Positions 1 through 48,995 of a stretch of DNA of 48,995 bases are shown here, in pieces. Within the stretch, counting starts at the first letter, position 1, and the number at the start of each line of letters is the position of its first letter. Origin of the DNA: Methanothrix harundinacea (lineage in GTDB: Archaea; Halobacteriota; Methanosarcinia; Methanotrichales; Methanotrichaceae); NCBI GenBank assembly GCA_001509375.1, contig LGFT01000012.1:1-48995 (forward strand). Direction: 5' to 3'. The notes beneath the pieces were generated by a model. The model was not told where the DNA came from and searched no databases. It worked only from the letters and a program-made list of their open reading frames with translations. Made by a program: the position numbers and the translations under genes.

Positions 1-950
1 CCTTCCCGCTCCTTCCTCGCATACTCCTTCGCGTAGTACGTCAGGATCATGTCCGCCCCGGCCCGCTTGATGGAGGTCAGCGCCTCGCGCATCGCCCGCT
101 CGCCGTCGATCCAGCCCCGCTCCGCCGCGGCCATGATCATCGAGTACTCGCCGGAGACCTGGTAGGCGGCCGTCGGCATCCCGAACTCATCCTTTACCAT
201 CCTCACGATGTCGAGGTAGGGCATGGCGGGCTTGACCATGATCATGTCTGCCCCCTCCTCGATGTCGAGCCGGACCTCCCATAATGCTTCTAAAGCGTTG
301 GCGGGGTCCATCTGGTAGCCGGAGCGGTCGCCGAAGGCGTACCCCGACTCCGCCGCCTCCCGGAAGGGTCCGTAGAAGGATGAGGCGTACTTGGCGGCGT
401 AGGAGAGGATCGGGGTGTCAGCGAAGCCCTCGTCGTCCAGGGCGGCCCGGATGACCGCCACCATGTGATCCATCATCCCGCTGGGGGCTACGACGTCGAC
501 CCCGGCCCTCGCCTGAGAGACGGCGGTCTTGGCGAGGAGGGGGAGAGTCTCGTCGTTGGCCACCTCCTGGCCTCTGATGACGCCGCAGTGACCGTGGCTG
601 GTGTACTCGCAGAGGCAGAGATCGGCGATGACGACGACCTTAGAGGTCGTCTCCTTGATCCGCTCTGCGGCCCTCTGAACGACCCCCGTGGGGTCCCAGG
701 CGCCTGAGCCCACATCGTCTTTTTTTCCCGGAATGCCGAATAAGATGATGGCGGGAACCCCCAGCTCCTCCAGCTCCTCGACCTCTCTCGCCAGGCTCTC
801 AATGGAGTGCCTCTCCTGGCCCGGCATCGCCTCGATCTTGATCGGCGCCTCCAGCCGCTCGTCCACGAAGAGGGGCATGACCAGATCGTCCGTCGAGACT
901 TTCGTCTCGGCGACCATCCTTCTTATCCCCGGCTTACGAAGCCTACGCAT
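1..950 (-). CDS. hemB: Delta-aminolevulinic acid dehydratase (porphobilinogen synthase), 3' end cut by the window
   Basis: Condenses two 5-aminolevulinate molecules into porphobilinogen, a cytoplasmic step shared by siroheme, heme, F430 and cobamide synthesis. About 316 residues are visible, so only the last few are missing. The cysteine-rich zinc site (CLCEYTSHGHCG) marks the zinc-dependent class. A lysine in the segment MVKPAMPYLD is the expected Schiff-base residue, and AKYASSFYGPFR carries the second conserved active-site region. The ATG at 948-950 overlaps the hemA stop (943-945), so the genes are translationally coupled. Another in-frame ATG lies at 957-959, and the choice between them is open. 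Last visible gene of the minus-strand cluster that starts at the siroheme decarboxylase. Confidence 0.95.
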   Translation of the reverse strand, partial: MRRLRKPGIRRMVAETKVSTDDLVMPLFVDERLEAPIKIEAMPGQERHSIESLAREVEELEELGVPAIILFGIPGKKDDVGSGAWDPTGVVQRAAERIKETTSKVVVIADLCLCEYTSHGHCGVIRGQEVANDETLPLLAKTAVSQARAGVDVVAPSGMMDHMVAVIRAALDDEGFADTPILSYAAKYASSFYGPFREAAESGYAFGDRSGYQMDPANALEALWEVRLDIEEGADMIMVKPAMPYLDIVRMVKDEFGMPTAAYQVSGEYSMIMAAAERGWIDGERAMREALTSIKRAGADMILTYYAKEYARKERE

Positions 951-2208
951 CCTCCTCATCTTCATCCACCTCAAGCCCGAATAGCTCTTCGACAAACCTC
1001 AAACAGTCATCATCTCCCCGCTCCGCCGCCTTCCGCAAAACCTTCGTCGGCTCGGCGAAAATCTTGTTGACGATGGAGTGGCTCATGTCCATCAGGACCC
1101 TCTCCTCGATCTCCCCCAGGGTGTGGCGGGCTCCGAGCTTGTTCATTGCCCTCATGCACTCCTGGGCCTTGATCTCCTCGGCCTGGAAGTAGATCCTGCC
1201 TAAAAGCTCCTCGGCCCTCCTCCTCTTGTACTTGGCCTTGAGAAAGGCCAGCTCCTCGGCGATGATCGCCTCGGCCCGCTCCATCTCCGCCATCCTGAGC
1301 CTCATATTCTCGGCGCTGATCTCCCGGAGGGAGTCGATGTTTCGAAGCTCGACGCCGGGGATCTCGCCCACGTCCTCGGCGAGGTCCCGGGGGTTGGCGA
1401 TATCGATCATCAGGAGCGTCCCCTTCGTCCTCCGCGCCACCACCTCCTCCAGGTCGTCCCGCCTCAGGATGTAGTGGGGGGCGGAGGTGGCGCTGATCAC
1501 CAGGTCTGAGGTCCCGATCATCTCCTTCATCCTATCGAAGGGGACGGCCGTCCCCTCGAGGCTGGCTGCGAGGGAGAGGGCCCGACCGAAGGTCCTGTTG
1601 GTGACGAAGAGCTCCCCTATGTTCCTAGATAAAAGGGCCTTCGAGATCAAGGTCCCCGTATCCCCGGCCCCGATCACCAGAACCGACCTTCCCTCCAAGC
1701 TTCCCAGAATCTCCTCGGCGAGGTCGACGGCTGCGGAGCCGACGGATATCGACCTCTCGTTGATCCTCGTCTCGCGACGGACCCGCTTTCCGACGGAGAT
1801 CGCCTTCTTGAAGGCGACGTCCAGGGTCCAGCCAGTGGTGCCGACTTCCTTCGCCATCGCGTAGAGCTCCTTCATCTGACCGAGGATCTGATCCTCGCCG
1901 ATGATCATCGACTCCAATCCTGAGGCGAGGCGTAGGAGGTGCAGTAGGGACTCGTCATGATCGTGAAAATCGATGATTCGCGATGATATCCGGGCCTTCT
2001 TGGCGAACTCGAAGAGGACCTTCTCCCCCCGCGGCGAGACGACGTAGATCTCGACCCGGTTGCAGGTCTTGAGGACGGCGCACTCCTCCACCATCCCGTG
2101 GGACGATATCCATTTGAGGAGGGTCTCCAGGTCGCCATGCCAGGCCCGCTCAATATCGTCAATGCTGGCCTTCCTGTGGGTCACCAGCATCGAGGCTATC
2201 TCGCTCAT
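943..2208 (-). CDS. hemA: Glutamyl-tRNA reductase
   Basis: Reduces glutamyl-tRNA(Glu) to glutamate-1-semialdehyde with NADPH, the first committed step of tetrapyrrole synthesis by the C5 route. The catalytic cysteine lies in VLKTCNRVEIYVV. The Rossmann segment VLVIGAGDTGTL binds NADPH, and a helical dimerisation domain follows. I chose the ATG at 2208 (MSEIASM), giving 421 aa, because archaeal homologues start there. The frame stays open to a TTG at 2262 that has GGAGG four bases upstream, which would add 18 residues. Either start overlaps the end of the precorrin-2 dehydrogenase gene (2159), by 50 or 104 bases. It is followed by hemB with overlapping codons. Confidence 0.95.
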   Translation of the reverse strand: MSEIASMLVTHRKASIDDIERAWHGDLETLLKWISSHGMVEECAVLKTCNRVEIYVVSPRGEKVLFEFAKKARISSRIIDFHDHDESLLHLLRLASGLESMIIGEDQILGQMKELYAMAKEVGTTGWTLDVAFKKAISVGKRVRRETRINERSISVGSAAVDLAEEILGSLEGRSVLVIGAGDTGTLISKALLSRNIGELFVTNRTFGRALSLAASLEGTAVPFDRMKEMIGTSDLVISATSAPHYILRRDDLEEVVARRTKGTLLMIDIANPRDLAEDVGEIPGVELRNIDSLREISAENMRLRMAEMERAEAIIAEELAFLKAKYKRRRAEELLGRIYFQAEEIKAQECMRAMNKLGARHTLGEIEERVLMDMSHSIVNKIFAEPTKVLRKAAERGDDDCLRFVEELFGLEVDEDEEDA

Positions 2209-2836
2209 CTGGAGGGAGATGTTCTCCGGCCCTCTTATAGGCCTTTTCGTAGGAATCGCCAAGGAGCCTCCAAACCTCCTCGTCGGAGATGATCTCCCAG
2301 AGGATCCTCTTCCTCTCGGCCTGGTCCGAGACCCGCCCCTTCAGAACCCCCCTCATCTCCCCCAGCAGAAGTGCCATCTCTACATACCCCCCCTCCAAGA
2401 CCTCTTCAATCCTCATGCGGAGGCGCTTGGAGAGGGCGGGGCTCTCACCTAGGGTCGATATGGCGACGACTATCGGATTCCTCCGAATCACCGAGGGGAC
2501 CACCACCTCCCCGACACCGTCGACCCTGTTCACCAGCACCCCCATCTTTTCAGCCTTCTCTTCCAGCTCGAGGTTCAGGTCCCTATCGCTGGTGGCGGGG
2601 ATCGCGATGAAAGCGTCCCTGAGGAGATCGTCGGCGCCACGGGAAAGATCGGCCTCGACGAGATCGACGGCACCTTCCTCTGCCATCTCCTGAAGGCCGG
2701 GGGAGAAGGCGAGGCTTGCCACCGTCACCTCGGCATATTGCGAGAAGAGCCTCGCCTTCCTCTCGCCAACGATCCCGCCGCCGAAGATCACGACCTTTCG
2801 GCCCGATAAATCCAAGAGGAGGGGGAGGTGATCCAT
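2159..2836 (-). CDS. Precorrin-2 dehydrogenase / sirohydrochlorin ferrochelatase-type protein
   Basis: 225-aa member of the Met8p/CysG-N family. It oxidises precorrin-2 to sirohydrochlorin with NAD and may also insert iron to give siroheme. The N-terminal Rossmann motif VVIFGGGIVGERKA (residues about 15-28) binds NAD. The conserved stretches VNRVDG and VVPSVIRR follow, then STLGESPALSKRLR, typical of the family. The ATG at 2836 abuts the end of the siroheme decarboxylase, and the gene's end overlaps hemA, so it sits in one transcription unit for siroheme/heme synthesis. Siroheme is the cofactor needed by the two sulfite-reductase proteins encoded near 38.5-41.6 kb. Confidence 0.9.
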   Translation of the reverse strand: MDHLPLLLDLSGRKVVIFGGGIVGERKARLFSQYAEVTVASLAFSPGLQEMAEEGAVDLVEADLSRGADDLLRDAFIAIPATSDRDLNLELEEKAEKMGVLVNRVDGVGEVVVPSVIRRNPIVVAISTLGESPALSKRLRMRIEEVLEGGYVEMALLLGEMRGVLKGRVSDQAERKRILWEIISDEEVWRLLGDSYEKAYKRAGEHLPPDERDSLDAGDPQEGQH

Positions 2837-3314
2837 CAGATCCGAGCCCCAGTCTTCTTGAACTCCCTCTCGCTGAAGAGGACCTGGTACTCATCGATCC
2901 CCGTCTTTCGCGAGATCTCGGCAGCGACCTTCTGGCATTTGTCCCGAGAGGGGGAGTGGACAACAGAATAAAGGTTGTAGGGCCATGTAGCCGTCGAGGG
3001 GCGCTCATAACAGTGGGTCACCTCGTCGAAGGAGGCCATAATAGACCCGACCCGCTCCACATCCTCCGGCGGGACGCGCCAGACGATCATGGCGTTCGCC
3101 ACAATCCCCAGGGCCCTGTGGCCTATGGTGGCAGAAAACCTCCGAATCACCTCCCCCTCCAGAAGGTGGTTCAGCCTCTCAATTACCTCCACCTCACCGA
3201 TGGAAAGCTCCTCCCCAAGAACCTGGTAAGGCCTCGGTGATAGGGTTATCCCCTCCTGGGCGGCCCTGATGAGGGCGAGGTCCAGATCGTTGATCTCTTG
3301 CGGCGTCTCATCAT
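2836..3314 (-). CDS. Siroheme decarboxylase (AhbA/AhbB-type, Lrp/AsnC fold), start region damaged or non-canonical
   Basis: Decarboxylates siroheme to 12,18-didecarboxysiroheme in the alternative heme pathway. The family signature is clear: VIRRFSATIGHRALG, ANAMIVWRVP, THCYERPSTATWPYNLYSVVH and the C-terminal FKKTG. An N-terminal helix-turn-helix-like part (INDLDLALIRAAQEGITL) reads in the same frame back to about 3300, but that frame holds no ATG, GTG or TTG before it meets a TAA upstream. The first legal start is a GTG at 3192, which would drop the first 40 or so family residues. ATG codons at 3309-3311 and 3312-3314 sit at the expected place, one base out of frame, so a single-base deletion or sequence error is likely. 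AhbA and AhbB cannot be told apart here. Confidence 0.75.
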
Positions 3315-3326
3315 CTCCTTCGCGAG

Positions 3327-5558
3327 CTATTTCCAGCCGTCGGGATCTTGGAAGGGGTACCTGTCCATCCCTTTAGACGGAAGGTTCTTGGGATCGGATC
3401 CCGGGTTTCCGACGACCTGGTGGTCGCTCCAGTAGTTACCGCCCACCACGGGCCCGGCGTCCCACTCATTATCTCCGTTGTCGACGGCGTTCTGGGGAAG
3501 CATCCGATTCCCGTTATCGATGAAGTTGTTGTGATAGACTGAGCAGCCGCTGCAGTCGATCAGGCTCGCCCCCCCGAGCCCGTTTTGGACAAAGGAGTTT
3601 CCGGCGACCTTCCCGTCCCGAGAGTAGCTCATCCTCAGGCCATAGCGGTCGTTTATGCTCAGGTTATTACCCTCGATTTTTCCGCCGACGACGGCCTGGA
3701 GGAAGATCCCGTCCCCGTTTCCGTTGGCAGTATTCCCAGAAACCGTCGCCGTCGACAGCTGATCGATAACGAGACCCGATTCATAGTTGGAGGAGATTTC
3801 ATTTCTGATCACCATCACCCCGTCAGAGCCCGAAGCTCTGATACCCACACGGTTCTCGAAGGCGGTGTTCTGGTTGAGGGTGCATCTTGACGACCTTATC
3901 AACCTGACCCCCTCCCCCCGGTTTCGTATCACATCAGACCGGAGGATCGTGCAAGATGACGAGTTCAATAGCGAGATCCCCACCAGATTCTCCAAAGCCT
4001 CCAACCCCTTCAGAGCCGCGTCCTCCGAGTCCTCGATCTCAAATCCCGATTCAGAAGAGCTCCTGGCGATGCAGCCGAGGAGATCGGCCCCTCGACCTCC
4101 CTCGACCCTGAACCCGACAGTGCAGTTATCGGCACGGCTCTCCTCGATCCTGCAGTATTCGGCGTTCAACATCCGCACGCCGGCCTCGTTTCCGTACAGT
4201 GTGATATTTCGGGCCGCGCAGCTTGTCGAGTTGACGATGAGGGCTCCATCACTATTGTTGGTGAGAACGAGCCCCTCAGCGGTGACGTTCTTGCAGCCCA
4301 CCAGGCCGAGAAGGCCGCAATCTTCACCCAGCTTCAGGTCCCGGCCGTCGACGAGGTAACAGACGGGCCGGCCGTCGACGACGTTGGAGGGGCCGAAATC
4401 CTGGCGGAAGGGCCCGTCGTCCCTGGTTGAAGGGTCCTCCCAGTCGACTCTGACCGCGTACTGGTTCAGATCCATCCGATTGGCGCGAAGGACGTTAAAG
4501 CCCGATCCGAGGAGGGTGAGCCCGCGCCCGTTCCCGACGATCTCGTTATCCTCAATGCCGTTTTCAGAGGAGCCGGACCTCAAGGAGAGCCCTTCGCCAT
4601 TACCCCAGAAGAGGTTTCCTGATATAGCATTCTCCGTCGAAGTCTCCAGCCGGATTCCAGCGACCTCGTTCTCCTTCAGGAGGTTATTTTCGATTCGGTT
4701 TTCAGCCGAGTCCTTCAACCTGATCCCGACGGCGCAACCCCGCGCCGAGCTGTTTCGGATCTCATTTTTTGAGGAGTTGAGGAGGAGGACCCCCGCGATC
4801 TTGGATCCGAGGATCTCGTTCTCCCGGATCACGTTCTGCTCCGATCTCTCCAGGATGATCCCCGCCTCCGAAGAGGAGATATCATTTCCTCCGATCAGGT
4901 TGCGCTCGGAGTCGGACGCCTTGATCCCCGTCGCCGATGAGAAGACGGAACCCAGGATGGCGTTATCGCAGGAGTTGGCGACGGAAACACCCACTTTTCC
5001 CGAGAAGGTGCAGTTGGAGATCTCAGACTTCTGAGACCCGGAGATCTCGACTCCAAGAGCGGATCGAATCCGAGAGTCGCCGATCTGGTTGCCGGACCCC
5101 TCCAGAAAACCCGCCCCAACGGTGCAACCCTCGATGACGGAGTCGAAGATCTGGTTATCCGAAGAGGACGAGAGGACACCCGTCGAGAAGTTCCGAATGG
5201 TGCATCCCAAAATGGTGTTTCCGAAAGATTTCAGCTCGACCCCGGTCCCCCTCCCAAAGCCCCTGATATCGAAGCCAGAGATGGAAAAGCCGGACACCCC
5301 CACCACAAACCCCCCCTCGAGGATCACCTGGCCCGGGACCCCAACGATGGAGACCTGTTGACGGATGGGGATCTCCCCCTCTCTGTAATATCCGGGCCGG
5401 ACCAGGATCTCATCACCGGATCCAGCAACGTTGACGGCCTTCCTTATCGTCAAAAACCCAACGCCTCCGCTCTGGTCGACGACCAGGGTCTCCGCCAGGA
5501 CCTCTGTGGAGAAGACGCTGAATAGAAGGAGGAGAACCAAAAGCCAGAACTTCACCAT
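3327..5558 (-). CDS. Secreted right-handed beta-helix (NosD-like) repeat protein
   Basis: 743 aa with a clear N-terminal signal peptide (a hydrophobic run of about 20 residues, cleavage near VLAET). Nearly the whole mature chain is tandem rungs of about 22-24 residues with the pattern N-x-I-x-x-N-x-h-x-x-N, the NosD/PbH1 parallel beta-helix fold. The C-terminus carries the archaeal NosD ending with YHNNFIDN and GGNYWSDH. Such proteins are exported and are common at methanogen cell surfaces; the ligand cannot be read from sequence. The TAG stop lies about 13 bases before the siroheme decarboxylase start region, so the two may share a transcript. The gene is divergent from the response regulator at 5734. 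Confidence 0.85.
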   Translation of the reverse strand: MVKFWLLVLLLLFSVFSTEVLAETLVVDQSGGVGFLTIRKAVNVAGSGDEILVRPGYYREGEIPIRQQVSIVGVPGQVILEGGFVVGVSGFSISGFDIRGFGRGTGVELKSFGNTILGCTIRNFSTGVLSSSSDNQIFDSVIEGCTVGAGFLEGSGNQIGDSRIRSALGVEISGSQKSEISNCTFSGKVGVSVANSCDNAILGSVFSSATGIKASDSERNLIGGNDISSSEAGIILERSEQNVIRENEILGSKIAGVLLLNSSKNEIRNSSARGCAVGIRLKDSAENRIENNLLKENEVAGIRLETSTENAISGNLFWGNGEGLSLRSGSSENGIEDNEIVGNGRGLTLLGSGFNVLRANRMDLNQYAVRVDWEDPSTRDDGPFRQDFGPSNVVDGRPVCYLVDGRDLKLGEDCGLLGLVGCKNVTAEGLVLTNNSDGALIVNSTSCAARNITLYGNEAGVRMLNAEYCRIEESRADNCTVGFRVEGGRGADLLGCIARSSSESGFEIEDSEDAALKGLEALENLVGISLLNSSSCTILRSDVIRNRGEGVRLIRSSRCTLNQNTAFENRVGIRASGSDGVMVIRNEISSNYESGLVIDQLSTATVSGNTANGNGDGIFLQAVVGGKIEGNNLSINDRYGLRMSYSRDGKVAGNSFVQNGLGGASLIDCSGCSVYHNNFIDNGNRMLPQNAVDNGDNEWDAGPVVGGNYWSDHQVVGNPGSDPKNLPSKGMDRYPFQDPDGWK

Positions 5559-5733
5559 GAAGACGCCCCCAATCCGATACGGTAGTCCCGTTGTATTGAG
5601 GAATAGATAACTCTATCCCCGCTGCAGGAGAGATGGACGACCGAAACCCCGCCACCCGTTGAGAATCGCGAACGAGAAGATACTAATTGAAGAAGATTGA
5701 ATACGTGGGAGACGAGATGAAAGGCGGGCCGGC

Positions 5734-6972
5734 ATGACCAAACCTTACCGAATCCTGATCATCGAGGACGACCCCGACGACGTCGAGCTGGTCCTCCTCG
5801 GGTTCTCCAAGCACGAAGAGTTCTTCGTGGACATCGCCACCACCGGAGAGGAGGGGCTCGAGAAGATCCCAAAGACCCGCTACGACCTAGTCTCGGTGGA
5901 CTTCGCCCTGCCCGGCATAAGCGGCCTCGATGTCCTGGAGGAGATCCGGAAGGCCGACCAAGACGTCCCCGTCGTCATGGTGACGGGCCGGGGTACCGAG
6001 GAGCTTCAGGTGGTGGCCTTCGAGAAGTTCGCCACCAGCTACGTGATAAAGAGCGTCGATAGCTTGAGGAGCCTCCCCACAATCTTCGAGGCGCTGATAA
6101 ACGAGGCGAGGTTTCGGTTTGAGGAGCGGAGGATGAAGAAGGATGTGGAGCGCTCCGAGACGGTCTCGCGATATATTCTGGAGAACTCGCCCATGGGAAT
6201 ATACGTCCTCCAGAACGGCTGCTTTAAGATGGTCAACTCCAAGTTTGGAGAGATCTTCGGCTGCGAGAAGGTGGACCTTATAGGCGAGCACTTCTGGAGC
6301 CTCGCTGATCCCGAGTCCTTCGAGTGCGTGGAGAGCACCGGGAAGGATGCCAGTTCGAAAAGGTCGATCGTCAAAGAGCTCAGGATCGTCAGGAAGGACG
6401 GGTCCAAAAGATGGGTCGAGGCGAGGATCGCGCCCCTGGACTACCAGGACGAGAGGTGGGTTCTCGGAAGCCTGGTGGACATAACCGAGAGGAAGGAGGG
6501 AGAGAAGGACCTATTGATGGGAAACATCAAGCTCACGATCCTCTACTCCCTCGCTCTCAATGCCATCGATTTTAGAGGGAGAGAAGAGGACCTCATGAAA
6601 GAGGCCCTATCTGAACTGATGGCCGGGCTGAAGGGGTTTGATGTGGGGGGCGTATTTCTCCTGGAAGAGGGAAGGCTGGTCCTTCAAGCCCTGGAAGGTC
6701 CCCTGGAGGTTCTGATGGGATTCGTCGACCAAGTGGACCCCCAGGGGCTTCTGGAGAGGGGCGAGACGAAGATGTTGGACGATGTCGATCGCCCCTTATT
6801 CTGGGTGTCTACACCCTTCTGCAACGGCGAAGAGCGCAGAGGCCTATTGGTTTTAGGAAGAGAAAAGGAGATCGGACCAGACTTTCTAGAATTCATGGAT
6901 GATATCGCCTGGCATCTCGGAAAGATGATGGAGATCTTCCTCTTGCGAAGATCTCATTCCGAGAAGGTCTGA
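5734..6972 (+). CDS. Response regulator with REC, PAS and GAF-like domains, no kinase or DNA-binding output
   Basis: 412 aa. Residues 1-125 are a receiver domain with the acidic pocket E11-D12-D13, phospho-acceptor D56, T84 and K106. A PAS domain follows (about 145-255, starting YILENSPMGIYVL and ending at DITERKEGEK). A C-terminal GAF-like domain covers about 265-400. No histidine-kinase DHp/ATPase, HTH or cyclase domain is visible, so output is probably by protein contact with a partner kinase. This architecture is frequent in methanogens. It is transcribed divergently from the NosD-like gene with 175 bases between them. The ligand sensed by the PAS and GAF parts is unknown. Confidence 0.88.
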   Translation: MTKPYRILIIEDDPDDVELVLLGFSKHEEFFVDIATTGEEGLEKIPKTRYDLVSVDFALPGISGLDVLEEIRKADQDVPVVMVTGRGTEELQVVAFEKFATSYVIKSVDSLRSLPTIFEALINEARFRFEERRMKKDVERSETVSRYILENSPMGIYVLQNGCFKMVNSKFGEIFGCEKVDLIGEHFWSLADPESFECVESTGKDASSKRSIVKELRIVRKDGSKRWVEARIAPLDYQDERWVLGSLVDITERKEGEKDLLMGNIKLTILYSLALNAIDFRGREEDLMKEALSELMAGLKGFDVGGVFLLEEGRLVLQALEGPLEVLMGFVDQVDPQGLLERGETKMLDDVDRPLFWVSTPFCNGEERRGLLVLGREKEIGPDFLEFMDDIAWHLGKMMEIFLLRRSHSEKV

Positions 6973-7012
6973 GGAAGGGCCGCCTGAGGAGAGATCTGGC
7001 AGAAAACGGGAA

Positions 7013-7621
7013 CTATAGCCGCCTCCAGATGAGAAGGATTCTCTGAAGGGCCGTGACGTGGCTCGCCACCGTGATCAAGATCACCGCCCACCCCAGGATC
7101 GAGAGGCCCCCCAGCTCTCCTGGATATAGGGCGTTGGCGACGGTGGCGGCGAGGATCAGGATCAGGCGGTCGGCTCGCCCCATGATCCCGCCGTAGAGGC
7201 GGCCTAGCTGCAGGGCCTGGGCCTGGGTTCCCAGGTAGCTGGTGAGGAGGACCCCCATCACCGCAAAGATCCCCCAAGCTTCTGAGACGTAGCCCGCCAG
7301 GATGATCCCCACCAGAATCGCCATGTCCGCGTACCGATCGATGACATGGTCGAGAAAGTCGCCCTTTGGCTCCGCCCGCCCAGTCCTCCGGGCGAGGGCT
7401 CCGTCGACAGCGTCGAAGGCCGAGTTCAAAAGGACCATCAGGGCTGCCAGGCCCAGGAGGGTGGCATCGCCAGCCGAGAAGTAGTAGAAAGCCCCCGCAG
7501 CCAGGGCGAAGATCATGGAGAGGAGGGAGATCAGGTTGGGGGATGCTCCGGCCCCCTCCGCCAGGGCGGCCAGGGGCTCCGTCACCGCCAGGGACTTAGA
7601 TCTCAGGTCGTCAAGGGTCAA
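7013..7621 (-). CDS. CDP-alcohol phosphatidyltransferase, probable archaetidylinositol phosphate synthase
   Basis: Integral membrane enzyme of about 202 aa that transfers an archaeol phosphate group from CDP-archaeol to an alcohol acceptor. The diagnostic CDP-alcohol motif D-x2-D-G-x2-A-R-x8-G-x3-D-x3-D is complete in the segment from FDAVDGALARR to GDFLDHVID. Five or six hydrophobic helices follow. I place the start at a TTG (7619-7621, protein MTLDDLRSK), which matches archaeal homologues and overlaps the end of the AK6-like gene by 11 bases. The longer open frame upstream is the shadow of that gene. myo-Inositol-1-phosphate is the likely acceptor, by similarity to archaeal family members. 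Last gene of the argD-hisC operon. Confidence 0.85.
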   Translation of the reverse strand: MTLDDLRSKSLAVTEPLAALAEGAGASPNLISLLSMIFALAAGAFYYFSAGDATLLGLAALMVLLNSAFDAVDGALARRTGRAEPKGDFLDHVIDRYADMAILVGIILAGYVSEAWGIFAVMGVLLTSYLGTQAQALQLGRLYGGIMGRADRLILILAATVANALYPGELGGLSILGWAVILITVASHVTALQRILLIWRRL

Positions 7622-8132
7622 ATTCCATCTCTCCAGTCCAGTCGATATCTCCCGGTGGCATCTCGATCTCCCGACGCAATATCCCCACCACCAGGTCAGC
7701 CACCTTCTCCGGAGACCGCAAGGTGGTGTCGATCTCACTGACCCGGTCGCACCACTCCATCGCCTCCACCAGGATCACGTCCAGAGCCTCAGCCTCCAGG
7801 TTCTCTCGCACCTTTTTTTCGGGGTAACCCCTTCGGGCGAGCCGCTCTCTGAGGACCGATGGTCGGGTCCGCAGGACGATCGCCTCGATGGCGAGCTGGT
7901 GGCTGAAGTGCCCCTCCAGGATCACCATCTCCTCGTCCTCCTCCGGAGCCAGCTCCTCGACCCGCTTCGCCAGAAGGTCGACGTCGGCGATGAGACACCC
8001 CCTCTCAGGGTCGGTGCCAAGGCTGAGCCCCTCGTCCCTTATGAGGGCGTTGAGGTCGATCACCCTGAAGGGCAAAAGCTTTGCCGCCGTCGTCTTCCCG
8101 GTCCCCGGGGTCCCCGTCAGGGCGATCCGCAT
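7611..8132 (-). CDS. AK6/Fap7-type adenylate kinase-like NTPase
   Basis: 173-aa P-loop kinase with Walker A GTPGTGKTT at residues 7-15, a DLNALIRDEGL segment that fits the NMP-binding region, and the lid-like segment RLARRGYPEKKVRENLEAE. Eukaryotic and archaeal relatives (hCINAP/Fap7) have adenylate kinase/ATPase activity and help mature the small ribosomal subunit, partnering uS11. That role here is inferred from the family. The ATG overlaps the last 16 bases of hisC, and the stop overlaps the next gene's TTG start, so translation is coupled through the cluster. Confidence 0.88.
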   Translation of the reverse strand: MRIALTGTPGTGKTTAAKLLPFRVIDLNALIRDEGLSLGTDPERGCLIADVDLLAKRVEELAPEEDEEMVILEGHFSHQLAIEAIVLRTRPSVLRERLARRGYPEKKVRENLEAEALDVILVEAMEWCDRVSEIDTTLRSPEKVADLVVGILRREIEMPPGDIDWTGEMEFDP

Positions 8133-9181
8133 ACCTCACCGTAAGCTTCGATGAACCGGTCGTTCTCCGCGGGGGTCCCCACTGTAACCCTGACGGCGTG
8201 GTCGCCCGCGCCCCGAAATGAGAAGCAGTCCCGGACGATGACTCCCCTTCGGAGCATCTTCTCCGCCACCTTCCCCGAGGGCTCCTCGGTCTCCAAATAG
8301 AGGAAGTTTCCGCCCGAGGGGCGGAACTTCGGGATCGCTCCCCTCAGCCGGGACCTCTCATCGCGGATCGCCTTCACGGACCGCCTCATGTACTCGATGT
8401 CCTCCAGGGCAACGATCCCCGCCGCCACCGACGGTGTGGTGATGCCGAAGAAGGGGGGGGCCGCCCTTCTATACTCTCTCGCGATCCAGTCGGGAGCAGC
8501 AGCGTAGCCGAGCCTCATCCCGGCAAGTCCGAAGGCCTTGGAGGTGGTCCTGCCCACCACCAGGTTCTCGTACTCCGATGCCAGCGGCAGAAAGTTCTGG
8601 TCGCTGAACTCGGCATAGGCCTCGTCGAGGAAGACGACGCCGTCGGTCGTCTCGACGATCGATCGGAGGGTTTTTTCCGGGATCATATCTCCAGTGGGGT
8701 TGTTCGGCGAGCAAATGAAGACGATCTTTATCCCATCGGGGACCTCCGTCGGCACATCAAAGCCCGCCCCCCAGGAGAGGAAGACCGGCTCGGCTCCAGC
8801 CGTCACCGTCAGGATCTCGTAGTAGCTGAAGGTCGGAGGATAGATCAAGACTCTATCGCCGGGGTCGAGGAAGAGACGGGTTATGGTGTCCATCACCCCG
8901 TCCATCCCTGCCCCGATGAGGACGTTTTCGGGCAAGGTCCAGGCGTAATCCGCCAGGGCGTCGATGAGCCCCTCGGTCTCGGGGTACCTCTCGGGCCTGA
9001 CGGAAGCGATCGCCTCGAAGACCCTCGGGCTTGGGCCGTAGGGGTTCTCGTTGGACCCGAGCTTCACGATCGCCTCCGGCGGTATGCCATACTTCGTCGC
9101 TATCTCCTGAATTCCCCGGCCCGCAACGTAAGGCTTCAGTCGCCCCAGGCAGGGCCTAAGGTTCTTCGAGTATCTCGCCAA
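8117..9181 (-). CDS. hisC: Histidinol-phosphate aminotransferase
   Basis: 354-aa class I/II PLP aminotransferase that converts imidazole acetol phosphate to histidinol phosphate with glutamate as amino donor. Family features are LGSNENPYGPSP near residue 42, SPNNPTGD near 158, the PLP-contacting FLDEAYAEF near 184, and the Schiff-base lysine K215 in TTSKAFGLAGMRLGY. Its start lies inside the end of argD (26-base overlap), and its end overlaps the AK6-like gene. Another histidine gene, hisI, is about 8 kb away on the other strand, so the pathway is scattered. Confidence 0.93.
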   Translation of the reverse strand: MARYSKNLRPCLGRLKPYVAGRGIQEIATKYGIPPEAIVKLGSNENPYGPSPRVFEAIASVRPERYPETEGLIDALADYAWTLPENVLIGAGMDGVMDTITRLFLDPGDRVLIYPPTFSYYEILTVTAGAEPVFLSWGAGFDVPTEVPDGIKIVFICSPNNPTGDMIPEKTLRSIVETTDGVVFLDEAYAEFSDQNFLPLASEYENLVVGRTTSKAFGLAGMRLGYAAAPDWIAREYRRAAPPFFGITTPSVAAGIVALEDIEYMRRSVKAIRDERSRLRGAIPKFRPSGGNFLYLETEEPSGKVAEKMLRRGVIVRDCFSFRGAGDHAVRVTVGTPAENDRFIEAYGEVCGSP

Positions 9182-10451
9182 GCACCGTCACCACGCGGTC
9201 GATCTCCTCTTTACCCACCACCAGGGGCGGGACCATCCTGAGGACGTGCTCGCTCGTGGCGTTTAGGAGGACGCCCCTCTCCCGGGCCTGGTTCACGACC
9301 TCGGGGCAGTTCGCCGCAAGCTCCACGCCCACCATCAGCCCCAGGCCTCTCACCTCGAGGGCGTCGATCTCATCATTGAGCCTCGAACGGAGGTACGCCC
9401 CCATCTCCGCGGACCTCCCCACCAGCCTTTCCGTCTTGATGACCCCGATGGAGGCGAGGGCCGCCGCCGAGACCAACGGGCCGCCGCCGAAGGTGGAGGC
9501 GTGGTCGCCCCTCTGGAAGACGTCGGTGACGGACTCCGCCGCCAGCATGGCGCCCATGGGTAGGCCTCCGGCGATCCCCTTGGCGAGGGTCATGACGTCT
9601 GGAAGAACGCCGCTGTGCTCCTTTCCAAACCACTTTCCCGTCCGGCCGAAGCCGGTCTGGACCTCGTCGAGGATGAGGAGAGCTCCGCAGTCGTCGCAGA
9701 TCTCTCGGGCCGCCCTCAGGTAGTCGGGCTTGGGGACGTTGACGCCGCCCTCGCCCTGGACCGGCTCCAGGATGACCGCCGAGGTCTCTTTCGAGACCGC
9801 CGCAGCCAGGGCCTCGGGGTCGTCGTAAGGGACGAACTTCGCCTCGGCGAGGGGCCTAAAGGGCTCTCGATAGACAGCCTTGTAGGTCGCCCCCAAAGAC
9901 CCCAGGGTCCTGCCGTGGAAGGAGTGGACGGCGGCGACGATCTCCGACCTGCCCGTCGCCCTTCGAGCGAGCTTCAGGGCCGCCTCGACGCTCTCGGCTC
10001 CGGAGTTGCAGAAGAAAGCCCTGTCCATCCCCGTCAGGGTCTTCAGCTCCTCGGCGAGGAAGACCTGGTTTTCGGTGTAGTAGAGGTTTGAGGTGTGGAT
10101 CAGCTCTTTCGCCTGTCTGGTGATCGCCTCGACGACCGAAGGGTGGCAGTGGCCGACGGTGTTGACGGCGACGCCGGCGACGAAGTCCAGGTACTCCCTT
10201 CCTTCGGCATCCCAGACCTTCGCTCCCGCACCCTTCACCAGGAGGATCGGCTGGCGGGTGTAGGTCTGAATCACCGACTCCCGCTCCAGCTCCACGATCC
10301 GGGCGGTCCTCTCGGCGACCGATAGATCAAGTTTCGGCGTCTCTGTCATCTTATCCGCCCCCTTTTCGGTCTTCGTCTCAGTCTTGGTCTCCGACTTCAT
10401 CTTCATCTTCGTCTTCATATTCATCTTTTCGTCGCTCTCTTTTCTGGTCAT
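9156..10451 (-). CDS. argD: Acetylornithine aminotransferase with a lysine/methionine/threonine-rich N-terminal extension
   Basis: Class III PLP aminotransferase of arginine synthesis (N-acetylglutamate semialdehyde to N-acetylornithine); lysine-pathway use is also possible in this family. Core signatures are VNTVGHCHP, FCNSGAESVEAALKLAR, HSFHGRTLG, EPVQGEGG, LDEVQTGFGRTG and the PLP lysine in LAKGIAGGLPMG. An ATG at 10451 overlaps the upstream hydrolase stop (ATGA) and would give an odd 34-residue leader made mostly of K, M, T and E. A second ATG at 10349, preceded by a G-rich GGGGGCGGAT, yields MTETPKLDL and a normal-length protein of about 397 aa. The downstream start may well be the real one. 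Confidence 0.92.
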   Translation of the reverse strand: MTRKESDEKMNMKTKMKMKSETKTETKTEKGADKMTETPKLDLSVAERTARIVELERESVIQTYTRQPILLVKGAGAKVWDAEGREYLDFVAGVAVNTVGHCHPSVVEAITRQAKELIHTSNLYYTENQVFLAEELKTLTGMDRAFFCNSGAESVEAALKLARRATGRSEIVAAVHSFHGRTLGSLGATYKAVYREPFRPLAEAKFVPYDDPEALAAAVSKETSAVILEPVQGEGGVNVPKPDYLRAAREICDDCGALLILDEVQTGFGRTGKWFGKEHSGVLPDVMTLAKGIAGGLPMGAMLAAESVTDVFQRGDHASTFGGGPLVSAAALASIGVIKTERLVGRSAEMGAYLRSRLNDEIDALEVRGLGLMVGVELAANCPEVVNQARERGVLLNATSEHVLRMVPPLVVGKEEIDRVVTVLGEILEEP

Positions 10452-11089
10452 AGAACGCTCCGCGCAAACCGAAGGCTCGCCTGGATCTGGCGGCCCACGT
10501 CCCCGCTGACGATCTCCATGTGGCCGGGGTAGAGGACCTCCACATCGAGTTTCGTCAACCTCTCGATGGAGCTTATCAGGTCCGCATCGCACCCGGCGAA
10601 GAGATCTGTCCTCCCGATGTTCCCCTGGGGGAAGACGGTGTCCCCCGAGAAGAGGACTTTGGCCTTTGGCTCGTAGAGGCAGATCCCTCCCGGCGAGTGG
10701 CCCGGAGTGTGGAGGACCTCAAGCTTCCATTCACCAAGGTCGATGACGTCGCCCTCCTTGAGGGTCTCGTCGGCCTCGATCTCCGGGGCCGAGAGGCCGA
10801 AGAGGTAGGCGACCGTGGCCATGTCGTCACCGAGAGAGCCCGACTCCTCCTCGTGGATCAGAACCCTCGCCCCCGTCACCTCCTTGAGGCGGGGCACCCC
10901 GCCGGAGTGATCGTGATGGCAGTGGGTGAGGACGATCATCTCGATCTCCGTTGGGTCGATATATTTTTGGATATTTCGGAGCGTCGGCTCCGGGTCCATC
11001 CCCGCGTCGATGAGGACCGGGACCTCGTCGAGGATCAGGTAGACGTTGCCGTCGAAGGGCGAGCCTGAGACCTTGTGCACTTCCACCAT
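10448..11089 (-). CDS. Metallo-beta-lactamase-fold hydrolase (glyoxalase II-like)
   Basis: 213-aa MBL-fold protein. The zinc ligands are visible: THCHHDHSGG (HxHxDH), the histidine in HTPGHSPGG, the aspartate in FSGDTVF and the last histidine in YPGHM. This is the glyoxalase II/hydroxyacylglutathione hydrolase-like subgroup; the substrate in an archaeon is unknown, though small thioesters are plausible. It is the first gene of the minus-strand run, and its TGA overlaps the ATG of argD. The promoter should lie in the 11.09-11.16 kb stretch, just before the GyrI relic on the opposite strand. Confidence 0.88.
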   Translation of the reverse strand: MVEVHKVSGSPFDGNVYLILDEVPVLIDAGMDPEPTLRNIQKYIDPTEIEMIVLTHCHHDHSGGVPRLKEVTGARVLIHEEESGSLGDDMATVAYLFGLSAPEIEADETLKEGDVIDLGEWKLEVLHTPGHSPGGICLYEPKAKVLFSGDTVFPQGNIGRTDLFAGCDADLISSIERLTKLDVEVLYPGHMEIVSGDVGRQIQASLRFARSVL

Positions 11090-11164
11090 TCCAACACCAA
11101 CTCTCCCGGATGGGCTCCACCGATATATCTGTTTGGCAGCGGGTTTGAGGAGAATCAGGGGTTG

Positions 11165-11432
11165 CTAGATGGCATGCCAGTACCGCCAGAAACGCCCGAG
11201 GTCGCCGAAGGCGGAGAGGCGGAGGTGGAGCTGCTGTGCCGGAGGCGGAGGTGGCGTATCTCACGGTCAAGGGGCCCTACGCCAACCTCGAAGACGCCTA
11301 CAGCCAGCTCTACGGGCTGGGCCTTCCAGCATGGGCGCACGCCTGCGGACGCCGCCCGGCAGGTCTACGTCCGGTGGAGCGAGGAGAGGCGAAAGCCTTC
11401 AACAGCTTCGAAGAACGCCGACATAATAAATA
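11165..11432 (+). pseudogene. GyrI-like (AraC effector-binding) domain relic, frameshifted copy 1
   Basis: Three separate reading frames in order match the GyrI-like protein at 12260-12746. These are MPVPPETPEVAEGGEAEVEL in one frame, then EAEVAYLTVKGPYANLEDA in a second, then PADAARQVYVRW back in the first. The N-terminal third is missing. At least two indels break it, so it cannot make the domain. GyrI-like domains bind small hydrophobic effectors or DNA gyrase. It lies just upstream of the MNT-HepT pair, while the second relic lies just downstream. Confidence 0.7.
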
Positions 11433-11464
11433 GTTATGAATACCTGAACAGCACAGTGAATTTC

Positions 11465-11752
11465 ATGAGCGATCAGATGCAGGCCGTGCAGGACGCGATA
11501 TTGGATGTCTTGCGAAAAAACGGGGTTAAGCGAGCGGCCTTCTTCGGGTCCATCGTCCGGGGCGAGATGAATGAGGAGAGCGACATCGACATCCTCATCG
11601 AGTTCGAGGGAAGAAAGAGCCTTCTGGACCTATCTCATCTCAAAAATGAGCTGGAAGATACTGTAAATCGGCGGGTGGACCTCCTGACATACAGATCTCT
11701 CCACCCCCGCCTCAGAGATAGAATCCTGGCTGAGCAGGTCCCGATATTATGA
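11465..11752 (+). CDS. MNT-type nucleotidyltransferase (antitoxin of a HepT-MNT pair)
   Basis: 95-aa minimal nucleotidyltransferase. The DNA polymerase beta-like signature is intact: FFGSIVRGEMNEESDIDILIEF contains the GS motif and the two catalytic aspartates (D-I-D). In characterised HepT-MNT systems this protein transfers AMP to a tyrosine of HepT and neutralises it. I chose the ATG at 11465 (MSDQMQAV) because family members begin there; the longer open frame upstream runs through the GyrI relic. Its TGA overlaps the ATG of hepT (ATGA at 11749-11752), the usual toxin-antitoxin arrangement. Confidence 0.88.
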   Translation: MSDQMQAVQDAILDVLRKNGVKRAAFFGSIVRGEMNEESDIDILIEFEGRKSLLDLSHLKNELEDTVNRRVDLLTYRSLHPRLRDRILAEQVPIL

Positions 11753-12096
11753 AAAAAGATCCGGAGGTTTTTCTGGATCACATCCTTGAATGCATCGATC
11801 TCATCGAGGACTACTCCGAGGGGGTGACCGAATCCGAGTTCATGAGATCATCATCCCTGCAGGACATGATCGCCCGACGAATCGAGATCATTGGTGAGGC
11901 GGTAAAGAACCTCCCCGAAGACCTCAAACGGGAGCATCCGGAGATCCCCTGGAGAGATATCGCTGGACTGAGAGACATAGTCGTCCACCAGTATTTCGGG
12001 CTCGATCTGGAGCTGATCTGGGACGTGGTCGAGAAGGACATCCCGCAGCTGAAACCAAAGATATCGAGGATACAGGATGAGTTGAGGGGCCTGTAG
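11749..12096 (+). CDS. HepT-like ribonuclease toxin (HEPN domain)
   Basis: 115-aa all-alpha HEPN protein with the catalytic R-x4-H-x-Y motif intact as RDIVVHQYF near residues 82-90. The arginine and histidine carry RNase activity, and the tyrosine is the residue AMPylated by the MNT partner in studied systems. Upstream helices (IEIIGEAVKNLPEDL) match the family. It is coupled to the MNT gene by a 4-base overlap. The pair looks intact although both flanks are decayed, consistent with a mobile or addictive module. Confidence 0.9.
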   Translation: MKKDPEVFLDHILECIDLIEDYSEGVTESEFMRSSSLQDMIARRIEIIGEAVKNLPEDLKREHPEIPWRDIAGLRDIVVHQYFGLDLELIWDVVEKDIPQLKPKISRIQDELRGL

Positions 12097-12151
12097 ATGG
12101 CCGTTGTTTCCTTTATGAGCGTTGTCGAATATTGAACATCACGACATTGTG

Positions 12152-12160
12152 TATATAAAA
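12152..12160 (+). promoter_or_regulatory. TATA-like element upstream of the GyrI-like relic
   Basis: TATATAAAA follows the hepT stop by about 55 bases in an AT-rich stretch that also holds ATATATATTG and ATTTTTAAGG. It has archaeal box A character and points toward the gene at 12260. About 100 bases separate it from that ATG, so a second A/T block near 12208-12216 is an equally good candidate. Confidence 0.35.
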
Positions 12161-12259
12161 AGCTCCATATATATTGTCTAAATATCGGCTTCGACTCCAC
12201 TGAGACATATTTTTAAGGCATTAGGTCGAATCCGTGCTATCATTTAGAGAGGTGTCGAT

Positions 12260-12746
12260 ATGCCCACATACGATATCGAAATCAAGAAGGTTCCCGCCCT
12301 GTGGGTAGGCTAGCCTCTGGGGGAAGGGCCTTCCCTTTGCCGTCACCGTCCCCAAGGCCTACGAGGAGCTGGCGGCTTGGATGGCCGAAAAGAAGATCCC
12401 CTTCCCCTCGGAATCGCCGTTGGGCCTCGCCCTCTACTACGACGACCCCGGCGCCGTCCCTCCAGAGGAGATGAAATTCAAGGTGGCGATCCCCGTCCCC
12501 ACGGAGACAAAACCCATCAAAGAAGGCAACGCGGCGGTGGAGGAGCTTCCGGCGGCCGAGGTGGCGTATCTCACGGTCCGGGGGCCATACACCAACCTCG
12601 AGGACGCCTACAGCCAGCTCTTCGGCTGGGTCTTCTCGAACGGCTTTCAGCCGACGGACGCCGCCCGGGAGGTCTACGTCCAGTGGGGCGAATCGATGCC
12701 ACAGGAGGAGTGGGTGACGGAGATACAGGTGCCGGTCGGGAGGTAG
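12260..12746 (+). pseudogene. GyrI-like small-molecule-binding protein, frameshifted copy 2
   Basis: Starts with ATG behind a GAGAGGTG ribosome site and reads MPTYDIEIKKVPALWVG, then hits TAG at about 12311. The next part of the domain (SLWGKGLPFAVTVPKAYEEL) resumes in another frame. It then continues unbroken through AAWMAEKKIPFPS, AEVAYLTVRGPYTNLEDAYS and DAAREVYVQWGE to the stop. A short deletion plus a frameshift near 12310 best explains this. Everything from the internal ATG at 12381 on (121 codons) could still be translated, but the first strand-helix unit would be absent. It is the better preserved of two copies that flank the MNT-HepT pair. Confidence 0.72.
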
Positions 12747-12803
12747 AGAATTGGGGGGAGGGTAGTGCTGGGGCGACGATCTGATCGTCTCCCTCTTTAC
12801 GAG

Positions 12804-13062
12804 CTATCTCCGCCACCTCGGCACCACCCGCCCCGTCCTCTCCGCATACCGCCAATGCTCCTCGCCAAATTTTTCGAGCATCATCTCCTCCTCCCGCGGG
12901 TTCCGGGCGACGTAAAGGGGTAGGGACGCCACCAGAAAGGCGGGACCTGCGATCCAGTTTAGGTGAAGGAGGAGCTGAACGACCGCCCAGAGGGTGGGGC
13001 GGCAAGGGAGCGGGACCGAGTAGCCGAAAGGCTGGAGGCGTTTTAGGTTTACAAAGGCGCCA
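12804..13062 (-). pseudogene. Isoprenylcysteine carboxyl methyltransferase (ICMT-like) C-terminal relic
   Basis: On the minus strand an open stretch of about 80 codons reads a hydrophobic segment (LWAVVQLLLHLNWIAGPAFL) followed by NPREEEMMLEKFGEEHWRY and RTGRVVPRW, then TAG. The REE-x-x-L-x-x-x-F-G block is the hallmark of the ICMT/phospholipid methyltransferase C-terminus. There is no start codon, and the N-terminal membrane segments and the SAM-binding His/Arg motif are missing. I read it as a 5'-truncated gene. The flanking gap (12747-13221) holds only this relic and a strongly AT-rich stretch at about 13085-13150. Confidence 0.6.
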
Positions 13063-13191
13063 GGGCATCGAAGTCGGGCGCTAGTGAAGTTAATCTGATT
13101 TAAAACATAATAAATTGAATCAAACCAAACATTTAATATCTATTAATTTCGGATCTTGGGTTGTATAGGACCGTCCAATCTGGACTGATGA

Positions 13192-13953
<762 letters not shown>

Positions 13954-13987
13954 ACGCTGAGCCTGTGGAGGGAGAACGGGAGTTCCG

Positions 13988-15301
13988 ATGACCGATAGCG
14001 AAGTCCCCTACAGCCCCGGCCAGCGCGCCCAGTGGTCTTCTGAAACTGCCTTCGTTTTCTCCATGACCGCCGCTACCGTAGGCCTTGGCAACCTCTGGCG
14101 GTTCCCCTATATGGTGGGGGAGAACGGCGGCGGAGCCTTCATCGTCGCCTACCTCATCGCCTTGGTCCTGGTGGCCCTCCCCACCATGATGATGGAAGTG
14201 GGGATCGGCCGCCTCGTCCAGGGCAGCGTCGTCGGCACCTTCAGGACTGTTAAACGCTTCGGCAACCTTTACGGCTGGTTCGTGGTGATGTTAACGATCG
14301 CGATAACCAGCTACTACCTGGTGATCACCGGCTGGACCATGGGCTATGCCGTTTCGGCCTTCTGCATGGCTGTGCAGCCCTTTGACGACTTCACTGGAGG
14401 TTACAACTCCCTCTGGTATTTCTTCGCCGTCACAGTCCTGGCCACCGCGGTCCTGATACGCGGGGTCAGCGCCATCGAGAAGCTCTCCAAGATATTGATG
14501 CCGGTTTTGGTGCTGATGATCATCGGCATCGTCATCTCTGCCGCCCGGATGGACGGCTGGGAAGAGGCCAGAAGCTTCATGTTCGTCGCTGACTACAGCC
14601 ACCTTAAAAGCCCCACCATCTGGCTCTTCGCCTTCGGTCAAGCTTTCTATACCCTGGCCATCGGTCAGGGTTATCTCATCACCTACGGAAGTTACATCCC
14701 CCAACAGACAAACATCCCCCGGGCCTGCCTCATCGTGACCGGCACAGAAACCTCCATCGCCCTCCTGGCGGGATTTATGATCTTCCCCTTCGTCTTCACC
14801 TACGGCTTCGACCCCGGCGCCGGCAGCCAGCTCGCCTTCGATACCCTTCCCCAGGTCTTTGATGAGATGGAGCATGGAGCCTGGCTGGCCATGGGCTTCT
14901 TCTCCCTCTTCTTCGCCGCCGCCTTCAGCTCCTGCCTCGCTGGGCTGAAGGTCATCATCGCTGCCTTCTCCGAAGAGTTCCGCGTGGGCGACTCTCATGC
15001 TGTCCTGTCAGTGGGATGCCTGATGATCCTCCTGGGGGTGCCGTCGGCCCTCAGCTTCAGCCCGCTGGAGCTGAGCGTTATGGGCATGCCCTTTCTGGAC
15101 TTCATGGATCAGTTCGGTGGCACCAATATGGTGGTGACCTCGGGCATCATCGGGACCGGTCTAGTATGCTGGTTCGTCCCCCGGCCTAGGATCGCCCAGG
15201 CCCTGGGGGCGAGGAGCCGCTGGTGGGATTTCAAAATTTACGTCATAGGACGCAGCCTACCTTTCCTGGCCGCGGCCTTCATCCTATGGAATATTTTATG
15301 A
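13988..15301 (+). CDS. Sodium-dependent transporter of the neurotransmitter:sodium symporter (NSS/SNF) family
   Basis: 437-aa membrane protein with about 11 hydrophobic helices. Transmembrane segment 1 has the family signature VGLGNLWRFPYMVGENGGGAF, whose unwound part binds sodium and substrate. The segment near residue 220 (FAFGQAFYTLAIGQGYL) matches helix 6. Prokaryotic NSS members import amino acids or related compounds with sodium; the substrate cannot be assigned. It is the only intact gene between 12.1 and 15.8 kb, directly after the truncated EctB-like gene, so it may have arrived with an osmolyte or amino-acid module. No transporter partner gene is adjacent. Confidence 0.9.
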   Translation: MTDSEVPYSPGQRAQWSSETAFVFSMTAATVGLGNLWRFPYMVGENGGGAFIVAYLIALVLVALPTMMMEVGIGRLVQGSVVGTFRTVKRFGNLYGWFVVMLTIAITSYYLVITGWTMGYAVSAFCMAVQPFDDFTGGYNSLWYFFAVTVLATAVLIRGVSAIEKLSKILMPVLVLMIIGIVISAARMDGWEEARSFMFVADYSHLKSPTIWLFAFGQAFYTLAIGQGYLITYGSYIPQQTNIPRACLIVTGTETSIALLAGFMIFPFVFTYGFDPGAGSQLAFDTLPQVFDEMEHGAWLAMGFFSLFFAAAFSSCLAGLKVIIAAFSEEFRVGDSHAVLSVGCLMILLGVPSALSFSPLELSVMGMPFLDFMDQFGGTNMVVTSGIIGTGLVCWFVPRPRIAQALGARSRWWDFKIYVIGRSLPFLAAAFILWNIL

Positions 15302-15348
15302 AGGATTCATACCCCAAAGTCGCCGGGATGAGATAGGGAGAAGGTCGG

Positions 15349-15720
15349 CTAGGGAGCCTCCAGCACCCATTTCCATGCATCTTCCAGCCACTCTTCCCGG
15401 AAGAAACGAGCATTCATCCCCGTCAGGCCGGCGAAGGCCTCGAACATCCAGGTGAGGACCTCGTCCCACGAATCGTCGCTCACAAAGGCCATCTTGTCGA
15501 GTTGGCGGAGCATCGGCCAGTTATTCAGGTCCTCCCATGCGCCGCCAGCGGTCCAGCCTCCGAAATTCTTGACCTGCATCAGGACGCGGAGGTCTCAATG
15601 CTGATCCATCGCTATTAGAGCGTCGGGACGAGGACCTGGGTATGGTCTTCTTCGGTGAGCTTCCCTTCCAGGAGGAATCCTGGGACGTCATCCTCACCAA
15701 CGTTCACTATGGCTACGATG
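15349..15720 (-). pseudogene. SpoIIAA-like (STAS/CRAL-TRIO fold) protein, broken by stops and frameshift
   Basis: Minus-strand reading gives GFLLEGKLTEEDHTQVLVPTL followed by two stop codons. A different frame then holds MQVKNFGGWTAGGAWEDL, DKMAFVSDDSWDEVL and ARFFREEWLEDAWKWVLE. These are the N- and C-terminal signatures, in the right order, of the SpoIIAA-like family (about 120 aa). The two halves are now out of frame, so the protein is not made intact. A 76-codon ORF covers only the C-terminal half. Upstream, 15720-15878 holds nothing I can assign. Confidence 0.65.
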
Positions 15721-15878
15721 GACTGATTTTGAGCGGCAATAAAAGATGTGAATCTCTCTCTGGTATTGACGACGGGATCAGCGAGCCGTAATGGACGGAG
15801 ATCCTCCCACCTGAACTTGGGGGTTTTTTGTCTTTCGCTATCGATCTCAAGATCATGGCAGCGACCCCGAGTCCTCGA

Positions 15879-17108
15879 TCAGCAGAACTTCGCGAGGGTT
15901 GTCTGCCCCGCCCCCCGCGCCAGCTCCGAGTGGGACCGCAAGTCCCGCGCGGGCGTCCGGAGGCGCGTCGCCATATCCGCCAGCGCCGCGTCCAGCGTCT
16001 CGAACTTTTTCGGAGGATTTCTCAGGGCCTCCCTCGCCGCCTCCCGGACGACCCAGACCCCCAGGGGCGCCCAGTACTCCTCGGTGATCTCCCGGACGAT
16101 GAGGGTCGAGGCCTGCCTCCTCATATCGGCCAGGCGCTCCAGAAGTGCGAGGCGGGCGGCATAGTACCCGCCGGCGAGGCTGCTGTACCCCTTCTTCGGG
16201 CCGGGGCCCTCCCGATCAGCGCCGATCCAGGGCTCATCTCCCGACCAGACGGACCTCGGAAGCCAGATCTCGATCAGCTCATAGGTGAACGAGCCAGGGG
16301 AGAGGAGGACCTCGAAGTGGTTTCCGAGCCTCTCTCCGGAGAAGAGGAGGTACTCGTTTACCGGTGGCAGGTCCTGGATCGCTGCGATCAGATGCTTCCC
16401 CGCAATGTCATCGGAGGCGGTGATCGACCACCTCGTGGGAACTAGCTTTCTTTTTTTGCCGAGGAGCCCCAGGGAGAGAAGCCTCGATATCCCGTCCACC
16501 TCGACGCCTGAGATGTAAAGCTCCCCGACAGCTTTGGCGGCCAAGAGGTCTGAGTCCTCGACGACCGCGTCGACCTTTCGGGGAATAGACGGATTCGATG
16601 TGATCTCCATCTCCTCGATGGAGCCCGACGGCCCCGAGGGCATCATGAACCCGTCGAACCTCAGGCGGCCCCGAGGGGGCTTGGCGAAGGTCACCTCAGT
16701 TCCCACTGGGGTCGAGGACATGGCGATCTCCTGGGCCATCTCCAGGAGCCTTCCGGGGTTTCTGGCGTCTTGGACGGCCACCTTCGATCCAGACCTCACC
16801 ATCGACGACCGGAGGGCTACGATCTCCCCGACCTCCATCCTGGCCAGATCGACGGGCCGGGAGAAGAGGAGGGAATCGAGATCGGGGCGAGAGCCCAAGC
16901 CAAGGACCCCGTTCTCGTCCGCTGGGACCAGAGGGCCGGCGGAGACCTGGGGGTAGCCGAACCTCCCCACGAAGACCTCAGGGGGCGACTGCCCCTCGAT
17001 CACCGTCCCCAGCTTCGGAAGCTGCGCAGCTATCCGGAAGCTTTTCAATATCGGACAGACAGGCCTTCCACAGAGACCCCTCCCCTTGCACCGAACGCAC
17101 CGAGTCAT
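15879..17108 (-). CDS. nreA: Nre-family DNA repair protein (NreA-like)
   Basis: 409-aa archaeal Nre protein, implicated in the response to DNA damage together with PCNA. The N-terminal zinc-binding motif is CVRCKGRGLCGRPVCPIL (C-x2-C-x4-C-x4-C). The conserved body includes PPEVFVGRFGYPQVSAGPL and a block around YYAARLALLERLADMRRQA. The C-terminus ends QTTLAKFC, which fits a PCNA-interacting PIP box (Q-x-x-L-x-x-F) and agrees with reports that Nre proteins bind PCNA. It is divergent from hisI, with about 50 bases between the two starts. Confidence 0.9.
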   Translation of the reverse strand: MTRCVRCKGRGLCGRPVCPILKSFRIAAQLPKLGTVIEGQSPPEVFVGRFGYPQVSAGPLVPADENGVLGLGSRPDLDSLLFSRPVDLARMEVGEIVALRSSMVRSGSKVAVQDARNPGRLLEMAQEIAMSSTPVGTEVTFAKPPRGRLRFDGFMMPSGPSGSIEEMEITSNPSIPRKVDAVVEDSDLLAAKAVGELYISGVEVDGISRLLSLGLLGKKRKLVPTRWSITASDDIAGKHLIAAIQDLPPVNEYLLFSGERLGNHFEVLLSPGSFTYELIEIWLPRSVWSGDEPWIGADREGPGPKKGYSSLAGGYYAARLALLERLADMRRQASTLIVREITEEYWAPLGVWVVREAAREALRNPPKKFETLDAALADMATRLRTPARDLRSHSELARGAGQTTLAKFC

Positions 17109-17157
17109 CTCTTCAATCGAAAACGGCTTTTATAGGATATAGCCCTATCATCGAAGC

Positions 17158-17508
17158 ATGATGGAGATCAAGGGCGACCTCGTCCCGGCGGTCGTCCAGG
17201 ATGCCAAGACCGGCGAGGTCCTGATGCTCGCCTACATGAACCGCGAGGCTCTGGCGAAGACCCTAGAGACGGGGAAGGCCCACTACTGGAGCAGGTCGAG
17301 AGGAAAGCTCTGGCTGAAGGGCGAGTCCTCGGGCCACTTCCAGGAGGTAGTGGAGGCGAGGATCGACTGCGACCAGGACGCCATCCTCCTGAAGGTCCGC
17401 CAGGAGGGAGGAGCCTGCCATATGGGCTACCGGTCATGCTTCTACCGGGACCTGGAGGGGAAGGTGATGGGAGAGAAGGTCTTCAACCCCGATGAGGTCT
17501 ATCGGTGA
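17158..17508 (+). CDS. hisI: Phosphoribosyl-AMP cyclohydrolase
   Basis: 116-aa cytosolic zinc enzyme that opens the purine ring of phosphoribosyl-AMP in histidine synthesis. Family blocks are [29 protein letters not shown], the metal-binding [11 protein letters not shown] (conserved aspartates and cysteine), and [13 protein letters not shown] with the conserved cysteines. The length is normal for the stand-alone archaeal form without a HisE domain. The ATG used is the second of the ATGATG pair or its neighbour at 17158. Its TGA overlaps the GTG start of the radical SAM gene, so the two are co-translated. Confidence 0.94.
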
Positions 17509-18626
17509 ACTGCGCTGTGAGTGAAAAGGACGAAGCTGGACGCTACACCCTCGCCAAAAGCCCCATCTTCAGGGTCGAGGCGTCCGTCGAGGAAGGCAGG
17601 GTGAGGTTGAAGGCCGCGGGGCCCCTGGCCCGCCTCCCCTTTGTGAAGTCGGCCCTCGGGGTAGCCGACAGCCAGATCCCGGTGATGGCTGGGGAGAGGC
17701 TAATCCTTTCGACCTGGTTTCCCCCCATCCCCAGCAGGGCCTTCGACCGCCTCGTCAAAAGCTACGTCAAGTCTTCCTTTGGGATCCGGACCCCAAACCA
17801 AGTCACCATATCGATCACCGAGGAGTGCCCCAACCGCTGCCTCCACTGCGCCCTGCCAGATTCAGGTCGCCACCACCGGCTTGAGCCCGATGAGGTCGAG
17901 GAGGTCGTCGGCCAGGTCCTGGACCTGGGGACGACCCTCATCATCTTCGACGGCGGGGAGCCGACTACCTACCGAGAGCTCCCCGATATCGTCCGAGCCG
18001 TCGACGACCGGGCTATTTCTACCATGTTCACCTCCGGAGCAGGGTTCACCGAGAGGCTCGCCCATGACCTGAAGGATACGGGCCTCTTTGCCGTCAACGT
18101 CAGCCTCGACAGCACCAGAGAGGAAGAACACGACCGGATGAGGGGGAGGAGCGGAGCCTACCGGGACGCCATGAAGGCGGTGAGATATGCCATCGACGCC
18201 GGCCTTCTCGTCGATCTATACGCCGTGATGAGGAAAGATAACGTCTCCGAGATCGAAGAGTTTCATCGACTGGCGAGAGATGTCGGCGCCAGCGAGTTGA
18301 CTCTCTTCGAGGTGGTGCCAGTGGGAAGATGGGCCGACGAAAGGGGGTCGGTTCTCTCGGAGGAGGATCATGCCGCCCTCGACGAGTTCGTTTCTGGGGC
18401 GCCTCCTCCCCGAGTCTTCTCTGTGCCCGCTGCCTTCCGAGAGTTCGGCTGCTTTGCGGGGAGAAACTGGATGCACATCACCCCAGAGGGGGACGTCTAC
18501 CCCTGCGCCTGCCTTCCTCGGGCAATCGGAAACGTACATAGGGAGCCCGTCAAGAAAATTTGGCATAAAATGGCCAAATTGCCCTTTACCAGCAGCAAAA
18601 TCTGCCCGGCACGCGGATTCAATTGA
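17505..18626 (+). CDS. Radical SAM protein with SPASM-like C-terminus
   Basis: 373 aa. An N-terminal extension of about 100 residues precedes the radical SAM barrel. The [4Fe-4S] motif C-x3-C-x2-C is in [13 protein letters not shown], the SAM-binding GGEPTTY follows, and [13 protein letters not shown] is typical of the AhbC/AhbD/NirJ-like subgroup. The C-terminus has cysteines in [30 protein letters not shown], a partial SPASM pattern for auxiliary clusters. The GTG start overlaps the hisI stop. The reaction is unknown. Relatives are often annotated as heme biosynthesis or peptide-modifying enzymes, and its sharing of a transcript with hisI does not settle the matter. Confidence 0.85.
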
Positions 18627-18637
18627 ACATCAACATG

Positions 18638-18645
18638 TATATATA
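18638..18645 (+). promoter_or_regulatory. TATA box for the CBS-domain regulator
   Basis: TATATATA, just after the radical SAM stop (18626) and about 31 bases before the ATG at 18676. Position and composition suit an archaeal box A giving a short leader, and it is clearly AT-rich against the GC-rich surroundings. Confidence 0.55.
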
Positions 18646-18675
18646 GCAGATAATCGTGAGGATCAGCCGATCAGG

Positions 18676-19548
18676 ATGGAACTTACACAGATACAGAGAG
18701 AGATACTAACTGCGCTTATAAACTTACAACGCCGAGAGGGAAGAGCAGTAAAGGGCGAGGAGATCGCCTCGATCATCGACCGAAATCCTGGCACTATTAG
18801 AAATCAGATGCAGTCTCTGAAGGCTCTGCACCTGGTGGAGGGAGTTCCGGGGCCAAAGGGCGGCTATCGGGCCATCGCCGCCGCTTATGAGGCGATAAAC
18901 CTGGACGGAAATGACGATGTGGTAGACGTTCCAGTGATCAGGAACGGATCGCCCGTCGACGGGGCCACCGCCAACGAGATCACATTCTACACAGTAATGC
19001 GGCCCAACCAGTGCAGCGGAATAGTCCAGATAATAGGAAACATCAGAGAGTTCAACGTCGACGACGAAATAGAGATAGGGCCGACCCCCGTCAACAAGAC
19101 CCACATCAAAGGCGTGGTGACGGGAAGGGACGACACCACCAACCGGCTTTTATTCGACATAAAAGAGATGGCCTCGATACCGAAGATCCCCGTTAAAAAC
19201 CTAGCCCGACCTATCATCACCTTAGATCCCGAGATCTCGCTCCTGGAGGCGTGCAAGAAGCTGAACGCGTCGAAGGTCCGAGGGGCCCTCGTCGGAAAGA
19301 ACGGCGACCCGAGGGGGCTCATCAGCCTGGAGGACGTGATCAGAGGCATGGCCGAGGGGAAGGAGAGCCGGCCAGTGGAGGAGTCGATGGAAAGGGAGTT
19401 TCCCACCGTCGATGCCGATGAGCCGCTTCACGTCGCCATAAGCAAGCTCGGAAAGACGGGAGGGTGCCAAGTCGTCGTCGTCGATTCCGATGTCCCCAGC
19501 GGCATGCTGGATGCCACCGACCTGATCCGCTGCATGATCAGGTTTTAA
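18676..19548 (+). CDS. Transcriptional regulator: winged helix plus CBS-domain pair
   Basis: 290-aa protein. Residues 1-75 form a winged helix (LTQIQREILTALINLQRREG, then NPGTIRNQMQSLKALHLVEG). A central beta-rich domain follows (about 95-170), and two CBS domains (about 175-290, including ITLDPEISLLEACKKLNASKVRG) would bind an adenosine nucleotide. This architecture is widespread in methanogens as a presumed nucleotide-responsive repressor. I chose the ATG at 18676 because the HTH starts there and a TATA element lies upstream; the open frame extends further 5' but overlaps the radical SAM gene. Convergent with pyrH. Confidence 0.9.
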   Translation: MELTQIQREILTALINLQRREGRAVKGEEIASIIDRNPGTIRNQMQSLKALHLVEGVPGPKGGYRAIAAAYEAINLDGNDDVVDVPVIRNGSPVDGATANEITFYTVMRPNQCSGIVQIIGNIREFNVDDEIEIGPTPVNKTHIKGVVTGRDDTTNRLLFDIKEMASIPKIPVKNLARPIITLDPEISLLEACKKLNASKVRGALVGKNGDPRGLISLEDVIRGMAEGKESRPVEESMEREFPTVDADEPLHVAISKLGKTGGCQVVVVDSDVPSGMLDATDLIRCMIRF

Positions 19549-19574
19549 GAGAAATCGGGGGCAAAAGCCCCACT

Positions 19575-20243
19575 TCAGGATATCTCAGTCCCAGAGTGAC
19601 TGCCCTCGGCCGCCCTCTTCAGGTTTTCAACGTCGCCGCCGTACACCACCGCCGTGGGGATGGAGCTTCGCTCGACGATCTTCGCCGCCAGGGGGTCCAC
19701 CGGCGACCGCGACCCCGCCTTCATCTCCGTCTCCATGGAGAGGCGAACGAGGTCCTGGTGGGTCATGGTGTCGAACTTCTTCGCCTTCGGGTCGATCCCA
19801 GGGTCGGCGGAGTAGACGCCGTCGACGGAGGTGGCGACGATCAGCTTGTCGGCATGGACGTACTCCGCGAGGAGGGCGGCCACGGCGTCGGTGGTCTGGC
19901 CCGGCTGCATTCCACCCAAGACCACGATCTTTCCTCCCGCGGAGGCCGCAAGAGCCCTCGCGTAGGTCTCAGGCGGCTCGGGGGCGGCGGCCTTGCCCAG
20001 GGCCGCGATGAGAAGCATGGCGTTCAGCTTCGTCGCCCCGATCCCCAAAAGGTCGCAGAAGGCCTCTCCTGCCTCAAGGGCCCGGGCCTTGCCGATGTAC
20101 TCCCGGGCGATCTTGCCCCCGCCCACCACCACGTAGACTTGGTGATATTCTGCCAGGTCCACCAAGGATCTTGCGAAGTTCTTCAGCTCATCGGCCGACC
20201 TCTCGTAGAGAATCGACCCCCCCAGAGAGTATACCAGTATCAT
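19575..20243 (-). CDS. pyrH: UMP kinase, archaeal type
   Basis: 222-aa amino-acid-kinase-fold enzyme that phosphorylates UMP to UDP. The N-terminal VYSLGGSIL is the glycine loop. VVVGGGKIAREYIGKAR, the ATKLNAMLL block and ATSVDGVYSADP are conserved, and the short length matches archaeal rather than bacterial PyrH. Pyrimidine synthesis is also represented by carAB about 4 kb away and by tmk at 36 kb. Its start is 53 bases from the end of adk on the same strand, so co-transcription is plausible. Confidence 0.94.
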   Translation of the reverse strand: MILVYSLGGSILYERSADELKNFARSLVDLAEYHQVYVVVGGGKIAREYIGKARALEAGEAFCDLLGIGATKLNAMLLIAALGKAAAPEPPETYARALAASAGGKIVVLGGMQPGQTTDAVAALLAEYVHADKLIVATSVDGVYSADPGIDPKAKKFDTMTHQDLVRLSMETEMKAGSRSPVDPLAAKIVERSSIPTAVVYGGDVENLKRAAEGSHSGTEIS

Positions 20244-20295
20244 GCAAAGCTCCTGCAGCGATGACGCCGTTAAAAAGAGAGGGGTTTGGTATTAT

Positions 20296-20940
20296 TCAAA
20301 TTTTGTCCAGAGCCTCGGCGATCTTCCCGAAGATCTCTTTGATATCGCCCACTCCGAGAACAGTGACCACGATCCCCTTCTTGTCGTAGTAGTCGATGAG
20401 GGGCTGGGTCTGGGCGTGATAGGCCTGGAGCCTCTCCTTGACCGTCTCCTCGGTGTCGTCCGCCCTCTGGTAGAGCTCGCCTCCGCAGGCGTCGCACTTG
20501 CCGGCAACCTTTGGCGGGTTGAACTGAACGTGATAGGTGGCGCCGCACTTGCACATCCTCCGGCCTGTGACCCTCTTGACGAGCTCAGCATCGGGAACGT
20601 CGATGTTCAGGACCACATCGATCTTCTGGCCAAGATTGGGCAGAATCTTGTCCATGGCCTCGGCCTGGGGCATGGTCCGGGGATAGCCGTCCAGCATCCA
20701 GCCGCCCTTGACGTCGTCTTTGGCCAGGCGGTCTTTGATGATGTCGATGAGGAGGCTGTCGGGAACCAGCTTGCCCGCCTCCATATACTTTTTAGCCTCC
20801 ACACCCAGAGGGGTGTTATTTCTGACGTTCTCTCTCAGAATATCTCCAGTGGAGATGTGAACTACGCCGTACTTCTCCGCGATCATCTTGGCCTGGGTGC
20901 CCTTTCCGGATCCTGGTGGACCGAGTAGTACTATATTCAT
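20296..20940 (-). CDS. adk: Adenylate kinase with zinc-type lid
   Basis: 214 aa, the usual length. It interconverts AMP + ATP and 2 ADP. Walker A is GPPGSGKGT at residues 7-15, with STGDILREN in the AMP site and LDGYPRTMPQAEA following. The lid carries cysteines in CKCGATYH and KCDACGGELYQR, a four-cysteine zinc site typical of many Gram-positive and archaeal enzymes. Upstream (20941-21160) I see no gene. Confidence 0.96.
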   Translation of the reverse strand: MNIVLLGPPGSGKGTQAKMIAEKYGVVHISTGDILRENVRNNTPLGVEAKKYMEAGKLVPDSLLIDIIKDRLAKDDVKGGWMLDGYPRTMPQAEAMDKILPNLGQKIDVVLNIDVPDAELVKRVTGRRMCKCGATYHVQFNPPKVAGKCDACGGELYQRADDTEETVKERLQAYHAQTQPLIDYYDKKGIVVTVLGVGDIKEIFGKIAEALDKI

Positions 20941-21160
20941 AATATCCCTCCTATCTCCTCTCGATAAAAAGCAACATCACGACGACAACAGCCCTCCTGG
21001 CCGAGGGCAGAAATCGCAGTTTTCATCGAAAGCTGAGAATATCTATCCCCGAAGTCGGATGGCGTGGTCAGCTGCAGTTGCTTCGCTCTCTGGTGAGTTG
21101 ACTCTCTCCTACGTTAAAAAACCTTTCTGCACGAAGTCGATCAGATTTCAGATTCCAAAA

Positions 21161-21802
21161 TCAGAGGAGGCCGACGACGTACATCGCCGCCCCCGAAAGA
21201 ACGGGGATCGAGAGGTTGTCGTCGACGACCTTTTTGCGAAAGGATAGAGGGACGGCGTCGGCAAAGGTGGCCGCCGCCGCGCCGACTAGATAGACAAAAG
21301 GTGAGAGGAAAACAGGTACGGGAAAAAAGGTCACCTCGACGAGGTGGGCGGCATAGCCCGCGAGGAAGCAGACCGCGAAGGTTCCCGCCACCACCAGGAG
21401 GGGCTTTCTCCTCCAGCTCTGCCCCTCCATGATCCGGGTCCGGACCGCCGACCCCCGGACGACCGAGCCGATGATCCCGCTCGCCGCATCGCCGAGGGAT
21501 AGCATCAGCATGGCGGCGATGGCTATGGCCGGGGGAAAGAGAAGAACCGTCAGCAGGGCCCCAAAGATGTAGTAGATGTAGCCCGCCACCCTTCCCGCCT
21601 CGCTGTCCCTGACCGCAGGAAGCTCGATCTTTCCAGCCAGCCGCCTTCGCTCCAGAAATAACGCCGCCAGAAGGGCGAGGGCGATGAGCGCCATGGTAGC
21701 GTTTCTTCCGAAGAAGAGGATGGCCGCCGGGACCGAGAGGCCTGAGAGGTGGATCGCCTTCCTCTTTGTCTCCGCCGCCAGAGAGGAGCGTAACGATTTC
21801 AT
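21161..21802 (-). CDS. Diacylglycerol/polyprenol kinase family membrane protein
   Basis: 213-aa integral membrane protein with about six hydrophobic helices. Features of the dolichol kinase/CTP-dependent polyprenol kinase family are ETKRKAIHLSGLSVP at the N-terminus, LSLGDAASGIIGS in the middle (the conserved G-D-A) and TFADAVPL followed by DDNLSIP near the end. The probable role is CTP-dependent phosphorylation of an isoprenoid alcohol for lipid or glycan-carrier recycling. It lies 49 bases downstream of glyS on the same strand. The exact substrate is not readable. Confidence 0.82.
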   Translation of the reverse strand: MKSLRSSLAAETKRKAIHLSGLSVPAAILFFGRNATMALIALALLAALFLERRRLAGKIELPAVRDSEAGRVAGYIYYIFGALLTVLLFPPAIAIAAMLMLSLGDAASGIIGSVVRGSAVRTRIMEGQSWRRKPLLVVAGTFAVCFLAGYAAHLVEVTFFPVPVFLSPFVYLVGAAAATFADAVPLSFRKKVVDDNLSIPVLSGAAMYVVGLL

Positions 21803-21850
21803 CGCTCAGACCTCTCGATCCGTCTTTTTGAAGAGCCGATAAGAAGCGGT

Positions 21851-23584
21851 TCAGCTCGCCAGGGGCGATCCCGCCTCTGAGAACGCCATCTCTCCGGCTA
21901 GCAGGGCCTGGACCCTCTCCGAGACCTCAGACCTCGGGATCCTGATCTGGGACATGGAGTCCCGGTCCCTGATGGTGACCGTCCCCTCCTCCAGGGTCTC
22001 GTAGTCGACGGTGACGGAGTACGGGGTCCCAACCTCGTCGTTTCGGCGATACCGCCGCCCGATGGACCCCGAGGAGTCGTATTCGACCTTCATGTCCAGG
22101 GAGCGGAGCTCCCGGGCGATCTCCTCGGCGGGTCCGACGAGCTCGTCCCTATCCATCAGGGGGAGGACGGCCACCTGGATCGGAACCACCCTGTTTTGAA
22201 GGGCCAAAACCGCCCTCGTCTCCCCCTCCACCATCTCCTCCCGATAGGAGTGCTCCAGGACCGAGTAGAGGACCCGGTCTATCCCGAAGGAGGGCTCGAT
22301 GATGTGGGGGACGACCTCCTCGCCCCTGATCTCCTCCTCCACCACCTCGAAGGAGACGAGGGCGGGGTCTATCTCCTCTTTCTCGCCCTCGACGATGACG
22401 ACGATGGGATCTCTCTTCAGCTCCTCTACGGGGAGAGCGGAGAGGGCGTCGGCGACGGCTTTCGCCTTGTTCCGGAATAGGGGGCCGAGCTTCTTCATCT
22501 CGGGTTTGACGATGAGCCTCTCCTCCTTTATCGGCTCGTCGAAGGGGAGGTAGACGGTGAGGTTCGCCCCGCTCTGGGCCATGTGGGACCTGAGGTCGTA
22601 GTTCGTCCTGTCGGCGACCCCCACTATCTCGATCCAGCCGAACCGATCCAGAAGCGCCTCGGCGTCCCAGCAGTCGGCGGCGTAGTGGGCCATCTCGTCA
22701 TCCTTGTGCTGCCGGAACCTGAGCCTCTCTCTCGATAAGCCTGCCTCAATCAAAAACTGGTACGTCCGGGCGACGTAGTAGGCGAGGGTTTCGTGGGCTA
22801 TGATCCCCCGAGCCACCGCATCGCCGACGGTCATCTCCACCGTCTCTCCCCTCTCCTGCCCCTCCTTGGAGTAGAGGGTCATGACGAGGTCCGCCACCTC
22901 GCCGAACCTTGGGTGGCCCTTGTCCTTTGGATTGATGAAGATCTCAGCCTCGGCCTGGGTGAACTCCCGGAGCCTTATCACCCCCTGGCGAGGGGAGATC
23001 TCGTTTCGGTAGGACTTTCCGATCTGGACGGCCCCGAAGGGGAGGCGGTCGCGGTAGTGGCGGAGGAGCCTAGGAAAGTTCACGAACATCCCCTGGGCCG
23101 TCTCGGGCCGCAGGTAGCCGGGCTGCTTTCCCCCCGGGCCGATGAAAGTCTTGAACATCAGGTTGAACTCGTAGATCTCGGAGAGATCGCCGCCGCACTC
23201 GGGGCAGAAGACGTCGTTCTCCTTGATGACGCGATATATCTCATCGTTCGCGAGGGCGTCGGGGACCTCGACGATGTGCTTTATGAGGTGGTCTGCCCGA
23301 TAGATTTCGCCGCACTCTTTGCACTCTGTGAGGGGATCGGAGAAGCCCGAGAGGTGGCCGGAGGCCTTGAAGATCTCCTCCACACCGATGGTGGGGCACT
23401 CGATCTCAGAGAATCCCTCCCTGATCACGAAGAATCCCCTCCAGAGGTCTTCGATCCCTCTCTTCAGCGGGGCTCCCAGGGGCCCATAATCGTAAAAGCC
23501 CGCAGCTCCGCCGTAGAGCTCGAAGGCGGGCCAGATGAAGCCGCGCCTGCGCGCGAGCTCGATCACCTTCTCGTACATGTCCAT
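21851..23584 (-). CDS. glyS: Glycyl-tRNA synthetase
   Basis: 577-aa alpha2-type class II synthetase of the archaeal/eukaryotic form; it charges tRNA(Gly). The N-terminal part includes RRGFIWPAFELYGGAAGFYDYGPLG. A zinc-binding insert has CKECGEIYRADH and CPECGGDL. Motif 2 is QIGKSYRNEISPRQG, motif 3 lies around EPSFGIDRVLYSVLEHSY, and the anticodon-binding domain occupies the last 120 residues. The ATG at 23584 gives the full conserved N-terminus. Confidence 0.96.
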   Translation of the reverse strand: MDMYEKVIELARRRGFIWPAFELYGGAAGFYDYGPLGAPLKRGIEDLWRGFFVIREGFSEIECPTIGVEEIFKASGHLSGFSDPLTECKECGEIYRADHLIKHIVEVPDALANDEIYRVIKENDVFCPECGGDLSEIYEFNLMFKTFIGPGGKQPGYLRPETAQGMFVNFPRLLRHYRDRLPFGAVQIGKSYRNEISPRQGVIRLREFTQAEAEIFINPKDKGHPRFGEVADLVMTLYSKEGQERGETVEMTVGDAVARGIIAHETLAYYVARTYQFLIEAGLSRERLRFRQHKDDEMAHYAADCWDAEALLDRFGWIEIVGVADRTNYDLRSHMAQSGANLTVYLPFDEPIKEERLIVKPEMKKLGPLFRNKAKAVADALSALPVEELKRDPIVVIVEGEKEEIDPALVSFEVVEEEIRGEEVVPHIIEPSFGIDRVLYSVLEHSYREEMVEGETRAVLALQNRVVPIQVAVLPLMDRDELVGPAEEIARELRSLDMKVEYDSSGSIGRRYRRNDEVGTPYSVTVDYETLEEGTVTIRDRDSMSQIRIPRSEVSERVQALLAGEMAFSEAGSPLAS

Positions 23585-23766
23585 AAGCCAGTCCTCGCCT
23601 CACCTAGACCGCGAGAGATCATTTAACCTTTGTCGTTTGGAGCGGAGAGGGGTTGATCGGGAGACGACCCGGATTTTTGGAGGTCGATTTCGATGTCTGG
23701 GCACCACACCTATCCGACAGAGTTTTTAAGGAGGTGAGCGTATCGGCAGTTGGTGAGTGATAACTC

Positions 23767-24129
23767 ATGAAAGAGATTGTAAAGTTCGGGTTAGTGATGG
23801 GCGTGTTGCTCTGCGGCGCCATCGGCGCGGCCAGCGCTCAAGAGGAGTTCACCGAGGATTACAAGAATGGCTTTTACGATGCTGCGATGATCGTAGGGCA
23901 GGCTACCTTCACGCAAGGAAATCTGGTAGATCTGTATTATGGCTTGGGCGGCGAATCTGCCGTAGCGACTGCTGACAACGAGGAGATAGTCGAGTTCTAC
24001 AACAACCAGACCGCCCAATTCAACGAACAGCTAGTCCCCTACGTAAACGGTATCATCGACCAGATCTTTGGTCCTGACGACGACAGAACCGAAGACATGT
24101 ATCTTGGGGAGCTGCCCCTCATATCCTGA
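23767..24129 (+). CDS. Small secreted protein of unknown function
   Basis: 120 aa with a clear signal peptide (residues 1-24, cleavage probably after ASA before QEEF). The acidic mature domain of about 95 residues is predicted mainly helical (EDYKNGFYDAAMIVGQATF). It has two tyrosines and an asparagine-rich stretch, no cysteine and no further membrane segment. I do not recognise the family. The leader contains TTTTTAAGGAGGTGAG near 23722-23737, which may hold a TATA-like element. The gene stands alone between glyS (divergent) and carA. Confidence 0.65.
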   Translation: MKEIVKFGLVMGVLLCGAIGAASAQEEFTEDYKNGFYDAAMIVGQATFTQGNLVDLYYGLGGESAVATADNEEIVEFYNNQTAQFNEQLVPYVNGIIDQIFGPDDDRTEDMYLGELPLIS

Positions 24130-24385
24130 TTTGGATACGATCGAGGGAGAGGAGCTGCAAGCCGCTCCCCGATCTCTTCCCATTATTTCTTCATTATTTC
24201 TCACTATACTTTTCCCATCTGCCCCGACCACTAAGAACTTTCGAACACCGGCCATCAAATAAGAGATAAGAAATGGCCGATTTCGGCGTCCCCGGAAATC
24301 TCTTTCCGGTGAGACCTTACACCCTTCGCCCCACGATCCCGTCGAAACCTATTTAGATCACCTCTCTACTTGTGGTGGCGATACT

Positions 24386-25477
24386 ATGATCGGCGTCTTA
24401 GGGTTGGAGGACGGCACCAAGGTCGAAGGGGTGGGCTTCGGAGCCCCTGGCGTCGTCTCTGGCGAACTGGTTTTCGTGACGGTCATGTCCGGCTACGAGG
24501 AGGCCCTGACCGATCCCTCCTACGCAGGACAGCTTCTGATGTTCACCTATCCCCTCATGGGAAACTACGGAGTGAGCGGTGACAACTTTCAGTCCAGCCA
24601 CATCAGGGCCACAGCCATGGTCTGTAAAGAGATCTGGGATAGACCCCTCCACCACAGATCCAAGAGGACCATCTCGACGTTCCTGAAGGATGAGGGGGTG
24701 CCGGGCATTTCTGCCCTCGATACGAGGATGCTCACCATAAAGATACGAAACCAAGGGGCTATGAAGGCAGCCCTCGCCGTCGGCGAGAGGGCGGATGTCG
24801 AGGGGCTGGACGTGGTCGGGCTCGCGAGGGATCAGCCGAACATCTCCAGCCTCGACCTGATAAGCACCGTCTCCTGCAAGCGCCCCTATCGGATCCCCGG
24901 AGACGGCCCTAGGGTGGTAATGATCGACCTGGGGATCAAGAGGAGCATCCTCGACTCCATGGCATGTCAAGGGTTTGAGATCGTGGTGGTCCCGTCGGAC
25001 GCGAGGATATCGGAGATCGAGAGGTACGAGCCCGACGCCGTATTCATATCCAACGGACCGGGCGACCCCGAGCAGGCGACGAGGGCCATCGAGGCCGTCA
25101 AGCACTTTTCGGGAGAAAAGCCAATATTTGGGATATGCCTGGGCCTGCAGGTGATCTGCCTGGCTTTGGGGGCCGAGACCTACAAGCTCAAGTTCGGCCA
25201 CCACGGAGGAAACCAGCCGGTGAAAGATCTGGCGTCTGGGATCGTCCGCATCACCTCCCAAAACCACAACTTCGCCCTCCGCCCGGAGTCGGCGGAGGGA
25301 ACGGGGCTCACGATAACCCAGGTCAACGCCAACGACGGGACTGTGGAGGGGATCAAGAGCCACTACCTGGGGATCGAGGCGGTCCAGTACCATCCTGAGG
25401 CCCGGCCCGGCCCCCTCTGCACCAAGGAGAGGTTCTTTTCTTCCGTCGCCAAAAAGATAGAGACGAGGGGTAGGTGA
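24386..25477 (+). CDS. carA: Carbamoyl-phosphate synthase small subunit (glutaminase)
   Basis: 363-aa amidotransferase that hydrolyses glutamine and channels ammonia to CarB for arginine and pyrimidine synthesis. The N-terminal domain includes VTVMSGYEEALTDPSYAGQ. The class I GATase domain has the nucleophile in FGICLGLQV, GHHGGNQPV, and the catalytic histidine in AVQYHPEARPGP. The ATG at 24386 gives the normal start. The stop lies 6 bases before the TTG of carB, so the two form an operon. Confidence 0.96.
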   Translation: MIGVLGLEDGTKVEGVGFGAPGVVSGELVFVTVMSGYEEALTDPSYAGQLLMFTYPLMGNYGVSGDNFQSSHIRATAMVCKEIWDRPLHHRSKRTISTFLKDEGVPGISALDTRMLTIKIRNQGAMKAALAVGERADVEGLDVVGLARDQPNISSLDLISTVSCKRPYRIPGDGPRVVMIDLGIKRSILDSMACQGFEIVVVPSDARISEIERYEPDAVFISNGPGDPEQATRAIEAVKHFSGEKPIFGICLGLQVICLALGAETYKLKFGHHGGNQPVKDLASGIVRITSQNHNFALRPESAEGTGLTITQVNANDGTVEGIKSHYLGIEAVQYHPEARPGPLCTKERFFSSVAKKIETRGR

Positions 25478-25483
25478 CCGGAG

Positions 25484-28400
25484 TTGCCAAAAAGGTCAGA
25501 CATAAAGAAGGTCCTTCTCATCGGGTCGGGACCTATCCAGATCGGCCAGGCCGCAGAGTTCGACTTCTCGGGGTCCCAGGCCTGCAAGTCCCTGAGGGAG
25601 GAGGGGGTCGAGGTGATCTTAGTCAACTCCAACCCCGCCACCATCATGACCGACCCGGAGATGGCGGAGAGGATCTACATCGAGCCCCTGGTCCCCGAGA
25701 TCGTCGCCAAGATCATCGAGAAGGAGAGGCCCGACGGGATCATCGCCGGGATAGGCGGGCAGACCGGCCTCAACATCACGAGCGAGCTGGCGGAGATGGA
25801 CGTCCTCGAAAAGTTCAACGTCGAGGTCCTGGGCACCTCGGTCTCTGCCATCCGGGAGACTGAGGACCGCGACCTCTTCAAGAGCGCCATGATCAGAATC
25901 GGCGAGCCCGTCCCAAAGAGCCGGGCCGTCGAAACCCTGGACGAGGCAAAGGAGGCACTGAAGGAATTGGGGCTCCCCCTGATCATAAGGCCCGCATACA
26001 CCCTGGGCGGCTCCGGTGGAGGCTCCGCTGAGACGGAGGAGGAGTTCGTCCGGATAGCGGAGATGGGGATGAAGAGGTCCCGGATCCACCAGGTCCTCAT
26101 CGAGGAGAGCCTGGTGGGCTGGACGGAGCTGGAGTACGAGGTGATGCGGGACAAAAACGACACCTGCATCACCATCTGCAACATGGAGAATATGGACCCC
26201 ATGGGAATCCACACGGGTGAGTCCATCGTCGTGACCCCGATCCAAACCCTCACCGACGAGGAGGTCCAGGTACTCCGATCTGCCGCTATAAACATCATCC
26301 GGGCCCTTCAAATCGAGGGGGGCTGCAACATCCAGTTCGCCGCCAAGGACGGCGAGTATCGGGTGATCGAGGTGAACCCGCGGGTATCGAGGAGCTCGGC
26401 CCTCGCCTCCAAGGCGACCGGCTACCCCATCGCCCGGGTCACGGCGAAGATCGCCATCGGAATGACCCTCGACGAGATCGCAAACGACGTCACCGGCGAG
26501 ACCCCCGCCTCCTTCGAGCCGACGGTCGACTACGTGGTGATGAAGATCCCGCGATGGCCCTTCGACAAGTTCGTCAAAGCCGACAAGACCCTCACCACCT
26601 CCATGAAGTCGACGGGAGAGGTGATGGCGATCGGCAGGAGCTACGAAGAGGCCTTCATGAAGGCCGTTCGGTCCCTGGAGATCGATAAGGACCTCGGCAG
26701 CCAGGGGAAGTACAACCCCTGGACCGACGACGACGTGCGCCACCTTCTCGCGACCCCGACCGAAGATAGGCTCTTCGCCATCTACCAGGCCCTACGGCGC
26801 GGATTCACCGTCGAGGAGATATCGAAGCTCACCATGATCCATCCCTACTTCATCTGGAGGATCGAGAACGTCATATTCATGGAGAAGGAGATCGCCGAGA
26901 GCTTCTCCGTACCGGTCCTCAAGAAAGCGAAGAGGATGGGGTTCACCGACGACAGGATCGCAAAGATCCTGGGCAAGAAGAGGGCGGAGATCACAGACCT
27001 CCGGCTCGAAAACGGGATCGTTCCATCCTACAAGATGGTGGACACCTGCGCCGCCGAGTTTTCTGCCAGGACCCCTTACTACTACTCCTCCTACGAGGAC
27101 GAGTGCGAGCTCCTCCCCACCAACAACAAAAAGGTCCTGATCATAGGGTCAGGCCCCATCAGGATCGGCCAGGGGATCGAGTTCGACTACTCGACGGTCC
27201 ACGCCGTCCTGGCCCTCCGGGAGCAGGGGATCGAGGCCCACATAGCAAACAACAACCCAGAGACCGTCTCCACCGATTACGACACCTCTGACAAGCTCTT
27301 CTTCGAGCCCCTCACCCTCGAGGACGTGATGAACATCATCGAGAAGGAGAGGTACTTTGGCGTCATGGTCCAGTTCGGTGGCCAGACGGCGATGAACCTC
27401 GCCATCCCCCTGGAGAAGGAGATCGCAAGAAGGGGCCTCGATACGAAGATCCTGGGGACGAGCCCAGAGAAGATCGACATGGCCGAGGACCGGGAGAGGT
27501 TCAACCTCGCCCTCCGGAAGATGGGGATACCCCAGCCGGAGGCGGGGTATGCCACATCACCAGACCAGGCGAAGGCCGAAGCGGGAAGGATCGGCTACCC
27601 GGTCCTGGTGAGGCCGAGCTACGTCCTCGGCGGGAGAGCCATGGAGATCGTCTATGACGAAAAGGAGCTGGAGGTCTACATGAGAGAGGCGGTGAGGGTC
27701 TCGCCGGAGCATCCCATCCTCGTAGACGACTTCCTCCAGAACGCCATAGAGATCGACGTCGACGCCGTGTCAGACGGCCAGGACGTCCTCATCGGCGCCA
27801 TCATGGAGCATATCGAGGAGGCGGGAATCCACTCCGGCGACAGCGCCTGCATCATCCCGCCCCAGACGATCCCCGCCGCCGTTCAGGACACCGTCCGGGA
27901 GTACGTGAGGAAGATCGCCCTGGCCCTCGAAGTTAAGGGAATCCTCAACATCCAGATGGCCTACAAGGACGGGATCGTCTACGTCCTGGAGGCGAACCCC
28001 CGCTCCAGCAGGACCATCCCCTTCGTCTCGAAGACGGTGGGCCTCCCCTTGGCCAAGATCGCCGCCAGCGTCATGGCGGGAAAGAGCCTCGCAGAGCTGG
28101 GGTACACCCGAGAGCCGACCCTCCCCTACGTGGCTGTGAAGGAGGTCCTCCTCCCCTTCGAGAAGCTCCCCGGGGCCGACACCCTCCTGGGGCCGGAGAT
28201 GAGGTCGACGGGGGAGGTGATGGGGATCGACTACAATCCAGGCCTCGCCTTCTTCAAGGCGGAGCTCTCCGCCGAGAACCCCCTTCCAACGAAGGGGACC
28301 GTCTTCATCTCCGTGAGGGACGAGGACAAGGGGCCCATCGCCGAGGTGGCGAGGAAGCTCGTCGAGTCAGATCTCAGCATAATCGCCACAGAGGGTACGG

Positions 28401-28696
28401 CGAAGTTTCTGGCAGGGGCAGGGATTCCCGTCGAGAAGGTGAAGAAGATCTACGTCGGAAGCCCCAATGTCCTCGACTACATGAAGCGCTGCGCTGTGAG
28501 CCTGATCATAAACACCCCGACGACGAAGCAGTCGGTCAAGGACGGCTTTCAGATCAGGAGGAATGCCGTCGACTACCACGTCCCCTACATCACCACCGTC
28601 CAGGCGGCCCGGGCCGCGGCCCAGGCTATCGAGATCGCCAAAGGCGGCGAGATAACCATCAAGGCGCTGGGTGAGTATCACCAGGAGGTGCGGTGA
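25484..28696 (+). CDS. carB: Carbamoyl-phosphate synthase large subunit
   Basis: 1070 aa, full length. It makes carbamoyl phosphate from bicarbonate, ammonia and two ATP. Two homologous ATP-grasp halves are visible: the first starts KKVLLIGSGPIQIGQAAEFD and the second KKVLIIGSGPIRIGQGIEFD. They are separated by an oligomerisation domain, and an MGS-like allosteric domain occupies the last 130 residues (FISVRDEDKGPIAEVARKL). The TTG start (25484) gives MPKRSDIKK, the conserved N-terminus. It follows carA by 6 bases. Confidence 0.97.
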   Translation: MPKRSDIKKVLLIGSGPIQIGQAAEFDFSGSQACKSLREEGVEVILVNSNPATIMTDPEMAERIYIEPLVPEIVAKIIEKERPDGIIAGIGGQTGLNITSELAEMDVLEKFNVEVLGTSVSAIRETEDRDLFKSAMIRIGEPVPKSRAVETLDEAKEALKELGLPLIIRPAYTLGGSGGGSAETEEEFVRIAEMGMKRSRIHQVLIEESLVGWTELEYEVMRDKNDTCITICNMENMDPMGIHTGESIVVTPIQTLTDEEVQVLRSAAINIIRALQIEGGCNIQFAAKDGEYRVIEVNPRVSRSSALASKATGYPIARVTAKIAIGMTLDEIANDVTGETPASFEPTVDYVVMKIPRWPFDKFVKADKTLTTSMKSTGEVMAIGRSYEEAFMKAVRSLEIDKDLGSQGKYNPWTDDDVRHLLATPTEDRLFAIYQALRRGFTVEEISKLTMIHPYFIWRIENVIFMEKEIAESFSVPVLKKAKRMGFTDDRIAKILGKKRAEITDLRLENGIVPSYKMVDTCAAEFSARTPYYYSSYEDECELLPTNNKKVLIIGSGPIRIGQGIEFDYSTVHAVLALREQGIEAHIANNNPETVSTDYDTSDKLFFEPLTLEDVMNIIEKERYFGVMVQFGGQTAMNLAIPLEKEIARRGLDTKILGTSPEKIDMAEDRERFNLALRKMGIPQPEAGYATSPDQAKAEAGRIGYPVLVRPSYVLGGRAMEIVYDEKELEVYMREAVRVSPEHPILVDDFLQNAIEIDVDAVSDGQDVLIGAIMEHIEEAGIHSGDSACIIPPQTIPAAVQDTVREYVRKIALALEVKGILNIQMAYKDGIVYVLEANPRSSRTIPFVSKTVGLPLAKIAASVMAGKSLAELGYTREPTLPYVAVKEVLLPFEKLPGADTLLGPEMRSTGEVMGIDYNPGLAFFKAELSAENPLPTKGTVFISVRDEDKGPIAEVARKLVESDLSIIATEGTAKFLAGAGIPVEKVKKIYVGSPNVLDYMKRCAVSLIINTPTTKQSVKDGFQIRRNAVDYHVPYITTVQAARAAAQAIEIAKGGEITIKALGEYHQEVR

Positions 28697-28837
28697 GACG
28701 GCGACGAGGTCTGGGGGAAGACGAGAGGGCCAGTCCCTGGAGGCTCTGCATCTCGTTCCCGTCTCATCCCCTGCGTCTCGTCTGCCTGACCGAAGGATTT
28801 ATCTTCGAAAAGGTCACTGGGAGCATCCGTCGGCTGT

Positions 28838-28911
28838 GGGCTCGTGGTCTAGCTGGTTATGACATCGCCTTGACATGGCGGGGATCATGCGTTCGAATCG
28901 CATCGAGCCCA
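28838..28911 (+). tRNA. tRNA-Val (anticodon GAC)
   Basis: A 74-nt cloverleaf. The acceptor GGGCTCG pairs with CGAGCCC and the discriminator is A. The anticodon stem CGCC/GGCG encloses the loop TTGACAT, giving anticodon GAC. The T arm contains GTTCGAATC. CCA is not encoded. No intron. It is followed 9 bases later by tRNA-Phe in the same direction. Confidence 0.96.
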
Positions 28912-28920
28912 CCTGAGACT

Positions 28921-28994
28921 GCCCAGGTAGCTCAGTCCGGGAGAGCGCCAGACTGAAGATCTGGCTGTCCCCGGTTCGAATCCGGGTCTGGGCA
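28921..28994 (+). tRNA. tRNA-Phe (anticodon GAA)
   Basis: A 74-nt cloverleaf. The acceptor GCCCAGG pairs with TCTGGGC (one G-T) and the discriminator is A. The anticodon stem CCAGA/TCTGG encloses CTGAAGA, giving GAA. The T arm is CCGGTTCGAATCCGG. No intron and no encoded CCA. Probably co-transcribed with the tRNA-Val just upstream. Confidence 0.97.
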
Positions 28995-29012
28995 CTAACT
29001 TTTCTTTAGATC

Positions 29013-29507
29013 TCAGCTCAATCTGGACTCAACGAGCTTTCGGTGATACCTGCATTCGTCGGAACCGCAGACGTGCTCTCCAGTCCTGCAGAAGACGTCG
29101 AAGTGATCCAGCCAAGGCGGCCGATCCGAGCTGAGCTGGACGAACTTAACAAGGTTTTTGATCTGTTCTACCGTCTTTGTATCCAGCTTGTGCTCCATTA
29201 TGCACGCATCCTTATCTGCGATCGGTTCGGGCACGTTGATCAGCATCAAAAACGCCTTTATCGTGTCGTGCCGATCCTTAATCACCCTTCCGATCTCCTC
29301 CCCTTTGGGGGTCAAAAACACCCCTTCCTGCTTCTTGTGGACGACGTATCCCAGGCCGTCCAGCTTTTTGACCATCTCGACGACGCTTGGGGGCCTGATA
29401 TCAAGCTTTTGTGATATGTCCCTCACCCTAGCGTACCCCTTATCCTGCGATATTTCGAAGATCGCTTCGAGATAATCTTCTGCTTTTCGTGATAGTTTGC
29501 TCATCAT
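29013..29507 (-). CDS. DtxR/MntR-family metal-dependent transcriptional regulator
   Basis: About 164 aa from the ATG pair at 29502-29507 (MMSKLSRKAEDYLEAIF), where family members begin; the open frame runs 31 codons further upstream without homology. The winged helix covers residues 10-65 (RVRDISQKLDIRPPSVVEMVKKL, then GYVVHKKQEGVFLT). The dimerisation/metal domain follows, with CIMEHKLDTKTVEQI. Unusually, the C-terminus has three cysteines in FCRTGEHVCGSDECRYH and lacks an SH3-like domain. It likely senses iron or manganese and represses transport or storage genes; the targets are not in the window. Confidence 0.85.
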   Translation of the reverse strand: MMSKLSRKAEDYLEAIFEISQDKGYARVRDISQKLDIRPPSVVEMVKKLDGLGYVVHKKQEGVFLTPKGEEIGRVIKDRHDTIKAFLMLINVPEPIADKDACIMEHKLDTKTVEQIKNLVKFVQLSSDRPPWLDHFDVFCRTGEHVCGSDECRYHRKLVESRLS

Positions 29508-29750
29508 GAGATCACGCCGTTCATGGGCATCCTTGTATACGACCTGAACACGATTTGTGATGATTTTCGGAATGGCCACGACGGTATACTCCGCCAGCAA
29601 CCGATTACCGTCACAGGTTTAGGTCACCCAAACAACAGCTTTAGGCAAATATATCGGTAACCCTAACAAAGTTCGGTTTGGAATTAGAATCCTAACGTGG
29701 ATGTACCCACGTCAACGCTTGAGATCTCTAAATATGCGATTAAGATGGGC

Positions 29751-29848
29751 AGAGCCAAAAATGGGGGGCGGAATTGTAGAACGGCCATTGGAGGAAAGCA
29801 GCCCGGCGGACTTCGACTGGGATTCGTGCGCCCCCATTTTGCGGCTCT
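29751..29848. repeat. Imperfect inverted repeat, 20-base arms
   Basis: The left arm at 29751-29770 (agagccaaaaatggggggcg) and the right arm at 29829-29848 are reverse complements at 18 of 20 positions. They are separated by 58 bases. The stretch lies in the 29601-29862 gap between the DtxR gene and the secreted protein and holds no credible gene. It could be a small transposable element remnant, a structured leader or terminator, or a regulator site. Confidence 0.55.
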
Positions 29849-29862
29849 GATATCTAGGGAAA

Positions 29863-31086
29863 TTACGCTGAGGCGGTGGATACCGCCCCCTCTGCAACGT
29901 TCCCGTCCAACCCCTCAAAGATCTGATGCGCTTCCATGGTCAAGATGTTCTTTCTCGCTTCGGATTTCTTCTGCATAAAAGCAGCTTTTTCCTCCTCGGT
30001 GGGCTGATCTTCATGCCACCCCTTCGAGAAACCCTCCACCTTGTATCTAAGATCGAAGAACTCCTCCGGAATGACACCTACCTTTACCCTCGTTTCAAAT
30101 ACGGCACCGGCATCCCTTCGGACGAACTCGTACACGAAGTGATCCTCCAAGTTGAGGTTCTTCGAATCGCCTGAGGGCACATAATCGACGCATTCAGAAG
30201 TGAGGATATACTCAAAGCACTCTCTTTGTCCCTGCCCCGGATGATGATAAGAGACTTTGAGCATCCCCTGGGTCGGAATCTCATCGCCGAAGAGCTCCGA
30301 GATGGCGACCTGAGTGACCCTGGCGGCCACTGCTGCGCAGAGACAGAGGTCACCATGAGCTTCTTCTGCCGCCTCTTCCACTGACAAACTTATCAGCTCG
30401 CCTTGCGCATCATATATCTGGATTTTTTCAGGTTCTTCCGCAGAGTTTGCGGCCATTGCCATGGCTTCGTAGACCGGGTCCATGGCGGAATCGTCGAGGA
30501 TCATCCCGGGGTTCGACCAGGTTCCATTCCAGGCGTCGAGGGTGATGGAAGGCGCTCGCGCCGCTTTCATCATGGCACCCAGCATAGGCGCGCCTTCACC
30601 ATAATTTTCAGCCAACTTCTCCGCGCTGATTTCCCCTTCTGCGAGGGTGGGGTACCACATCACATACTCTAGATTGTTGATCAGGTCATCGAAGCTGGAG
30701 TTCCCGTACCTCATGTGCCAGTGAACCATCCCGTCATCTCCTTCCGAGTGGGCCCCGGTGGCGATCAGATACTTGTACTCTGAGCAAGCCTCGTCCCCTG
30801 ATTTCAGCTCGAACTTGTACCAATCGAACTCTTCTCCTCCAAACGTGACGGCCTCCTTGCCCGCGAACTCGTATTCACACCGGCATCTAACCGTGCCGTC
30901 GAGGTTGTAATAGGTGACCACGTCTCCTGCGACCTCCACGTCGCCAAAGCTTGATCCCATCATCGTCTGCAAAAAATTCTTGGCGTCGTCGACGGCGAAG
31001 CCGCCATCCTCGGCCATGGCAGAGGCGCCCAAAAGCAAGAGCCCCGCCATCATCACAACAAAGCTTACTGACCCAATATTCTTCAT
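29863..31086 (-). CDS. Secreted protein with a C-terminal FmdE-like domain
   Basis: 407 aa with an N-terminal signal peptide (residues 1-25, cleavage after SAMA). Two cysteine-bearing segments in the first half (RCRCEYEF and GDEACSEYKY) come before the C-terminal domain. Residues 235-350 resemble the FmdE family: EEAHGDLCLCAAVAARVTQ (H244, C248, C250), then QRECFEYI, then a strand pair with RRDAGAVFETRVKVG. FmdE proteins are metal-binding and were first described beside formylmethanofuran dehydrogenase, but exported versions have no known role. The similarity is by eye and moderate. It stands alone upstream of the DtxR regulator on the same strand, which might link it to metals. Confidence 0.6.
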   Translation of the reverse strand: MKNIGSVSFVVMMAGLLLLGASAMAEDGGFAVDDAKNFLQTMMGSSFGDVEVAGDVVTYYNLDGTVRCRCEYEFAGKEAVTFGGEEFDWYKFELKSGDEACSEYKYLIATGAHSEGDDGMVHWHMRYGNSSFDDLINNLEYVMWYPTLAEGEISAEKLAENYGEGAPMLGAMMKAARAPSITLDAWNGTWSNPGMILDDSAMDPVYEAMAMAANSAEEPEKIQIYDAQGELISLSVEEAAEEAHGDLCLCAAVAARVTQVAISELFGDEIPTQGMLKVSYHHPGQGQRECFEYILTSECVDYVPSGDSKNLNLEDHFVYEFVRRDAGAVFETRVKVGVIPEEFFDLRYKVEGFSKGWHEDQPTEEEKAAFMQKKSEARKNILTMEAHQIFEGLDGNVAEGAVSTASA

Positions 31087-31423
31087 TCTTCCACCTCAAC
31101 TTGCCGCGAGCTGCCCAAAAATCTGCTGCGCGAGTTCCCTTCCAAATTTAGATCTGTCGCCTCAGCATTTCATCGTAAGAGCAGCTGCATAAGATGACAA
31201 TCAGATTAGGTACGAAAAGAGTTATCCCTAAATAAATTAGAATTTTAAAGGAAAATCTAACGGACAATGGAGGTTTTGTTTGATTCATATTGTGGTCCCT
31301 ACCTCAGGGACTGCAGACTCTGCAGGAAGATGATCGAAAGGGCGTACAAGGCCTCCGGCAAAGAGGTCTCCAGATGATATTATTCGACCCTAGATGGGGT
31401 GAAAAATGGTTACAGGACTACTA
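31087..31423. other. Intergenic region between the secreted protein and phosphoribulokinase
   Basis: About 340 bases. AT-rich at 31195-31265 (for example CCTAAATAAATTAGAATTTTAAAGG), which suits promoters for the minus-strand gene at 29863-31086 and for the short plus-strand ORF at 31267. No RNA gene or repeat was recognised. Confidence 0.4.
31267..31377 (+). CDS. Possible 36-aa cysteine-containing miniprotein
   Basis: An ATG-started ORF reads MEVLFDSYCGPYLRD, then CRLCRKMIERAYK and a basic tail, ending TGA. Its features are a C-x2-C pair plus one more cysteine at residue 9, and a helix-like basic C-terminus. Its A+T-rich upstream sequence (31195-31265) suits a promoter, and no strong ribosome site is seen. 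It may be a real small zinc or iron-sulfur protein, the remnant of a longer gene, or chance. I do not recognise a family. Confidence 0.3.
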   Translation: MEVLFDSYCGPYLRDCRLCRKMIERAYKASGKEVSR

Positions 31424-32392
31424 TCAAAGGCTGGATAGGTGGCCCTCGAGCTTCTCCAGGAGCCGCCAGCATAAGAGGACCTGGACCATCCCCGTTCCGC
31501 TGACGTGCTCCTCTCCGATCCGGTCGCAGATGGGAGCCTCAGACCCCATGAGGGCGCAGAGCTTCTTTTCCAGCCCCTCGATCATGGACCGGTGAAGCTC
31601 GCCGTCGATGGTCACGACGCTCACCCTCTTGCCGTAGTAGTCGTCCCTCTGGAAGGCGAAGGAGAACTCCCGCTCTGCGAGGCGGAACAGGGCGGAGAGG
31701 TCGATCTTGAGCTCCGCCTCCGAGGGGCTCGCCTCCAGAACCTTCTGGATCAGCCTGACTGAGTACCTCTCAGGGGGATTTTCCGCCACAGGGGAAGGCA
31801 AAAGCCTCGACTCCTCGATCTTGACCACGGCCTCAGCATAGATCTTCTGGACGTCGACGTAGAGCTTGTAGTCTGGCTCTCGCTCCAGGATCTCAGCCAT
31901 CACCGCCTCCCTCTCGTAGTTCCGGTCGACGCAGTCCCTCTTTATCTTCCAACGCCTCTTGACGGCGCGACTGGGGTCGACGAAGATTCCAAAGTCGATC
32001 GCCCTCCGGAGCTTTTGGGTGTAGAAGGGGTGCAGCCCCTCGATGATCAGAACCGGAGCCGACCTGAAGGGAATGGGCCCTTTGATCGTTCCATCGGAGT
32101 GATCGTAGACGGGCTTATCTATCATCTCGCCTCGCCGCAGGACGCAGAGGTGCTCGGCCAAAAGGTCGAGGCGGTTTGCGGCGGGGTTGAGGGGCGTTAT
32201 GCCTCGGGCCCGCCTCTCCTCACGATCGAGGCTGTGGTAGTCGTCCATGCTGAAGGTGGAGATGAGATCTTCGCCGAGGAGCCTTCTGATTCCCCGGGAG
32301 AGTGTGGTCTTTCCTGACCCGCTGTCCCCAGCCACCGCCACCACGAAGACCCTCCCCGAAGATTGCAGCCTTTCAGATAGGCTGGAAGTCAA
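31424..32392 (-). CDS. prk: Phosphoribulokinase, archaeal methanogen type
   Basis: 322 aa from a TTG at 32390-32392 preceded by GGAGGAGATTC. The open frame goes further upstream, but the conserved protein starts MTSSLSERLQ. Walker A is VAGDSGSGKTTL (residues 21-32). FSMDDYHSLDREER carries the catalytic aspartate, PVYDHSDGTI the substrate-binding region, and IIEGLHPFYTQKLR the conserved block typical of PRK. It phosphorylates ribulose-5-phosphate to ribulose-1,5-bisphosphate; in methanogens this works with form III RuBisCO in the reductive hexulose-phosphate pathway. No RuBisCO gene lies in the window. It follows the XRE regulator on the same strand after 76 bases. Confidence 0.88.
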   Translation of the reverse strand: MTSSLSERLQSSGRVFVVAVAGDSGSGKTTLSRGIRRLLGEDLISTFSMDDYHSLDREERRARGITPLNPAANRLDLLAEHLCVLRRGEMIDKPVYDHSDGTIKGPIPFRSAPVLIIEGLHPFYTQKLRRAIDFGIFVDPSRAVKRRWKIKRDCVDRNYEREAVMAEILEREPDYKLYVDVQKIYAEAVVKIEESRLLPSPVAENPPERYSVRLIQKVLEASPSEAELKIDLSALFRLAEREFSFAFQRDDYYGKRVSVVTIDGELHRSMIEGLEKKLCALMGSEAPICDRIGEEHVSGTGMVQVLLCWRLLEKLEGHLSSL

Positions 32393-32468
32393 AGAATCTC
32401 CTCCGATGAGGCCGAGAACCGGGGATGGGAATTGGGGTGCAAATAATCGGGTCGCGTATGCGGATACA

Positions 32469-33401
32469 TCATCGGTCCTGCTTCTCCGACATGAGGTCAG
32501 CAAACTCGCTGGTTTTATCGATCAGCTCCAGCTCCCTGGTCTCGATCACCGCCGTCTCCTCGATCCGCTCGACCTTAGTCTCGCCGTCGACGATCACCGC
32601 CGATAGAGTCTTTGTGATGATCGATAGGCTGCTCATTAGCCTCGCCTTCTTAAGCATCGTGGAAGAGAACTTACCGACCCCCGTCAGGACGACAAAGCTC
32701 TCGTTCTGGGTGATGGCATTGAAGGGGGACTGGGCCGTGGGGAAGACGTCAAAGCCGATAATGGAGAGGTGGCGGAGCACCTTGTCATCTATACGCTCCA
32801 GCTCTCCGGCCACGGGGCTCGCGGGCTCCAGGATCTCGACAGGCTTTATAAGCTCCTGGCCGAAGAGCTCCTCAAGCCTGAGGGCGACGTCGATGGAGGT
32901 GTCCATGCTTTCGATCTCGTACTTGCTGACCGTTCGCCGAGAGACGGACAGCTCCGAGGCGAGGGCCCCCAGGGATATGCCGCTCTCAAGCCGGAGCCTT
33001 CTCAGAAGGCGGCCGTCGATCTTGACGTAGAGCCCCCCGTGGGCGGCGTAGACAAAAGGAGGTATCTCGTCGACGACCCAGTCTGCGAGGGTTCCGAGGC
33101 TGACGGTGGGAACGCCGTACCTGAAGTAGACTACTCCGCCCTCCAGCTGATGATCCCGGGTCTTTTCCCCGACCAAAAGGGGGCTTCCCGAAAGATATTT
33201 AGCCAGGCGGCGAATCTCTATCGCGGTCTTCTCGTTGAGACCGTCGATGTTTGAGAGAATCTTCAGAATAAGGAGAATGCTGCCTCGCCTCGCCGCGAGA
33301 TCGAAGCTCTTCGGCCTCACATAACACCGATCCGAGACCGAAAAACCAGACTTCACCAGGAGACCAGAGACCCGATCGGTCAGAAACTCCTTATTCATCA
33401 T
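32469..33401 (-). CDS. Archaeal HTH (XRE-type) transcriptional regulator, COG1395-like
   Basis: 310 aa. The N-terminal half resembles an endonuclease-like alpha/beta domain (MNKEFLTDRVSGLLVKSGF, then ILLILKILSNIDGLNEKTA). The centre is a Cro/XRE helix-turn-helix near residues 128-185 (LRRLRLESGISLGALASEL, then SRRTVSKYEIESMD). The C-terminal domain, after EILEPASPVAGELERIDDK, contains VFPTAQSPFNAI. The family is conserved in euryarchaea and its targets are unknown. It is divergent from tiaS (42 bases between starts) and upstream of phosphoribulokinase, which it may control; that is inference. Confidence 0.85.
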   Translation of the reverse strand: MMNKEFLTDRVSGLLVKSGFSVSDRCYVRPKSFDLAARRGSILLILKILSNIDGLNEKTAIEIRRLAKYLSGSPLLVGEKTRDHQLEGGVVYFRYGVPTVSLGTLADWVVDEIPPFVYAAHGGLYVKIDGRLLRRLRLESGISLGALASELSVSRRTVSKYEIESMDTSIDVALRLEELFGQELIKPVEILEPASPVAGELERIDDKVLRHLSIIGFDVFPTAQSPFNAITQNESFVVLTGVGKFSSTMLKKARLMSSLSIITKTLSAVIVDGETKVERIEETAVIETRELELIDKTSEFADLMSEKQDR

Positions 33402-33443
33402 TATATATGTTTGAGCTTATCCGTTATTTAAAGGTTCACTATC

Positions 33444-34700
33444 ATGATCACCATAGGCGTAGACGATACCGACTCGGAAGAGGGCCTCTGCACCACCTAC
33501 CTCGCGGCGGTGATGATGGAGAGGCTCGCCGGCCTCGGCGAGATCAGAGGGTCCCCAAGGCTGGTGAGGCTCAACCCCTGCGTCCAGTTCAAGACCAGGG
33601 GGAACGCCGCCATCGCCTTCTCCCTTGATACCGACCGACCGGAAGAGGCGAAAGAGGTCGCCCTGAATGCCTTGATGGAGCTATCCGATTTCTCGGGCCC
33701 CAATACAAACCCGGGCCTGGTGGTGGCAGAAGAGATACCTGCAGAGCTCAGCCGCTTCTATCGGAGGGCCCTCGATGAGGTCTTGGAGATTCAGGAGGCA
33801 GAAGAGATCATCAATAGGTACGGCTTATGGTCCCGATCCTTCAAGAACCGACGGGGATTGATCGGGGCGCTAGCAGCGATGGGGGCCGAGTTTGAGGACT
33901 GGACTTACGAGCTTCTCGCCTACAGGGAGCCGAGAAGGTGGGGGACGGACCGAGAGATCGACGAGGAATCTGTCTGGAGGGCCGACGAGCTGACATATCC
34001 TGGAACCTGGGACACCGTCGACCACCACCATCGAAAGGTGATCTTCGCCCCCCACTCAAAAGATCCCGTCCTCTTCGGGATTCGGGGTCAAGACCCCGAC
34101 CTTCTCCGATCGGCCTTGAGGACTATCAGGTCTGAGCCTCCCGAGAGGACGGTGATCTACAGAACAAACCAGGGGACGGACGTCCACATCAACGAGGGCG
34201 AGATCCCGGACGTCATTGAGAACAGAAGCTACAGACTTCGAGGCATTGTGGCAAAGGAACCGGAGACTATCGGGGGGGGACACCTCTTCTTCCCCCTCGC
34301 CTCCGAAGACGGAAAGGGCTCCATCAGCTGCGCCGCCTTCGAGCCGACGAAGAACTTCCGGGAGCGGGTTCGGGCCCTCGCCCCCGGAGATGTAATTGAG
34401 GTCTACGGCGCCGTCAAGAAGAGAACCCTCAACATCGAGAAGATGGAGATCGTCCGTCTCACCGAGAGGAGGGCCCAAAAAGCGCCTATCTGCCCCTCAT
34501 GCCACCGGAGGATGAAGTCGGCGGGCCAAGGGCAGGGCTATCGGTGCAGAAGGTGCGGAACGAAAGCCGATGGGAAGGTGGAGGTCCTCCTTCCGAGGGA
34601 GATCAAGCCGGGCTTCTACGAAGTTCCTCCCTGTGCCAGAAGGCATCTATCAAAGCCCCTGGTGAGGATGAGGAACGGAAAGGTCTATCCGAGCAGGTAG
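33444..34700 (+). CDS. tiaS: tRNA(Ile2) 2-agmatinylcytidine synthetase
   Basis: 418 aa. It modifies C34 of tRNA-Ile(CAU) to agmatidine using agmatine and ATP, so the tRNA reads AUA; it is archaea-specific. The N-terminal TiaS kinase-like domain starts ITIGVDDTDSEEGLCTTYLA. The central domain includes HHRKVIFAPHSKDPVLFGIRG. An OB-fold follows (YRLRGIVAKEPETIGGGH). A C-terminal zinc ribbon has CPSCHRRM and CRRCG. All parts are present. It is convergent with the pyrophosphatase gene. Confidence 0.95.
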   Translation: MITIGVDDTDSEEGLCTTYLAAVMMERLAGLGEIRGSPRLVRLNPCVQFKTRGNAAIAFSLDTDRPEEAKEVALNALMELSDFSGPNTNPGLVVAEEIPAELSRFYRRALDEVLEIQEAEEIINRYGLWSRSFKNRRGLIGALAAMGAEFEDWTYELLAYREPRRWGTDREIDEESVWRADELTYPGTWDTVDHHHRKVIFAPHSKDPVLFGIRGQDPDLLRSALRTIRSEPPERTVIYRTNQGTDVHINEGEIPDVIENRSYRLRGIVAKEPETIGGGHLFFPLASEDGKGSISCAAFEPTKNFRERVRALAPGDVIEVYGAVKKRTLNIEKMEIVRLTERRAQKAPICPSCHRRMKSAGQGQGYRCRRCGTKADGKVEVLLPREIKPGFYEVPPCARRHLSKPLVRMRNGKVYPSR

Positions 34701-34724
34701 AAAAAGGTTAGAAGAGAGAGACCC

Positions 34725-35663
34725 TCACTTGAAGGCAGCTTCCAGCGGGGGGATGACCTGCTTCTTCCTCGACAAGACGCCCTCCTTGTAAATGGAGCTG
34801 TTCTCCATCTTCCCCTCGAAGGCCTTCTCGAACTTCTCCACCGGCTTTCCGACGAAGAGGAGATCGCTCGCCTCCTTCATGACGTCGGTGAGCATGATCA
34901 GAACGAAGCTGAGACCCTCATCCTTCCTCACCGTCTCCATCGTCTCCAGGATCTCCTTCCTCCTGGGCTCCAGGACGGAGAGGTCCATCACCTCGATCTG
35001 GCCGACGCCAGCCTTCGTCCCCGCGAAGTCGAAGTGCTTGTAGTCGCCCTTCACGATGTCCATGGCGGTCTTGGAAGATATATCACTCTTGGCGGTGAGC
35101 ATCGCAATCCCGTATTGCTCGTAGTCCTCGCCGATGATCTTGGCGAGCTTTTCCACCTCCGCTTTGTCCTTCTCGGTGCAGGTGGGGGACTTGAAGAGAA
35201 CGGTGTCGCTGAGGATCGCAGAGATCATGACCCCGGCCATCTCCTTTGTGATGGGGACGTTGCATTGGTCGTACATCGCCGAGATGATCGTCGCGGTGCT
35301 GCCGACGGGCTCGTTGTGGAAGAAGATGGGGCTACCGGTCTGGATGTCGCCGATCTTGTGGTGATCCACGACCTCCATGAGCGTCGCCTCCTTGATGTTG
35401 TCCACCGCCTGGGCGACCTCGTTATGGTCGACGAGGATGATCTTCTTGCCCTTGCCGTCGGTGATCGTCTCCGGAACTGGGACGCCGAAGTGCTCAAGGA
35501 CGAACTTGGTCTCGCTGTTTATCACTCCCGCAGCCGCAGGAATATAAATGTCCGGCAGCCCGAGCTGGTTTTTCAGATTCGCATAAGATATAGCCGCAGC
35601 TACTGAGTCAGTGTCTGGACTTTTATGGCCAACCACGTAGACGTTATCAGCCAGATGAAACAC
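34725..35663 (-). CDS. ppaC: Manganese-dependent inorganic pyrophosphatase (family II, DHH)
   Basis: 312 aa. It hydrolyses pyrophosphate to phosphate in the cytoplasm and pulls biosynthetic reactions forward, which matters in acetate-activating methanogens. Metal ligands are in VVGHKSPDTDSVAAA, ILVDHNEVAQ and EVVDHHKIGD. The C-terminal DHHA2 domain ends with the substrate-binding motif SRKKQVIP. No CBS/DRTGG regulatory insert is present, so it is the short constitutive form. The start at 35663 gives MFHLADNVYVVGHK. Confidence 0.95.
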   Translation of the reverse strand: MFHLADNVYVVGHKSPDTDSVAAAISYANLKNQLGLPDIYIPAAAGVINSETKFVLEHFGVPVPETITDGKGKKIILVDHNEVAQAVDNIKEATLMEVVDHHKIGDIQTGSPIFFHNEPVGSTATIISAMYDQCNVPITKEMAGVMISAILSDTVLFKSPTCTEKDKAEVEKLAKIIGEDYEQYGIAMLTAKSDISSKTAMDIVKGDYKHFDFAGTKAGVGQIEVMDLSVLEPRRKEILETMETVRKDEGLSFVLIMLTDVMKEASDLLFVGKPVEKFEKAFEGKMENSSIYKEGVLSRKKQVIPPLEAAFK

Positions 35664-36160
35664 CTCCGAAGATATTCAACGCGCAACTTCGACTTAAACC
35701 TTTGCCACGCTGCGTTTATGCCGAAATTATATTAGGATCGGGCCGAGGGGATCTCGGCGGGCTGATGCGGGTCGGCATCTTTATGTAGTGCTTTGCGTAT
35801 ATATCAGAGGTTCCCTCGAGAGGACTGGCAGGAGCCCAGGCATCCGCCGCCGCCGTGACTGTCGGAGCAAAGGGGGAGCGATACGAAAAGCCGCGTTGAT
35901 AGGTCCTTGGGGGAGATACTGACTCGCTGTCTGCCCATGACCTCAAGACAACCCAGATGCGGTACATATAAGCCCGCTGCGAGGGTCACCGGACCGACTG
36001 CGGATTGTCCAGAGGATGAGGTCCCGGAGTTAGCAGAGCATCGGGCGACATACCAAATCATCGGAGATACTATTAATTTAGATTTATCTATATAGTATGT
36101 ATTTTTATCCTTCTCTGCCATCTATTAAATACGAGCAGCCTCGATCCTAGGCTGCAGATT
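35664..36160. other. Intergenic region between ppaC and tmk
   Basis: About 500 bases without a confident gene. Plus-strand 35907-36095 is an open frame of 62 codons with a protein-like second half (ELAEHRATYQIIGDTINLDL), and the opposite strand is also open, so neither can be trusted. An AT-rich block at 36065-36130 (containing TTAATTTAGATTTATCTATATAG) is the likely promoter for tmk. No RNA gene, repeat or CRISPR unit was seen. Confidence 0.4.
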
Positions 36161-36886
36161 ATGAGGGGAATTCTGATCACCTTCGAGGGGATAGACGGGA
36201 GCGGCAAATCCACGACCATCGCAGAGATCGCCCGGAGAATCGGCGAAGAAGAGAGGGGCGACGAAGAGAGGACGCCATTCGCGGGAAGGCGGTTTCACTT
36301 CACCGCCGAGCCGACGGGTGGCGAAGAAGGGCGGCTGATAAGAGAGATGCTCAGAAAGGGCCCCAAGACGGCAAACGTTGGAGGGCCGGGGGCAAGAGAG
36401 GCGGAACAGTTGGAAGAGCTCTTCCTTTTCATGGCCGACCACGCCCGCCACCTGAAAGAGACGGTGATCCCCGCCCTGGAGAGGGGCCGGGTGGTGATCT
36501 CGGATCGCTACTCCGACTCCAGGATCGCCTACCAGGGTGCTACCCTCCGGGGCATCATCCCCCAGCCCATGAAATGGGTGAGAGAGCTTCACCGGCCCTG
36601 GAGCGTCGTCCCGGACAAGACGATCCTCTTCTCAATCGATCCTGCTCAGGCCGTTTTAAGGTGTCGATCTAGAGAGGAGGTATCCCCCTCTCGAATGCCG
36701 AAATCTCCCGAGAAGTTCGAAAGGGAGGCGTTTCTTCAAGAGGTGGCAGCGAACTTCGAGGCCATGGCGAGGAGCGAGCCGGGGAGGTTCGTCATCATCG
36801 ACGCCGCCCGCAGCAAGGCCGAGATCCTGGAGGAGACTATGGAGGCCCTGACCGAGATCCTGGAGGAGACGAAGACCAACGTCTGA
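36161..36886 (+). CDS. tmk: Thymidylate kinase
   Basis: 241-aa P-loop kinase that phosphorylates dTMP to dTDP. Walker A is EGIDGSGKST at residues 9-18, the dTMP-binding block is AEPTGGEEGRLIREML, and the DR-x motif is ISDRYSDSRIAYQGA. A lid with arginines follows (RCRSREEV). The protein is somewhat longer than usual because of an acidic insert at residues 29-45 (EEERGDEERTPFAGRR) and a helical C-terminal tail. Its 3' end overlaps the antisense open frame of the truncated mptE by 151 bases. Confidence 0.93.
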   Translation: MRGILITFEGIDGSGKSTTIAEIARRIGEEERGDEERTPFAGRRFHFTAEPTGGEEGRLIREMLRKGPKTANVGGPGAREAEQLEELFLFMADHARHLKETVIPALERGRVVISDRYSDSRIAYQGATLRGIIPQPMKWVRELHRPWSVVPDKTILFSIDPAQAVLRCRSREEVSPSRMPKSPEKFEREAFLQEVAANFEAMARSEPGRFVIIDAARSKAEILEETMEALTEILEETKTNV

Positions 36887-37437
36887 AAACCTAAAGATCT
36901 GAAATACCTAAAGTCGGAGAAGCCCCCGAAGTTGTAGATCCCCTCGATGGGCTCCGCCTGGGTCGTGCCCAGAACTCTTCTGAGCTGAGGGACGAACTCC
37001 CTCAGGACGGCCATGTTGTCGCCGTGGGCGTGGACCACCACCACAGAACCCCTCGCGTTCGCGGCTATGATGTCGGGAAGAAATCCGTCGAGATCGGTGA
37101 CGATCACGTCGGGAAGGACGCCCGCCGAGAAGAGACGGGTCGTCGCCCCGTCGGCGGCTATGACTATGAGATCATCAGGTTCTGGCTCATCCAAAGCTAA
37201 CGACTGCATGGAGCTCTCCAGGACATTTTTCAGCTCCTGCGGAAGGCTCGGCCCATTACCACAGACGAGGATCTCACGCCCTTTTATCATTGAGGATAGA
37301 TATTCGGGCGAATGGTCCCCCTCCCGTCCCAAAAGCAAGCTCTGGAGAAGCCGGGCCGCCTCTTCATCCTCCTCACGGGAGAAGCCAAACTCTTCCAAGA
37401 TCTCCTCGTAGATCGGCTCCCAATCGGAAAACCTCAT
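36736..37437 (-). CDS. mptE: 6-hydroxymethyl-7,8-dihydropterin pyrophosphokinase MptE, C-terminus lost
   Basis: DUF115 enzyme of tetrahydromethanopterin synthesis that pyrophosphorylates 6-hydroxymethyl-dihydropterin. Residues 1-170 match the family: EILVCGNGPSLPQELK, VIAADGATTRLF, LPDVIVTDLDGFL, VVVHAHGDNM and LGTTQAEPIEGIYNFGGF. Right after NFGGFSD, where homologues continue with D-G-D-R and about 55 more residues, the frame turns into unrelated sequence. It then runs antisense through the last 151 bases of tmk. The conserved C-terminal part is therefore missing. It is either a damaged gene with a functional copy elsewhere, or an assembly deletion at about 36.92 kb. Confidence 0.75.
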   Translation of the reverse strand: MRFSDWEPIYEEILEEFGFSREEDEEAARLLQSLLLGREGDHSPEYLSSMIKGREILVCGNGPSLPQELKNVLESSMQSLALDEPEPDDLIVIAADGATTRLFSAGVLPDVIVTDLDGFLPDIIAANARGSVVVVHAHGDNMAVLREFVPQLRRVLGTTQAEPIEGIYNFGGFSDFRYFRSLGFQTLVFVSSRISVRASIVSSRISALLRAASMMTNLPGSLLAMASKFAATS

Positions 37438-37534
37438 GTGAGGCCCTCTATCAGTGAAGACGGTTAAGCCTTTTCGGCGTTATACAAGAGGAACGGAAAA
37501 TAAAGAAGAAAAGAGTCGGGGAAGGCTTCCCCGA

Positions 37535-37975
37535 TCAGGTCCCAACGTAGTGCTCATCGATCTCTATCATGGGGTTCCTCCAGGCGGTGGAGGCGGGAAC
37601 GTCGTAGCCGGGAGTGCCCATGTTGTCAGGATCTCCCTGTAGGACTCCGAGATCAACCATGCCGTCTGTGACGTCCTCGTTGATCTTCATGGTGGTGTAG
37701 CCTACGCCCTGATAGATCGGGTCCTCATATACATACTGCTTGTCCTTGACCAGGATGTCGATCTCCTTGTCCACGGCCTTGGCGTACTCCACCTGGTGGT
37801 GCATCATGGTGGCTGGCCTGTAGTTCTTTATGACCGTCTTCTCCTTCAGGAGGGAGTCGTAGCGGATGGGGTTTTTGGCGTAGTAGCCGTTCCCATATGC
37901 CATGGTCATCGGTGAGTAGACCATGGAGTTGTCCTCCCTCGCAGAGATGCAGGAGTAGGCCTCCCACTCAACCAT
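37535..37975 (-). CDS. Hypothetical protein, 146 aa
   Basis: An ORF with protein-like composition, rich in tyrosine, methionine and aspartate, with repeated beta-strand-like segments (KNPIRYDSLLKEKTVIKNYR, GVGYTTMKINEDVTDGMVDL) and a C-terminus EIDEHYVG. There is no signal peptide or membrane segment as annotated, yet the strand-rich pattern and a short non-hydrophobic N-terminus would fit an exported protein that lost its leader. The ribosome site is weak. I do not recognise the family. It lies between the truncated mptE and the decayed sulfite-reductase copy. Confidence 0.6.
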   Translation of the reverse strand: MVEWEAYSCISAREDNSMVYSPMTMAYGNGYYAKNPIRYDSLLKEKTVIKNYRPATMMHHQVEYAKAVDKEIDILVKDKQYVYEDPIYQGVGYTTMKINEDVTDGMVDLGVLQGDPDNMGTPGYDVPASTAWRNPMIEIDEHYVGT

Positions 37976-38174
37976 AATCTAACGCCAATCCCCTATTTTA
38001 ATCTGTTGATTGCATGATATATTATCGAGATGGGAGAAAGCGAAATTATCCAGATTGTCCGATCTCCCTGAGATAAAATAGAAGATCTCAAAATAGCGGA
38101 TATCGAAGATCGGAGGAGAGGAGCGAATTTCAGCGGCGAAGAGAGGTCTAAAAAGAAATAAAAATGGATGTATG

Positions 38175-38440
38175 ATTTGGCGGCATACTAAACCATCCCT
38201 TCAGCTTTTTACGGCCTAAGAAGACAGGACTCGCCGCTTGAACACCTCGAACTCCATCGTGTTTATGAACTCCCGAACTCCCGCAGCCGCATTCCGGGTT
38301 TTGCGCCCTCCCGATAAACCTTCAGGATTCGCCCGATCAGAGGCAATATCTCCTCTCTCGCCACGAAGTCGCGGAGCATTCAGCCATCGACGCATTTGTC
38401 GTAATCTATGACCGCCCTTACCGACCTCGAAGCAGTACGC
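38175..38440 (-). pseudogene. Decayed copy of the 3' end and downstream flank of the small sulfite-reductase-like gene
   Basis: Base-by-base reading shows strong similarity to 40745-41085. The shared stretches include gccgcattccgg, ttgcgccctcccgataaacc, ggcaatatctcctctctcgc and cgaagtcgcggagcat. About 140 bases of the intact gene are deleted in this copy (joining agcattcagcc to atcgacgcatttgtcgta), and there are smaller indels and stops. Similarity continues past the gene's stop into the downstream flank (gatttggcggc), so it is a copied DNA segment rather than a shared domain. The rest of the 37976-38536 gap is AT-rich and shows nothing else I can name. Confidence 0.8.
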
Positions 38441-38536
38441 CTTTCGAGGTGTTAGAGTCTGAAAAAGTAGAGATTAGCCAATTAGAGGAGAACTACTCGC
38501 AGAGGGTCAAGATCGAAAATGTTAAGGTAGGCCACC

Positions 38537-40489
38537 TCACTGAGATCGCATCTTCTCCTCGGCCTCAAGCACCTCTCTGATGAACTCTCCCTCACCAACT
38601 CTCTGGATAACGTTGCCTAATCGTTCTCTTCCTGGCTTCGTCCTGTACTTTATAAAAACTGCAGCAACACTATTTATCAGCCGGAATAGATCCTTCTTTG
38701 TACAGAAGTTTCTCAGGAGGATCCCATCTGTGGGGATTCTCGAATCGTTGCCGCCTATCCAGAGTGCATATCCTTTGTTCTCTTCGAGCATAGCCTCATG
38801 CGGGCAACTTCTGATACACCATCCGCACTCAACACATTTGTCCCGATCTATATGGGCCTTTCCTGCAACGACGGAGAGGGCTCCTACTTTGCACATCTCA
38901 GTGCATCTACCACAACCATTACACTTCTCCGGATCCAGGACAGGTCTGACATGTCCCATTATGCCAATATCGTGACGTCTTACCCTGACACAGGAGTTAG
39001 GACATCCCGCAATGCCGATCTTCATCTTGTGCGGTGTCAATCGCTGTACGAACTCCGCTGTCAGCTCATTTGCAAGCTGCTTCGTCTCCACAAGCCCTTC
39101 TGGGCAGTATGCGATTCCTGGACAGGCAACCACATAACCCATCCCGATAGTCATGAGCCCCTTTTCGTACAGTTCTGCCATCAGATCGTCAATCTTCTCG
39201 CCGGGAACTCCCTGTATCTCAATGCTCTGCCTAGTAGTAGCCTCAAGCGATCCATCTCCGTACTTTCTCGCCAGCTCAGCCACCTTTGCCAGATAGTCGT
39301 GGTTCACAAGGCCAGAAGCAGTCCTTATTTTGACGAAGAATGTTCCCTTCGCTTCTGGCCTCACACCCGGATAGTCCCTTGCCCAGTAGAACTTGATCGG
39401 TTTCTCCTCTTCCAAGCGGTTTTTCAGCTCACGGTCAAAACTTCGCATCTTATGACCGGCAAACTCTTCGATCCGATCTACTTCTACCTCAGAGGAAGTC
39501 TCTATATATCCTGCCTTCTCAGCGGCATCGATCAGTTCCAAGCCTTTTGCATTCCTGGCTATCAAAGTGGTCCAGTCTTTAGAAGTACCAGTGTAACCGG
39601 CCGAGACGTCAGCGAGCTTAGAGACGGCATCTCTGCAAATATAGCAGCCGTCCCAGACAGCTCCAGCTTCCTCGACCTCCCTGAGGTCCAACTCCACATC
39701 GTGGCCATCTTCCATCTCCAGCTGCATCGTTTCCAGCCTTATGACAAACTTCTTGACATTCTCGAGCTTTACCCCCTTGGCCTTCATGAACTCTGCTAAC
39801 TTTTCATAAGAGAAATTCCGCATGCAGAAGAGGCCAATGGTATAGGCAAATGTAGGAAGCTTTATCGGTGTGCCGTCTTCTTCACTCACCTCCATAGGAT
39901 GCGCATTCAGTCCTTCAAAGAATTGCATTCTTCTAAGGCCGTTAACCTGGCATGGCAAAGCCACAACAGCAACTTTGTTCAGTGTCTTTCCAGCCTCCTC
40001 GGCGGCTTTTAGCAGAGGTGTGACGCAGTACTTAGAGCCAGCAGCTTCTATAAGACCTGCTTTGTCCGTAATGACGCTGGGGACAGGCTCCCACGTCCCT
40101 TTTGTCCCCACAACACCGTCTACCAGACCGCTATCCAGGCAGTATGCCAGCAGCGCAGTTACAGCTCCACCATCTTGCCCTGCCTCTCTGATCATGCTAT
40201 CTGAAGCTCTTGCGCCTACCATCTTTTCATATTGACCAATAAGAGATGGTGGCTTTGCCTTGAAGCCAAATATGGTAAGACCCATACGTGACGCATCTGT
40301 CGTTATCCGGTGGCACACATCCATGCATGCCCCCTTCCCATCCCTTGGGCATTCCTCTACCAGCACTGGACCGTCCTCAAAAAACTCGATCCTGCAATTT
40401 GGACATACTGCAGCACATGCTCCACAGTAACTGCACAAGTCCAAGTTTACCACCTCGTTCCTCAGGAACCACTTAAATTCGTCTCCCAA
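38537..40489 (-). CDS. fsr: Coenzyme F420-dependent sulfite reductase (Fsr)
   Basis: 650-aa two-part enzyme that reduces sulfite to sulfide with reduced F420. The N-terminal half (about 1-345) is an FpoF/FrhB-like F420H2 dehydrogenase with a ferredoxin cluster (C19, C22, C25, C29) and further cysteines (C47, C55, C59). The C-terminal half is a dissimilatory-type siroheme sulfite reductase: TTRQSIEIQGV, siroheme/[4Fe-4S] ligands C456, C462, C496 and C500, and two ferredoxin clusters (523-533 and 552-562). All ligands are present. The TTG start at 40489 has GGGAGGTG just upstream. GC is visibly lower than in its neighbours. Likely roles are sulfite detoxification and sulfite use as sulfur source. 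Confidence 0.93.
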   Translation of the reverse strand: MGDEFKWFLRNEVVNLDLCSYCGACAAVCPNCRIEFFEDGPVLVEECPRDGKGACMDVCHRITTDASRMGLTIFGFKAKPPSLIGQYEKMVGARASDSMIREAGQDGGAVTALLAYCLDSGLVDGVVGTKGTWEPVPSVITDKAGLIEAAGSKYCVTPLLKAAEEAGKTLNKVAVVALPCQVNGLRRMQFFEGLNAHPMEVSEEDGTPIKLPTFAYTIGLFCMRNFSYEKLAEFMKAKGVKLENVKKFVIRLETMQLEMEDGHDVELDLREVEEAGAVWDGCYICRDAVSKLADVSAGYTGTSKDWTTLIARNAKGLELIDAAEKAGYIETSSEVEVDRIEEFAGHKMRSFDRELKNRLEEEKPIKFYWARDYPGVRPEAKGTFFVKIRTASGLVNHDYLAKVAELARKYGDGSLEATTRQSIEIQGVPGEKIDDLMAELYEKGLMTIGMGYVVACPGIAYCPEGLVETKQLANELTAEFVQRLTPHKMKIGIAGCPNSCVRVRRHDIGIMGHVRPVLDPEKCNGCGRCTEMCKVGALSVVAGKAHIDRDKCVECGWCIRSCPHEAMLEENKGYALWIGGNDSRIPTDGILLRNFCTKKDLFRLINSVAAVFIKYRTKPGRERLGNVIQRVGEGEFIREVLEAEEKMRSQ

Positions 40490-40773
40490 GATCTACACCT
40501 CCCTTTGATTATGGGGCTCCAACTAACTTAAAGTTATTGATATTATTTTTCCTAAAAGTTCTCCTCTATCCGCTACCTAAACCACAAAAGATTTCAAAAA
40601 ATCACCTAAAAATCAAGATTTGCGTCTATTTAAATAATTTTCAAAATAATCGACCCGGGACCAATCGAGATCCTCGTGATCAAAAATCTGCAAGCGCAGA
40701 GGATGGCCCCCTGTTGGAGATTAAGAAAGATATAAAAACAGTTGGCGATTTGGCGGCGTCCGAAATCGCCCCA
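40490..40773. promoter_or_regulatory. AT-rich region carrying the fsr promoter
   Basis: About 285 bases, much richer in A+T than the flanks. The palindromic TATTTAAATA at about 40625-40635 and the A/T block at 40530-40560 (read on the minus strand as AAAAATAATATC) are candidate box A elements for fsr. The minus-strand sequence GGGAGGTGTAGATC directly before the TTG is a strong ribosome site that fixes the start. The right end, about 40745-40773, is the part repeated at 38175. Confidence 0.5.
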
Positions 40774-41634
40774 TCAGCTCTTTTCAGTCCTGGAAGATTC
40801 GACTCTTCGCTTGAACTCCTCAAACCCTATGGTATTTATGAACTCTCGCAGCCGCATTCCGGGCTTTGCGCCCTCCCGATAAACCTCCAGGATTCGCTCG
40901 ATGAGTGGCAATATCTCCTCTCTCGCCACGAAGTCGCGGAGCATCCAGCCCTCGTGGGGCGGCCAGCTCCCGCGCCCGCCCACAAAGAGCATGTACCCGT
41001 CCTCGGCGGTGTACCTCGCCCCCACCGGGCAATTAACTACGCACCGGCCGCACATGACGCATTTGTCGTAGTCGATGACCGCCTTTCCATCGACGACGGT
41101 GGCCGCCCCCACCTTACAGACCTCGACGCACTTCCCGCACCCAGTGCACTTCTCAAGGTCCAGCTCTGGCCTGACCCGCCCCATGATGCCGATCTCGTTG
41201 AACTGGGGCCTGGTGCAGGGAAAAGGACATCCTCCAATCCCAACCTTGAGGGGGCCAGGCGTCTTCTCGCCCGTGAACCTCTCGCCGATCTCTCTGGCGA
41301 GGCCGGTCGTCTCGGCCGCGGCCTTGAAGCAGTACACTTCCCCAAGACAGGAGACGACGTTCCGGAAGGTCATGCCCGCAGACCCCGGCGCAAGCCCCAC
41401 CTCCTCGAGATCTTTGAGCGCCGCATCCAGCTTCTCCTCGGGAACCCCAAGGATCGAAAGCTCCTGCCTCACGGTGAGGTGGACTACAGCGCCGTACTTC
41501 TCGGCCACCTCCCCCACTCGCTTCACCTGCCCAGGGGAGAGCATCCCTCCCGTCACCAGGACCTTTATCTCAAACTTCCCGTCCCTTCTCTTGAAGACGG
41601 AGGGCATTCCTTTATACATCTCTGGCTTCAACAA
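40774..41634 (-). CDS. Small siroheme sulfite/nitrite reductase-like protein (Dsr-LP type)
   Basis: 286-aa single-subunit member of the dissimilatory sulfite reductase-like family found in many methanogens. It has the N-terminal ferredoxin-like half (TVRQELSILGVPEEKL), siroheme/[4Fe-4S] ligands C96, C102, C136 and C140 (SCLGEVYC and GGCPFPC), and an inserted pair of [4Fe-4S] ferredoxin clusters (CTGCGKCVEVC at 163-173, CVMCGRCVVNC at 192-202). It lacks the F420H2 dehydrogenase half found in Fsr, so it needs another electron donor. The physiological substrate is unproven. The gene is about 60% GC like its surroundings and probably native. Confidence 0.88.
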   Translation of the reverse strand: MLKPEMYKGMPSVFKRRDGKFEIKVLVTGGMLSPGQVKRVGEVAEKYGAVVHLTVRQELSILGVPEEKLDAALKDLEEVGLAPGSAGMTFRNVVSCLGEVYCFKAAAETTGLAREIGERFTGEKTPGPLKVGIGGCPFPCTRPQFNEIGIMGRVRPELDLEKCTGCGKCVEVCKVGAATVVDGKAVIDYDKCVMCGRCVVNCPVGARYTAEDGYMLFVGGRGSWPPHEGWMLRDFVAREEILPLIERILEVYREGAKPGMRLREFINTIGFEEFKRRVESSRTEKS

Positions 41635-42125
41635 GATTCCTCCAGCAACATTTGGGCTGTGATCCCCAATGAACTTGTAAATTGTGGTCAGAAGAGAGGG
41701 AACCTGCGGGGTTGGTGGGCGATCTCCGCCGGAAAACTTATCAAATATGCTGCAGCGCGCAACGCCAGCATGGAAACGAAGGGCGGAGATCGAACCAGAT
41801 CGATCGAACTATCAAGATGAAAGTCGAGGGCTAAAAGCGACCACAACCCCTCTCCAGAAAGACGATTCTGACCAAAAGATTAATACGTAGGGGATCAAGT
41901 AGAAAAATTGCCACATGCCCATCGACATCGGTCTTGGGAAAGAGCTATATTTTGGTTCCAGAAGCTGGAAATGCGCGCTTCATCCATCAGATGCGAGGAT
42001 AGGCCAGCTGGGATGATCCCCAAGATAGCAAAGAAAGCCGAGATTTTATAGAGATCTCCCCCCAAGTCAGGTCGAAGCATGTGATGTTGATGGTGCCCCA
42101 CGCTGAATAGTGCTGTAGGGAAAGG
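41635..42125. other. Intergenic region upstream of the Dsr-like gene and the coiled-coil gene
   Basis: About 490 bases. It must hold the promoters of the two divergent genes. An open frame of 33 codons begins at 41914 (MPIDIGLGKELYFGS), but nothing supports it as a gene. No RNA gene, repeat array or mobile element was recognised. Confidence 0.4.
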
Positions 42126-43031
42126 ATGTTAGACCCAGCCCGTGAGCTGGAAAAGGAGGACAAAAGGGGGATGCTGGCAGAACTGGAAGAAAAGAAGGCC
42201 CGGCTGAAGCAACAGGCCATCGATTTTAAAGAAAGTCGCAGCCAATTGAACGCTGAAGCCAGCAAATGGGCCGCGGAGCGGAACGAACTGAACAAGAAGA
42301 CCAAGGAGCTCATAGATAAGGCTCAAGAGCTCAAGACGCTCCGTGACGAGTACAACAAGAACGTGGCTGAGGCAAAACAGAGTCGGGACGAGTACAACGA
42401 GAAGACCAACGACTTATACGCTCAGATAGACGAGATCAGGAAGAAACACAACCTGACCGGCGATCGATCCATAAGAGGTCTGCGAAGAGAAATAGACCAC
42501 ATGGAGTTCAAACAGCAGACCGAGGTTCTGAGCCCCGATAAGGAAAAGCAGCTGGTCGAGAGGATCTCAGCGCTCCGAGCCGAGTTCAAAACGAGAAAGG
42601 AGCAGATGGAGAAGAACGAGGTGCTCAGAGATCTTCTGGATGAGGCGCAAGCCCTTCGGGACAAAGCATCTGAGTATCACGATCTCGTCACAAAGTCCGC
42701 AGAACTCGCCCAGGAATACCACGACAAGATGATCGCCACCTTCAAAGAGGCCGACCAGGTGAGAGCCCAGGCAGACGCAGCCCACCGGGAGTTCGTAAAG
42801 GCCCAAGAGGCGGCCGACAAACAGCACCGAGAGTTCATACGAACTCAAAGAGAGATACGCGATTTCGACAAGATCATCACGGGTCTGAGGAGAAAGAACC
42901 GGGAGAAGAGAGAGGACAAGGTCAAGGCCGAGGTCAGGAAAGAGGCCGAGGAGATTCTCACCCAGTTCAGACAGGGAGAAAAGCTGGACACCTCAGATCT
43001 CTTGAGACTTCAGCGTTCAGGACTAGTTTAA
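42126..43031 (+). CDS. Archaeal coiled-coil protein (COG1340-like)
   Basis: 301 aa, almost entirely heptad-patterned helix with many K, E, R and Q residues, from residue 5 (ARELEKEDKRGMLAELEEKK) to about 275. A short break lies near residues 108-135 (KKHNLTGDRSIRGLRREIDH). There is no membrane segment and no catalytic motif. This matches the conserved archaeal coiled-coil family sometimes annotated as a phosphoserine phosphatase, a label with no support in the sequence. A structural or scaffolding role is likely. It is monocistronic as far as can be seen. Confidence 0.82.
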   Translation: MLDPARELEKEDKRGMLAELEEKKARLKQQAIDFKESRSQLNAEASKWAAERNELNKKTKELIDKAQELKTLRDEYNKNVAEAKQSRDEYNEKTNDLYAQIDEIRKKHNLTGDRSIRGLRREIDHMEFKQQTEVLSPDKEKQLVERISALRAEFKTRKEQMEKNEVLRDLLDEAQALRDKASEYHDLVTKSAELAQEYHDKMIATFKEADQVRAQADAAHREFVKAQEAADKQHREFIRTQREIRDFDKIITGLRRKNREKREDKVKAEVRKEAEEILTQFRQGEKLDTSDLLRLQRSGLV

Positions 43032-43121
43032 AAAACCCTGGAGCGGCCCACTGGCCGCTCTTCAGATCTTTGCAAAATTCGTCGTCGCGACGATTAGAGC
43101 CGCGATAGATCCAGGTGAATA

Positions 43122-43805
43122 GTGATGAGGATAACCTGGCTTTCTCATTCTTGCTTTGAACTCATCGAGTCCATGAACATCCTCGTGGACCCTTACATCC
43201 AGGATAATCCCCTGGCTCCGAGGACGGTGGACGAGTTCAACCCGGACCTAATAGCCATCACCCACGGCCACGCAGACCATCTCGGCAACGCAGAAGACAT
43301 AGCCAGGCGGACCGGCTCTCCTGTGCTGGCAGTTGCAGAGGTGGCGAAATACCTGGACCGACAGGGCGTCAGATCTGAGGGGATGAACATCGGTGGGTCC
43401 TTCCGGGTGGCGGACGTCCTCTTCACCATGACCCGGGCTATACATTCCTCAGATATAACCTCCACCAATCCACCAACGTGCGGTGGCGAAGCTGCGGGCT
43501 TTGTCATCGACGACGGGATCAGGGTATACCACGCCGGAGATACCGCCCTGTTCAGCGACATGAGGCTTTTAGGAGACCTCTACAGGCCGGACGTCGCTTT
43601 GCTTCCCATCGGCGGACGTTACACCATGGGCCCCAGGGAGGCGGCCATCGCCACCAGCTGGATCAGGCCCCACCTGGTCATCCCGATGCACTACAACACC
43701 TGGCCGAGAATAAGGCAGGACCCCGCAGAGTTCAGGGACCTGGTGGAGACCCTCTGCGATTCCGAGGTGGTTATCCTGGAGGCGGGCGACGCTGTAGAGT
43801 GCTGA
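43122..43805 (+). CDS. Metal-dependent hydrolase, UPF0173 (MBL fold)
   Basis: 227 aa. The zinc-binding HxHxDH motif is ITHGHADHLGN, the N-terminal block is ITWLSHSCFEL, the bridging aspartate is in VYHAGDTALF, and the last ligand is in VIPMHYNTWP. This is the UPF0173/YtkL-like branch, whose natural substrate is unknown. It may start at the GTG (43122) or at the ATG right after it (43125). It is followed by a 150-base gap and cgi121 on the same strand. Confidence 0.9.
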   Translation: MMRITWLSHSCFELIESMNILVDPYIQDNPLAPRTVDEFNPDLIAITHGHADHLGNAEDIARRTGSPVLAVAEVAKYLDRQGVRSEGMNIGGSFRVADVLFTMTRAIHSSDITSTNPPTCGGEAAGFVIDDGIRVYHAGDTALFSDMRLLGDLYRPDVALLPIGGRYTMGPREAAIATSWIRPHLVIPMHYNTWPRIRQDPAEFRDLVETLCDSEVVILEAGDAVEC

Positions 43806-43951
43806 AACAATTTATGGCCAAAAGAGACCTCGAGATCGGACCGGATCTATTTTCGTATTTCGTTCGGATTGGTGAGGTTCGCCTCACCATCACCCCGATA
43901 CAGCTTCGCGATACGACCGCAAACTTTTAAACTCCGTCGCCGAACCACCCG

Positions 43952-44446
43952 TTGATGAGCGATCCTCGTCTTCTCTTCGGAAGACCGAAGATAAAGGAGA
44001 AAGACGCCTTTCTGGCGGCGTTGAGAGAGGCTCAAAATAGAAACGGCTGCATCATCCAGGCGATGGACGCCTCAGTGGTGGTGAGCGAGCGGCACGCCAC
44101 CTTCGCCGCCGAAAAGGCGATGCGAGCCTTCGCTGAGAGGAGAAACGTGGCCAAAGACCTGGGCCTTGAAATCCTCCGTTATGCTTCGGGCCAGAGACAG
44201 ATCGAGCGGGCGCTTTCCATGGGCATATCAGAAGCCTCCCGGCGGGTCGCCCTGATAGTGATGGAGAACGGCGCCCCCCTGGAGATCTCCGATATAATCG
44301 ATCTCGACGGCGACGGCCCTCGCTGGAGCAGAGAGTCCGTGAAGGAGGCCTTCGAGATCGAGGATGCAGAGATCGAGGCTGTGGGCGAGGAGAGGATTCC
44401 CGACCTCGTGCTTGAACGGGTAGCGCTGATAGATGCTTACCGATGA
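43952..44446 (+). CDS. cgi121: KEOPS complex subunit Cgi121
   Basis: About 164 aa. In archaea Cgi121 binds the Bud32 kinase and the CCA tail of tRNA, and so helps KEOPS make threonylcarbamoyl-adenosine at position 37 of ANN-decoding tRNAs. Recognisable blocks are IQAMDASVVVSERHATFAAEKAMRAF and GLEILRYASGQRQIERALSMGI. The start is either TTG 43952 or ATG 43955. The other KEOPS genes are not in the window. The stop lies 9 bases before the DUF2150 gene, so they are probably co-transcribed. Confidence 0.88.
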   Translation: MMSDPRLLFGRPKIKEKDAFLAALREAQNRNGCIIQAMDASVVVSERHATFAAEKAMRAFAERRNVAKDLGLEILRYASGQRQIERALSMGISEASRRVALIVMENGAPLEISDIIDLDGDGPRWSRESVKEAFEIEDAEIEAVGEERIPDLVLERVALIDAYR

Positions 44447-44455
44447 GAGGATCTT

Positions 44456-45061
44456 ATGAAAGAAGAGTTCTACACCCAGGGCCGATGGCAGAACTGGATC
44501 AACAAGATTAAGGAGAGCGGGTTCACCCTCAGAGAGTCCGATGAGGACCCATCAGCGGCGGTCTTCGTCTACGCCATGGACGACGTGGTCTTGGCATGTC
44601 TCAAAGTCATCGCGCGATGCGAACACGGCACCATATCAAAAGAGGAAGCGATCGCCACCATAGACGAGATCAGAGATATCGTGTCTGAGAGGGACGAATC
44701 CCTCGGAGAGGACGCAAATTTGATGCTGGAGTCGCTGAACACCGCCCTGACGGCCGTATTCATCGCAAGCCAACGTTACATCGAAGGGGACTACGATAAA
44801 AATACGACCCTGGAGGATCTGGTAAAAAGGGCGGTCATCGCCGAGGACACGGGCCAGATGGAAGAAGCTCTGGGGATCCTGAGCGAGATAGGGGCGAGGG
44901 TGATCGGGGGAGAATCTCTCCCCGAAGAGGCCTTCGCGGACCTACCCTACTGCCTGACGGCGGAGCTTCTCGACGGCATCGACGCCATATCTGCAGCCCA
45001 AATCGGTGACGACAGCTACAAGGAAGACGACGGGTCCGAGGACGACGGCGAAGATTCCTGA
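44456..45061 (+). CDS. DUF2150 family protein
   Basis: 201-aa soluble, acidic, mainly helical protein conserved in methanogens. It begins EEFYTQGRWQNWINKIKESGF, contains DDVVLACLKVIARCEHG, and ends in an acidic tail (KEDDGSEDDGEDS). The function is unknown. Its close spacing to cgi121 (9 bases) suggests a shared operon. No catalytic motif is visible. Convergent with map. Confidence 0.8.
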   Translation: MKEEFYTQGRWQNWINKIKESGFTLRESDEDPSAAVFVYAMDDVVLACLKVIARCEHGTISKEEAIATIDEIRDIVSERDESLGEDANLMLESLNTALTAVFIASQRYIEGDYDKNTTLEDLVKRAVIAEDTGQMEEALGILSEIGARVIGGESLPEEAFADLPYCLTAELLDGIDAISAAQIGDDSYKEDDGSEDDGEDS

Positions 45062-45094
45062 CCGTCTGACTCCGACTTCGACCGATTCTGGTGA

Positions 45095-45976
45095 TCACCC
45101 CGTCTCCGTGGTGACCTCGCAACCGTTCTCCACGACGATCACCGTATCTTCTGCCTGGGAGACGAGGGCGGCCTCTGCCTCCCAAAGAAGAGGATATCGA
45201 TGAAGGATGCCCGCCCGCAGGAGCTGATTGAGGGCGTAATCGATCCTCTCTCCCGAGAGCCATCTCCGAGCGAAGGGGAGGGTCGAGTAACTTTCCTGGA
45301 TCTGCTTTAAGAGCGCCCTTGCGGGCGGAGACCGAACCGGCCTTTTTGCGACGAAGGAGAAGATCTCTGTCTGGGGGGCCTCAGAAATCCTGCCCACGCC
45401 ATCGGTGGCGAAGGGCTCGATGGCGATCACGTCTCCTGCCGATAGCAACACTCCCTTCTCGACCTTCCTATTCGGCACCGAAGGCTCGCCGTGAGCCTGG
45501 TACCGGCCGAGGCCGTGGCCCGTCAGGTTCGCCACCGAGTTGTAGCCGTATCCTTTTATCACATCCTCGATGGCGGCTCCGAGATCCGCTGTGCTGACGC
45601 CGGGCTCGACCAGCTCTATCGCAGCGGCGAGCCCAGCCCTCGAAGCCTCGACGAGGTCGGGATGACCGCCCAGGTCCACGGTCACGGCGGAGTCGGCGAT
45701 GTAACCGTCGACGTGAACCCCGATGTCCAGCTTCACCATCTCCTCTCCGAAGACCGAATCGTCCTGAGGCCGGGGCGTGTCGTGGGCCGCGACCCTATCC
45801 CGGGAGATGTTGCAGGGGAAGGCGGGCTCGCCGCCCAGATCTCTCGTCGTCTCCTCGACGAAGTTTGCCACCTCCAGGATCGAGACGCCGACGTCGATCA
45901 TCGAGCTCGCCTCGCCCCGGACCTGGACCAGAATCTCTCCCGCCTTCTTGTACTTCTCCAGCACTTCAGCATCCAT
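45095..45976 (-). CDS. map: Methionine aminopeptidase, type II archaeal
   Basis: 293 aa. It removes the initiator methionine from nascent proteins. The pita-bread fold metal ligands can be followed: VKLDIGVHVDGYIADSAVTVD (two aspartates), the histidine in NLTGHGLGRYQAH, the glutamate in VIAIEPFATDG, and the C-terminal glutamate in DTVIVVENGCEV. A type II helical insert lies near residues 195-260. The ATG at 45976 gives MDAEVLEKYKKAGEI. It lies 32 bases downstream of the M24 peptidase gene. Confidence 0.95.
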   Translation of the reverse strand: MDAEVLEKYKKAGEILVQVRGEASSMIDVGVSILEVANFVEETTRDLGGEPAFPCNISRDRVAAHDTPRPQDDSVFGEEMVKLDIGVHVDGYIADSAVTVDLGGHPDLVEASRAGLAAAIELVEPGVSTADLGAAIEDVIKGYGYNSVANLTGHGLGRYQAHGEPSVPNRKVEKGVLLSAGDVIAIEPFATDGVGRISEAPQTEIFSFVAKRPVRSPPARALLKQIQESYSTLPFARRWLSGERIDYALNQLLRAGILHRYPLLWEAEAALVSQAEDTVIVVENGCEVTTETG

Positions 45977-46008
45977 AAAATATCAGACTCCTCTCATCAG
46001 ACTCACCC

Positions 46009-47163
46009 TCAGAGGATAAGCCTCTTTTCCAGGCGTGTTAGGTTGTCACATCCACCCCTTCTCACCACCACCAGGTCCTCGAGCCGGACCCCCCCCAGCT
46101 CCGGATAATATAATCCAGGCTCCACGGTGACCACGTTATTTTCCTTAAGAGTTCTGCCCACCTCGGATAGGGACGGCCTCTCATGGACCTCGAGTCCCAC
46201 CCCGTGGCCGGTGGAGTGGATGAAGCCCCGAACCTCCCGCTCCGGGTAGCCTCTCTCTTCGAAGACCTCGCAGACCTTCAGATGGACATCTCTTCCGCTC
46301 GACCCCGCCCGGACGGCCGCGATCCCCGCCTCCTGGGCGGCGGCGACCGCCTGGTAGATCTCGACGACCTCCTCTTCGGCCTCGCCCCGGAGGACCGTCC
46401 TGGTCATGTCGGCGAAGTAACGGCTCCTCTTGGATCGGGGGAATATGTCGATGACGATGGGGGCGTCTCTGGGCAAGGGGCCCGAACCGACGAAGTGGGG
46501 ATCGGCAGCGTCACTTCCCCCAGCCACGATCGTATCCTCCGCCTCACATCCCCGCTCCAGGAGAGAGACGTCGATGGCGGACCTCACCCTCTCGGAGGTG
46601 AGGGGCTCGCCATCCAAAACGAGGATCTCTCCGGAGGGCCGGGATCTTCTGATCATCTCGATGGCGAGCTTCATCGCCTCTTCGCAGGCCCTCTGAGAAT
46701 ATCTGATCGCCTCGATCTCCTCGGCGGTCTTCACCTCTCGCATCTCTGAGACGGGACTTTCATGGACGAATATCTCGAAGTCCTCAGCGAGATCCAGATA
46801 TATCCTCACAGGAAAGTCTCCGAAGACCCCGAGCCTTTTGACGCCCCGGTCCCGAAGAAACTCCTTCAGAACCGCGACGTAGGCCCCCTCGGGCCGCTCG
46901 AACCTCGCCAGCTTCTCTCTGATCCCGTAATCTGATGTGCTGAACACCTCGTCGGCCGCCGACTCCTTCCTCGCCCGCCCCTCCTCCATCCCTGATACCA
47001 GAACCGATATAGAAGTGGATGCCAGGAGGGCGAAGCGGTCGGGGGCGATGAAGCGGGAGAGATAGTAGATCTCCAGGTTGCATCGGCCGTCTCCCAGGAG
47101 GAGAAGGCCATCCAGCTCGTGGTCAGAGAGAAATCTTCCAATCCTTTGAGACGAAAGGGGCAT
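46009..47163 (-). CDS. M24-family Xaa-Pro aminopeptidase/dipeptidase
   Basis: 384 aa. A creatinase-like N-terminal domain (residues 1-140) is followed by an M24 catalytic domain with metal ligands in IVIDIFPRSKRSRYFADMTRT (two aspartates), the histidine in FIHSTGHGVGLEVHE, the glutamate in VVTVEPGLYYPELGG, and the last glutamate in GVRLEDLVVV. It cleaves peptides with proline in the second position. The ATG is at 47163. It is directly upstream of map, pairing two M24 enzymes in one unit. Confidence 0.92.
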   Translation of the reverse strand: MPLSSQRIGRFLSDHELDGLLLLGDGRCNLEIYYLSRFIAPDRFALLASTSISVLVSGMEEGRARKESAADEVFSTSDYGIREKLARFERPEGAYVAVLKEFLRDRGVKRLGVFGDFPVRIYLDLAEDFEIFVHESPVSEMREVKTAEEIEAIRYSQRACEEAMKLAIEMIRRSRPSGEILVLDGEPLTSERVRSAIDVSLLERGCEAEDTIVAGGSDAADPHFVGSGPLPRDAPIVIDIFPRSKRSRYFADMTRTVLRGEAEEEVVEIYQAVAAAQEAGIAAVRAGSSGRDVHLKVCEVFEERGYPEREVRGFIHSTGHGVGLEVHERPSLSEVGRTLKENNVVTVEPGLYYPELGGVRLEDLVVVRRGGCDNLTRLEKRLIL

Positions 47164-47243
47164 GGTGAGAGATCTTGAGAGATACTACAAAAGGATAGCC
47201 ATAAAAGGCCGATCCGCAGCCTGGAGAAACAGAGACGGAGGGA

Positions 47244-47996
47244 TCACAGGCCCTTTATAGCCGAGGTGATCTCTCGGACGAAGTCCTCGACGTTCTCGGA
47301 CCGCTCGACCCCGGTACCTGTGACGATAATCTCCGCCCCCGCCGCCACGAGAGCTCGCGCCGCCTCGCCCGACCGAATCCCTCCACCGATGATGAGAAGG
47401 GTCTCTTTTAGGGCCCTTTTTACAGCAGCCACCATCTGGCGGGGCACCGGCTCGTTCGCCCCCGAACCCGCCTCCAGGTATACCATCCTCATGCCGAAGT
47501 ACTTCCCGGCCAGGGCATAGGCCGCGGCCAGCTCGGGCTTATTTCTCGGGATCAATTTCGCGTCGCCTACCCAGCCCACCGTCCCGCCGGGCTCGACTAT
47601 GACGTAAGCCATGGGGATCGGCTCGAGACTGTATTTATAAACCAAGGGGGCACCAAGGGCCTGGTTCTCGATCAGGTAGCTCGCGCTCCTAGAGTTTAAA
47701 AGGCTCATGAAGAAGACGGCGTCGGCGTTGGAGCATAGCCCCGAGACGCCGCTGGGGAAGAGGATCACAGAAAGCCCGGACTCTTCCTTGATCGCTGCGA
47801 CAGTATCTTCCAGGGCCCTCCCCGCAGCGCCGACAGATCCTCCGACCATGATGGCGTCGGTGCCTCCTTCGGCAGCAGCTTTGGCCATCCTGCCCGCATC
47901 CTCGGGACTCTGGGTGTCGGGGTCTATGAGGGTGAGATGAGCGGCTCCGGCTGCCCCCACAACCGTTGCCAGCATCTCCTCGACGGGACCGATCAT
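47244..47996 (-). CDS. Geranylgeranylglyceryl phosphate synthase
   Basis: 250-aa TIM-barrel prenyltransferase that joins geranylgeranyl diphosphate to sn-glycerol-1-phosphate, the first ether-bond step of archaeal lipids. Family blocks are HLTLIDPDTQSPEDAG, IMVGGSVGA, LFPSGVSGLCSNADAVFFMS, MRMVYLEAGSGANEPVP and the phosphate-binding LIIGGGIRSGEAA and IIVTGTGVE. I chose the ATG at 47996 (MIGPVEEML), which gives the usual spacing to HLTLID. The frame stays open upstream through rpl40e, where it is shadow. It lies 23 bases downstream of the rpl40e stop. Confidence 0.94.
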   Translation of the reverse strand: MIGPVEEMLATVVGAAGAAHLTLIDPDTQSPEDAGRMAKAAAEGGTDAIMVGGSVGAAGRALEDTVAAIKEESGLSVILFPSGVSGLCSNADAVFFMSLLNSRSASYLIENQALGAPLVYKYSLEPIPMAYVIVEPGGTVGWVGDAKLIPRNKPELAAAYALAGKYFGMRMVYLEAGSGANEPVPRQMVAAVKRALKETLLIIGGGIRSGEAARALVAAGAEIIVTGTGVERSENVEDFVREITSAIKGL

Positions 47997-48019
47997 GAGA
48001 ACATCAGCCCCAAGCCCGT

Positions 48020-48166
48020 CTATCCTCTGCTCTCCTTGGACTTGACGCGAAGTCCCTTGTAGCCGCATTTGCGGCACCGGGTCGAACGGGCGGCGTTTCG
48101 CGCGTTGCAGCGCATGCAGATCTTCATGTTTAGAAGTCGGTTTTCAGCCTCTGGAAATCGTGCCAT
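48020..48166 (-). CDS. rpl40e: Large-subunit ribosomal protein eL40
   Basis: 48-aa basic zinc-binding ribosomal protein, [20 protein letters not shown] followed by [18 protein letters not shown] and VKSKESRG. The four cysteines (C-x2-C and C-x2-C) form the zinc site. It is conserved in archaea and eukaryotes as eL40. The ATG is at 48166 and the TAG at 48020-48022. It lies upstream of the lipid gene on the same strand, probably in one transcript. Confidence 0.93.
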
Positions 48167-48267
48167 GAAAGTTTCACCTTATATGTTATTCTCCGTCGTG
48201 GTCACCGGTAGATGAACCGCGGCGATATGAACTTTTTGGGCGAATGTGATTGGCGCCGGGGTTGGGA

Positions 48268-48298
48268 TTTTCCTGGAAGGGCTAACTCGCCCCCCCAT
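48268..48298 (-). other. T-loop intron of tRNA-Ser(CGA)
   Basis: 31 bases, read on the minus strand as ATGGGGGGGC through to CAGGAAAA. It forms a hairpin of 8 pairs, TGGGGGGG with CCCTTCCA (two G-T), around the loop CGAGTTAG. Just outside, TTC pairs with GAA, and AAT forms a 3-base bulge before the T-stem 3' strand CCCAA. That is a relaxed bulge-helix-bulge. The cut sites given are the ones that restore TTCAAAT. Confidence 0.75.
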
Positions 48299-48348
48299 TT
48301 TGAACCCAAGAGTCCCAGAAGGGACAACAGGTCTCGAGCCTGCCGCGT

Positions 48349-48380
48349 TTGGACTCTTCAGACCCCTTGGAGACAGAAGA
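48349..48380 (-). other. D-arm intron of tRNA-Ser(CGA)
   Basis: About 32 bases, beginning TCTTCTGTCT and ending AGAGTCCAA on the minus strand. GGACT (exon) pairs with AGTCC (intron), a 3-base bulge AAT follows, then CTTC pairs with GAAG. The 3' bulge lies in CAAAC before the second exon. This matches the bulge-helix-bulge order. Cutting in the bulges gives CTAA joined to ACGCGG. A 33-base alternative, joining CTAAT to GCGG, gives a better D stem. Confidence 0.7.
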
Positions 48381-48510
48381 TTAGTCCGCTCTGCCACCCC
48401 GGCTCCGGAGCTTCCTCTTCAAGCTTCTGGTTTATATCTGTTGGCCCTGGTTGGGGGGGACGAGGATAGGCTTATCTGGACGGGCAGAGAAATGGCGGCG
48501 GGAGATTTGG

Positions 48511-48995
48511 ATGGCTCTTCGAGATGATGCGCTGGAGTTCCACAGGAAATCAAGGGGTAAGATCGCCATCAGGAGCAAGGTTCCCTGCGGCACACGAGAG
48601 GACCTGAGCCTGGCTTACACCCCGGGAGTGGCCGAGCCCTGCCGCGAGATCGCTAAAAATCCGGAGATGGTTTACGAATACACCTCCAAGGGGAACCTGG
48701 TGGCCGTCGTCACCGACGGCTCCGCGGTCCTGGGCCTCGGCGACATCGGTGCCGCGGCATCGATGCCGGTGATGGAAGGGAAAGCGATCCTCTTCAAAGG
48801 GTTTGCCGACGTCGACGCCTTCCCCATCTGCATAGATTCAAAGGACGCCTCGGAGATCGTGGAGACGACAAAGAGGATAGCCACCGTCTTCGGCGGGATT
48901 AACCTGGAGGATATCAGCGCACCCCGCTGCTTTGAGATCGAGGATCGGCTGAAGCGAGAGCTGGACATCCCCGTCTTTCACGACGACCAGCACGG
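48511..48995 (+). CDS. NAD(P)-dependent malic enzyme, 5' part only
   Basis: The first 161 residues of a malate oxidoreductase (decarboxylating) that converts malate to pyruvate + CO2. Recognisable blocks are MALRDDALEFHRKSRGKI, LSLAYTPGVAEPCREI (with the conserved tyrosine), VAVVTDGSAVLGLGDIG, EGKAILFKGFADVDAFPI and NLEDISAPRCFEIE, ending PVFHDDQHG at the window edge. The metal-binding ED and the start of the NAD domain are reached. The 5' gap to the divergent tRNA-Ser is about 107 bases and must carry both promoters. Confidence 0.93.
   Translation, partial: MALRDDALEFHRKSRGKIAIRSKVPCGTREDLSLAYTPGVAEPCREIAKNPEMVYEYTSKGNLVAVVTDGSAVLGLGDIGAAASMPVMEGKAILFKGFADVDAFPICIDSKDASEIVETTKRIATVFGGINLEDISAPRCFEIEDRLKRELDIPVFHDDQH

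Follow-up and report, generated by a model that had tools for sequence, protein, structure and literature searches.

The window considered here, which means the whole analysed stretch of 48,995 nucleotides, carries a gene, fsr, that an initial annotation read as a full-length F420-dependent sulfite reductase (Fsr) of foreign-looking composition, acquired horizontally and giving sulfite tolerance or sulfite assimilation, in an aceticlastic lineage provided that it belongs to the Methanotrichaceae. The locus raises two questions, namely what the encoded enzyme would reduce and how its gene came to lie where it does. The answer favored here, and held to be probable, is that of a group II Fsr, most likely nitrite-reducing, which would have been acquired horizontally from an unsampled relative and placed beside dsrLP, a gene for a group III Dsr-like protein.

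The genome encodes McrA and four AMP-forming acetyl-CoA synthetases (Acs) that pass the curated cut-off, including a tandem array of three. It belongs to a family separate from that of Methanohalophilus and Methanolobus relatives. These features fit the Methanotrichaceae, which we take to be the family in question. The aceticlastic placement made in the initial annotation agrees with McrA and the four Acs genes and is deduced rather than observed.

The predicted protein, its group and its probable substrate

The reading frame of fsr is intact and occupies the minus strand, on which the initial annotation was silent; with a TTG start at 40489, GGGAGGTG upstream of that start and a stop at 38537, it specifies 650 residues. 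The features of the locus are the following:

37535-37975, minus strand: remnant of a conserved neighbor gene of about 298 aa (residues 109-250 only, in frame)
38174-38435, minus strand: degenerate copy, lacking its 5' part, of the 3' end of dsrLP and the DNA beyond it (identity to the genome's own dsrLP 99/106)
38436-38536, minus strand: spacer of about 100 bp from the fsr stop to the dsrLP remnant (no match to dsrLP, congeners or the sister genus)
38537-40489, minus strand: fsr, read from a TTG start and encoding a predicted F420-dependent siroheme reductase of group II, 650 aa (from ORF, domains, structure match and motifs)
40490-40508, minus strand: ribosome-binding stretch GGGAGGTGTAGATC, the sole upstream DNA common with the sister-genus fsr (GAGGAGGTGTAGATC)
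40509-40773, minus strand: AT-rich intergenic DNA, dsrLP to fsr (dissimilar to its sister-genus counterpart, z = 0.1)
40774-41634, minus strand: dsrLP, intact and native to the genus, encoding a group III Dsr-like protein of 286 aa (fourfold divergence, d4, 0.56 to genome G002 and 1.35 to genome G020)
42126-43031, plus strand: DUF7121 gene, conserved left flank in the genus of the window genome and the sister genus

The Fsr of Methanocaldococcus jannaschii, the structure of which has been solved, matches the predicted protein over 5-645 (E 1.6e-132). The domains detected (FrhB_FdhB N and C, NIR_SIR ferredoxin-like, NIR_SIR and several Fer4) follow the layout of the Fsr family, with an N-terminal FrhB/FpoF-like F420H2 dehydrogenase half and a C-terminal siroheme reductase half containing an inserted ferredoxin. 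An AlphaFold model built with 21 relatives (mean pLDDT 76, pTM 0.65) finds its best PDB matches in the Fsr entries 7np8 and 7npa (E about 1e-56, TM about 0.72-0.75). Alignment of the cysteine motifs confirms the earlier statement that all cluster and siroheme ligands are intact, including those of the siroheme-[4Fe-4S] center (C456-X5-C462, C496-X3-C500), the ferredoxin (C523/526/529/533, C552/555/558/562) and the N-terminal half (C19/22/25/29, C47/55/59, C180/222/282/285). Both domain layout and cofactor ligands can be read directly from the encoded protein.

The sulfite-binding residues of the M. jannaschii enzyme are R355, R423, K460 and K462 (PMC10229431). In the alignment these correspond to K387, a gap, K488 and K490, the gap being a four-residue deletion (RATL in M. 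jannaschii). The complete set of four residues that distinguishes group I is not present in the predicted protein, which has the traits of group II: lysine for R355, loss of R423 and a shortened pocket. The replacement of R355 by lysine together with the loss of R423 is the combination by which group II Fsr is recognized in the literature (PMC6286981, PMC9295563, PMC10229431). The lysine and the RATL deletion occur in all 20 FsrII rows aligned, that is, the whole alignment minus the second copy of genome G029, and are absent from that copy, which is FsrI-like. The second N-terminal cluster motif is also group II-like, with no cysteine at its second position and CHR replacing CPR; the lack of this cysteine and of the terminal proline is common to the same 20 rows. 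In the tree the protein lies within the FsrII clade, and a branch of 3.8 separates the G029 FsrI-like copy (the one FsrI row). As judged by tree and pocket residues, the predicted protein is a group II Fsr. Genome G029 itself (L173) encodes an FsrII plus the FsrI-like copy, the latter 37% identical to the protein of the window, a double occurrence resembling the published case of Methanohalobium evestigatum.

The closest known systems are the FsrII enzymes, or F420-dependent nitrite reductases (FNiR), that occur in ANME-2c and other members of the Methanosarcinales (PMC9295563, PMC6286981); they are 55-64% identical to the predicted protein over the full length and resemble it in domain order, all cofactor ligands, the lysine for R355, the lost R423 and a second N-terminal motif without the cysteine and terminal proline. 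Unlike them, it stands in a deep lineage of its own (100/100), in a family from which Fsr was not reported in the literature searched; in one study of Methanothrix genomes the sulfate transporter was the only one present among sulfur-assimilation genes (PMC12448728). FsrI of M. jannaschii and Methanothermococcus (7np8, 7npa; M. infernus 9tn7) has the same two-half architecture and cofactor wiring and provides the best fold match at 36-37% identity, but, in contrast to the predicted protein, keeps all four sulfite-binding residues. FsrI uses F420H2 to reduce both sulfite and nitrite (PMC10229431, PMC13381448) and is a nitrite reductase too in nitrate-using Methanococcales (PMC13381448). The product of dsrLP is a homolog of the C-terminal Fsr half, sharing with it 43% identity and the siroheme and ferredoxin motifs, but has no F420H2-oxidizing half and is native in composition and divergence; the function of Dsr-LP proteins is unknown (PMC3448663).

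The sole group II enzyme characterized, FsrII of ANME-2c, reduces nitrite with F420H2 (Km 5 uM) and not sulfite, and low micromolar nitrite inactivates methyl-coenzyme M reductase, Mcr (PMC9295563). Since the predicted protein is a member of the same group, its function is predicted by analogy to be F420H2-dependent, Mcr-protecting nitrite reduction rather than sulfite tolerance. The N-terminal FrhB/FpoF-like half would oxidize F420H2 on FAD, electrons would pass through [4Fe-4S] clusters to the siroheme-[4Fe-4S] center of the C-terminal half, and an oxyanion would undergo a six-electron reduction there, most likely nitrite to ammonium, so that removal of nitrite would protect Mcr. Nitrite specificity and physiological role are extrapolated from one characterized group II enzyme, and the substrate could differ from that of the ANME-2c enzymes, to which the lineage of the window protein is only about 60% identical. 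The genome contains a gene of the formate/nitrite transporter family, which may equally serve formate.

A functional sulfite reductase conferring sulfite tolerance or sulfite assimilation, as originally proposed, is an unlikely alternative, though one with some arguments on its side: the protein belongs to the Fsr family with siroheme and cluster ligands intact, reduced methyl viologen lets the ANME-2c FsrII reduce sulfite (PMC9295563), and sulfur assimilation could be the task of two further genes in the genome, one for a PAPS-reductase-family protein and one for a small siroheme reductase. It is countered by the sulfite site, in which R355 is lysine and R423 is deleted as across group II Fsr, and by the failure of the characterized group II enzyme, a nitrite reducer, to use sulfite with F420H2 (PMC9295563). 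The sulfite role is on these grounds unsupported, and nitrite detoxification is the better-supported of the two roles.

Other genes of the genome touch on the same chemistry. Its siroheme oxyanion reductases are three, namely dsrLP, fsr and the small enzyme just mentioned, which is NirB/alSir-like (218 aa; L051, G000 contig C62, 3515-4171, minus strand). A stand-alone FpoF/FrhB-like F420 dehydrogenase subunit of 379 aa (L052, G000 contig C87, 14315-15454, plus strand) shares 37% identity with the N-terminal Fsr half. At 943-2836 of the window (minus strand) a glutamyl-tRNA reductase gene adjoins a gene that by eye resembles precorrin-2 dehydrogenase/siroheme synthase and would provide siroheme precursor.

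Distribution, composition and divergence of fsr

Under a strict cut-off Fsr occurs in three of the 50 family genomes: the window genome, the one carrier among nine genomes of its genus, and both genomes (G012 and G020) of one sister genus. Class-wide it was found in 49 of 238 genomes. The Fsr of the window genome is 86% identical to those of G012 and G020, and in the tree the three family sequences group together (100/100) on a long stem of 0.37. This clade is placed between a group of Methanosarcinaceae plus ANME-2a/b and a group of ANME-2c, ANME-1 and family f4; nested in neither, it represents a separate deep branch of FsrII in a tree whose rooting is unsure, the FsrI root being a single long branch with one FsrI sequence. 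The phylogeny against ANME, Methanocaldococcales and Methanobacteriales called for in the initial annotation points to none of these as the source. Transfer from ANME, Methanosarcinaceae or Methanobacteriota is rejected, as the family Fsr nests in none of them, and no donor clade outside the family was identified in the Fsr tree, where fsr is nested in no sampled clade. A divergent FsrII (54%) on a contig binned as Methanofastidiosia (L093) may represent a transfer or a binning error.

The foreign-looking composition is real. The GC counts made by hand (28/60, 27/60 and 36/60) were exact on recount; fsr has a GC content of 50.3% and a GC3 of 0.533, in comparison with a mean GC3 of 0.748 (sd 0.080) for the genes of the genome, 11 of 464 of which lie at or below fsr (background of 707 kb of the 2.38-Mb genome, with a simple codon-based gene finder). 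It is third lowest of 175 genes in the first 246 kb, where mean gene GC is 59%, and 13th lowest of 382 genes in whole codon usage, while the neighboring dsrLP is typical (GC 60.7%, GC3 0.78). Composition alone is suggestive of a horizontal origin. As fsr was chosen for its composition, divergence was used as an independent test.

In the comparison with G012 (55 orthologs), fsr ranks first in protein identity (85.7% vs. a median of 69%) and has the lowest fourfold divergence (p4 0.47 and d4 0.75; medians 0.59 and 1.44). The same holds for both measures among 22 orthologs shared with G020 (d4 0.70 vs. a median of 1.35). Between G012 and G020 the divergence of fsr is normal (d4 0.10 vs. a median of 0.09), therefore its synonymous sites are not simply slow. 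The d4 of dsrLP to G020 (1.35) is as expected for a native gene, and within the genus the pairwise medians of d4 are 0.54-0.68. In the CarB tree the sister genus adjoins the genus of the window genome, which is itself nested inside its own genus; the path to G012 is 0.18 for Fsr vs. about 0.41 for CarB, both proteins being about equally far from other families. Because fsr is the gene least diverged between the genera, it would have been exchanged after they split, its two lineages having separated considerably later than the genera, at about genus age.

Strictly vertical inheritance was weighed seriously for the shared synteny. Here fsr would be ancestral to both genera at the locus and repeatedly deleted through the dsrLP direct repeats until left in one of nine congeners. 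The order DUF7121, dsrLP, fsr, truncated dsrLP and a hypothetical gene is common to both genera, a shared position also expected from a single vertical descent; moreover, the family Fsr sequences are monophyletic, and with the two genera adjoining in the CarB tree about two losses would be enough. This account is nevertheless improbable. It is contradicted by the divergence ranks, fsr having the lowest fourfold divergence of both ortholog sets at about half the median, by the DNA on both sides of fsr, which is dissimilar between the genera (z 0.1, the level of shuffled sequence, for the upstream spacer and -0.5 for the other side) whereas the next native intergenic region is alike (z 8.6), and by a GC3 that has not ameliorated.

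Horizontal transfer of fsr thus appears well supported as the best explanation: presence is patchy and the carriers differ less in fsr than in vertical genes, although nesting inside an identified donor clade was not found. The acquisition claimed in the initial annotation stands on this patchy presence and on the least divergence of all orthologs tested, whereas an origin in the outside groups that it listed for comparison does not. The grouping within the same family that it had held to speak against transfer is indeed seen, but the history behind it does not look vertical. Neither sampled sister-genus carrier is likely to be the direct donor, because fsr has a lower GC3 in the window genome (0.53 vs. 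0.60 and 0.59) and a poorer codon-usage fit to its genome (z -2.1 vs. -0.9 and -0.8). A recent transfer straight from G012 or G020 is rejected on the lower GC3 and the fourfold divergence of 0.70-0.75.

Locus architecture and possible route of insertion

In congeners without fsr the gene order is DUF7121, dsrLP, a conserved gene of about 300 aa and an MptE-like gene. In the window genome and G020, an intact dsrLP flanks fsr on one side and a 5'-truncated dsrLP copy on the other; in G012 the intact copy is missing. The truncated copies of the sister genus follow immediately on the fsr stop, with codon 142 of dsrLP as their first, and are about 90% identical to the dsrLP of G020. The remnant in the window (38174-38435) is 75-82% identical to the dsrLP of congeners and 68-73% to the sister-genus copies. 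The conserved neighbor gene (about 298 aa in G020 and secreted-looking) is cut to its middle 142 residues in the window genome, with both ends missing, and dsrLP itself is patchy, being seemingly absent from three of the nine genomes of the genus (G003, G007 and G008).

The position of fsr between dsrLP and a truncated copy resembling each genome's own dsrLP suggests insertion by recombination at dsrLP with partial duplication of the latter, perhaps once per lineage. The gene would have entered by horizontal transfer, after the genera split, from an unsampled carrier related to those of G012 and G020. Homologous recombination would most likely have set it next to the resident dsrLP, the truncated copy downstream of fsr being the insertion scar; both the recombination route and the donor are inferred. 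Gene conversion between dsrLP copies could also yield the own-genome likeness and mimic a recent duplication, in a comparison that covers about 106 bp. Inheritance or transfer en bloc, as one cassette, is not favored, given the dissimilar flanks on both sides of fsr and the resemblance of the truncated copies to their own genome's dsrLP, although gene conversion keeps a cassette possible. More tentatively, and with doubt outweighing confidence, fsr may be a travelling gene within the family (probably Methanotrichaceae) that was inserted at least twice independently at one site, dsrLP serving as a landing pad and the truncated copy allowing later deletion of fsr.

Regarding vehicles, no mobile-element gene adjoining fsr was identified, a search of viral contigs with the protein of the window returned no relative, and a plasmid search returned only separate, distant genes; carriage by virus or plasmid is rejected on the last two results. 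In haloarchaeal plasmids (e.g., NZ_CP039140.1, 109761-112050) a gene for an F420-dehydrogenase beta subunit adjoins a separate ferredoxin-nitrite reductase gene, a pair that may represent the Fsr layout in unfused form.

The odd composition, a draft genome of 118 contigs and a dsrLP repeat on both sides of fsr, which is a classic site of misjoining, could also be taken as signs of an assembly chimera or a contaminating contig with fsr joined by error. This is very improbable, as native, genus-typical genes lie on both sides of fsr in the 49-kb contig, the same arrangement occurs independently in two other genomes, and the truncated dsrLP copy is already degraded and so no assembly duplicate.

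Significance for aceticlastic methanogens

FsrII is a known kind of enzyme, and its occurrence in this group of organisms seems new; an acetate-using family would join marine and hypersaline methanogens and ANME among its carriers. The sulfite reductase label is likely a misannotation that the group II assignment corrects, and the Fsr of the window offers a natural test of whether nitrite is the substrate wherever a group II pocket occurs. Digesters and wetlands owe much of their methane to aceticlastic Methanotrichaceae. If some of their strains can acquire an F420H2-driven nitrite reductase, nitrite tolerance would vary from strain to strain and be predictable from one gene, and, should the idea of a travelling gene prove true, aceticlastic methanogens would readily gain and lose their defense against nitrite or other oxyanions.
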